A stretch of 38,604 nt of DNA, taken from positions 1-38,604 of the forward strand of contig PWLA01000137.1 of NCBI GenBank assembly GCA_003559555.1, written 5' to 3'. The stretch is from Gemmatimonadota bacterium. Lineage in GTDB: Bacteria; Gemmatimonadota; Gemmatimonadetes; Longimicrobiales; Gaopeijiaceae. The position numbers and the translations under genes were made by a program. The first letter of the stretch is position 1. Each line of letters starts with the position of its first letter. Shown here in pieces: positions 1-38,604 of this stretch. Below the pieces are notes generated by a model that had not been told where the DNA came from, did no database searches, and worked only from the letters and a program-made list of their open reading frames with translations.

Positions 1-272
1 CCCTGCACCTCCTCTACCAGCCCGGCCGCTCCGTCCGGTGCCGCGAGGGCACAGGGGATCACCACCGCGTCACATCCGGCCTCATCGCGGATCTGCTCCG
101 AGAGCTCCAGGAGCCGTTCCTCCCGACGGGCGGTGAGGACCAGGTCCCATCCCTCCTCTGCCAGGCACCGGGCCAACTCCCGGCCGATCCCCGCCGACGC
201 CCCGGTGACCAGGGCCCGGCCGCGCTCCGATTTCTGTGTCACACCATCACTCCCGTCCTCGAGGTTTGACAT
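1..272 (-). CDS. Short-chain dehydrogenase/reductase, N-terminal part (cut by window edge)
   Basis: The 90 visible residues are the first half of a Rossmann fold. The glycine-rich nucleotide-binding motif TGASAGIG is at residues 23-30. A second beta strand ends in TARR (about 48-51), and the arginines there usually signal NADP(H) preference in classical SDRs. The Asn and Tyr-x-x-x-Lys catalytic residues would lie beyond the left edge, so the substrate cannot be guessed. The ATG at 272 has no good Shine-Dalgarno sequence. An in-frame GTG at 242 follows GGGAG with a 5-nt spacer and would give a more usual N-terminus, so the true start may be there. The gene lies 48 bp downstream of the ATPase gene on the same strand and could share its transcript. 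The family is certain; the function is open. Confidence 0.85.
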   Translation of the reverse strand, partial: MSNLEDGSDGVTQKSERGRALVTGASAGIGRELARCLAEEGWDLVLTARREERLLELSEQIRDEAGCDAVVIPCALAAPDGAAGLVEEVQ

Positions 273-320
273 GGCCGTCAAAAGCTCGAAGAAGCCACAC
301 CTGCCCGCCACCCCCGGGGC

Positions 321-1820
321 TCAGCCGCCATCCCCGAACGATCCGCCCATGAGGTCGCTCAGCTCCAGGGCGGTGGCCAGGGGATCGGCGGCGACCCGAC
401 GCCGGAGCTCCTCGTCCATCCCTCCAGGGACCACCAGGACCGGGGTGCGGGCCTCCCGGCCAATCCCGTAGCGGGTCACCTTCATCCGCCGCTTCAGGTC
501 GTCGAAGGCCTCGGCGCCCACCGGCTCCTGGCTCCACACCGACTCCACGTAGCAGATCTGACCGTTGGTGAGCCAGCTCACCACCTGGAATTCGGTCTCT
601 CCTCCCCAGAATCCACCCACCTGCCGACCCGGGGCCGGGAATCGCTCCGCCGCATGCCGGCCGAACCACTGGGCCGTGGCCACCGGGAGCCAGCGGGCCA
701 GGTGGCCGTCCAGCCGGGGCCGGACCCGCCGGGCCCACACGTCCTCCGGGGACTCGGTGAGGAGGTGGCTGCGCACCGGCAGCATGCAACTGAACCAGAA
801 CGCCAGGAAGGGGTCGGTGAGCCGGTACCGCCGGTTCCGGGATCCCTCGGGGGCCCCCAGGGGGCGCAGCGTCCGGGCCAGCCCCATCTCCTCCAGCCGG
901 CGGAGATAGGGGGCCATCTGCCCCCCACGCTGGACCCCCGGGGTCCGGCGCCGGAGCTGGGACCAGTCCAGGGGGCCGAAGGCCAGTGCCCGGAGGAGCG
1001 ACCCGTACCGCTCCGGCCGCTGGAAGGTCATGGCCAGCCGCCGGAGGGGGCCGTCGTGGAGGTCTCCCCCGGGCGAGAGGACCCGCCGGATCACCGCTTC
1101 TTCCCAGTCAGACCCCGGCTCCTCGCCAGGGAGGTGGCCGGGATGATCCCCCAGGCAGGCCCACCGGAGGAAGGCGTCCCGGGCGTCCCGTCCGCCCTGG
1201 GCTCGGCCGGCGTCCCGGAGGGGAAGCGGGCCCACCCGGACCACCCGTGCCGGAAGGGGAAGCCCCTCCACCGGAGATCGGTCGGATTCGTCGCCAGCCC
1301 CGTCTCCCCCGCCCTCCAGGGTGATCACCACCCGGAGCGGCGCGCCCCGCCGCTCCGCCCGCTCCAGCGCCTCGGCCAGCTCCGAGGTGAGCTTCCGTCG
1401 AGCCGACACCAGTGCCTCCCAACCGTCCAGCGCCAGCACCAGGGGCCGGCCGTGGGTCGACGCCCGGTCCACCAGCCCCAGGAGCAGGGTCCGCCAGCCG
1501 GGCGTGCCCTCCGGGTCCGGGAGCACCCCGGGCCCCCTGGGGCGGGGCAGCTCGCCCAGGACGTCCTGGAGGAGGGCCCGGAAGTCGTCCAGGAGGTCCC
1601 CATCGGAGAGGGGGCTCACCTGCAGGCACACGGCCTTCCGGTCGGCCAGCACGGTGGAAAGCAGCGAGGTCTTCCCCGAACCCAGCGGGCCCTGGACCGC
1701 CACCCACCCCGGCGTGGGATCCGACATTGCCTCCCGAAGGGCCTCGCCCCCGGCGCCCTCCCACCATCGGTGTCGGGCTCGAGGCGAGGGGGGCCCTCCT
1801 GCCGACTCCTGGTTGAGCAC
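321..1820 (-). CDS. AAA-type ATPase with DUF234-like C-terminal region
   Basis: This 499-residue protein is laid out like the archaeal/bacterial ATPase plus DUF234 family (COG1672 type). A Walker A motif GPLGSGKT is at residues 44-51 and a Walker B-like strand LVLALDGWE near 130. A winged-helix-like middle follows, then a segment containing RYRLTDPFLAFWF, which is typical of the family just before the DUF234 region. DUF234 tails resemble PD-(D/E)xK nucleases with an E-I-D...E-x-K-W pattern. Here the matching stretches read ETEFQVV (about 408-414) and ESVW (426-429), so the Asp and Lys appear lost. The start is GTG at 1820 behind AAGGAGG. The AT-rich stretch 1821-1915 upstream probably holds its promoter. 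Cellular role unknown; members are often suggested to be mobile or defence-like regulators, and nothing here decides that. Confidence 0.8.
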   Translation of the reverse strand: MLNQESAGGPPSPRARHRWWEGAGGEALREAMSDPTPGWVAVQGPLGSGKTSLLSTVLADRKAVCLQVSPLSDGDLLDDFRALLQDVLGELPRPRGPGVLPDPEGTPGWRTLLLGLVDRASTHGRPLVLALDGWEALVSARRKLTSELAEALERAERRGAPLRVVITLEGGGDGAGDESDRSPVEGLPLPARVVRVGPLPLRDAGRAQGGRDARDAFLRWACLGDHPGHLPGEEPGSDWEEAVIRRVLSPGGDLHDGPLRRLAMTFQRPERYGSLLRALAFGPLDWSQLRRRTPGVQRGGQMAPYLRRLEEMGLARTLRPLGAPEGSRNRRYRLTDPFLAFWFSCMLPVRSHLLTESPEDVWARRVRPRLDGHLARWLPVATAQWFGRHAAERFPAPGRQVGGFWGGETEFQVVSWLTNGQICYVESVWSQEPVGAEAFDDLKRRMKVTRYGIGREARTPVLVVPGGMDEELRRRVAADPLATALELSDLMGGSFGDGG

Positions 1821-1886
1821 GCCCCCTCCTTTGAATAAGTGACTTTAGCCTAAATGAACTATTCTAAAATACCCCCGTTTTCCCCC

Positions 1887-1915
1887 TTCAACCACCCCTC
1901 CGGCCACCGTATAAT
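1887..1915 (+). promoter_or_regulatory. Candidate sigma-70 promoter of glnN
   Basis: A perfect -10 hexamer TATAAT is at 1910-1915 with a weak -35 (TTCAAC, 1887-1892) at 17-nt spacing. Transcription would start near 1922 and leave a leader of about 65 nt before the ATG at 1987. The stretch is notably AT-rich against its surroundings. The -35 matches consensus at only three of six positions, so an activator may be needed. Confidence 0.5.
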
Positions 1916-1986
1916 CAGAACGTGCAGATCGGATCCGCCGCCGCCGGCATCCGGAACCTACGGTCCAACCAAGCCCTGGAGAGCTC

Positions 1987-4173
1987 ATGCCCCCGGTCAC
2001 GACCCCCCGCTTCGACGCCCTGACCGCCGCCAAGAACTGGCCCTCCACCGAAGCCAACGGCCATCGTCCCAGGCTCAGCGTGGAGGAGGTCTTCGGCGAG
2101 AGCATCTTCGGACCCGCCGAGATGAAGGCCCGCCTTCCCCGGGACATCCACGAGCGCCTCCTGGAGACGCTGGAGGCCGGCTCCAAGCTGGATCCCTCGG
2201 TGGCCGACGCCGTGGCCGTGGCCATGAAGGAATGGGCCATGGAGAAGGGCGCGTCGCACTTCACCCACTGGTTTCAGCCCCTCACCGGCGCCACGGCCGA
2301 GAAGCACGACTCCTTCGTGGTCCCCACCGAACCGGGCAAGGCCATCACCGAGTTCTCGGGACGGGAGCTGATCCAGGGTGAGCCGGACGCCTCCTCCCTG
2401 CCCTCGGGCGGGCTGCGCACCACTTTCGAGGCCCGGGGCTACACCTCGTGGGACCCCACCTCGCCGGCCTTCATCATCGACGGACCCGGCGGGGCCACCC
2501 TCTGCATCCCCACCGCCTACTCCTCGTGGGCCGGAGATGCGCTGGACCAGAAGATCCCGCTGCTCCGCTCCATCGATGCGCTGAACAAGGAGGCCCGCCG
2601 GGCCCTCAAGCTCTTCGGCGTGAGCACGGTCCGGGTGACCCCCACCCTGGGACCCGAGCAGGAGTTCTTCCTGGTGGACCAGGAGTTCTACTACCGCCGC
2701 CCGGACCTCCTCACCACCGGCCGCACCCTCTTCGGCGCCAAGCCGCCCAAGGGGCAGGAGCTGGAGGACCACTACTTCGGAGCCATTCCGGACCGGGTCC
2801 TGGAGTACATGCAGGCGGTGGAGACCGAGCTCTACCGGCTGGGCATTCCGGTCAAGACCCGGCACAACGAGGTGGCGCCGGGGCAGTTCGAGATGGCCTA
2901 CACGTATGAGGAAGCCAACACCGCCGCCGACCACCAGCAGCTCATGATGTCCACGCTCCGGCGGGTGGCCCGGCGCTTCGGGCTGGTGTGCCTGCTCCAC
3001 GAGAAGCCCTTCGCCGGCGTGAACGGGAGCGGCAAGCACCTGAACTGGTCGCTGGCCACCGACCGGATGAACCTCCTGGAGCCTGGCGAGACGCCCCACG
3101 AGAACCTCCAGTTCCTCTTCTTCTGCACTGCCGTGCTCTTGGCGGTGGAGAGGCACCAGGACCTGCTTCGGGCCTCCATCGCCTTCGCCGGAAACGACCA
3201 CCGGCTGGGCGCCAACGAGGCGCCCCCCGCCATCGTCTCCGTCTTTCTGGGCGACCAGCTCACCGACATCTACGAGCAGATCGCCGACCTGGGGCACGCC
3301 GAGAGCTCCAAGCAGGGCGGCCTCATGGGACTGGGCGTGAGCGTCCTGCCGGACCTGCCGAAGCACGCCGGCGACCGGAACCGGACGAGCCCCTTCGCCT
3401 TTACCGGCAACAAGTTCGAGTTTCGGGCGGTGGGAGCCTCCCAGAGCGTGTCCTTCTCGGCCACGGCGCTGAACACCATCGTGGCCCAGGCCATCGACGA
3501 GCTCCGCACGAAGCTGGAAGCGGCCATGGAGGACGAACCGGACCTGCCCCGGGCCCTCCGCACCGTGCTGGCCGAGGTGGTCCCGGACGTGCGCCGGATC
3601 ATCTTCAACGGGGACGGCTACTCCGAGGCGTGGGAAGAGGAGGCGGCCCGGCGCGGGCTGCTGAACCTCCCCACCACCCTGGACGCCCTTCCCTACCTGG
3701 TCAATGACAAGAACGCCGAGCTCTTCGAGTCGTATGGCGTCCTGTCCAGGCGCGAGCTGGAGTCCCGCTACGAGATCTCCCTGGCCCAGTACTTCCACAC
3801 CATCAACATCGAGGGCGAGACCTCGGCGGAGATCGCCGCCACCATGATCCTGCCGGCAGCCGTCCGGTACCTGAACGAGCTGCAGGAGGGAGTGGTCCGG
3901 GCCCGTGAGACCGGGATCCGCGCCGAAGGCGTCACCAAGACCGCCAAGCGGGTGGCCGGGCTGGTGGACGAGCTGGAAGAGGCGCTGGAGGCGCTGGTGG
4001 AGCAGAACGCCGAGCTGGGCGGCGATGAGGTGGCCTCCAAGGCCGTCCACATGCGCCAGAACATCATCCCGGCCATGGACCGGGTCCGGGCCGTGGTGGA
4101 TCGGCTGGAGAAGGTGATTCCGGACGACCTCCGCCCCCTGCCCTCCTACCGGGACATGCTCTTCATCAAGTAG
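1987..4173 (+). CDS. glnN: Type III glutamine synthetase
   Basis: This enzyme makes glutamine from glutamate, ammonia and ATP in the cytosol. Its 728 residues match the large GSIII class rather than GSI (about 470). The N-terminal GSIII domain runs from residue 20 (LSVEEVFGESIFGPAEM) and contains SHFTHWFQP and EKHDSFV. Catalytic-core signatures follow: the metal-binding GPEQEFFLVD, the ATP-site NGSGKHLNWS, and NDHRLGANEAPPA. A long helical C-terminal tail ends the protein, as in GlnN of Bacteroides and cyanobacteria. The ATG at 1987 follows GGAGAG with short spacing, and a TATAAT box sits 70 bp upstream. The last 8 bp overlap the end of the convergent ketoacyl synthase gene. No adenylylation site or PII gene is seen nearby. 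Identification is secure. Confidence 0.97.
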   Translation: MPPVTTPRFDALTAAKNWPSTEANGHRPRLSVEEVFGESIFGPAEMKARLPRDIHERLLETLEAGSKLDPSVADAVAVAMKEWAMEKGASHFTHWFQPLTGATAEKHDSFVVPTEPGKAITEFSGRELIQGEPDASSLPSGGLRTTFEARGYTSWDPTSPAFIIDGPGGATLCIPTAYSSWAGDALDQKIPLLRSIDALNKEARRALKLFGVSTVRVTPTLGPEQEFFLVDQEFYYRRPDLLTTGRTLFGAKPPKGQELEDHYFGAIPDRVLEYMQAVETELYRLGIPVKTRHNEVAPGQFEMAYTYEEANTAADHQQLMMSTLRRVARRFGLVCLLHEKPFAGVNGSGKHLNWSLATDRMNLLEPGETPHENLQFLFFCTAVLLAVERHQDLLRASIAFAGNDHRLGANEAPPAIVSVFLGDQLTDIYEQIADLGHAESSKQGGLMGLGVSVLPDLPKHAGDRNRTSPFAFTGNKFEFRAVGASQSVSFSATALNTIVAQAIDELRTKLEAAMEDEPDLPRALRTVLAEVVPDVRRIIFNGDGYSEAWEEEAARRGLLNLPTTLDALPYLVNDKNAELFESYGVLSRRELESRYEISLAQYFHTINIEGETSAEIAATMILPAAVRYLNELQEGVVRARETGIRAEGVTKTAKRVAGLVDELEEALEALVEQNAELGGDEVASKAVHMRQNIIPAMDRVRAVVDRLEKVIPDDLRPLPSYRDMLFIK

Positions 4174-5743
4174 CCAGCGGCCGCGACAGCACGCACGCGT
4201 TCACCCCGCCGATCCCCATGGAGAGCTTCCCCATGGGTCGGCGGGGTGCCGGGCAGGCCTCGTCGAAGACGAAGCTTTCGTGCATCTCGCCGATCTGGGC
4301 GTTCAGCTCCGACCGGCTGAGGGGCGTGGGGTACAGGGCCCCCCGGGCCATCCCCAGGTACTGGGCGGTGAGCTCCCAGCCGCCCCCGGCGCTCATTCCG
4401 TGGCCGAAGGTCCCTTTCCGGGCGGTGACCAGCACGTCTTCGGGCAGCACGCCCCGCAGGGTCTCCACCTCCAGGTAGTCGCCAGGAGTGGCGGTGGCGT
4501 GGAGGTCCCAGCTCGCCACCTCGGCCGGCTGGACTCCACCGTCCTTCAGCGCCTGCTGGATGGCGTGAGTGGGGCCTTCCCGGGACGGGGTGATGATGTG
4601 ATCGGCATCGGAGGAGACCCCCACCGAAACCGGCTCCATTCCCAGGGGACTGAAGCCCCTGGCCTCCATGAACTCCCGATCGCCCACCACCCAGACCACC
4701 GACCCACCGGCCACGTGGGTCCCCCGGAGCCCGGTGAGGGGCTTGGATACCTGTCGGTCCGCCGCCAGGACCCGGCCCCGGTAGAAGCCGCCGACGATGA
4801 GTGGGTGAGGCGGCGGATCGGTGGCTCCCACCACCACGGCCCGGGCCTCTCCCCGCCGGATGGCGTCCACCGCCAGCTTCAGCGAGACCCCGAAGGTGGA
4901 ACAGGCCGCCACCGGGGCGAACGCCAGCCCGGTGATCCGGCCCAGCATGGAGACCTGCGAGGCGGGGGTGTTGGCGATGTTCCAGAGCACGTTGGTGGTG
5001 ACCTGGGTCCACGGAGGGGGAGGCGCACCCCAGCGCTCCTGGAGCCGGCTCTTCTCCTTCTCCTTCATCCGCAGGACCTTCATCTTGCCGGCCTCGACCT
5101 CGCCGGCCACCGAGATGGCTTCGATCGCCGCCAGGTCCGCCAGGTACTCCTGCAGAGCGTCGGATCGTGCGGCCCAGAAGGCATTCCACCGCCGCATGGC
5201 GTCCACCCGCTCGAAGTCGTCCTCGATCTCCCTGGACGGATCGGGTGGCACCTCCTCGCTCATCCCCTCCGGGTCATCGCGATAGGCCCGGAGCGCCTGG
5301 CAACGGTCGGGGTGGGCCCAGAACCGATCCCAGTCCCGCTGGGCCCGATCCAGGGAGAGTGAGGCGTCGTGGAGTGTGGGAAGCGCCCCCAGTCCGGTCC
5401 CGATGTAGACATGGGCCGCCGGTCCCAACTCCTGCAGAACCTTCTCGATCCCCGGATTCTGCTCCAGCGACTGGATGAAGGCCCCGATGGCGTAGAGGGT
5501 GGTGGGGTCCATCTTGGAGCGGAGCTGCGGATACCGGTTGGGCGGGAAGCGTTCCTCGATCCAGTCCCGGTAGCGCTCGAAGTCGAAGGCGGGCTGGCCA
5601 ACCAGGAAGGGATCCGGGCCGAACCCGTCGAAGGGCGAAAGCCAGCTCTCCGAGGACTCCAGGTTCCGGGCGAAACTCTCCATGTCGGGGGACCGAGGTG
5701 CCACGATCCCCCATCCGTATACGCCTACCTGCTTCAAGGGCAT
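4166..5743 (-). CDS. Beta-ketoacyl synthase, FabF-like, with a large helical insertion
   Basis: A thiolase-fold condensing enzyme of 525 residues. The likely Cys-His-His triad is Cys281 (AACSTFG), His415 (DLHATATP) and His448 (TFGHGMSAGG), the FabF/KAS II arrangement that performs decarboxylative Claisen condensation of acyl and malonyl thioesters. The C-terminal MGIGGVNACVL is the usual last strand. FabF proteins are about 410 residues. The excess is mostly one charged, probably helical block between IGTGLGAL (113-121) and PPPPW (about 241-245). I start at the ATG at 5743 because MPLKQVGVYGWGIVAP matches the expected first strand; the frame stays open upstream to 5884 but is Arg-rich and unlike protein. 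No acyl-carrier protein or reductase gene is adjacent, so this looks like an orphan synthase for a special lipid or metabolite rather than housekeeping FabF. Confidence 0.88.
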   Translation of the reverse strand: MPLKQVGVYGWGIVAPRSPDMESFARNLESSESWLSPFDGFGPDPFLVGQPAFDFERYRDWIEERFPPNRYPQLRSKMDPTTLYAIGAFIQSLEQNPGIEKVLQELGPAAHVYIGTGLGALPTLHDASLSLDRAQRDWDRFWAHPDRCQALRAYRDDPEGMSEEVPPDPSREIEDDFERVDAMRRWNAFWAARSDALQEYLADLAAIEAISVAGEVEAGKMKVLRMKEKEKSRLQERWGAPPPPWTQVTTNVLWNIANTPASQVSMLGRITGLAFAPVAACSTFGVSLKLAVDAIRRGEARAVVVGATDPPPHPLIVGGFYRGRVLAADRQVSKPLTGLRGTHVAGGSVVWVVGDREFMEARGFSPLGMEPVSVGVSSDADHIITPSREGPTHAIQQALKDGGVQPAEVASWDLHATATPGDYLEVETLRGVLPEDVLVTARKGTFGHGMSAGGGWELTAQYLGMARGALYPTPLSRSELNAQIGEMHESFVFDEACPAPRRPMGKLSMGIGGVNACVLSRPLAT

Positions 5744-5932
5744 GCCTCCCAGCGATGGTTCACGATCTCGGTAATGTCGCCCTCGAGGCCGGGTCGTGAA
5801 AGGGTGCCCTCTCCTCCTGAGCCTCCGCCTCCTCCGGAACGGCGATTCCGATGCGGGGTTTTCCCGGCGAGCCCCGCTCGGCACGAGGGTTCTACGCTTG
5901 CACCGCTCTTCACATCACCCGGAGACCCGACC

Positions 5933-6772
5933 ATGGACACTGGCTTCGATCTCGAAGGGACCCTGCAGACCCTCACCGATATGATGGCCGAATGGGGCCT
6001 GAGCGCCCTGGGCGCCATCGCCGTCCTGATCCTGGGTGCCTGGATCGCCCGTCGCATTCGTTCGGCCCTCCGAAACCGGCTGGGAAAGGCGGGACTCGAC
6101 CCCATGCTCGTCCCCTTCACCGCGTCGATGGTCTACTGGGGCCTGATGGCCTTCGTGGTCATTGCCGTGCTCGGGATCTTCGGCGTGCCTACCGCCTCCT
6201 TCATCGCCGTGGTCGGTGCCGCCGGTCTGGCCGTGGGACTGGCGCTGCAGGGCACGCTCTCCAACTTCGCCGCAGGGGTGATGATCCTCATCTTCCGGCC
6301 CTTCGTGGTGGGCAACTGGGTGGAGGTGGCCGGGGTATCGGGCACGGTGAAGGAGATCGGGCTCTTCTCCACCATTCTCTTCAGCGGCGACAACGTGAAG
6401 GTGGTGGTGCCCAACTCGCAGGTCTACGGCCAGACGCTCAAGAACTTCTCGGCCAACGACACCCGCCGGATCGACCTGGTTATGGGGGTGGGCTACGACG
6501 ACGACCTGCAGGTGGCCCAGGACACCATCCTGGAGGTCCTGGGATCGGACGAGCGGATCCTGGAGGAACCGGCCCCCACCGTGGCGGTCCACGAGCTGGG
6601 CGACAGCTCGGTAGACTTCGTGGTGCGTCCCTGGTGCAAGGCCTCCGACTACTGGCCTCTGCGCTGGGACCTGAATCGGCGTCTGAAGGAAGAGCTGGAA
6701 GCCGCCGGCTGCAACATCCCCTATCCCCAGCGGGACGTGCACCTCTTTCAGGAGTCGGGAACCGAAGACTGA
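5933..6772 (+). CDS. Small-conductance mechanosensitive channel (MscS family)
   Basis: The 279-residue protein has the minimal MscS plan: three N-terminal membrane segments (about 18-38, 60-80, 86-115), with the Gly/Ala-rich pore helix beginning GAAGLAVGLALQGTL. The beta domain follows with NWVEVAGVSGTVKEIG and VVVPNSQVYG, then the alpha/beta cytoplasmic cage to ECxP-like PYPQRDVHL. Such channels open on membrane tension and release solutes during hypo-osmotic shock. The ATG at 5933 is preceded by GGAG with an 8-nt spacer; the frame is open further upstream but without protein-like sequence. It is divergent from the ketoacyl synthase gene, and its last 25 bp overlap the end of the convergent gene at 6748. 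A second, unlike MscS paralogue lies at 8981-10384. Confidence 0.95.
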   Translation: MDTGFDLEGTLQTLTDMMAEWGLSALGAIAVLILGAWIARRIRSALRNRLGKAGLDPMLVPFTASMVYWGLMAFVVIAVLGIFGVPTASFIAVVGAAGLAVGLALQGTLSNFAAGVMILIFRPFVVGNWVEVAGVSGTVKEIGLFSTILFSGDNVKVVVPNSQVYGQTLKNFSANDTRRIDLVMGVGYDDDLQVAQDTILEVLGSDERILEEPAPTVAVHELGDSSVDFVVRPWCKASDYWPLRWDLNRRLKEELEAAGCNIPYPQRDVHLFQESGTED

Positions 6773-7305
6773 GGCTGAAGCGCGCCTCCGCTCACGATCC
6801 GCACCTGCCGGAGTCCGGCCTGGGAGAGGAGTGCCTGGAACTCCCAGACGTCGCCGGAGCGGAGTTCGTCGGGGATGCGTACTACGACCGGGAAGGGCCC
6901 ATCGGCCTCCCGGGCGACCCGGAGGACCGGCACGATCTCCACCATGGGGCGTTCGGGGAAGTGGAGCCGCACACCTCCCTCCTCGTCCTCGGCCACGGCC
7001 TCATCGCCCCCCTCCTCCCGCGCCCGGGCTTCCAGCTCCGGCGGGACACCAGCGGGGTTTCGGTAGGCGAGAACGAAGCTGGCCTCCCCCTCGGAAGTCA
7101 CCTGCACATCGGCTCGGAGGGGCGGCGGCGGCTCGGCGTCCTGCGCCGCAAGGGCTGGGGCAAGCGTGAAGGCCCCGGCTAAAGACAGCACGAAGAGAGA
7201 CACCCAAGCCCTTGTCCCCAAACGTTGTACGTACTCTTGTCTCACAAGTCTCTCGAGGTTCCCGGTAGCTGAAGGCTGCTGCCCTGGCCTGTTCCTACGG
7301 CCCAT
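6748..7305 (-). CDS. Small secreted protein of unknown function
   Basis: I do not recognise a family. Of the 185 residues, a hydrophobic export signal (WVSLFVLSLAGAFTLAPALAAQ) occupies about 34-55 if the ATG at 7305 is used, with probable cleavage after the Ala-rich ALAAQ. The mature part is acidic, with a run of Glu in the middle and beta-rich segments (VEIVPVLRVA, FPVVVRIPDEL), suggesting a small periplasmic domain. A GTG at 7245 would put the signal at a normal distance from the N-terminus and is the more credible start. The gene begins a few bases after the gamma-glutamyltransferase stop and is probably cotranscribed with it. Its 3' end overlaps the convergent mscS-like gene by 25 bp. Confidence 0.65.
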   Translation of the reverse strand: MGRRNRPGQQPSATGNLERLVRQEYVQRLGTRAWVSLFVLSLAGAFTLAPALAAQDAEPPPPLRADVQVTSEGEASFVLAYRNPAGVPPELEARAREEGGDEAVAEDEEGGVRLHFPERPMVEIVPVLRVAREADGPFPVVVRIPDELRSGDVWEFQALLSQAGLRQVRIVSGGALQPQSSVPDS

Positions 7306-7310
7306 TCGGC

Positions 7311-8984
7311 TCAGGGATCCAGCCCAACGGCACTTCCGTTCCAGCGAGGCTCAGCGACCCCGGTCATCCCGTCCGGATCCAGGCCCACCGCGTGAACCCG
7401 TCCGAAGTAGGAAGAGGGGGTGGGCTCCACCTCGAGCCCCATCCCCTCCACGAACGTCCTCACCCCCGGCTCCCATGCGGCCTCCTCCATCCGGAGCTCC
7501 AGCGGGCCCGTGGGGTGCACCCGGGGGGCCGCCACCGCCGCCTCCAGCGACAACCCCTGGTCCAGGACCCGGCTCACCACCTGGATCACCGCCGAGATGA
7601 TCCGGGCGTCACCGGCGCCGCCCAGCGCCAGGTACGGCTCGCCCCCTGGCGTCAGCACCAGGGTGGGGGCGATGGTGGAGGAGGGCCGGGAGCCGGGCTC
7701 GCTACCCAGGCGGGTGGCGTACAGGAAGCCCAGTCCGGGAGCCACCAGGCGCGTGCCCATGCTGGGCCCCAGAGACTGGGTGACCGACACCACCATTCCG
7801 GCCTCGTCGGCCACAGAGAAGTGGGTGGTGGACTCCCGATCCTCGCCGTCCTCTCGCTCCCCTCCCGGCAACCGAAGCCCCCCGGCCCGCTCCCGGGCGT
7901 GGGCCGGAGAGGTCAGGTGGGCCGCGCTCTCCTCCTCGGTGCCCACCGACATCCCCCGGTCGCCGATAGCGTGGCGCATGGCTTGTCCCACCAGCGCGAC
8001 CCAGGCCTCCTCCCCGGACAGGAGGATCTGGCTGTCGGGGAGCGCCTCCAGGGTCTGGAGCGCCTGGATCACCGCGTGCCCCGAGGCGGGGCGGAAGTTC
8101 GAGACCAGGGTGTGGCCCCGGTAGGTGCCCTCCACGAGGATGGCGTCCAGCGCCTGGTAGGCTGCCAGGTCGTCCCGGGTGATGAAGCCCCCGTTGCGGG
8201 CCATGTCGGCGTGAATCGAGTCGGCGATCCACCCCTCGTAGAAGACCTCCGGCCCCTCCTGGGCGATGGCCCGGAGAGTCCGGGCCAGCTCGGCCTGAAC
8301 CAGCCGTTCTCCCTCGGCGGGGGCCGTGCCATCAGGGCGGAGGAAGAGATCCCGGGAGGCCGGAAACCGGTCCAGCTCCTCCGCCGCCGCGGCCAGCCGG
8401 TCGGCCTCCCGCGCCGGCAGGTGGAAGCCCTCCTCGGCCAATCGGATGGCAGGAGCCATGACCGTGGTCAGGGGGAGGCTTCCGTACTCGTCGTGAAGAC
8501 GTGTCAGCGCTGCCACCACCCCCGGGACCGCGGCCCGGTCGTAGCCCGGCGCACCCCCCTCGGCATAGGAGGCCGGCACGGTGTTCAGCCCGTCGATCCC
8601 GTGGACGGCGCCGGCGGGGGTGCGGATCACGATGGACGCCCGTCCTGCGATCCCCGACATCCCCGGCTCGGTCACCGCAACGGCGAAGCCGGTGGCCACC
8701 GCGGCGTCAGCAGCGTTGCCGCCATCAGCCAGGATGCGGGCCCCGACCTGGCTGGCCGGGACCGACGCACTGGCGACCATCCCCCGGGACGACCGGGCCA
8801 CCTGGGCCGTCGGCTCGGTGACCCGGACCTCGGCGGCCGCCTCGACGGCCATCTCCATGGCCCGCTCCACCGCGGACGGGGTCGTCGTGGGCGCCGGCGG
8901 ACCGCCGCACGCCCACATGCTCCCCATGACTCCCAGGAGAAGCGCACCTCGGCCCCACCGGGGCAGTTCGGTCCAGCGGGTCAC
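7311..8984 (-). CDS. ggt: Gamma-glutamyltransferase, lipoprotein form
   Basis: This Ntn-hydrolase cleaves gamma-glutamyl bonds (for example in glutathione) and transfers the glutamyl group to water or amino acids. The 557-residue precursor carries a lipobox (GSMWAC, Cys26), so it should be exported and lipid-anchored. GGNAADAAVA near residue 90 is the family N-terminal signature. The autocleavage and catalytic Thr is in STTHFSVAD (about residue 386), and a C-terminal GGAGDARII block follows. Precursor length is normal. The gene overlaps the upstream YbdG-like channel gene by 4 bp (8981-8984), indicating translational coupling. It could supply Cys and Glu from external glutathione. Since ergothioneine genes lie just upstream, a link to gamma-glutamyl intermediates is possible, but export argues against a role inside that pathway. 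Confidence 0.93.
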   Translation of the reverse strand: MTRWTELPRWGRGALLLGVMGSMWACGGPPAPTTTPSAVERAMEMAVEAAAEVRVTEPTAQVARSSRGMVASASVPASQVGARILADGGNAADAAVATGFAVAVTEPGMSGIAGRASIVIRTPAGAVHGIDGLNTVPASYAEGGAPGYDRAAVPGVVAALTRLHDEYGSLPLTTVMAPAIRLAEEGFHLPAREADRLAAAAEELDRFPASRDLFLRPDGTAPAEGERLVQAELARTLRAIAQEGPEVFYEGWIADSIHADMARNGGFITRDDLAAYQALDAILVEGTYRGHTLVSNFRPASGHAVIQALQTLEALPDSQILLSGEEAWVALVGQAMRHAIGDRGMSVGTEEESAAHLTSPAHARERAGGLRLPGGEREDGEDRESTTHFSVADEAGMVVSVTQSLGPSMGTRLVAPGLGFLYATRLGSEPGSRPSSTIAPTLVLTPGGEPYLALGGAGDARIISAVIQVVSRVLDQGLSLEAAVAAPRVHPTGPLELRMEEAAWEPGVRTFVEGMGLEVEPTPSSYFGRVHAVGLDPDGMTGVAEPRWNGSAVGLDP

Positions 8985-10384
8985 GCGCCCCCCCCCTCCA
9001 GTCGTCCTCGCTCACTTCCCACCGGCACCGCTCGCCCCTCCGAATCCTGGGCCGACCCGTCCCGCAACGAGAGGAGCGACTCCCCCAGTTCGCGAACCCC
9101 TTCCCGCAGGTCAAAGCCCGAGGGTTTCTGATAGACCCGCAATCCGAACTCCGGCACAGTGGCCAGGACGTGATCGAAGATGTCGGCCTGGATCCCCTCG
9201 TAGACCGGCCACTGGGTGTCGGCGACGAAGGCGTAGATCTGGATGGGCAGCCCCTCCGGCTCGGGCTCGAGCTGCCGAACCATCATGGTCATCCCCTCGT
9301 GGAGCCCCGGGTGGTTCCGAAGGTAGGCCGAGAGGTAGGCCCGGAGGGTGCCCAGGTTGGTGAGTCGTCGCTGATGCGGCACCCGGATCTCGCCCTCTGC
9401 CCGGTGCTCCCGATTGTGGGCTTCCACCTCCTCTCTCTTCCGCCGGATGTAGTCCCGGAGCAACTCCCACGCTCCGAACCGCTCCACCTCGTCCACGGTC
9501 AGAAATCTGACCGTGGTCAGATCTATGTGGAACGACCGCATGATACGACGCCCTCCCGACTCCTGCATCCCCCGCCAGTTCCGGAAGGAGTGCTCCAGGA
9601 ACTTGTGGGTGGGGATCACCGTGAGGGTCCGGTCCCAGTTCTGCACCGTCACCGAGTTGAGGGCGATGTCGACCACGTCCCCGTCGGCGTCGAACTGGGG
9701 CATGTCGATCCAGTCGCCCACCCGAATCAGGTCGTTGGTGGTGATCTGGATTCCCGCCACCAGCGAGAGGAGCGTGTCCCGGAAGACCAGGAGGATGACC
9801 GCCGTCATGGCCCCCAGACCGCTCAGGAATATGACGGGCGAGCGGTCCATCACGATACTCACCACCAGGATCAGTCCGGCCAGGTGGATCACCACATTGG
9901 CCACCTGCAAGAAGCCCTTGATGGGCCGTTCCCGGGCCCGGGGCAACCCCTGGTAGATGAGGTTGATCCCGTTCAGAAGGGCGTCGCCCCCCCGGACCAT
10001 GACCACCACCATGCTGGCCAGGAGCACTCGCCTCAGAACGGTTTCCCAGTCGGCAGGAAGGCCCGGCACCAGTACGATGCCGGTGTACCACACCAGGATG
10101 GGCACACCCCAGGCCAGCCGCTGCGGAAGTCGGGCTTCGAAGAAGGCCTGGTCCCAGTCCACCGGGCTGTGCTCAGCCACGTAGTGGAGGAAGCGGAGGA
10201 CGTAGTGGCGGAAGATCCGGTGAAGGATCTCTCCCACCGCCAGCACCGTCAGGGCGATGACCACCCCGGCCAGGATGGGATTGTCGGTAATCCATCCCTC
10301 CAGGGGTGTCAGGAGGGGGTGGATCTCCAGGGCGGTGTCCTGAGGCACGGCGGAATCAACGGAGCTGGACGGTGGCAGGTGCAT
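8981..10384 (-). CDS. Mechanosensitive channel, YbdG-like MscS subfamily
   Basis: The 467-residue protein has about five membrane segments between residues 35 and 215. A YbdG-type signature follows: VGDWIDMPQFDADGDVVDI, NSVTVQNWDRT, the IPTHKFLEHSFRNWRG stretch and MQESGGRRI. In Escherichia coli YbdG is a low-activity channel linked to mild osmotic shifts. The C-terminal cage ends in an extra tail (about 430-467) rich in Arg and Gly, of unclear use. The ATG at 10384 has no Shine-Dalgarno sequence. The first hydrophobic segment starts near residue 38, so a somewhat later start is possible. The stop overlaps the ggt start by 4 bp. There are 118 bp between this gene and the end of the egt cluster upstream, so it may have its own promoter there, but I cannot identify one. 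Confidence 0.9.
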   Translation of the reverse strand: MHLPPSSSVDSAVPQDTALEIHPLLTPLEGWITDNPILAGVVIALTVLAVGEILHRIFRHYVLRFLHYVAEHSPVDWDQAFFEARLPQRLAWGVPILVWYTGIVLVPGLPADWETVLRRVLLASMVVVMVRGGDALLNGINLIYQGLPRARERPIKGFLQVANVVIHLAGLILVVSIVMDRSPVIFLSGLGAMTAVILLVFRDTLLSLVAGIQITTNDLIRVGDWIDMPQFDADGDVVDIALNSVTVQNWDRTLTVIPTHKFLEHSFRNWRGMQESGGRRIMRSFHIDLTTVRFLTVDEVERFGAWELLRDYIRRKREEVEAHNREHRAEGEIRVPHQRRLTNLGTLRAYLSAYLRNHPGLHEGMTMMVRQLEPEPEGLPIQIYAFVADTQWPVYEGIQADIFDHVLATVPEFGLRVYQKPSGFDLREGVRELGESLLSLRDGSAQDSEGRAVPVGSERGRLEGGGA

Positions 10385-10502
10385 GCAGGTGTCGGACGGA
10401 ATTGGATTGGGCCCGACCCGGAACCCTCCGGGCGGGACGACGGTCAGGGTCGCGCTCCGAGCAACCTACGTCGCCGTCCCACCGATGAAAACACCCCGCT
10501 GC

Positions 10503-11519
10503 CTATCCGCTTTGCAGGATCTCCGCCACCAGCCCGTCCACCTCGTGCTCCGACACCCGGGCCAGGCGGTCCAGCGTCCAGCCATCCATGAGGAGCAGCC
10601 CCGAGATCCGCCAGGCGGCATAGTCGAACTCTCCGGTCAGACCGGTGGTTCCGCCGCCGGCCAGGAAGGGTTCCAGAGCCTCGCCGTCCCGCTCGCCCAG
10701 TCGCTGACGCACACCATCCAGAATGGCGCCGTCCCTTCGCTCGGCGGTCAGGAGCCAGTCCCGGGGACGGAGAAGGTACTCCTGCGCCGGCCGGCCAGGG
10801 ACCAGCTCCTCGTGCACGCGGAGTGCCAGCCCCCGGAGAAAGAGGTGCTGAGCCAACGACAGGTTTCCCTCGGCCGGCCGCCCCGACAGGCGGGCGTGGA
10901 TGGCCCGGGTGTAGAGGTCGATGAGGACCGGCCGCAGCGAGCCCGGCAGCGCTTCCACCGGAAGGAGCAGGGTGTACTGGCCATTCCAGAGGCGGAAGGC
11001 GGGCTCCTCCCGGAAGGTGCCCACGTACTTGATGAGGTGCACCTCCAGCGGGACATCGAGTCTGAGTTCCTGGGCCACCTGGCGCAGCACCCCTTCCGGC
11101 TCCGGCGAGAGCCCCCGATCCGCCTGGCGGATCGCCTCGAGCCGCTGGTCGTACCGGTCCCAGGCGGCCTCCAGTCCCTCCGGCTGCCAGGGCTCTCCGG
11201 GACGACGGGCCAGGTCCGGGGCCGCCTCACCCAGGTGCTCGTCCCAGAGCGCCCGCCGTATCCGCTCCAGCTCCTCCGGCTCGGGCTCCCGGTCGGCTTC
11301 CAGAGCCTCCTCCAGGATCTCCCGTTCCGCACTCCGCGCCGCCTCGTGGAAGTCGAGGAAGCGGGGCACGAAGCTGGTCACCCGAAGGATCGGTTGCCGA
11401 TCCGTCGGATCACCTGCGACCTCACCGGGATGAGCCCCCTCCGGCATCTCTCCCGATGGAGAGATCGCCAGGAGACCCGGCACGAGGACGCAGATCCCCA
11501 CCAATCTGCCCGTCATCAT
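10503..11519 (-). CDS. Secreted protein coupled to egtD; possible inactive metallopeptidase
   Basis: The 338-residue protein begins with an export signal (residues 1-20, VGICVLVPGLLA). The mature part has an acidic helical region (60-150) and a C-terminal half reminiscent of gluzincin-like DUF2268-type proteins: an LFLRGLALRVHEELVPG segment sits where those proteins carry an EGLA zinc-ligand motif. In this copy the Glu is Arg, and the place expected for HExxH reads LYTRAIH. So if it is a peptidase relative it should lack zinc chemistry. This comparison is from memory of motif patterns and is tentative. The ATG at 11519 overlaps the egtD stop by 4 bp, giving an egtB-egtD-this-gene order with tight coupling. 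No function can be assigned. Confidence 0.6.
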   Translation of the reverse strand: MMTGRLVGICVLVPGLLAISPSGEMPEGAHPGEVAGDPTDRQPILRVTSFVPRFLDFHEAARSAEREILEEALEADREPEPEELERIRRALWDEHLGEAAPDLARRPGEPWQPEGLEAAWDRYDQRLEAIRQADRGLSPEPEGVLRQVAQELRLDVPLEVHLIKYVGTFREEPAFRLWNGQYTLLLPVEALPGSLRPVLIDLYTRAIHARLSGRPAEGNLSLAQHLFLRGLALRVHEELVPGRPAQEYLLRPRDWLLTAERRDGAILDGVRQRLGERDGEALEPFLAGGGTTGLTGEFDYAAWRISGLLLMDGWTLDRLARVSEHEVDGLVAEILQSG

Positions 11520-12520
11520 TCTGCCGCCTGAAGGAGGTGCACACTGAATCGCTCGTCATCGTCGGTCCAGAACTCCACCGGGCGGTATCCGGCCCGGCCC
11601 GTCAGTTCGTGAAAGGAGTCGATCTCGTACTTGTACGAGTGCTCGGTAACCACCACCTCTCCCTCTCCGATCCGCACGCTCTCGCCGCCCTCCACGTCGG
11701 AGGCACCCAGCCACACCGTCTGATCCCGGAGGCTCACCAGGTGCATCTCGATCCGGGACTGCTCCTGGTTCCAGACCGCCCGGTGCCGGAAGGCCCCGGG
11801 GTCGAAGTCGGCGTTCAGGAGGCGGTTCAGGTGACGGAGGATGTTCAGGTTGAACTCGGCGGTCACCCCCAGCGAGTCGTTGTAGGCACGCTCCAGAGTT
11901 CGACGGTCCTTGACCAGGTCCGCTCCGATGAGAAGATATTCGCCGGAGCCGGTCTGATCCGCAATCTTCCCCAGGAACTCCACCGCCTCCGAGGGCTCCA
12001 GGTTCCCCACCGTGGAACCGGGAAAGAAGGCCAGGGTGGCGCCGGCCTCGGCCGACGGCCAGGGAAGCGCCTCCAACTGGGTGTAGTCGGCAGCCACCGG
12101 AAGGACCTCCAGCTCCGGAAACCGCTCCCGGACCCGCCGGGCGAAGGCCAGGAGCTGCTGCCGGGCCACATCCACCGGCACGTACGCCGAAGGAGACTCC
12201 AGCTCACCCAGGACGAGCCAGGTCTTCTGGCCGCTCCCGCTCCCGTACTCCACCATCCGGACCCGGGGGCCCACCAGCTCGGCCACCCGTTCGGACCGGC
12301 GACCCAGGATCTCCACCTCGGCGTCGGTCAGGTAGTACTCGTCCAGGCGGGTGATCTCCTCGAAGAGTTGCGCGCCCCGGGCGTCGTAGAAGAACCGGGA
12401 GGGGAGCCGGCGGGGCGAGGCTCGCAACCCCTCGGCGATCTCCGCCCGGATCCGCTCGGGCCTCGGCGGCTCCAGAACCGCCTTCCCCACTGCCTTGTCC
12501 GGTCGCTGGTCGGACGCCAT
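11516..12520 (-). CDS. egtD: L-histidine N-alpha-methyltransferase (ergothioneine synthesis)
   Basis: EgtD methylates histidine three times with S-adenosylmethionine to give hercynine, the first step of ergothioneine synthesis in the cytosol. The 334 residues fit the family. The N-terminal part has the typical RFFYDARGAQLFEEIT block with DEYYLTDAE. The SAM site reads EYGSGSGQKT (about 90-99) and is followed by the YVPVDVA strand. LAFFPGSTVGN and LIGADLVKD are further conserved blocks, and the C-terminus ends with a FSVHLLQAAE strand. One base separates the egtB stop from this ATG, and the downstream secreted-protein gene overlaps by 4 bp. That is an operon by spacing. No egtA, egtC or egtE is visible in the window. 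Confidence 0.95.
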   Translation of the reverse strand: MASDQRPDKAVGKAVLEPPRPERIRAEIAEGLRASPRRLPSRFFYDARGAQLFEEITRLDEYYLTDAEVEILGRRSERVAELVGPRVRMVEYGSGSGQKTWLVLGELESPSAYVPVDVARQQLLAFARRVRERFPELEVLPVAADYTQLEALPWPSAEAGATLAFFPGSTVGNLEPSEAVEFLGKIADQTGSGEYLLIGADLVKDRRTLERAYNDSLGVTAEFNLNILRHLNRLLNADFDPGAFRHRAVWNQEQSRIEMHLVSLRDQTVWLGASDVEGGESVRIGEGEVVVTEHSYKYEIDSFHELTGRAGYRPVEFWTDDDERFSVHLLQAAE

Positions 12521-12521
12521 C

Positions 12522-14000
12522 TCAGCTCACGTCCCGGGCCAGGCGCAGTCCAGTGAACTGCCAGCATGCGTCAGGGTGGAAGAAGTTCCGGTAGGTGGGC
12601 CTCAGGTGCGAAGCGGAGGTCGCCACGCTTCCCCCCTTCAGGACGAACTGATTACACATGAACTTCCCATTGTACTCGCCCACCGCGCCCGGGGCCGGCC
12701 GGTAGCCGGGGTAGGGGCTGTACGGGCTCCGGGTCCACTCCCAGACGTCCCCGTACATCTGCTCCAGCCCACCGTCGCCATCCGCCGGCGCCGGATGAAG
12801 TCGCCCACTGTCCGCCAGATTCCCCCGGACGGGCAGGGCCCGGGCCGCCACCTCCCACTCGGCCTCGGTGGGAAGTCGACATCCGGCCCAACGTGCGTAG
12901 GCGTCGGCCTCGAAGTAGCTCAGGTGACAGACGGGCTCCGCCGGGTCCACCGCCTGCATGCCGGAGAGGGTGAAGAGCATCCAGCTCCCGTCCCGCTTCT
13001 CCCAGTAGAAGGGCTCGCTCCACTCCCGCTCCTGGACGGTGGCCCAGCCCTCGCTCAGCCAGAGTTCCGGCCGTCGATAGCCGTCGTCCTCCATGAAGGC
13101 CAGAAACTCGCCGCACGTGACCAGCCGATGGGCCAGGGCGAAGGGCTCCAGGTACTGCCGATGCCGGGGCTCCTCGTTGTCGTAGGCGAAGCCCTCTCCG
13201 TCGTGACCGATCCACTCCAGGCCTCCCTCGAACTCCACCCAGCGGAGCCGGTCGGGGGCCGCCGATTGTCCCGAGATCCCAGCCTCATGCCCCGGAGCGA
13301 TTCGCCGGAAGACGGGCCGGAGCGGATTCACCGAGAAGACGTGCTTGATGTCGGTGAGGAGGAGCTCCTGGTGCTGCTGCTCGTGGTTGAGACCCAGCTC
13401 CACCAGGTACCGGAACTCCGGGTCCGACGTGCGGGTGGCTCCGGTCCCATTTCCTCGCCTCCCTTTGGCGGGAGGTTCTTCCCACTCCACCAGGAGACGT
13501 TCCATGGCCTCATCCACGTGGCGCCGGTACTCCAGCACCCTGGCCACCCCCGGGCGGGAGATGTAGCCGCGCTGGGCCCGACAGTGGCGCTCGCCGGCCT
13601 GTACGTAGTACGAGTTGAAAAGGAAGGCGTAGCGCGGATCAAGGGGCTCGTAGCCCTCCAACATGGGCTCCAGGAGGAAGGTCTCCCAGAACCAGCTGGT
13701 GTGGGCCAGGTGCCACTTGGTGGGACTGACCGCCTCCATGGACTGCACCACCTGGTCCTCCGGCTCCAACCCCTCGGTCAAACTCTCGGTGAAGCGGCGC
13801 ACCCGGCGATAGCGCTCCAGAAGCGTGCCCGGGCCACCGGTGTCGCCGGTGTCGCCGGTGCCCTCCTGGTCGACACCCTGGTCGTAACCCTGGTCGAAAC
13901 CCTGGGAGGAAGGCGGGGTGGGAACCGGCTCTGCCGCGCCTTCCGGCTTCCTTTCCTGCGCGACGGGTTCGGGGCGGGGAGAGAGGCGTCCTGGATTCAT
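12522..14000 (-). CDS. egtB: Hercynine oxygenase / sulfoxide synthase
   Basis: EgtB is a non-haem iron enzyme that joins hercynine to a cysteine-type thiol using oxygen. The 492 residues hold a DinB-like N-terminal domain with the iron histidines in WHLAHTSWF and NHEQQH. A formylglycine-enzyme-like C-terminal domain has RWAGCRLPTEAEWE, GDVWEWTRSPY and LKGGSVAT. EgtBs accept either gamma-glutamylcysteine or cysteine. Since egtA and egtC are absent here, cysteine use is plausible but not provable by eye. The first 55 or so residues are an unconserved, Pro/Glu/Asp-rich extension containing DNA-level tandem repeats. The ATG at 14000 is preceded by AGGTG. It is the first gene of the egt cluster and is divergent from the csp leader promoter. 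Confidence 0.94.
   Translation of the reverse strand: MNPGRLSPRPEPVAQERKPEGAAEPVPTPPSSQGFDQGYDQGVDQEGTGDTGDTGGPGTLLERYRRVRRFTESLTEGLEPEDQVVQSMEAVSPTKWHLAHTSWFWETFLLEPMLEGYEPLDPRYAFLFNSYYVQAGERHCRAQRGYISRPGVARVLEYRRHVDEAMERLLVEWEEPPAKGRRGNGTGATRTSDPEFRYLVELGLNHEQQHQELLLTDIKHVFSVNPLRPVFRRIAPGHEAGISGQSAAPDRLRWVEFEGGLEWIGHDGEGFAYDNEEPRHRQYLEPFALAHRLVTCGEFLAFMEDDGYRRPELWLSEGWATVQEREWSEPFYWEKRDGSWMLFTLSGMQAVDPAEPVCHLSYFEADAYARWAGCRLPTEAEWEVAARALPVRGNLADSGRLHPAPADGDGGLEQMYGDVWEWTRSPYSPYPGYRPAPGAVGEYNGKFMCNQFVLKGGSVATSASHLRPTYRNFFHPDACWQFTGLRLARDVS
13841..13900. repeat. Short in-frame tandem repeats in the egtB N-terminal extension
   Basis: Two copies of the 9-mer TGTCGCCGG (13841-13858) and three near-identical 12-mers of the form CCTGGTCGNNAC (13865-13900) lie in the egtB reading frame. 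They code for D-T-G and D-Q-G-(aromatic/Val) repeats. Unit lengths divisible by three keep the frame open, so copy number could vary between strains without harming the catalytic domains. Confidence 0.8.
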
Positions 14001-14102
14001 GGCACCTGTAAGGAGCTGGGCGTTCGCGGGAAGGTCGTACTATCGAAAACCCCTGAGCCCCGGCCGAAGATCCCCCGGCGGCCCAGGGCACCGCAATGGC
14101 TC

Positions 14103-14131
14103 TTGACGCCCTTGCAGTCCCAAGTTATACT
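14103..14131 (+). promoter_or_regulatory. Strong sigma-70 promoter of the csp leader
   Basis: TTGACG (14103-14108) and TATACT (14126-14131) are separated by exactly 17 nt and each matches consensus at five of six positions. Transcription should start near A14138. It is the best promoter in the window and points at the leader ORF, terminator and cold-shock gene. Confidence 0.8.
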
Positions 14132-14153
14132 GGCCTCAAGGTGGAGCATATAC

Positions 14154-14174
14154 ATGAGGATAGAAACCTGGTGA
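14154..14174 (+). CDS. Six-codon leader ORF (MRIETW) upstream of csp
   Basis: An ATG at 14154 follows GGTGGAG (14140-14146) with an ideal 7-nt spacer. The frame is M-R-I-E-T-W then TGA. It starts about 16 nt after the predicted transcription start and stops 9 nt before the terminator stem. Position, ribosome site and length fit a leader ORF whose translation influences the terminator, rather than a gene with a useful product. The single Trp codon lies immediately before the stop. Whether it acts as a sensor codon is unknown. The sequence ACCTGG within the last codons (14166-14171) recurs in the 5' terminator arm (14185-14190). Confidence 0.55.
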   Translation: MRIETW

Positions 14175-14183
14175 CAGAGAGGA

Positions 14184-14218
14184 GACCTGGGGTTCAGACT
14201 GAGCCCGGGTCCTTTTTT
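14184..14218 (+). terminator. Intrinsic terminator / attenuator before csp
   Basis: The stem GACCTGGG (14184-14191) pairs with CCCGGGTC (14204-14211), with one T-G wobble, and is followed by six Ts (14213-14218). It lies between a strong promoter and the csp ATG at 14352, with no second clear promoter in the 133 bp that follow. It should therefore set how many transcripts reach csp, or else release an RNA of about 81 nt. The rest of this gene-free stretch (14219-14351) shows only the csp ribosome site GGAG at 14340-14343. Confidence 0.75.
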
Positions 14219-14351
14219 GTATCACCGCTTCGGTTCCGGTCTCCATCTCCGCAAAGCGTGGGGGCGGACAATCCCACGACCCATCAAAGGTGATCGATCG
14301 GTACGGCACGACCGCACCCCGATTTCACCAACAGCACACGGAGTACGGTTC

Positions 14352-14561
14352 ATGCGTACCGTCGGAACAGTCAAGTGGTTCAACGACTCGAAGGGCTTTG
14401 GCTTCATCAGCCCCGAGGATGGCTCGAAGGATTGCTTCGTCCATCACACTGGTATTCAGGGTGAGGGCTTCAAGAGCCTGAACGAGGGCGACAAGGTGGA
14501 GTTCGACCGGGTCGAGGGTCAGAAGGGACCCGCAGCGGAGAACGTGACGGTCATCAGCTGA
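14352..14561 (+). CDS. csp: Cold-shock domain protein (CspA family)
   Basis: A single cold-shock domain of 69 residues binds single-stranded RNA and DNA and melts weak hairpins. RNP1 (KGFGFI, residues 13-18) and RNP2 (CFVHHT) are intact, and the [14 protein letters not shown] start is standard. The ATG at 14352 is preceded by GGAG with an 8-nt spacer; the longer open frame upstream crosses the terminator and is not used. The mRNA leader from the promoter at 14103 would be about 214 nt long, which is typical of cold-inducible csp mRNAs, but it contains a full intrinsic terminator. Cold-shock proteins can act as antiterminators, so autoregulation through that hairpin is a reasonable inference. 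Confidence 0.97.
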
Positions 14562-14584
14562 CCTCAACGAACCGCAAAGGCTCG

Positions 14585-14621
14585 AAGCGGCCCGTCCGGA
14601 TCCAATCCGGGCGGGCCGCTT
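14585..14621. terminator. Long hairpin between csp and the convergent barrel gene
   Basis: Two 17-base arms (14585-14601 and 14605-14621) pair with one wobble around a CCA loop. The element lies just after csp and before the convergent gene ending at 14649, so it can serve as a shared terminator. A T-tract is almost absent on both strands, so termination may be weak or the hairpin may mainly protect 3' ends. Confidence 0.6.
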
Positions 14622-14648
14622 CTGCGTTCAGGGGTCTCATCCGACGGC

Positions 14649-15182
14649 TCAGAACGCCCAACCCACCGACAGCCGAACCAGAGGCAGCGCGCTCTGGGCA
14701 CCCACATCCCTCAGAAAGAAGAGGCGCTTCCCTCCGATTCCCACCGTCAGGGCCAGCCGCTCGTCCGAGCCCATGAGCCACTGGTTCTCGGCCACGAACC
14801 CCACCCCCACCGCCGATCCGCTCCGGGCACTTCGCTCCCCGGCGTCGGGGTCCGAATCCCGGTCCACCCGGGTGAAGCCCACCAGAGCCCCCACCGAGAG
14901 GCCGTCCAGCGACCGGCCCTGGATGTAATAGCGGACCTTTGCGTCCGCGGAGAAATATGTCCGGTCCCGAAAGTCGAAGTACTCCAGTGATGCCCCCCAA
15001 CTCGTGTCGGTCCCCAGCGTCTGCTCATACTCGGCCGACACCAGCCCCAGAACCACCAGGGCCAGAGGGTTGAGCGACGCAATCCGATGATACTGGAGAT
15101 CCGGTCCCGCCTGTGCCGCAAGCGCTCCGGGGACGGAAAAGGAGAGGGCGAGGAGGACGCTGATGATCAGTCGCATCGCCAT
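14649..15182 (-). CDS. Small outer-membrane beta-barrel-like protein
   Basis: The 177-residue protein has an N-terminal export signal (MAMRLIISVLLALSFSVPGALA, cut after about residue 22). The rest consists of alternating polar/hydrophobic strands such as TSWGASLEYFDFRD, FSADAKVRYYIQG and LSVGALVGFTRV. It ends in an aromatic residue (VGWAF), as outer-membrane barrels do. Eight strands fit the length. The start at 15182 overlaps the stop of the upstream CBS-protein gene (TGATG), implying coupled translation; a second ATG two codons later is equally possible. Ligand and role are unknown, and a structural or sensor role in the envelope is only a guess. Confidence 0.75.
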   Translation of the reverse strand: MAMRLIISVLLALSFSVPGALAAQAGPDLQYHRIASLNPLALVVLGLVSAEYEQTLGTDTSWGASLEYFDFRDRTYFSADAKVRYYIQGRSLDGLSVGALVGFTRVDRDSDPDAGERSARSGSAVGVGFVAENQWLMGSDERLALTVGIGGKRLFFLRDVGAQSALPLVRLSVGWAF

Positions 15183-15961
15183 CAACCCACGATCCGGGCG
15201 AAGTCCAGCCCGGTGACGATCCCCTCGGGGCGGCCGTCCCGGGTCACCACCACCCGGCGGGCCTGCATGACCGCCGCCTGCGCCGCCGCCCGGAACACCG
15301 GAGTGTGCTCGTCCAGGACCAGGATGGCCGGGTTCATGACCTCCTCCACCGGCGTGTCCCGGGGGTGCTCTCGGGACTCCAGGGCCTCCACCTGGGTGAA
15401 GATGCCCACCGGCCACTCGTCGTCCACCACCACCAGACCGGTGACCCGGGCCTTTTCCAGCCGCTCGGTGGCCATGGAGACGGGCTCGGTGGCTCGGATC
15501 GTGAACAGCGGTGACGACATGTAGTCCGAGAGCGGGTATCGGACCTGCTTCTCGCGGATCGCGTGCATCAGGTCGCGGGTGGTCACGAGCCCCAGCGTGG
15601 CCCCCTCCTCCTCCACGAAGATCCGATGTACCCGGTGCTCGCGCATGAGGGCAGCCAACTCCGAGAGGGGGGTGTCAGCCGAAACGGTGATGGGATCCGG
15701 GGTCATGAACTGGGAGATGGGCTTTGCCGGAAAGGCCAGGAGTTTGGCCTCGGGCCGGGAGTTGGCCTCCCGGCGGCCCACTTTCAGCACATCGGTACGG
15801 GAGATCACTCCCACCACCTGGTCGTCGTCATCCACCACCGGCAACGCCGACACCCTGAACTGCTGGAGCTGGCGATGGGCATGATCAATGAAGCTGCTCC
15901 CCCTGACGGTCTTCAGGGGGCTGGACATGTATTCCCGGGCGGGAATCTCAAAATTGGCCAT
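15182..15961 (-). CDS. Four-CBS-domain protein
   Basis: The 259 residues are four consecutive CBS motifs, that is, two Bateman modules, with no catalytic domain. Each repeat has the usual start and end: YMSSPLKTV to GVISRTDVL, FMTPDPITV to GLVTTRDLM, YMSSPLFTI to GIFTQVEAL, and VMNPAILVL to GIVTGLDFA. Such proteins bind adenosine nucleotides and regulate a partner. The ATG at 15961 follows AGAGGAG with a 7-nt spacer, so the longer open frame to 16051 is not used. The stop overlaps the start of the barrel-protein gene. Partner unknown. The YMSSPL sequence occurs in repeats 1 and 3, which suggests internal duplication of a two-repeat unit. Confidence 0.9.
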   Translation of the reverse strand: MANFEIPAREYMSSPLKTVRGSSFIDHAHRQLQQFRVSALPVVDDDDQVVGVISRTDVLKVGRREANSRPEAKLLAFPAKPISQFMTPDPITVSADTPLSELAALMREHRVHRIFVEEEGATLGLVTTRDLMHAIREKQVRYPLSDYMSSPLFTIRATEPVSMATERLEKARVTGLVVVDDEWPVGIFTQVEALESREHPRDTPVEEVMNPAILVLDEHTPVFRAAAQAAVMQARRVVVTRDGRPEGIVTGLDFARIVG

Positions 15962-16151
15962 TACGGCACTCCTCTTGAGCTTGGTTCGAAAACGATGCGG
16001 GCCCATGATACGACACCGGCCCGCCAGGGGTCCCTCCGCCCGCCCTGCCATTGCAATCTCCGGGCCGGAGGGAAGCCCCCGAAGGACGCCGGGACGGCCC
16101 CGCCTTACCGGACATTATGTCCCACCCGGAGACGGGACCGCCCTCCATGAC

Positions 16152-17102
16152 TCAGCCACCTCCCGCTGGCCCAGCCCTTCCCGGAAGGAGCGACCGGACC
16201 ACGAAGAGGAGATTCGCCGGCCGTTCGGCCAGTCGGCGCACGTACCATGGATACCAGGCCTGGCCGTAGCTGATGAGGACCCGGACCGCCGACCCCTCCC
16301 GGGCCAGCCGCTCCTGCAGATCGGTCCGGATCCCGTAGAGGAGCTGGAACTCCAGCGCCGTCTCCGGAAGCTCCAGGGTTCGGGCCCGCCTCCGGAGCTC
16401 CTCCACCAGCGCCTGGTCATGGGTGCCGAACGCCACCCGGGTACCCGGCGAGCCACGCCGGTGCTCCAGGAGGACCTGCCCCAGCTCCAGGAAGCGTTGG
16501 TCGATGGCTCCCCGGTCCCCGAGCGCCACCGCCGCCGGCTCCCGATAGGCGCCCTTCACCAGCCGGATGGCCGGATCCAGGGGGAGGAGCGCCTCCAGGT
16601 CGTCCGGCGTTCGGTGCAGATAGGCCTGCAGGCACACGCCCACGTGACGATAGCGGGATCGGAGGCTGTGGTAGGCCTCCAGCGTCCGGTCCACGTAGCT
16701 GGAATCCTCCATGTCCATCCACAGGGGGACGCCGGAGGATTCGGTGGCGGTGGCCAACCCATCCAGCGCCTCCCGGAAGAGCCCCTCGTCCACATCGATC
16801 CCAAGCTGGGTGGGCTTCACCGAGAGCTCCACGTCCAGGCCCCGCTCCCCGATGGCGCCCAGCGCCCTCCGGTACTCCGCCACCACCGCCTCCACCGCTC
16901 CCGGATCCTCCACGTTCTCACCCAGGAAGGTGAGGATCGTGGGCATCCCTCGTTCCTGCAGCGTCTGCGCCGCCGATGCCGCAGCATCCAGCTCTTCGCC
17001 GGGCATGAAGCGCCGCACGGCCCGTCGCACGGGAGGAAGTCGGGGCGCGAGGCGCCGAAGCGTCCGGCTCCGGGAGGCCCGAAGGAGGAGCCACCGGAGC
17101 AT
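16152..17102 (-). CDS. Proline dehydrogenase (monofunctional, FAD)
   Basis: This enzyme oxidises proline to pyrroline-5-carboxylate at the membrane face, passing electrons to quinone. The 316 residues match the Deinococcus/Thermus monofunctional class. Visible blocks are ELSVKPTQLG, DMEDSSYVD, CLQAYLHRT, the FAD-site LVKGAYRE, VAFGTHD and the C-terminal YGQAWYPWYVRRLAERPAN with the paired arginines that grip proline. No pyrroline-5-carboxylate dehydrogenase gene is adjacent, so the second step must be encoded elsewhere. The ATG overlaps the stop of the upstream membrane-protein gene (TGATG), making it the third member of a kinase/membrane-protein/enzyme run. Confidence 0.93.
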   Translation of the reverse strand: MLRWLLLRASRSRTLRRLAPRLPPVRRAVRRFMPGEELDAAASAAQTLQERGMPTILTFLGENVEDPGAVEAVVAEYRRALGAIGERGLDVELSVKPTQLGIDVDEGLFREALDGLATATESSGVPLWMDMEDSSYVDRTLEAYHSLRSRYRHVGVCLQAYLHRTPDDLEALLPLDPAIRLVKGAYREPAAVALGDRGAIDQRFLELGQVLLEHRRGSPGTRVAFGTHDQALVEELRRRARTLELPETALEFQLLYGIRTDLQERLAREGSAVRVLISYGQAWYPWYVRRLAERPANLLFVVRSLLPGRAGPAGGG

Positions 17103-17557
17103 CAGGCGGGCTCCCCGTCGTGCTGCCCCTGCCCGGTCCCGCCCCGGCTTCCCCAGCGCTCAAGGGCATCGGCACCCCACCGCCGAACGACCCACCAGCC
17201 CACCCCGAAGGCGATCACGAGGAGTCCTGCGTTCACCGCCGGCAGGACGCGATGCACGGACTCAGGGTCCAGGCCAGCCACCAGGAGAGTGCCCACACCC
17301 GCCGCCAGACCGAACCAGAGCACTCCTCCCGCGGTGAGCGCCGCCACGAAACGGGCCAACGGCGCCGTCATTCCCTGGCGAACCATGACCAGGGCGCTGA
17401 TCACCGACATGGGAAAGAGGGCGGCGCTGGCCATCTCCCGCAGGTACGCGGCCCGCCGGGGGAAGGTCGCCTCCACCAGCACACCGAAGTACACCGCCAG
17501 GAAGAACCAGAGCACCACTCCCAGGCCAGCCCCCACGGCCACCATCCGACCCGTCAT
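17102..17557 (-). CDS. Membrane protein with four predicted helices, unknown function
   Basis: Hydrophobic segments at about 5-27, 43-59, 69-93 and 103-124 of 151 residues give a compact four-helix membrane protein with a hydrophilic C-terminal tail rich in Gly and Gln. A conserved-looking FPRRAAYLREM loop follows helix 1. I do not recognise the family. Its start overlaps the stop of the kinase-receiver gene by 4 bp, and its stop overlaps the proline dehydrogenase start. This position suggests, without proof, a membrane partner of one of these products. Confidence 0.75.
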   Translation of the reverse strand: MTGRMVAVGAGLGVVLWFFLAVYFGVLVEATFPRRAAYLREMASAALFPMSVISALVMVRQGMTAPLARFVAALTAGGVLWFGLAAGVGTLLVAGLDPESVHRVLPAVNAGLLVIAFGVGWWVVRRWGADALERWGSRGGTGQGQHDGEPA

Positions 17558-18651
17558 GGGGAAGCCGCCTCCAGTGCCGTTGCGACTCCGTCCAGCAGCT
17601 CATCCACCGTCCAGGGCTTGGCTATCATGGGGAGATCGGCCACCCCCTCCCGACCGGCCACGCCCTCCCCCACGCCGGCGCCGCCGGAAGTGAGGACGAA
17701 GGGAACCGAACCGTGCTTTTCCCGGATGGCCTCATACAAGGCGAGTCCCCCCATCCGGGGCATGATCAAGTCGGCCAGAACCAGGTCGATATCCACCTCC
17801 GTAGTGCAGAAAAGCTCCAGCGCCTCCTCGCCGTCCGACGCCAGGAGTACCTGGTAGCCCTGCCGCTCCAGCACCCGGGCCACCGTCCGCCGGAGATCCT
17901 CCTGGTCATCCACCACCAGGATGGTTGCCGAGCCCCTGGAGCGATCGATCTCGGTCGGTTTCGTGGCCGTCGGCGAGTCCGCAGCCCAGTCCCTGTCAGC
18001 CACCGGAAAGAAGAGACGGACGGTGGTACCTTCGGCCGGTTTCGACTCCACCTGCAGGGCCCCGCGGTGCTCTCGCATCAGATCATCCACCATGGAGAGC
18101 CCCAACCCGCTTCCCTCCCCCGCTGCCTTGGTCGTGAAGAAGGGCGTCAGGACCGAGGAGAGTACCTGCGGCTCGATCCCGTTCCCGGAATCCCGAACCG
18201 AGAGGACCACGTAGCGACCCGGCTCCAGGGGCTGAGCCGAGCAGACCCGGTCGTTCCCGGAGGGCAGGGGCCCGCGCAAGCTCCGGAGCGTCGCTTCGAG
18301 CCGGATCTCGCCCTCGTCGCCCATGGCATCCCGGGCGTTGGTCAGCACGTTCAGGAGGGCCTGCTCCACGCTCACCGGGTCGGCCAGCACTGGAGGGAGG
18401 TCAGGCTCCACCGCCACGTCGAACCGGAAGGTGGCACTGAGCAAGCGGGAGAACATCGGGGCCAGCCCCCGGACCAGGCCTCCCATGTCGGTGGGCTCCG
18501 GAGCGAACTCCCGCTTTCGGCCGAAGGCCAGGAGATTCCGCGCCACCCATTCGTCGGAAAGGGCGATCCAGACCCCGCTCACCACCGCATAGATCGAGGT
18601 GACCACCAACGCCGAGCGGGTGGGTGACCACGAGGGAGACGGAGAGGCCAT
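17554..18651 (-). CDS. Histidine-kinase ATPase plus receiver hybrid lacking the His phospho-acceptor domain
   Basis: The 365 residues contain one N-terminal membrane helix (about 13-31, ending WIALSDEWVA). A complete HATPase_c domain follows, with N-box ALLNVLTNARDAM (98-110), G1 DSGNGI (154-159) and GEGSGLGLSMV (178-188). A receiver domain has acidic pair VVDDQED (246-252), phospho-Asp294 in LADLIMP, Thr321 and Lys345. The helix is joined directly to RNLLAFGRKREFAP, a stretch that normally follows the second DHp helix. The PAS sensor and the H-box helix that should lie between are absent, leaving no phospho-accepting His. The ATG at 18651 is my choice because the upstream frame is not protein-like. 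The gene overlaps the downstream membrane-protein gene. It could be an authentic decoy or regulator, a decayed kinase, or an assembly deletion. Confidence 0.85.
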   Translation of the reverse strand: MASPSPSWSPTRSALVVTSIYAVVSGVWIALSDEWVARNLLAFGRKREFAPEPTDMGGLVRGLAPMFSRLLSATFRFDVAVEPDLPPVLADPVSVEQALLNVLTNARDAMGDEGEIRLEATLRSLRGPLPSGNDRVCSAQPLEPGRYVVLSVRDSGNGIEPQVLSSVLTPFFTTKAAGEGSGLGLSMVDDLMREHRGALQVESKPAEGTTVRLFFPVADRDWAADSPTATKPTEIDRSRGSATILVVDDQEDLRRTVARVLERQGYQVLLASDGEEALELFCTTEVDIDLVLADLIMPRMGGLALYEAIREKHGSVPFVLTSGGAGVGEGVAGREGVADLPMIAKPWTVDELLDGVATALEAASP

Positions 18652-18829
18652 GGGCGTCTGACGATCCAGGGGACGAGCCGGAGTGAAAGTGCGTGACAGA
18701 GTGGCCCGACCACCTCCCTGGGGCAAGCCCCTTGTGCTTCGAGCCCTCGGGGCCCAGGATGCCGCTCGAGGGCGGAGCCACCGGGCCGTCTTGGACCTCC
18801 AACAATCGCGGAATGCGGGAGACCATGGG

Positions 18830-19894
18830 ATGGGCAAGCAGCGAGCCAGCCGGATTCAGGGGACGGGAAGCTTTCTGCCGCCTACGGTCCTGACCAACGC
18901 ACAGCTCTTTGAGCTGGACAGCATCCAGGCGGCATTTGACATCGAACGTGCCCGGGGTTCGCTCCGGGACGAACCAGACGCCGGGGCGCTCGAGCCCATG
19001 GAGGTCTTCGACCGCTGGGCCCGCCAGGTCACCGGAATCCGCGAACGCCGGGTGGTGGGTCCCCACGACGACCTCACCACCGAGGCCATGTGCGCCGAAG
19101 CCTCCCGCCGTGCGCTGGAACGAGCGGGGGTGGCTGCCGAGGACGTGGAGCTGATCCTGGTGGCCTCGGTCACTCCGGCCGACAACGTCCCCAACGCCGC
19201 CTGCACGGTGGGCGACCTCCTTGGGGTCCCGGACGCAGGCGGATTCACCCTGAACGGCGCGTGCACCGGCTTCGTCCACGCCCTGGCTGCGGCTCATGGC
19301 TTCATCCAGAGCGGCACGGCGGAGGTGGTCCTGGCCGTGGCCGGAGACGTCCTCACCCGGATCACCGACTACGGTGATCCGACCACCGCGGTTCTCTTCT
19401 CCGACGGTGCTGCCGCGGCTGTCCTGACCGCCGGCAGCGAGCCCGGGATCCTGGGCCCGCCCTTCCTCTCCGCTGACTACGCTCGGGAGCACCTCTACAT
19501 CGTGGGCCAGGGATGGGAGACCGAGGCCGAGCCTCACCCCCGGCTCCGGATGGGCGGAGGCCCCCGGGTCCTTCGACGGGCGATTCAGGCCATGGCCAAG
19601 GCAGCCGACCATGCCCTGGAACGGGCGCACCTGGACTGGAGCTCGGTGGACCTGGTCGTCCCACACCAGGCGAACCTCCGGATCACCCGGGGGCTGGAGA
19701 ACCACCTGGAGCTGTCCGGGGGTCGGGTCGTGCACACCATCGAGCGCTACGGAAACTGCTCGGCGGCCACGGTGGGGGTGGCCCTGGACGAAGCCCTCCG
19801 CGGCCGACATGGTCCCCTCCCCGATCCGGCCCGGGTTGTGCTCACCGCCGTGGGCGGCGGCTACACCACGGCCGGTCTGGTGGCCGACATCTGA
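18830..19894 (+). CDS. fabH: Beta-ketoacyl-ACP synthase III (FabH-like)
   Basis: FabH starts fatty-acid synthesis by condensing acyl-CoA with malonyl-ACP. The Cys-His-Asn triad is visible: Cys145 in NGACTGF, His279 in VPHQANLRI and Asn309 in YGNCSAATVG. The 354 residues exceed typical FabH (about 320-330) because of an inserted segment at roughly 25-58 between TVLTNAQL and FDRWARQVTGIRERR. That insert lies near the acyl-CoA entrance in known structures and may alter the primer. The ATG at 18830 follows GGGAG with a 7-nt spacer. The gene stands alone, divergent from the kinase gene, away from acpP, fabD or fabG, so a specialised synthase is as likely as housekeeping FabH. Confidence 0.88.
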   Translation: MGKQRASRIQGTGSFLPPTVLTNAQLFELDSIQAAFDIERARGSLRDEPDAGALEPMEVFDRWARQVTGIRERRVVGPHDDLTTEAMCAEASRRALERAGVAAEDVELILVASVTPADNVPNAACTVGDLLGVPDAGGFTLNGACTGFVHALAAAHGFIQSGTAEVVLAVAGDVLTRITDYGDPTTAVLFSDGAAAAVLTAGSEPGILGPPFLSADYAREHLYIVGQGWETEAEPHPRLRMGGGPRVLRRAIQAMAKAADHALERAHLDWSSVDLVVPHQANLRITRGLENHLELSGGRVVHTIERYGNCSAATVGVALDEALRGRHGPLPDPARVVLTAVGGGYTTAGLVADI

Positions 19895-19974
19895 GGCGTC
19901 CCCCCCTTTCCGGGCTCGATTCGACCACTCGCCCTGGCACGACCCCTTCAGGGTGGCTCGAGGCGTTCCGGGGT

Positions 19975-20008
19975 CCAGCTGCCCCCGGCGGCCAGCTGCC
20001 CCCGGCGG
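19975..20008. repeat. Perfect 17-bp tandem duplication
   Basis: CCAGCTGCCCCCGGCGG occurs twice head to tail (19975-19991 and 19992-20008) in the 177-bp gap between the convergent fabH-like and barrel genes. It looks like a recent slippage duplication. Nothing else but a run of six As (20061-20066) is evident in the gap. Confidence 0.9.
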
Positions 20009-20071
20009 ATAGGGGGATTCCGGCATCCAACCCATCCGGTCCAATTCATCGCGGTGTGGGAAAAAAGCCCG

Positions 20072-20764
20072 TCAGAACCCGACGTCGTACCCCAGGCTGA
20101 AAGCGAAACTCCGGTTCCGGGCGTCCAACGTCCCGCCGGATCCCTCCAACCGGCTCAGCCCACGGGTCAGGCGGCCATCCAGGATCAGCGCCCCTCCCAC
20201 CACCGGCAGCTCCCAGACGAGTCCCAACCCGAAGACCGCGCCCTGGTCCGCAGCGTTGACCACCGACTCCGCACCCTCGAATCCGCCGATGGCGCAATCG
20301 TCACTCAAACCGGGGCCCTCCCCACCGGTGGGAACGATGCTACAGTTCAGCCTCCAGGCGAGAGCCGGTCCCCCCTCGCCGTACCCCCGCAGGGCTCCCC
20401 CACCCACCGGAAGAGGGAATCCCAGCCGAAGGACCACCGGAACCTCAACATAGTCGAGGGCGAAGTCCTCGAAGGTGGGATGTTCATCGCCGGCGAAGGT
20501 TGCCGCCCCGGCTCCCTTCGCGACGTAATGCACCTCCGGAGCGAGACTCAGAGGGCCCATCGACAGAAGCGTCACGGCGAACCCGCCAGTGAAGCCGGCC
20601 CGGGAATCGGATCGGGTCACATCAGCTCCCACCAGGTCGGAGAGGCTCAGACCACCCCGGACCCCCATCTGGGCCGACGCAGACGAGAGTGGAACTGCTG
20701 TCAGCATCGTCGCCGCCAGCACCCACACCAAGACCCGACTCCGTCGGATGTCTCCGGCATTCAT
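20072..20764 (-). CDS. Outer-membrane beta-barrel protein (PF13568-like)
   Basis: The 230-residue protein has an export signal (about 1-31, VLVWVLAATMLTAVPLSSASAQ). Barrel strands follow, beginning MGVRGGLSLSDLVG, with LSLAPEVHYVAKGAG, VEVPVVLRLGFPL, LRGYGEGGPALAWRL and a closing FAFSLGYDVGF. That order (self-labelling first strand, APEVHY-type strand, YVEVPVVLRL, C-terminal Phe) matches the bacterial outer-membrane barrel family often called porin-like PorT/OMP_b-brl_2. Two cysteines about 20 residues apart (NCSIVP and DDCAIG) may form a disulphide in a loop. The ATG at 20764 follows GAGGTG with a 6-nt spacer. On the minus strand six Ts follow the stop with only a poor stem. Function unknown. 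Confidence 0.82.
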   Translation of the reverse strand: MNAGDIRRSRVLVWVLAATMLTAVPLSSASAQMGVRGGLSLSDLVGADVTRSDSRAGFTGGFAVTLLSMGPLSLAPEVHYVAKGAGAATFAGDEHPTFEDFALDYVEVPVVLRLGFPLPVGGGALRGYGEGGPALAWRLNCSIVPTGGEGPGLSDDCAIGGFEGAESVVNAADQGAVFGLGLVWELPVVGGALILDGRLTRGLSRLEGSGGTLDARNRSFAFSLGYDVGF

Positions 20765-20957
20765 CGCATTCACCTCACGGCAGGGGGATCTGGATTCGTG
20801 CAGCGTCCGGATTCGCCAGGACCTCCGACCCGGGCCCATTGGCAGATCCGCACCCTCTGTTCCTCCAACGGCCTCTTGATCTACCACCAGCTTCAATGTA
20901 CTCCCGGAGGAGGGCGTTCGACACCGCGCTTGACAGATCGGACCCGGTTCCCCCACC

Positions 20958-21053
20958 ATGGTCGTCATGATGCAGCGAGCGCGATTTACCGGCCTGACCC
21001 CCTTCTTTACGACCCGTACCCCGGGCCGCAGGGAGCTGTGCATGCCGATCTGA
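20958..21053 (+). CDS. Candidate phenylalanine leader peptide
   Basis: A 31-codon ORF ends at TGA 21051-21053. It contains Phe codons at 20985 and, in tandem, 21003 and 21006, in the local sequence LTPFFTTRTPGR. Translation could also start at the ATGs at 20967 or 20970. No convincing Shine-Dalgarno sequence precedes any of them, which is the main weakness. A consensus -35 (TTGACA, 20930-20935) lies upstream but without a recognisable -10 at normal spacing. The tandem Phe codons sit 11 nt before RNA segment 2 of the competing hairpins, as needed for ribosome-stalling control of the aroQ/pheA genes that follow. Of the gene-free stretch 20765-20957 nothing else is recognised. Confidence 0.55.
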   Translation: MVVMMQRARFTGLTPFFTTRTPGRRELCMPI

Positions 21054-21088
21054 CGCACTCGCACTCCCCTGGAAGCGGCGGCCCGTGG
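21019..21088 (+). promoter_or_regulatory. Antiterminator of the phe attenuator (segments 2:3)
   Basis: Segment 2 (CCCCGGGCCGC, 21019-21029) can pair with the 5' arm of the terminator (21078-21088) in 10 of 11 positions. Beneath it, CAGGGAG (21029-21035) can pair with CTCCCCTG (21063-21070) with one bulge. Segment 1 (CGGCCTG, 20990-20996) can instead pair with 21022-21028, enclosing the tandem Phe codons and freeing the terminator. This is the classic 1:2 / 2:3 / 3:4 attenuator geometry. It was paired by eye, and no folding energy was calculated. Confidence 0.6.
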
Positions 21089-21111
21089 AATTTCCACGGG
21101 CCGCTTTTTTT
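21078..21111 (+). terminator. Strong intrinsic terminator before chorismate mutase (attenuator 3:4)
   Basis: Arms 21078-21090 and 21092-21104 are perfect 13-base complements (practically an 11-bp stem with an AATTT loop), followed by seven Ts (21105-21111). It lies only 21 bp before the chorismate mutase ATG and points into it. There is no upstream plus-strand gene to terminate, since the nearest ends at 19894, so a regulatory role for the downstream genes is the simplest reading. Confidence 0.9.
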
Positions 21112-21132
21112 GTATCCTGCAGCGAGGCTCCA

Positions 21133-21498
21133 ATGACAGCTTCACCATCTCCCAAGGAAAGCCGCACCTCCAAACCACCGAACGGTCGCGAGACGCTCAC
21201 TCCCGATCCAATTGCCCAACTACGCTCCCGAATCGAGGAAATGGACCGGGAGCTGGTGCAGCTCTTGGCCCGGCGCTGCCAGTTGGCTCAGGCCGTCGGA
21301 GAGCAGAAAAGGAGCAATGGACTACCCATGGTGGATCCGGCCCGGGAGGCCAGCGTGGTCCGCTCGGCCGCCGCCAGCGCCCGATCCCAGGGGCTGGACG
21401 CGGAGGGTGTGCGCCAGATCCTCTGGTGCGTCATCGGGCTGGCCCGCCAGGCCCAGGTGGACCCGCGTCCCCACCCCTCCGACTGTGAAACCCCATGA
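21133..21498 (+). CDS. aroQ: Chorismate mutase, AroQ type
   Basis: This enzyme rearranges chorismate to prephenate, the branch step toward phenylalanine and tyrosine. The 121 residues form a single all-helical AroQ domain after a Ser/Pro-rich, unstructured start of about 28 residues. The family pattern is complete: LRSRIEEMDRELVQLLARR, then VGEQKRSNGLPMVDPARE, and a last helix ending GLARQAQ, with the Arg, Lys, Asp-Arg-Glu and Gln positions that bind chorismate. The ATG at 21133 has GAGG with a 5-nt spacer and begins 21 bp after the intrinsic terminator. Its stop overlaps the prephenate dehydratase ATG by 4 bp (21495-21498), so the pair behaves as a split P-protein. Confidence 0.92.
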   Translation: MTASPSPKESRTSKPPNGRETLTPDPIAQLRSRIEEMDRELVQLLARRCQLAQAVGEQKRSNGLPMVDPAREASVVRSAAASARSQGLDAEGVRQILWCVIGLARQAQVDPRPHPSDCETP

Positions 21499-22451
21499 GC
21501 GCATCGGCGGCAGATACGCGCGTCCCGGCCCCCCCACCCCGCGTGGCCTTCCAGGGCGAGCCCGGCGCGTTCAGCGAGGAGGCCATCCGGGCCCACCTGG
21601 GCGACGAGGCGATTCCCCTTCCCTGCCCCGGCTTCCCGGAGCTGGTGCAGGGGGTAGCCGCCGGCGACGCGGAGCTGGGGATGATCCCCGTCGAGAACTC
21701 ACTGGCCGGGAGCGTGGCCCCGGCCTACGACGCCCTCATGGACGCTCCGGTGGAGATCCTGGCCGAGGTGATCCGCCCCATCCGGCTCTGCCTCATGGGG
21801 ACGGCTGACGCCCACATGGACGCGCTCGTACGGATCATCTCCCATCCGGTGGCGTTGGCCCAGTGCACCGGCTTCCTGCGGGGGCTGAACGACGTGGAGG
21901 GGGTAGCGGTCCACGACACCGCAGGCGCCGCTCGACAGGTGGCCCGGAAGCAGGACCCCACGGTGGCGGCGGTGGCCCCCCGGGGAGCCGCCGAGCGTTA
22001 CGGGTTGAAGCTACTGGCGGAGGGGATCCAGGACCGGCCCGACAACCAGACCCGCTTCTACCTGATCCGCCGCTCCACCCCCACCAACAGTTCTCTGGGA
22101 CAGAACCGATCGGCCCAGAACGATGCGGGTTCCGTACCCGCCCAGGACGGCCTGAAGACCGTCATCGTGATGGATCTGGACGACCGACCCGGCTCCCTGG
22201 CCGGGGCTCTGGAACCGCTGGCTGCCCGGGGGCTGAATCTCTCCCGGATCGAGTCGCGGCCCGCTCCCACGCCCTGGACCTATCGCTTCGTCGTGGACCT
22301 CCGGCACCCCAGTCCGGCCGACGCCGTGACGGAGGCCCTGGACGAACTGGCCCGACGCACCCGGGCCATGCGGGTGCTGGGGACCTTCCCCGCGGCCCCG
22401 CCGGCCGTGGGACCTTCGGTCAGCCCTCCTCCGCCAGACCAGCCTCGGTGA
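21495..22451 (+). CDS. pheA: Prephenate dehydratase with ACT domain
   Basis: PheA decarboxylates and dehydrates prephenate to phenylpyruvate, the precursor of phenylalanine. Of 318 residues, about 15-195 are the dehydratase domain: VAFQGEPGAFSEEA, the loop MIPVENSLAGSV, ISHPVALAQC and NQTRFYLI. An ACT domain covers about 215-300 with VIVMDLDDRPGSLAGAL and LSRIESRPAPTPWTYRF. The ESRP motif is the Phe-binding signature, so feedback inhibition is expected. A 25-residue Ser/Gln/Asn-rich linker separates the domains. The gene is translationally coupled to chorismate mutase. Its last 32 bp (22420-22451) overlap the end of the convergent M20 peptidase gene, so the Pro-rich C-terminal tail of PheA is encoded antisense to that gene's C-terminus. 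Confidence 0.95.
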   Translation: MSASAADTRVPAPPPRVAFQGEPGAFSEEAIRAHLGDEAIPLPCPGFPELVQGVAAGDAELGMIPVENSLAGSVAPAYDALMDAPVEILAEVIRPIRLCLMGTADAHMDALVRIISHPVALAQCTGFLRGLNDVEGVAVHDTAGAARQVARKQDPTVAAVAPRGAAERYGLKLLAEGIQDRPDNQTRFYLIRRSTPTNSSLGQNRSAQNDAGSVPAQDGLKTVIVMDLDDRPGSLAGALEPLAARGLNLSRIESRPAPTPWTYRFVVDLRHPSPADAVTEALDELARRTRAMRVLGTFPAAPPAVGPSVSPPPPDQPR

Positions 22452-23790
22452 CCACCAGGAGAAGGGTCCTCTGGATGGCCAGGTGACCGTCCTCGTTCAG
22501 CCACCACTCGTCCAGCGAATGGGCCCCGCCTCCGGCGCCTCCGCGCCCGATGGTCACCGCTGGAATGCCCATGGAGATGGGCACGTTGGAGTCGGTGGAG
22601 GCCCGGGCCAGATAGGGTTCGAAGCCGAAGTGGGCCACCGCCGCCAGCGTACGCTGCACGAAGGGGGTGCCCGGGTCGATCTCACCGGAAGGTCGGTCGC
22701 CCACCATGTCCACGTCCACCTCCAGCGAGGGCCCATCCGGCGTGCGCCGGTTCTGCTCCTCGAGGGCCTCGGTGACCGTCTCCACGAAGAGGGCGTCGAT
22801 GGCGGCCAGGCGATCCTGGTCGATGGAGCGCATGTCCACTTCCATCCAGGCTTCGTAGGGAATGGAGTTTACCGAGGTGCCGCCCCCGATCCGGCCTACG
22901 TTGTAGCTGGTCCGGGGTCCGTCGGCCACGAACTCGGCAGCTCGCTGGTCGAAGAGCTCGATGGCCCGGCCCAGGGCGTGCGCGGGATTCCCCATCCCGA
23001 AGTCGCCCCAGGAGTGGCCCCCGGGGCCCTGGTAGGTGATCCGGTACCGCCGGGAGCCCAGGGCCTGGTTCAGCACCCGGGTATCGCCGCCGCCATCCAC
23101 CGAGATGAAGGCGTCGATCTGGGGCCCTCCCTCCCGGAAGAGGTGCTTGACCCCCCGAAGATCTCCCAGCCCCTCCTCGCCCACCGTCCCCACGAACCAG
23201 ACGTCGTCCTCGGTGCGGATCTCCGTCTCGTTCATGGCCCGCAGTACCGTGAGCAGCATGGCCAGGCCCCGGGAGTCATCGCCGACCCCGGGGGCATAGA
23301 GGGTGTCGCCTCGGAACTGGACGGTCACGTCGGTCCCCTCGGGAAAGACGGTGTCCAGGTGCGCCGAGACCACCAGCACCCGGTCACCCACGGTCCCCTC
23401 CCGCACTGCGATCACGTTGCCTTCTTCGTCTCGGTAGGCCTCATCCACGCCCAGGTCCCGGAGAGCTTCCAGGTACCATTCGGCCCGCTCGTCCTCCATG
23501 AACGGAGGCGCCGGGATCTCGGTGATGGTCACCAGGTTGTCCATGGTCCAGGGCTCCAGCTCCTCGATCCGCTGGAAGGCCTCCTGGACCCGGGTCTCGT
23601 CCGCCGTCCGGGCCACCTCGTCCACGTACTGCTCCTGGATCGCCACAGTGTCATCCTCCACCTGCTCTTCCTGGGGCTCTGCACCGGGGAGCTCGTCGCC
23701 CTCCGGGGGCTCGGCGCACCCGGCCAGGAGGAATCCGGCCAGGGCCAGGGCGCCGAGGCCGGGGAGGGTTGGATGCGAAAAGGAGGCCAT
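22420..23790 (-). CDS. M20-family metallopeptidase, lipoprotein (PepT/carboxypeptidase-like)
   Basis: The 456-residue protein has a lipobox (FLLAGC, Cys25) followed by an acidic linker, so it is exported and lipid-anchored. The two-zinc M20 centre is intact: VSAHLDTVFP (first His, bridging Asp nearby), GVGDDSRG, the catalytic GEEGLGDLRG, SVDGGG and the last His in GGGAHSLDEW. A dimerisation-type insert contains GPGGHSWGDFG and IGGGTSVNSIP. The pattern is closest to tripeptidase-like or acetyl-lysine-type M20 enzymes that trim short peptides. The ATG at 23790 follows GGAG with a 6-nt spacer; the longer open frame upstream crosses into the next gene region and is discarded. Substrate not determinable. 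Confidence 0.92.
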   Translation of the reverse strand: MASFSHPTLPGLGALALAGFLLAGCAEPPEGDELPGAEPQEEQVEDDTVAIQEQYVDEVARTADETRVQEAFQRIEELEPWTMDNLVTITEIPAPPFMEDERAEWYLEALRDLGVDEAYRDEEGNVIAVREGTVGDRVLVVSAHLDTVFPEGTDVTVQFRGDTLYAPGVGDDSRGLAMLLTVLRAMNETEIRTEDDVWFVGTVGEEGLGDLRGVKHLFREGGPQIDAFISVDGGGDTRVLNQALGSRRYRITYQGPGGHSWGDFGMGNPAHALGRAIELFDQRAAEFVADGPRTSYNVGRIGGGTSVNSIPYEAWMEVDMRSIDQDRLAAIDALFVETVTEALEEQNRRTPDGPSLEVDVDMVGDRPSGEIDPGTPFVQRTLAAVAHFGFEPYLARASTDSNVPISMGIPAVTIGRGGAGGGAHSLDEWWLNEDGHLAIQRTLLLVVTEAGLAEEG

Positions 23791-23876
23791 GCTGTTCTCC
23801 GGAAGTACGATGTGATCTGGTGCGAAGTGATCTCCAAGTGGAGGTTCCACAATAGGACATGACCGGGAGCCCCGTG

Positions 23877-24605
23877 TCAAACCCGCGTCGCCTCCCACCG
23901 CTCCCAGACCCGCTTCCCGAAGAGGGCCAGGAGGAGGAGGGGGACGAAGGTGACGCCCAGCACCATCAGGACTACCCATCCGGTGGTCTCCAGGGCGGTG
24001 GCTCCCACGATGGAGTAGAGGATCGTGCTGGGCACCGCCCCGGCGCCCACGGCCAGGAGAAAGGGCACCCACCGGAGGCCGGTGACCCCGGCCACGTAGC
24101 TCACCACATCGGGATTGATGAAGGGAATGAGCCGGGCCACGAACACGGTGAGCACGCCGCGCCGCGCCATGAACCCGTCGACCCGGGCCAACCGCTCCGG
24201 AGAGACCAGCGCCTCGACCCCCGGCCGCCCCACCACCCGGGCGATGCCGAAACAGACCGCAGCTGCCAGGAGCGCCGTCACGAAGGTGAGGAGGCCCCCC
24301 AGCACGGCACCGTAGAGCATGGCGTTGGCGATCCCAAGCAAGAACGAGGGTCCAGGAGGAAAGATGGAAGTGGCCAGTTGCAGGAGCCCCGAGACCAGCG
24401 GCGCCCAGACACCGTAGCCCAGGAGCCACTCGGTGAGGGCATCGGGTTCGCCGGCCCGGAGCAGATCCCACGCGGTCACCAGCTCGCCCCGGAAGGTCTC
24501 ACTGAAGACCATCAGCGCCGTGAACGCCATGGCCAGGAGGATCGCCGGGATCAGCGAGAGGGCGATGGGGCCCGTGCGGCTCCGGCCGCCAGGTGCCTCG
24601 CTCAT
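23877..24605 (-). CDS. TVP38/TMEM64 (DedA-like, SNARE-associated) membrane protein
   Basis: The 242-residue integral membrane protein has about six hydrophobic segments. The family core is present: GLLQLATSIFPPGPSFLLGIANAMLYG, then a helix and FMARRGVLTVFVARLIPFINPDVVSYVAGVTG. The PF-N-P-D motif and Gly-rich hairpins are hallmarks of VTT-domain proteins, which in other organisms act in lipid scrambling or export. The start at 24605 lies 8 bp after the stop of the deacetylase-like gene, so they are probably cotranscribed; the M20 gene follows 86 bp later. Confidence 0.9.
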   Translation of the reverse strand: MSEAPGGRSRTGPIALSLIPAILLAMAFTALMVFSETFRGELVTAWDLLRAGEPDALTEWLLGYGVWAPLVSGLLQLATSIFPPGPSFLLGIANAMLYGAVLGGLLTFVTALLAAAVCFGIARVVGRPGVEALVSPERLARVDGFMARRGVLTVFVARLIPFINPDVVSYVAGVTGLRWVPFLLAVGAGAVPSTILYSIVGATALETTGWVVLMVLGVTFVPLLLLALFGKRVWERWEATRV

Positions 24606-24612
24606 CTCCGAC

Positions 24613-26400
24613 TCACCGCCCGGCCTCGTCGGCCCCTACGTCCAGGGCCCGCTCCAGCTCCTGGCTCACCGGCACCACCATGAGGACGTCGGACCACCGG
24701 ACCGGCTGCCCGGTGCGTGGGTCCGCCACCTGCCCCTCCGCCACCGCCCGGGCCGCCTCCCCCAGGGTGAGATCCGAGGTGGCCTGCCGGATCCACCGGA
24801 ACCGCCGCCGGTCGGCCTCCCGTACGAAGCGGAGATGCCGCTCGGCGATGACGGCGATGTGAAAGTGGGAAGATCGGAAGCTGAGTCCGTCCAGCCCTTC
24901 CTCTCGACACAGGGTGACGAGCCACGCCACCACGTCGGCCAGAGACCCCAGGCCCGGATGCCGCTGCCCCGGGAGGCTCTCCCGGTGGCTCCTGAAGTCG
25001 GCTCGGGGATCCTGCAGCAGAAGCCACTCCACCTTCAGCAGGGCCATTCCCGGAAAGGTCGCCCGATCCACATCCAGCCGGACCTCCATGAGGAGCTCCT
25101 CTCTGGAGCTGCTCCCGTAGAGACGGACGGTGGGACCAAAACCGGACGAGGGTTGGACCTCCACAACCGGCGAACCGTACCCCCGGACCCGCACCTGCTC
25201 CAGGATCCCGAAGCGGGCCAACTGGCCCTTGACCTCGCTGAGGGAGTAGCGCCCCAGGAGGAGACGCTCTTCGCCGGAACCGGCCCCCACCGCTCCCAGG
25301 TCCGCCTCGCTCAGCGACCATGCGAAGGGATCAGCGGAAGCGGGCGCATCTGCGGAGTCCTCGCCTTCGTCCTCCACCCAGTGGACCCGGTCCAGCGCGG
25401 CAGTGAGATCGTCGGGAAGGGTCACGGTCCGACCGGCACAGATCCAGCCGGCGAACCGGGCCGAAAGCCGCCACGCCGACCCCCCGTACCCTCCGCCCAG
25501 AACGATGGCCAGAGGCGCCCGCGGCCGGTCCTGCCGGATCGTTTCCACGACGAAGCGGTCCCGGGCCAGGACTCCCTTCCCGGTCATCCGTCCATCACCG
25601 TAGTCGTCGTCCAGAGCCACGTCGCTTCCGGCCACGTAGACGGTCAGGGACGGCTTGTGGCGTCGGACCACCGGGGGCAGCTCCCGCCGGAGGATCTCCA
25701 GGTAGCTCTCGTCGTCGATGCCCGCGCCAAAGGCGATACAGGTGTCGGCCACTGCGTCAGGGATCTCATCCCATGTCTCGTTGTGCATGGAGAAGGTGTG
25801 GACGGTGGGGTCGGCGGCGAAGGCGGCTCGGGTGCCGTTCCCGTCATGGATGTCCAGGTCCACCACCAGCACCGGATCGATATGGCCGCGGGCCCGGAGT
25901 CGGGCCACCGCCACCGCCACGTCGTTCAGGACGCAGAAGCCGCTCCCCCGCTCCGGACCGGCGTGGTGGAGTCCGCCACCCAGATGCAACGCCATCGCAC
26001 CCCGGCGGAGGGCCAGCCGGGTGGTCTGGATCGTGCCCCCGGCCATGAGGCGCTGGACTTCCACCACCCGAGCGGCATCCCGGGCCTCCAGGGGAAGGCC
26101 CATGATCCGACCCACCTCCTTCGGATCGTCCAGGGAGCGCAGGTAGTCGCCGGAGTGGACGCGGCGCAGGTTCTCGACCGAGGCGGGGCGAGGCTCATGG
26201 ACCCGGCGGCGGCCCGCCCACCCTTCCTCCAGCAGATACGCCAGGATCCGCTCGCCCCGCATGGGATCCATGGGAACACCGCTCACCCCCTGGCGATAGC
26301 TCCGGTGGTAGACCAGGGGGAGATCCTGTCCCCGACCAATCCCCGGAAAGGCCCGGCCCACAAGCCGATGGAGCCTCCGGAGAGCACGGGAAGGACGCAT
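24613..26400 (-). CDS. Histone-deacetylase-family protein fused to an unknown C-terminal domain
   Basis: Residues 28-330 are an arginase-fold deacetylase domain. HH at 145-146 (GGGLHHAGP) are the proton-shuttle histidines. The zinc ligands are in VVDLDIHDGNGT (Asp183, His185) and an Asp in GSDVALDDD (about 260-266). The catalytic Tyr is in LGGGYG (Tyr305). Bacterial members deacetylate polyamines, acetyl-lysine proteins or small amides. Residues 331-595 form a second region that I do not recognise, with strands such as VRLYGSSSREELLMEVRLDV and an Arg/His-rich segment HFHIAVIAERHLRFVREADRRRF. Standard acetoin-utilisation proteins stop near 340-380, so this fusion is unusual. Neighbours are an NmrA-like protein upstream and the TVP38 protein downstream, on the same strand. 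Confidence 0.85.
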   Translation of the reverse strand: MRPSRALRRLHRLVGRAFPGIGRGQDLPLVYHRSYRQGVSGVPMDPMRGERILAYLLEEGWAGRRRVHEPRPASVENLRRVHSGDYLRSLDDPKEVGRIMGLPLEARDAARVVEVQRLMAGGTIQTTRLALRRGAMALHLGGGLHHAGPERGSGFCVLNDVAVAVARLRARGHIDPVLVVDLDIHDGNGTRAAFAADPTVHTFSMHNETWDEIPDAVADTCIAFGAGIDDESYLEILRRELPPVVRRHKPSLTVYVAGSDVALDDDYGDGRMTGKGVLARDRFVVETIRQDRPRAPLAIVLGGGYGGSAWRLSARFAGWICAGRTVTLPDDLTAALDRVHWVEDEGEDSADAPASADPFAWSLSEADLGAVGAGSGEERLLLGRYSLSEVKGQLARFGILEQVRVRGYGSPVVEVQPSSGFGPTVRLYGSSSREELLMEVRLDVDRATFPGMALLKVEWLLLQDPRADFRSHRESLPGQRHPGLGSLADVVAWLVTLCREEGLDGLSFRSSHFHIAVIAERHLRFVREADRRRFRWIRQATSDLTLGEAARAVAEGQVADPRTGQPVRWSDVLMVVPVSQELERALDVGADEAGR

Positions 26401-26451
26401 GGGGTCAGGACAGGGTGCCGTGGGGAGCAGGCGAACGGAGCCGGTCGGCTC

Positions 26452-27315
26452 TCACTCCCAGACGCCTTCCAGCTCCGCAGCGAAGGCTTCGAAGCTCCGG
26501 GGCGGGCGATCCAGCGCCTCCTCCAGATCGGCGAGGACCGGCTTGCGCCAGCCTTCACGGACGGACCGGAAGAGCCCAAGGATCACCTCGATCTCCCCGG
26601 CGCGCCACCCATCGGCCTCCAGGAGCTCCTGGAATTCCTGGTCCTCGATGGGCTCGTATGCGACGGGCCGGCCGGTGTGGCGGCTCAGGATCCGGCTCAC
26701 CTCGTGCATGTCCAGTGCCCGGGGCCCGGTGAGGGTGACGCTGCGACCCGCCCACCCGGACTCGGTGAGGGCCCGGGCCGCCACCGCCGCCACATCCCGC
26801 ACGTCTACCAGGCTCACCCCCTCCTGGCCGGCGGGAAGGCGAATCTCTCCGTCCTGTCGGATCTGCCGGTAGATGAAGCCCGGGTAGAGATTCTGCATGT
26901 AGAGGTTGGGGCGGATGATGGTCCCGGCCACGTCCTGCCCCTCCAGGTGGAGCTCGGCCCTCCGAAGAGGCAGGTCGCTCTCCTCGGGCATGGCCATTCC
27001 CGAAAGGAGGACCACATGCTCCACCCGGGCGGCCACGGCCCAGTCCAGAAAGGCGCCGATGGCCTCGTAGGCGTCGGGACTGAACGGGGGCGGCATGAGA
27101 AAGACCCGGTCCGCCCACATGAGCGCCGCGTCGTAGGTCTCGGTCCGAGCGTAGTTCAGCTCTCTCACCTCTACCCCGGAGCCGAAGAGGGCCCGGCCCC
27201 GCTCCGGATCCCGGGTTCCCGCCGTGACCTCGACACCCGCCTCCAGGAGGAGGGGAACCAGCTCCCGTCCCAGCTTTCCCGTGGCTCCCGTCACCAGCAC
27301 CTTCTCGTGCGACAC
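26452..27315 (-). CDS. NmrA-like NAD(P)-binding atypical SDR
   Basis: The 287 residues begin with the Rossmann motif VTGATGKLGRELVPLL (residues 7-22, using the GTG start) and AGTRDPERGRALF, where the Arg suggests NADP(H). The rest follows the NmrA/YesF-type plan: VFLMPPPFSPDAYEAI, HVVLLSGMAM, TIIRPNLYMQN, VSLVDVRDVAAVAARAL and a variable helical C-terminus. Members act as redox sensors or ketone/quinone reductases. The GTG at 27315 is preceded by GGGGAGG with a 5-6-nt spacer; no ATG fits the motif spacing. It is 51 bp upstream of the deacetylase-like gene on the same strand. Confidence 0.88.
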   Translation of the reverse strand: MSHEKVLVTGATGKLGRELVPLLLEAGVEVTAGTRDPERGRALFGSGVEVRELNYARTETYDAALMWADRVFLMPPPFSPDAYEAIGAFLDWAVAARVEHVVLLSGMAMPEESDLPLRRAELHLEGQDVAGTIIRPNLYMQNLYPGFIYRQIRQDGEIRLPAGQEGVSLVDVRDVAAVAARALTESGWAGRSVTLTGPRALDMHEVSRILSRHTGRPVAYEPIEDQEFQELLEADGWRAGEIEVILGLFRSVREGWRKPVLADLEEALDRPPRSFEAFAAELEGVWE

Positions 27316-27570
27316 CCTGTGCCTCCCCGGTTCGGGTCCGTTGACTCCGTGGGGCCGTGCTTCCCGGGCGCCGATGCCCGAGCCCCACACAGAAGACCCT
27401 GAAAGCTGTCGTCCCGTTCCCCCGCCTGGCAAGAAGAGCGGGAGGGATCGGAGGCCGGCCGGCCGGGTATGGCCCGCTGACCATCCAGGTCCGCCGGCGC
27501 CCTCATCTCGGCCCGCGGCCATCCAGAAAACCACCGATCGGGGATCCGGTCCCCGGGGAGTTGATCCTGC

Positions 27571-28134
27571 ATGCCCACCGTCAAAAGCATCATGACCACC
27601 GACCTCCTGACCCTGGAACCCGAGATGACCCTCCGGGACGCGGTCGAACTCCTGGGAGACGAGGAGGTGAGCGGCGCTCCGGTGGTGGAGGGGGGCCGGC
27701 TGGTGGGCGTCGTCTCTGCTACGGACCTCATGGAGTTCCAGGGATCGAACCCGTCCATCGAGTCTCCCTCCAGGGATGAACCCACCCTGAGCGAGGAGCT
27801 TTCCGGCGCCGCCGACTGGCCCGACGAGGACCCCTCGGAGAACCCCGACGCCTTCTTCGTGGACTTCTGGGGCCAGAGCGGCGCCGACGCCTATCAGCGG
27901 CTGACCCACAGCGACAGTCCGGAATGGGACCTCCTGGCCAAGCACACGGTGGGAGAGGTCATGACCCGCCGCATCGTCTCGGTGGAGCCCGACACCGAGC
28001 TCCGGGAGGTGGCCAGGATCATGTCCGATCGGGGCGTCCATCGGGTCCTGGTGACCCGAAACGATCAGCTGGAGGGGATCGTCACCACCACCGACCTGGT
28101 CCAGGCCATCGCCGACGGGACCCTGGACGGCTGA
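27571..28134 (+). CDS. Two-CBS-domain protein with acidic insert
   Basis: Two CBS motifs (about 1-56 and 128-185) flank an acidic segment of roughly 70 residues (57-127) that includes FFVDFWGQSGADAYQRL. Repeat one runs IMTTDLLTLEP to GVVSATDLME, repeat two VMTRRIVSVEP to GIVTTTDLVQAI. The pair should form one nucleotide-binding Bateman module. The insert resembles that in CBS proteins from soil and marine bacteria, but its role is unknown. The ATG at 27571 follows GGGGAG at a slightly long distance. The 255 bp upstream, shared with the divergent NmrA-like gene, show no promoter I can defend. The next gene starts 7 bp after the stop. Confidence 0.9.
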   Translation: MPTVKSIMTTDLLTLEPEMTLRDAVELLGDEEVSGAPVVEGGRLVGVVSATDLMEFQGSNPSIESPSRDEPTLSEELSGAADWPDEDPSENPDAFFVDFWGQSGADAYQRLTHSDSPEWDLLAKHTVGEVMTRRIVSVEPDTELREVARIMSDRGVHRVLVTRNDQLEGIVTTTDLVQAIADGTLDG

Positions 28135-28141
28135 CCGGACG

Positions 28142-28561
28142 GTGACCCCGGACCCAGCGATTCCGGCGTTGGACGGCGTCCTGGAGACGGTCCTCTACTA
28201 CCCGGAGACGCTGGAAGCCCAGGTGGACCGCTTCTACCGGACGGTCCTGGGCATGCGCCCCATCGGGCGGAAGTCGGGTCAGTTCCTCTTCTTCCGAGCC
28301 GGACGGAGCGTGTTTCTCCTCTTCGAAGTGGATCGGGCTCGGGCGCAGGATTCACCCCCTCCCCACGGGGCCCGGGGGCCCGGACACACCTGCTTTCAGG
28401 TGCCCGGCGACGCCTACGCCGACTGGAAGACCCACCTTGCGACCCACGACGTGGAGGTGGAGGAGGAGATGCGGTGGCCCGGTGGCGGGCGGTCCTTCTA
28501 CTTCCGGGACCCGGCGGGGAACGCCCTGGAGATCGCCGATCGGGACATCTGGCCGGACTGA
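28142..28561 (+). CDS. VOC-superfamily protein (glyoxalase/bleomycin-resistance fold)
   Basis: The 139 residues hold two beta-alpha-beta-beta-beta modules: LETVLYYPETLEAQVDRFYRTVLGM with FLFFRAGRSVFLLFEVD, then GHTCFQV with YFRDPAGNALEIAD. The second-module ending DPAGNALEI and the His/Glu metal positions fit a metal-binding VOC enzyme or a small-molecule binder. The reaction cannot be told from sequence. The start is GTG at 28142, 7 bp after the CBS-protein stop and with a weak ribosome site, so translation may depend on coupling. Confidence 0.88.
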   Translation: MTPDPAIPALDGVLETVLYYPETLEAQVDRFYRTVLGMRPIGRKSGQFLFFRAGRSVFLLFEVDRARAQDSPPPHGARGPGHTCFQVPGDAYADWKTHLATHDVEVEEEMRWPGGGRSFYFRDPAGNALEIADRDIWPD

Positions 28562-28658
28562 ACACGCCCCGGGGCTGGCGTCGGAGCGGAAGGGATGCCA
28601 GGATCTTCGGTACCGAATCGCTCGTTCCCACTCCGGCACCCCATCCCTGCAGCGACCT

Positions 28659-31358
28659 ATGACGCCCCACGCTCCTCCTCTCCCGAACACCCCGAATCCC
28701 CTGCGCTCCGTGGCCCTCCTCCTGGCTGTCGCCGTCGCCGTGTCGGCCATGGCCACCGGGATCCCCCTGGCCGCCCAGCACCCCGCCGACGGGCCCCAGG
28801 CGGCCGTGCAGCCCCTGGAGTACTTCTTTCCCGAGGGCCAGGTGTTCGATGAGGCCATTCCCTCGCCCCAGGCGTTCCTGGGCTACGAGCTGGGCACCCA
28901 TCACACTCGACACGACCGCATCGTGTCGTACATGCAGGAGCTGGCCCGGCTCTCGGATCGGGCCAGCTACCAGAGCATCGGTCGCTCCATCGAGCACCGG
29001 GAGCTCCCGGTGCTGACGGTGACCTCGCCGGCCAACCACGACCGGCTGGAGGAAATCCGCCAGGAGCACCTGGCGGCGGCGGACCCCACCGGCGACCCGA
29101 TCCCCGCCGACGGGCGGCCCATTGTGGTCCATCTGGGCTACGGGGTCCACGGCAACGAGACCTCGTCCAGCGAAGTGGCCATGCTCCAGGCCTACTGGCT
29201 GGTGGCCGGACAGACCGCCGAGGTGGAGCGGGCCCTCGAGCAGGGGGTGTGGCACATCGAGCCCGTCCTGAACCCCGACGGGCGAGATCGCCACACCAAC
29301 TGGGCCAACATGCACAAAGCCGACCCCTTTGTGGCCGACCCCCTGGACCGGGAGCACAACGAGGTCTGGCCCGGCGGCCGGACCAACCACTACTGGTTCG
29401 ACCTGAACCGGGACTGGCTCCCCCTGCAGGACCCCAGCAGCCGGGCCCGCATCGACTTCCACCACCGATGGAAGCCCAACGTGGTCACCGATTACCACGA
29501 GATGGGGACCAGCTCCACGTACTTCTTCGAGCCCACCCGGCCGGAGGGCACCTGGAATCCGCTCCTCCCCGAGGAGCTCTACACCGACATCACGCTGCGC
29601 TTTGCCGACCACTGGGCCGCCTCCCTGGACGAGATCGGCTCCCTCTACTTCACCAAGGAGGTCTTCGACAACACGTACCCCGGCTACGGCTCCACCTACC
29701 CCAACTTTCTGGGCGGGCTGGGGCTGGTCTTCGAACAGGCCAGCGCCCGGGGCCACATCCAGGAGAGCTCCCACCACGGAGTGCTCACCTTCGCCTACGC
29801 CATCCGCAACCAACTGCGCACCAGCCTGGCCACCGTCCGGGCCTCGCTGGACGAGCGAGAGCGGATGCTGGAGTACCATCGGGACTACTACACCGGCGGG
29901 ATGGACGAGGCGGCGGACTTCCCCGTCCGGGGCTGGGTCTTCGGAAGCTCGGTGGACCACTCCCTGAACCGGGAGTTTCTGGATCTCCTGCTCCGCCACC
30001 GGGTGGAGGTCCACGAGCTGGCCCAGGACGGTGAGCACGGCGGCACCGAGTTCCAGGAAGGCTCGGCCTGGGTGGTCCCCGTGGAGCAGCCGGGATACCG
30101 GATGGTCCGGTCCCTCTTCGAGCGGACCGACACCTACGCCGACAGCGTCTTCTACGACGCCTCCACCTGGACCATGAGCCTGGCCTATGGGATCCCCCAC
30201 GCGGGGATCCGGGGCGGAAGTCTTCCCCTGGGTGAGCGGGTCTCCGCGGTCCCCGAGCCGGCGGGCCGGGGCACCGTGCCCCAGGCCGGCTACGGCTACC
30301 TTCTGGACTGGAACGACTACTACGCTCCCCGGGCCCTCCAGTATCTCCTGGCCCGGGGCGTCCGGGTGGAGGCCGCCTTCGAGCCCTTCACCCTTCCGGT
30401 GAGGGAAAGCGAAGGCGCAGCCGCCGAGCCCAGGGACTTTCCCCGAGGCTCCATCTCCATCCCCCTCCAGGTACAGACGCTGGAACCGGAGGCGATCCAC
30501 CGGCTGGTCCGGGAGGCCGAGGCCCACTCCGGCGCCCCCTTCCACGCCACCGACACGGGCTATTCGGTGGACGGCGTGGACCTGGGCAGCCGAAATCTGC
30601 GTCCCATCGCCCGGATGCCCCGGGCCCTGATGGTGGTGGGAAGCGGGATCTCGTCCTACGAGGCGGGCCAGGTCTGGCACCTCCTGGACACCCGGGTGGA
30701 TCTGCCCGTGACCAAGGTGGACCGGGATCACCTGAGCCGGGCCGACCTGGCCTCCTACGACGTGGTGATCCTGGTGAGCGGCGGCTACGGCTTCATGAGC
30801 GACGGGCAGGTGGAGGAGCTCCGGCGCTTTGTGCAGCGGGGCGGCACCCTCATCGCCGTCCGGGGCGCCGCCCAGTGGGCGGTGGGACAGGGACTGGCCC
30901 CCCGGGTGGCCCGGGCGCTGGAAGAAGCGGACGACGAGGAACCCATGGAGATCCCCCGGACCGACTACGTCGACGCCGGCGCCATCTCAGGAGCCCAGCA
31001 GATCGGCGGCTCCATCTACCAGGCCGACCTGGACACAACCCATCCCCTGGGCTTCGGCTATCCCCACCGGGAACTGGCGGTTTGGAGGGACCACTCCTTC
31101 ATCTATCCCCCCAGCGCCAATCCCTTCTCCACCCCGGTCCAGCTCACCGACGATCCCCACCTGAGCGGGTACATCTCGGACCGGAACCTGGAGCGGCTCC
31201 GAGGTTCGGCCTCGGCCCTCACCGACGGAGTGGGGAGCGGCACCGTGGTCCTCTTCCTGGACAATCCCAACTTCAGGGGATACTGGTACGGGACGAATCG
31301 TCTCTTTCTGAACGCCATCTACTTCGGGAGCCACATCTCCGTGCCCGGCACTCCGTAG
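28659..31358 (+). CDS. Secreted M14-family zinc carboxypeptidase with C-terminal glutaminase-like domain
   Basis: The 899-residue exported protein has a signal segment (residues 17-42, ending GIPLAAQ). The M14 domain carries zinc ligands in GYGVHGNETSSSE (His and Glu of HxxE) and DYHEMGTSS (His), substrate-side motifs LNPDGRDRHTNW and HYWFDLNRDW, and the general-base Glu near GLVFEQASARG. After a long middle region, residues about 660-760 look like a class-I glutamine-amidotransferase-like fold (RALMVVGSGISSYEAGQVW, SYDVVILVSGGYG, LRRFVQRGGTLIAVRG) without an obvious catalytic Cys. This two-part plan is common in peptide-degrading Bacteroidota and Gemmatimonadota. The ATG at 28659 is taken because the signal follows directly; no good ribosome site precedes it. 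Confidence 0.92.
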   Translation: MTPHAPPLPNTPNPLRSVALLLAVAVAVSAMATGIPLAAQHPADGPQAAVQPLEYFFPEGQVFDEAIPSPQAFLGYELGTHHTRHDRIVSYMQELARLSDRASYQSIGRSIEHRELPVLTVTSPANHDRLEEIRQEHLAAADPTGDPIPADGRPIVVHLGYGVHGNETSSSEVAMLQAYWLVAGQTAEVERALEQGVWHIEPVLNPDGRDRHTNWANMHKADPFVADPLDREHNEVWPGGRTNHYWFDLNRDWLPLQDPSSRARIDFHHRWKPNVVTDYHEMGTSSTYFFEPTRPEGTWNPLLPEELYTDITLRFADHWAASLDEIGSLYFTKEVFDNTYPGYGSTYPNFLGGLGLVFEQASARGHIQESSHHGVLTFAYAIRNQLRTSLATVRASLDERERMLEYHRDYYTGGMDEAADFPVRGWVFGSSVDHSLNREFLDLLLRHRVEVHELAQDGEHGGTEFQEGSAWVVPVEQPGYRMVRSLFERTDTYADSVFYDASTWTMSLAYGIPHAGIRGGSLPLGERVSAVPEPAGRGTVPQAGYGYLLDWNDYYAPRALQYLLARGVRVEAAFEPFTLPVRESEGAAAEPRDFPRGSISIPLQVQTLEPEAIHRLVREAEAHSGAPFHATDTGYSVDGVDLGSRNLRPIARMPRALMVVGSGISSYEAGQVWHLLDTRVDLPVTKVDRDHLSRADLASYDVVILVSGGYGFMSDGQVEELRRFVQRGGTLIAVRGAAQWAVGQGLAPRVARALEEADDEEPMEIPRTDYVDAGAISGAQQIGGSIYQADLDTTHPLGFGYPHRELAVWRDHSFIYPPSANPFSTPVQLTDDPHLSGYISDRNLERLRGSASALTDGVGSGTVVLFLDNPNFRGYWYGTNRLFLNAIYFGSHISVPGTP

Positions 31359-31362
31359 CACC

Positions 31363-32727
31363 ATGCTCCCCAACGGGAAGCTGGATACGCCCATGCCACT
31401 CCTGGAGCGGCTCGGTCTCCACCGCCCCGAGCTCAGGGCGTGGGCCATGTACGAGTGGGCCACCACGGGGATGTGGGCCGTCATCGTCGCGGCCGTCTTC
31501 CCCATCTACTACCGCTCGGTGCTGGCTACCGACCTGACGGCGGCAGAGGCGGACTGGGGCTTCTCGCTGGCCACCACCCTGGGGATCGTCCTGGTGGCGG
31601 TGGTGGCTCCCTTCATGGGCGCCATCACCGACCGGGCCGCCATCAAGAAACCCCTTCTGGGGGCCTTCGCGGTGCTGGGAATCGCCGGGGCCGGCCTCCT
31701 CTTCTTTGCACAGGAGGGGAACTGGCTCCTGGGGCTCTTCTTCTTCGTTCTGGTGAACATCGGCGCCAACGGGAGCATCGTCTTCTACGACGCCCTCCTC
31801 CCCCACATCGCCAGTTCCAAGGAGGTGGACCGGGTCTCCACCGGGGCCTTCGCCGTCGGATACCTGGGGGCAGGGCTGCTCCTGGCGTTCTGCCTTCTCA
31901 TGATCCAGATGCCCCAGCTCTTCGGGCTGCCGGAAGAGGGGACGCTCCCGGCCCGACTCTCCTTCGTGGCGGTGGCGGTCTGGTGGCTCGTCTTCTCCAT
32001 TCCCATCTTCCTCAGGGTCTCGGAGCCCCGGGCCGAGCTGGCGCCGGGCGAGGTGGTGGACACGAGCACGCTCCGCTTCGCCGTGGACCGGATCAAACGG
32101 ACCTTCAAGGAGCTGCGGTCCTACAGGAACGCCTTCATCCTGCTCATCGCCTACCTGGTCTACGGCGACGGGATCGGGACCATCATCCGGATGGCCGCCC
32201 TCTACGGCGAGGGGCTCGGGATCGGACAGGAGCACATGATCGGGGCCATCGTCATGGTCCAGTTCATCGGGGTTCCCTTCGCCTTCGCCTTCGGGATGCT
32301 GGCCGGCAGGATCGGAACCAAGCCGGCCATCTTCGTGGGGCTGGGGGTCTACACGGGCATCACGGTCCTGGCCTACTTCATGACCTCGGCGGTGCACTTC
32401 TGGGCGCTGGCCGTGCTGGTGGGAATGGTCCAGGGGGGAACCCAGGCGCTGTCCCGCTCCCTCTACGCAAGCCTGATCCCACCGTACAAGTCGGGCGAGC
32501 TCTTCGGCTTCTACGGGGTCATGGACAAGTTCGCCGGGATGGTGGGTCCCACCGTCTTCGCCGCGGTGGGGGCGGCCACAGGCTCTCCCCGGCTGGGGAT
32601 CCTCTCCATCATGATCTTCTTCGTAGTGGGCGGGGCCATCCTCTACACGGTGGACGTGGACGAGGGCCGCCAGATCGCCCAGGACGCTCAGGCCCGGGCG
32701 CGGCCGGTGGAGGAGGAGGAAGGCTAA
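31363..32727 (+). CDS. MFS transporter, UMF1 family
   Basis: A polytopic membrane protein of 454 residues with about 11-12 hydrophobic segments. The N-terminus ELRAWAMYEWATTGM and the stretches FMGAITDRAAIKKP and YDALLPHIAS are typical of the UMF1 (Atg22-like) major-facilitator group. A central cytoplasmic loop contains TLRFAVDRIKRTFKELRSY, and the second half has MVQGGTQALSRSLYASLIP. Substrates of bacterial members are largely unknown; the yeast relative exports amino acids from the vacuole. The ATG at 31363 lies 4 bp after the carboxypeptidase stop; the ATG at 31393 is an alternative. Pairing with a secreted carboxypeptidase hints at amino-acid or peptide uptake, as inference only. Confidence 0.9.
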   Translation: MLPNGKLDTPMPLLERLGLHRPELRAWAMYEWATTGMWAVIVAAVFPIYYRSVLATDLTAAEADWGFSLATTLGIVLVAVVAPFMGAITDRAAIKKPLLGAFAVLGIAGAGLLFFAQEGNWLLGLFFFVLVNIGANGSIVFYDALLPHIASSKEVDRVSTGAFAVGYLGAGLLLAFCLLMIQMPQLFGLPEEGTLPARLSFVAVAVWWLVFSIPIFLRVSEPRAELAPGEVVDTSTLRFAVDRIKRTFKELRSYRNAFILLIAYLVYGDGIGTIIRMAALYGEGLGIGQEHMIGAIVMVQFIGVPFAFAFGMLAGRIGTKPAIFVGLGVYTGITVLAYFMTSAVHFWALAVLVGMVQGGTQALSRSLYASLIPPYKSGELFGFYGVMDKFAGMVGPTVFAAVGAATGSPRLGILSIMIFFVVGGAILYTVDVDEGRQIAQDAQARARPVEEEEG

Positions 32728-33257
32728 CCGCCGACCCACCCCTCCGAATGCCGCTCCCAGCGCCGCTCCACTGCCCGGTCCATCCTCCGCCCCAGGTAGA
32801 TGGGCAGGATCGAAAAGGCCAGGAGCGAGAGGGCCAGCCCCCCCAACGTCCACGGCAGCGAGCTCCCACCGGTCAGGACCTGGTACATGCCCACCTGCAC
32901 CAGGAGAAAGATCAACACCACGGGGAGGGCCGCCAACTCCAGTCCCTCCTGGAGTTCGGCCAGGACGGCGCTCCGGTCCCTCTCGGGGAGCCGTCGGAAG
33001 CGTCCCTTGGAGCGAAGCCCCATGAAGAGGGGTTTTTGGGCGAGACGGCGGCCCACTGCCCACAGGCCCAGGACCAGCAGGAGAGACACCACCGGGACGA
33101 TGAACCAGCTCACCAACCCGATCTGGCCCGCCGCAAGCTCCTCGGTGTGAAGCCATCCTCCCGCCGAGTGGGCATGGGGAAGGCGCAGCCACGCCAGGAG
33201 GCTTCCCGTCCAGTGGACCGCCAGGACCGCCAGGGACAGGGCTCGAGCCCGAGTCAT
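32724..33257 (-). CDS. Four-helix membrane protein, unknown function
   Basis: Predicted membrane segments at about 8-24, 47-70, 107-127 and 134-156 of 177 residues. A basic loop (KSKGRFRRLPERDR region, about 80-96) separates the two pairs. I do not recognise a family. The first segment followed by an H/P-rich loop (LRLPHAHSAGG) slightly recalls DUF1648-type proteins, but this is weak. The stop overlaps the convergent transporter gene by 4 bp. The start is 18 bp after the stop of the cyclase-family gene, on the same strand. Confidence 0.75.
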   Translation of the reverse strand: MTRARALSLAVLAVHWTGSLLAWLRLPHAHSAGGWLHTEELAAGQIGLVSWFIVPVVSLLLVLGLWAVGRRLAQKPLFMGLRSKGRFRRLPERDRSAVLAELQEGLELAALPVVLIFLLVQVGMYQVLTGGSSLPWTLGGLALSLLAFSILPIYLGRRMDRAVERRWERHSEGWVGG

Positions 33258-33275
33258 ACCTGCGTCGTCACCACC

Positions 33276-34109
33276 TCACGGCGCTCCCGCCCCGTCCACC
33301 ACCGCCACGATCCGGACCGGGCCGCCGGTTCCCCCTTCAAGGAGGGGCGGCAGCGCCAGAATAGTGGCCCCGGTGGCGGGCAGCGCACTCAGGTTCGCCA
33401 CGTTCTCCAGCCCGTAGATGTTCTCCGCCATCAGGATCCGGTGGGTCTCGAAGAGGGTCGAGGGACCGTGGTCCAGGCTGGGGGTGTCCAGCCCCACCGC
33501 CGCGATCGCCCGTTCGTCCACCAGCCACTGGGCGGCGTCGGGGTGGAGGCCGGGGAACTCGAGTTCCGCCACCGCTTCCTCACCCTGCGCGTCGGTGCCC
33601 ATGTAGGCCTGGGCGTCGGGCCACAGCTCCGAGCGGCCGGTATGGAGCATGAGGATCGCCCCTGGAGGGATGGGCCCGTGCTCGGCCTCCCATGCCTGCA
33701 GGTCATCCGCCGTCACCTGGTAGTTCGGATCGGCGGCGGCCTGCTGGGAGACGTCCACCACCGCACCGGGACCCACCAGCCGCTCCAGGGGAATCTGCTC
33801 GGTGGTCCACCGGTCCTCCGCGAAGTGGATGGGGGCATCCAGGTGGGTCCCGCCGTGTTCGGGGCCGGAGAAGTTGCGCGAAGCGTAGTAGTACCCGTCG
33901 TCGGTCATTCCCTGGAAGGTGACCTCGAACTCGAAGGGGATGGAGGTGGGCCAGACCAGGGTCTCCTCGTTCAGCGGGTGGGTCAGCTCGATCCACTGGG
34001 CCTGGGCCAGCTGCTCCGAGAGGGGAGGCGGCGGATCGGGAGCTTCCGGGGCCTCGCAGCCGACAACCAGGAGCAGCAACAGAGCGGAAAAACAGGCTGA
34101 ATCACGCAT
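33276..34109 (-). CDS. Cyclase-family (kynurenine-formamidase-like) metal hydrolase, lipoprotein
   Basis: Residues 85-95 read HGGTHLDAPIH, the HxGTHxDxPxH metal signature of the PF04199 cyclase/formamidase family. LIDVSQ-like VVDVSQ, ILMLHTGRSELW and AVGLDTPSLDHG are further family blocks. The 277-residue protein starts with a lipobox (LLVVGC, Cys18), so it works outside the cytoplasm, unlike KynB. Substrate unknown; cyclic imide, lactone or formamide hydrolysis are all seen in the family. The start lies 3 bp after the stop of the upstream coiled-coil gene, giving a three-gene minus-strand run with the membrane-protein gene. Confidence 0.9.
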   Translation of the reverse strand: MRDSACFSALLLLLVVGCEAPEAPDPPPPLSEQLAQAQWIELTHPLNEETLVWPTSIPFEFEVTFQGMTDDGYYYASRNFSGPEHGGTHLDAPIHFAEDRWTTEQIPLERLVGPGAVVDVSQQAAADPNYQVTADDLQAWEAEHGPIPPGAILMLHTGRSELWPDAQAYMGTDAQGEEAVAELEFPGLHPDAAQWLVDERAIAAVGLDTPSLDHGPSTLFETHRILMAENIYGLENVANLSALPATGATILALPPLLEGGTGGPVRIVAVVDGAGAP

Positions 34110-34112
34110 GGC

Positions 34113-34622
34113 TCAACCTCCGGGATCGGGTTGGGGGATCTCGTCGGGCGGGGACGGACCCCAGGGCTCGTCCATCAGCTCTTCCTCCTCCAGAAAGGTA
34201 CCCAGGGAGTCGACCTGGGCGTTGTGCATGCGGGCCATGCCGCGGCAGCGCTCGGCGGTCTCCCGGTACTCCTCGCCCAGACGCTCCCACTCGGGGAGCG
34301 ACTCGTTGAAGCGGTCCACCGTCTCCAGGTACGCATCGTACTGATCCCCGGGAACCCCACTGTCATCCATGGCCTCGAAGTCCTCGATTCGGGCCCGGAG
34401 GGTCTCGGTGGTCCGCTCCTGCATCTGGAAGGCCCGCTCCAGCTCCTCCATCTCGTCCAGGCACCGCTCCAGTTCGGCCCGGGTGGCCCGAACGTCGTCC
34501 CGCATGGCCTCGGCCTGGGCCCGGAGCTGGTTGCCGGCCATCCGGTCCATCATGGAGCCGGCGCCCAGCACCAGGGCGACGGCCAGGATCAGGACGGCGG
34601 TCATCCAGAAGACACGCTTCAT
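34113..34622 (-). CDS. Membrane-anchored coiled-coil protein, unknown function
   Basis: The 169-residue protein has one N-terminal hydrophobic anchor (about 5-24, FWMTAVLILAVALVLGAG). A long charged helical region (30-110) follows, rich in Glu, Arg and heptad-like Leu/Met/Ala, then a Pro-rich end. Probably an envelope protein with its coiled coil outside the cytoplasm; no family recognised. I start at the ATG at 34622 because the anchor follows at once; the frame is open to 34760 but reads as low-complexity. It is upstream of, and probably cotranscribed with, the cyclase-family lipoprotein gene. Confidence 0.72.
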   Translation of the reverse strand: MKRVFWMTAVLILAVALVLGAGSMMDRMAGNQLRAQAEAMRDDVRATRAELERCLDEMEELERAFQMQERTTETLRARIEDFEAMDDSGVPGDQYDAYLETVDRFNESLPEWERLGEEYRETAERCRGMARMHNAQVDSLGTFLEEEELMDEPWGPSPPDEIPQPDPGG

Positions 34623-34775
34623 GGGCAATCTCGAATCGTCTTTGGGTTTCCTCTTGTGGGTGGGGGGGCGGCGGAGCCCTGAGGAGCCGCCCGCGCCCTC
34701 CTTCTCCAATACTACACCCCGGAGGGGGCCGATTGAGCCGGAGGCCGGGCCTCTGCGCACCCGGCCGGATCCCGC

Positions 34776-34804
34776 TTGAGTTCCGCCCCCCTGCCGCGTA
34801 GCTT
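34776..34804 (+). promoter_or_regulatory. Promoter of a probably leaderless marR mRNA
   Basis: TTGAGT (34776-34781) and TAGCTT (34799-34804) are 17 nt apart. The marR ATG at 34811 is only 6 nt past the -10 box, at the predicted start site, and has no Shine-Dalgarno sequence. A leaderless transcript is the direct reading. Confidence 0.55.
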
Positions 34805-34810
34805 GGCCCG

Positions 34811-35320
34811 ATGATGGCAGACTCCGACTCCCCCCCGCCCACCGACGAGCCCCCGGGGCAGGTGAACCCGGAGTTCGCCGACGTCCTCAAGCTCTTCACC
34901 GTCCTCTCCCGGGCCCACGCCTCGCTCATGCAGAAGAGCAAGGAGGACGTGGCCCGCCACGGGCTCACCCCCGCCGAGTTCGCCGTGCTTGAGGTCCTGT
35001 ACCACCGGGGTCCCCTCCTCCAGGGGGACATCCAGAGTCGGATCCTGGCCTCCAGCGGGGGAATCACCTACCTGGTGGACCGGCTGGCGGAACGAGGACT
35101 GGTGGAGCGGCGCGAGTCCCCGGAGGATCGCCGGGCACGATACGCCGCCCTCACCGCCCAGGGCATCGCCTTCATGGACCGGATCTTTCCGGAGCACGCC
35201 CGCTGCCTGGCCCGCTCCTCGGCGGCGCTGAGTCCGGGGGAGCAGCGGCAGGCCATCGAACTGCTGAAGGCACTGGGGAAGGGCGCCCGGGACGCGCCTC
35301 CCTGCAGCGACGCACCATAG
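34811..35320 (+). CDS. MarR-family transcriptional regulator
   Basis: The 169 residues contain a winged helix-turn-helix: LTPAEFAVLEVLYHRGPLLQGDIQSRI, recognition helix SSGGITYLVDRLAERGLV and wing RRESPEDRRARYAALTAQG. Dimerisation helices flank it. MarR proteins are dimeric repressors released by small ligands or oxidation. No conserved redox Cys of the OhrR type is at the N-terminus, since the only cysteines are near the C-terminus. An acidic, Pro-rich start (1-20) precedes the domain. The next gene on the strand is yceI, with repeated ATTGA elements between, so yceI is the obvious candidate target. The start may be the first or second of two adjacent ATGs (34811, 34814). Confidence 0.93.
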   Translation: MMADSDSPPPTDEPPGQVNPEFADVLKLFTVLSRAHASLMQKSKEDVARHGLTPAEFAVLEVLYHRGPLLQGDIQSRILASSGGITYLVDRLAERGLVERRESPEDRRARYAALTAQGIAFMDRIFPEHARCLARSSAALSPGEQRQAIELLKALGKGARDAPPCSDAP

Positions 35321-35323
35321 AAG

Positions 35324-35340
35324 GCCGGGCTGAGCCCGGC
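35324..35340. other. Small perfect hairpin after marR
   Basis: GCCGGGC and GCCCGGC surround a TGA loop directly after the marR stop. It lacks a T-tract, so at most it is a weak terminator or an mRNA 3'-end stabiliser. Confidence 0.45.
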
Positions 35341-35401
35341 GGTGTCCCGAGCCCCCTTCCCTCCCCCGCCTTGCGCCCACCGTACGACCTGTTATCTTAG
35401 C

Positions 35402-35429
35402 ATTGAGACATTGATGTATTGATTATTGA
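35402..35429 (+). promoter_or_regulatory. Four ATTGA direct repeats upstream of yceI (candidate operator/promoter)
   Basis: ATTGA occurs at 35402, 35410, 35418 and 35425, i.e. at 8, 8 and 7 bp steps, in an AT-rich island inside GC-rich DNA. The TTGA portions could also serve as -35 elements, but no clear -10 follows. The island lies between marR and yceI, 27 bp before the yceI ATG. There is no inverted TCAA partner, so it is not a standard palindromic MarR box. Confidence 0.45.
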
Positions 35430-35455
35430 TCTAACTACCTTGAAGGAGCGCACCC

Positions 35456-36022
35456 ATGTCAACCACCAGAGCAGCCGCCACCACCGGCACCACCCCCTGG
35501 ACGCTGGATCCCGCCCACTCGCAGGTCCAGTTCGGCGTCCGGCACATGATGATCTCCACGGTGAAGGGGCAGTTCACCGAGCTGGAGGGCACCGTCCACC
35601 TGGACGAAGAGGAATTCGGGGAGTCGAGCGTGGAGGTGACCATCGCCACCGCCTCCATCGACACCGGAAACGAGGACCGGGACGGCCACCTGAAGAGCGG
35701 CGACTTCCTGGCCGTGGAGGAGCACCCGGAGCTCACCTTCCGGAGCACCTCGGTGGAAGGAACCCCGGACGACTTCCGGCTCCACGGCGAGCTGACCATT
35801 CGGGGAACCACCCGGGAGGTCACACTGAAGGGAGAGGAGCTGGGTCGGGGAACCGACCCCTGGGGGAACCCCCGGGTGGGCTTCGAGGCCTCCACCAAGA
35901 TCAGCCGAAAGGACTTCGGTCTGACCTGGAATCAGACGCTGGAGACCGGCGGCGTCCTGGTGGGCGACGAGGTCAAGATCGCAATCGAGGTGCAGGCGAT
36001 CCCGGCCGGCGACGAGGGCTGA
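35456..36022 (+). CDS. yceI: YceI-family lipid-binding-type protein
   Basis: The 188 residues are a full YceI lipocalin-like barrel: WTLDPAHSQVQFGVRHMM, VKGQFTELEGTV, ATASIDTGNEDRDGHLKSGDFL, LTIRGTTREVTL and GFEASTKISRKDFGLTW. YceI relatives bind isoprenoid or other long lipids in the barrel. No export signal is present here, so the protein should be cytosolic, unlike E. coli YceI. The ATG at 35456 follows GAAGGAG. It sits 135 bp after marR; MarR-YceI pairing is frequent in bacteria and suggests control by that regulator. Confidence 0.94.
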   Translation: MSTTRAAATTGTTPWTLDPAHSQVQFGVRHMMISTVKGQFTELEGTVHLDEEEFGESSVEVTIATASIDTGNEDRDGHLKSGDFLAVEEHPELTFRSTSVEGTPDDFRLHGELTIRGTTREVTLKGEELGRGTDPWGNPRVGFEASTKISRKDFGLTWNQTLETGGVLVGDEVKIAIEVQAIPAGDEG

Positions 36023-36064
36023 GCCGCCACACCTCGCCGGTCCCGCACCCCCGCTCGCCGGACG

Positions 36065-36478
36065 CTAACAGCTCCGGCGGCCGGGGGTGTTCGGGTTCAG
36101 GAAGGCGAACCCGGAGCCCATGAAGCGCGTCTTCACGTAGTCCACCTCGAGCCCGTCCAGCGTCCAGGCGTTGGACGGATCCAGAAAGATCCGGAGGTCC
36201 TGGAAGGAGAGCACCGTGTCGTTGCGCCTGGGCGCTTCCTCCAGGATCATCCCGTACTCGATCCCGCCGGAGCAGCCGGCGCCCAGTCGCATCCGGATGC
36301 GCAGGCCGCCCTCCTCGGTGAGTCCGGCCTCCTCGATCAGCTCCCGGATCTTCTCCACCGCCGTGGCGGAAAGGTGGATCCGGGGGCCTTCGGGACGAGC
36401 CTCGGGAGATTCGACATCAGGCGCAGGGTCGGGTGCCGGAGGCGCGCGGTGCTCCGGCAGGGTGCGGGATTCGGACAT
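36065..36478 (-). CDS. A-type Fe-S carrier family protein (HesB/IscA/ErpA) with altered cysteine set
   Basis: Residues 32-132 of 137 match the A-type fold: IHLSATAVEKIRELIEE, LRIRMRLGAGCSGGIEYGM, FLDPSNAWTLDGLEVDYV and GSGFAFLNPN. These proteins pass [2Fe-2S] or [4Fe-4S] clusters to targets through three cysteines, one in the GCSG region and a C-terminal C-G-C. Cys69 is present, but the end reads NPNTPGRRSC and then stops. The first Cys of the pair is Arg and the chain ends exactly at the second (Cys137). A Pro-rich acidic 30-residue N-terminal extension is also unusual. The reading frames around the 3' end show no frameshifted CGC. The ATG at 36478 has a poor ribosome site. It is divergent from the D-aminoacylase-like gene. 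Confidence 0.88.
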   Translation of the reverse strand: MSESRTLPEHRAPPAPDPAPDVESPEARPEGPRIHLSATAVEKIRELIEEAGLTEEGGLRIRMRLGAGCSGGIEYGMILEEAPRRNDTVLSFQDLRIFLDPSNAWTLDGLEVDYVKTRFMGSGFAFLNPNTPGRRSC

Positions 36479-36522
36479 GGCGGCCGGGGGCGAAGGGGAA
36501 AAAGGGTGTTCTCCTTCCTGAA

Positions 36523-36552
36523 ACTCCGGGGCCACCCCCGGGGTTCCCTTTT
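36523..36552 (+). terminator. Terminator-like hairpin upstream of the amidohydrolase gene
   Basis: ACTCCGGGG (36523-36531) pairs with CCCCGGGGT (36536-36544), with one wobble around a CCAC loop, and is followed by TCCCTTTT. It sits between divergent genes, 33 bp before the amidohydrolase ATG, and points into it. It could attenuate that gene or simply be a GC-rich accident. No leader ORF or promoter is evident. Confidence 0.35.
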
Positions 36553-36584
36553 GTTCGGCTCTTCGCCCCCTTACCGGCATCTCC

Positions 36585-38297
36585 ATGACGGCAGAACGTA
36601 TGATCGCACGGCGCACCCATCCCCGCCCCCTGGCCCTGGCGGCCACCCTCCTGCTCCTCCTGGCGGGCCCGGGCCTGGCCGCCGGCTGCGCCCCCGACGA
36701 GGCGCCTCCACCCGACGCCCCAGACACCCAGGAGGCCGAACTCGAGGGCCCTGAGCTGGAAGTGCCCCCGGTGGAGGTTCCTGCCGGGCTCACCACCGGT
36801 CCCTACGACTGGCTCATCCACGGCGGCCTGGTGGTGGACGGCACCGGCGCCCCGGCCCGCCCCGCCGACCTCCTCCTGAAGGACGGCCGGATCGCCTACG
36901 TGGGTCCGGTAGACGCCGACACCCTGGAGGTAGCGGAGCGCTTCGACGCCCAGGGGCTGGTGGTGGCCCCGGGCTTCATCGACGCCCACGCCCACGGGGC
37001 GCCGCTGGACAACCCGGCCTTCCCCAACTTTCTGGCCATGGGGGTCACCACCATCCTCCTGGGGCAGGACGGGGGAGGACCGCCGGCCACCTCCCTGGCG
37101 GACCACCTGGACGCGCTGGATGAGACCCGCCCCTCCGTGAACGTGGCCTACCTGCTGGGCCACAACGCCCTCCGCCGGGAATCCGGAGTGGAGTACGACC
37201 CTCCCTCCCCCGAGGGCTCGGAGCGGCTGGCGGAGCTGGTGGCCATGGGGATGGACCAGGGCGCCTTCGGCCTCTCCACCGGGCTCGAGTACGATCCCGG
37301 CACCCTGGCCGACCTGGACGAGCTCACGGCCATCGCCCGCCCGGTGGCCGAGCGGGACGGCGTGGTCATGAGCCACATGCGAAACGAGGACGCCGACCAG
37401 GTGGAGGCATCAGTGGCCGAGCTCCTGGAGCAGGGCCGACGTTCAGGAGCCCACGTCCACGCCTCCCACTTGAAGGTGGTGCTGGGAAGCGACACCGGGC
37501 AGGCCCATCGGATCCTGGAGCAGATGGCCGAGGCCCGGGGCGAAGGGCTGGAGGTCACCGCCGACGTCTACCCCTACACCGCCAGCTTCACCGGCACCGC
37601 CATCCTCTTCCCGGACTGGGCCCGCCCGCCCAACGACTACGGGCAGGTGGCCCGGGACCGCCGCGCCGACCTCCTGGACCACCTGCGGGAGCGGGTGGAA
37701 GGTCGGAACGGCCCTGAAGCCACCCTCTTCGGCTCAGGCGAGCTGGAGGGGTTCGGCGAGCTCTCGGGCTCCACCCTGGCGGAGGTGGCCGAGGCCATGG
37801 AGCGGCCCTTCGAGGAGATCCTCCTGGAGATCGGCCCCAGCGGGGCCCGGGCCGCCTACTTCGTCATGGACGAGGCGGTCATGACCACCTTCCTCACCGA
37901 CCCCCACGTGGCGGTCTCGTCCGACGGCAGCCCCACCATGCAGCACCCCCGGGGCTACGGCGCCTTCCCGCGGGTCATCCGCCAGTACGTGGTGGAGGAA
38001 GGGCTCCTGGGGCTGGAGGAAGCGGTCCGGAAGATGAGCGGCCTCACTGCATCCATCATCGGGCTGGCCGATCCGGACCGGGTGGACGTCCCCCGGGGCG
38101 TCCTCCAGGCCGGGTGGGCCGCCGACGTGGCCGTCTTCGATCTGGAGGCCGTCCGGGACCGGGCCACCTACGAGGAGCCCCACCAGACCGCCGAGGGGAT
38201 GCGGGGGGTGTGGGTGAACGGCCGGCGGGCCTGGGACGGTGCCGGCCTCATGCCGGGACCCGGCCACGGCCGAGCGCTCAGGGCCGTGCAGCGGTAG
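36585..38297 (+). CDS. D-aminoacylase-like amidohydrolase, exported lipoprotein
   Basis: The 570-residue protein begins with a signal and lipobox-like segment (LLLLLAGPGLAAGC, Cys35) and an acidic linker. The amidohydrolase barrel follows: IHGGLVVDGTGAPARPADLLLKDGRI, metal-binding GFIDAHAHG, GAFGLSTGLEYDPG, MSHMRNE, HASHLKVV and the catalytic-type Asp in VSSDGSP. A closing WAADVAVFD strand ends it. The layout is that of N-acyl-D-amino-acid deacylases (about 480-500 residues plus leader). Classical members have a zinc Cys in GVTTVVxGNCG; here that stretch reads GVTTILLGQDGGG, so metal coordination must differ. The ATG at 36585 or 36600 could be used. A likely role is hydrolysis of N-acyl or D-amino compounds from cell-wall debris. 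Confidence 0.9.
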   Translation: MTAERMIARRTHPRPLALAATLLLLLAGPGLAAGCAPDEAPPPDAPDTQEAELEGPELEVPPVEVPAGLTTGPYDWLIHGGLVVDGTGAPARPADLLLKDGRIAYVGPVDADTLEVAERFDAQGLVVAPGFIDAHAHGAPLDNPAFPNFLAMGVTTILLGQDGGGPPATSLADHLDALDETRPSVNVAYLLGHNALRRESGVEYDPPSPEGSERLAELVAMGMDQGAFGLSTGLEYDPGTLADLDELTAIARPVAERDGVVMSHMRNEDADQVEASVAELLEQGRRSGAHVHASHLKVVLGSDTGQAHRILEQMAEARGEGLEVTADVYPYTASFTGTAILFPDWARPPNDYGQVARDRRADLLDHLRERVEGRNGPEATLFGSGELEGFGELSGSTLAEVAEAMERPFEEILLEIGPSGARAAYFVMDEAVMTTFLTDPHVAVSSDGSPTMQHPRGYGAFPRVIRQYVVEEGLLGLEEAVRKMSGLTASIIGLADPDRVDVPRGVLQAGWAADVAVFDLEAVRDRATYEEPHQTAEGMRGVWVNGRRAWDGAGLMPGPGHGRALRAVQR

Positions 38298-38309
38298 AGC
38301 CCCCGCCCC

Positions 38310-38604
38310 TCACCCCCCGATCCGGAACATCTCCACCCGGGGAAGGTCCCGGGTGGCCTCGCTGCGGAGCTCGGAGTAGCGGTCCGTGCGCCGGGTCCAG
38401 ATGCCCATAATACGATCCCGGATCTCCTCGTCGGTGGCGCCCTCCCTCACCAGCGACTTGAGGTCGTGGCCCCGGCTCCCGAACAGACAGGTGAAGAGCT
38501 CGCCCTGGGCCGTGAGCCGGGCCCGGGTGCAGGTGCTGCAGAAGGGCTGGGTCACCGACGAGATGATCCCGATCTCACCGCCCCCGTCCCGGTAGCGGTA
38601 GCGG
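38310..38604 (-). CDS. moaA: GTP 3',8-cyclase, C-terminal part (cut by window edge)
   Basis: The visible 97 residues end a radical-SAM MoaA, the first enzyme of molybdenum-cofactor synthesis. The second [4Fe-4S] cluster motif C-x2-C-x13-C is complete ([19 protein letters not shown]). The family ending follows: [30 protein letters not shown], and a terminal VEMFRIGG with the essential GG tail. The N-terminal CxxxCxxC cluster is beyond the right edge. The gene is convergent with the amidohydrolase gene, 12 bp away. No other mo- genes are in view. Confidence 0.95.

Follow-up and report, generated by a model that had tools for sequence, protein, structure and literature searches.

Does the short open reading frame upstream of aroQ and pheA in a Gemmatimonadota bacterium, together with the hairpin that follows it, constitute a device that senses phenylalanine, and how would a ribosome begin to translate it? 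Leader-peptide attenuation is a textbook mechanism, and an earlier interpretation of this DNA from its letters alone (the sequence-only reading) had proposed it for the locus, naming as weak points that neither a clear ribosome site nor a clear -10 element could be found. Here, analysis of the window, meaning the whole stretch of 38,604 nucleotides of contig PWLA01000137.1, and of related genomes leads us to regard the aroQ-pheA leader, with high confidence, as a Phe-sensing ribosome-mediated transcription attenuator translated from a leaderless transcript.

Leader ORF, promoter and start of translation

The leader and the genes behind it comprise the following features.

20930-20935, forward strand: -35 hexamer TTGACA, by direct reading and by the TTGAC spacing in homologous leaders
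20954-20959, forward strand: putative -10 hexamer CACCAT (NANNNT) after an 18-nt spacer, aligned with CACCCT, CATGAT, AAGCCT and CAACCT of four relatives
20967-21053, forward strand: leader peptide ORF of 28 codons and a stop codon, MMQRARFTGLTPFFTTRTPGRRELCMPI; it is conserved in G003, G002 and G005, and its first base is the predicted transcription start
20985-20987, forward strand: first Phe codon, TTT; RF is kept here in four close leaders
21003-21008, forward strand: tandem, putatively regulatory Phe codons TTC TTT; FF or FFF is conserved in relatives
21013-21025, forward strand: candidate local protector hairpin, segment 1 CCCG (21013-21016) with CGGG (21022-21025), appearing in the untranslated fold
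21019-21029, forward strand: segment 2, 5' arm of the antiterminator, CCCCGGGCCGC, inside the leader ORF and coding for TPGR; pairs with segment 3
21031-21068, forward strand: stem by which the antiterminator is extended inwards (21031-21040 with 21060-21068), its loop containing the stop codon; corresponds to the family GGAGGYGTRYGCGC element
21078-21089, forward strand: segment 3, common to antiterminator and terminator
21093-21111, forward strand: intrinsic terminator, segment 4 (21093-21104) forming a 12 bp stem with segment 3, and T-run (21105-21111)
21133-21498, forward strand: aroQ, chorismate mutase type II, 121 aa (Pfam CM_2, E 7.8e-21)
21495-22451, forward strand: pheA, prephenate dehydratase with ACT domain, 318 aa (Pfam PDT, E 2.1e-56, and ACT)

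The genes that the sequence-only reading had assigned, with the aroQ ATG at 21133 and a chorismate mutase and a prephenate dehydratase downstream, are borne out by the Pfam matches, and the start of pheA overlaps the end of aroQ by 4 nt (21495 against 21498). Its Phe-rich mini-ORF is likewise present, read in a frame of 31 codons from ATG 20958 to TGA 21051-21053 with three Phe codons, two of them in tandem at 21003-21008, and the mini-ORF is conserved in genomes of the same genus and the same family, as are the antiterminator and the terminator. The nearest named relative of the genome is the MAG Gemmatimonadetes bacterium CSSed11_55, identical in sequence to the same-genus genome G004. Folding of the leader in the window gives a minimum free energy of -67 kcal/mol, with z = -3.1 against 200 shuffles.

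The promoter was examined across 108 curated homologous leaders, which are introduced below. TTGAC occurs no more than 80 nt upstream in 102 of them, against an expectation of 0.05 per leader, and 101 TTGAC positions fall 35-39 nt before the leader ATG, a fraction biased upward because the leaders were picked in part by promoter hexamer and spacing, although in most ORFs there are just one or two ATGs to choose from. In the family logo, counted from the leader ATG, positions -13 to -11 are T/A and positions -8/-7 are T, such that the T/A-rich -10 ends 7 nt before this ATG. In comparison with the downstream structural genes, the family leaders have weak Shine-Dalgarno sequences upstream, and matches to AGGAGG extend to no more than 3 of 6 positions in 97 of the 108 leaders. 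Given the promoter spacing and the weak Shine-Dalgarno, transcription is expected to start at the A of the leader ATG. The sequence hallmarks of leaderless mRNA, namely a promoter spaced onto the start codon and no Shine-Dalgarno, are found in the family leaders.

A leader-peptide attenuator with a conventional 5' untranslated region and its start at ATG 20958, the start codon chosen by the sequence-only reading, would accord with a frame that is open from 20958 and with the asnB leader L235, which lies well downstream of its TTGACC and lacks the leaderless spacing. We nevertheless consider this start improbable for the window. ATG 20958 sits within the -10 hexamer and is not conserved, whereas the ATG that close relatives keep is that of 20967 in the window, 35-38 nt after TTGACA; owing to the overlap with the -10 hexamer, ATG 20967 is the likely start. 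The leader mRNA of the window is thus very probably leaderless, as judged from the promoter and the conserved ATG, with its predicted start on ATG 20967, and the ribosome site and -10 element that had seemed to be missing are thereby explained.

Mutually exclusive helices and the proposed mechanism

Within 2 kb on either strand, the sole terminator-like site is 21078-21111, oriented towards aroQ. The perfect pairing of segments 3 and 4 followed by seven Ts, as originally described, proved correct (12 bp, 21078-21089 with 21093-21104, and T7 at 21105-21111), and so did the coordinates of segments 2 and 3, in which 21019-21029 matches 21078-21088 at 10 of 11 positions; the additional inner stem is also there. 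In 62 diverse sequences, pairing holds in 96.3% of cells for the 3:4 helix and in 87.7% for the 2:3 helix; double-change cells number 49 for 3:4 (11 in shuffles) and 25 for 2:3 (10.7 in shuffles), comparisons in which the shuffle controls overstate significance because the sequences are related. When the segments are slid, pairing drops to 35-48%, and to 35-42% for segment 2 with segment 3. The energies of each segment 2 with its own segment 3 sum to -1978, compared with -1866 (sd 20) for swapped partners, and segments 2, 3 and 4 change in concert at several columns, for example from C-G-C to G-C-G and from A-T-A to G-C-G. The 2:3 helix excludes the terminator and overlaps the path of the ribosome. 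Clustered cognate codons and a terminator, as expected of an attenuator, lie between the promoter and the first structural gene.

Support of this kind does not extend to the first helix of the sequence-only reading, in which segment 1 (CGGCCTG, 20990-20996) was to pair with 21022-21028: the bases can pair, and covariation lends the pairing no support. Of the conservation expected under that reading, both the mini-ORF with its Phe codons and the compensatory changes of 2:3 and of 3:4 were found, and those of 1:2 were not. The local hairpin listed above, 21013-21016 with 21022-21025, is conserved, being paired in 80% of cells, and exhibits no covariation beyond shuffles in the 62 sequences.

Three folds were computed. 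With a ribosome stalled at FF, the RNA adopts the antiterminator with its inner stem (-34.3 kcal/mol, 21018-21089); with a ribosome at the stop codon, it folds into the terminator; and in the untranslated fold segment 2 is sequestered by an upstream hairpin, with the terminator remaining free. These modelled states fit an attenuation model. Averaged over the family, the stretch separating segment 2 from segment 3 is a little more stably folded than its shuffles (mean z -0.77). Immediately before the stop codon (21031-21044 in the window), the family keeps a GGAGGYGTRYGCGC element in reading phases that differ among members, for which reason we consider it kept as RNA and not as peptide. This element could be part of the antiterminator or could act as a Shine-Dalgarno-like pause of the terminating ribosome.

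The geometry of the family is informative with respect to both ribosome positions. Counted from the first base of the last cognate codon, the median distance to the start of segment 2 is 12 nt; between the end of segment 2 and the stop codon it is 17 nt. As a ribosome covers some 15 nt on each side, one that stalls at the codon run would leave segment 2 just free. One located at the stop codon would abut segment 2 rather than cover it, so that blocking must act through the loop.

From the positions of these elements, we infer the transcription start, the stalling of the ribosome, the blocking of segments and the response to Phe as follows. Transcription would begin on ATG 20967, and a ribosome would initiate straight on the 5' end. 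Under a shortage of Phe-tRNA, the ribosome would stall at the tandem Phe codons 21003-21008 with its front edge reaching about the start of segment 2, and segment 2 and the inner stem would pair with segment 3; the antiterminator having formed, RNA polymerase would continue into aroQ-pheA. Given ample Phe-tRNA, the ribosome would reach the stop codon at 21051, in the antiterminator loop, and block the antiterminator, whereupon 3:4 would form and transcription would end at 21111. Without translation, the upstream hairpin would hold segment 2 and make termination the default.

A family of leaders whose codon run follows the downstream operon

Leaders of the type RF...FFxTRTxGR, with a like terminator, precede aroQ-pheA in genomes of the same genus and the same family.

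G003, same genus, before aroQ-pheA: leader MIQSVRFTDLPPFFTTRTAGRRERCM
G002, same genus, before aroQ-pheA: leader MMRRERFFSQAFFFTTRTTGREGGCAAD
G005, another genus of the family, before chorismate mutase: leader MTPERRFFGYPFFFATRTAGRRRRCTRR

Each of the three carries a GGCCCGTGG...CCACGGGCC terminator followed by 7-8 Ts. A search by exact DNA pattern, covering segment 2 and the terminator, picked out only four genomes and, being too strict, was replaced by covariance models. Model R1 was built from the four close leaders (window, G003, G002 and G005); that of the divergent G128 was left out because a MAFFT alignment including it misaligned the terminator. Full-length matches to R1 occur far beyond the window's family, their translations contain Phe, Tyr, His or Thr runs, and the leaders begin at an equal place relative to TTGAC. 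Model R2, the constant 3' part taken from alignment A6, matches 135 of 395 Gemmatimonadota genomes at a threshold of E <= 1e-4 and has no match in about two thirds of this sample. Matches on the reverse strand reflect the palindromic terminator only.

Outside the phylum, R2 has a match in 1 of 169 genomes, with none in the 20 reached through loci of other phyla and one in the 149 of the Acidobacteriota sample. This match, L348, is a leaderless-spaced leader MRFDLRTYAYTVTHPGRVSVRPSS with YAY that looks like a real Tyr leader, and the gene behind it resembles, by reading, the family's phenylalanine hydroxylases; horizontal transfer, deeper ancestry or a misbinned contig could account for it. Among the remaining candidates, L299 (a Thr-repeat ORF that no suitable gene follows) and the short matches L146, L150, L151, L152 and L154 were rejected, being judged false or unrelated terminators. 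At L144, close to the contig end of G128, the terminator region is repeated in inverted orientation, probably an assembly artefact, and the record of L073 is titled Borreliella garinii for an isolate that is an environmental MAG, a name that is probably wrong.

The first gene behind the 108 curated leaders encodes DAHP synthase in 46 cases, phenylalanine 4-monooxygenase in 25 and HisG in 19; pheA, directly or after aroQ, follows in 10, thrA in 4, and the gene was unresolved in 4. Leaders before pheA contain on average 4.2 Phe codons, those before phenylalanine hydroxylase 3.4 Tyr codons, those before DAHP synthase 3.7 Tyr and 1.7 Phe codons, those before hisG 5.8 His codons and those before thrA 10.3 Thr codons. 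Cognate codons make up 13-36% in frame versus 0.3-5% in the other frames. The dominant residue among F, Y, H and T is the amino acid of the downstream pathway in 91% of 58 leaders; shuffling of gene labels in the same set gives a mean of 30% and a maximum of 52%. Regulatory codons ending in T are favoured: TTT reaches 47%, TAT 42% and CAT 41%, compared with 14%, 17% and 27%, respectively, in the downstream genes.

This match between codon run and operon, together with the conserved ORF and the compensatory changes in 2:3 and 3:4, supports the original proposal of a leader-peptide attenuator for Phe, and it bears directly on two other explanations of the hairpin. The terminator stands alone in an intergenic region and might instead end an independent small RNA or the transcript of a divergent region, the Phe codons being coincidental; a leaderless mini-mRNA could, moreover, act in trans, as does rnTrpL of S. 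meliloti (PMC7298713). Since the codon run varies with the downstream operon across the phylum and the ORF-internal segment 2 covaries with segment 3, we hold this to be very improbable, and a role in trans would be additional rather than alternative. A tRNA- or metabolite-binding riboswitch, whether of the T-box type or a Phe aptamer, would also place a premature terminator before an amino-acid operon and would leave the ORF untranslated. Yet cognate codons lie in frame in every amino-acid class, neither the window nor nine loci of the family match an Rfam family, amino-acid operon leaders and the T-box included, above the curated threshold, and a relaxed Rfam search returned only sub-threshold chance matches, which together render a riboswitch exceedingly improbable.

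The attenuator of the window thus appears, from comparison of the leaders, to belong to a phylum-wide leaderless set with a common promoter spacing and a common 3' cassette (segment 2, the GGAGGYGTRYGCGC element and the GGCCCGTGG terminator), in which only the codon run varies among Phe, Tyr, His, Thr and probably Asn. Tyr-rich leaders, built alike, stand directly before phenylalanine 4-monooxygenase at L168, L176, L179 and some 22 more loci. His-rich leaders with a like cassette, for example MRICRHHHPHHAHHAPRTGRVTVGVRR, occur at L280 and L281, both in the window's genus, and at other hisG loci. At L209, L236, L198 and L289, Thr-rich leaders with up to 7 Thr in a row precede thrA, the gene of a bifunctional aspartokinase/homoserine dehydrogenase.

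Asn-rich leaders precede asnB in five genomes (L235, L153, L300, L314 and L315), for example MRATGCTLNNNNNRNPRTLCARAGCDV, with runs of NRNRNRN in G056, MTRRNDNRLNRNGRP in G105, NNNNNRN in G034, NVNNSN in G032 and NRNNN in G196. A terminator is present in both of those with a model match and in two of the three others. Leaderless spacing was not seen in G056 and G105, the two examined in detail, and the Asn set is for this reason regarded as a looser relative. No Trp leader of the leaderless type was found among 30 trpE upstream regions; two of these, L318 and L319 from a distant family of the phylum, have W-containing ORFs and terminators before trpE that are not leaderless.

Relation to described attenuators and implications

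The closest functional counterpart is the pheA attenuator of enteric bacteria such as E. coli, which likewise joins a Phe-rich leader ORF and mutually exclusive antiterminator and terminator to a downstream pheA. The locus in the window differs from it in phylum, in matching no Rfam family, in its leaderless start, in an unrelated leader peptide, in the position of segment 2 inside the ORF and upstream of the stop codon, and in its separate aroQ and pheA genes. A leader mRNA that starts at the ATG of its leader ORF and is subject to ribosome-mediated attenuation is described for trpLE(G) of S. meliloti (rnTrpL; PMC7298713), which differs in being Trp-specific, in its 14-codon peptide and in belonging to the Alphaproteobacteria. 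In mycobacteria, leaderless polycysteine short ORFs (Canestrari 2020, as cited in PMC13236596) likewise place a cognate codon run before a biosynthetic operon; they differ in that they concern cysteine in Actinobacteria and, according to PMC1262725, are without obvious terminators. The trp, ilv and leuS candidates of Actinobacteria are classical high-GC leader-peptide attenuators with, as here, terminator hairpins and complementary triples (PMC1262725). In that survey of Actinobacteria, Phe, Tyr, His and Thr are without a candidate; it lists attenuator control for His, Thr and Phe and T-box control for Tyr elsewhere (PMC1262725). A survey of 2010 placed leader-peptide systems only in Proteobacteria and Actinobacteria and added a his case in Firmicutes (PMC2965389).

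In the open-access literature, subscription journals being mostly outside its coverage, we found no report of attenuation in Gemmatimonadota and no description of ribosome-mediated attenuators, or of leader-peptide codons, for Tyr or Asn. Within the literature searched, to which any claim of novelty is limited, the leaderless attenuator family of Gemmatimonadota is apparently undescribed so far. The window locus taken alone represents a known mechanism; what is new is the leaderless modular family, including its Tyr and, probably, its Asn members. On balance, we favour a model in which Gemmatimonadota possess one modular leaderless platform, consisting of a fixed promoter spacing and a fixed 3' cassette that carry runs of at least Phe, Tyr, His and Thr and a looser Asn form. 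This platform would include the first ribosome-mediated attenuators for Tyr, located at DAHP synthase and at a phenylalanine hydroxylase that serves Tyr biosynthesis, and for Asn, and its GGAGG would lengthen the antiterminator and might, by way of the anti-Shine-Dalgarno, also detain the terminating ribosome.

Attenuation would here be a coordinated, phylum-wide system of leaderless leaders with a common cassette in little-studied bacteria. Finally, a Tyr-codon leader in front of phenylalanine hydroxylase offers a functional clue to the direction in which the enzyme is used: this placement suggests that in these bacteria it serves tyrosine synthesis rather than the degradation of phenylalanine.
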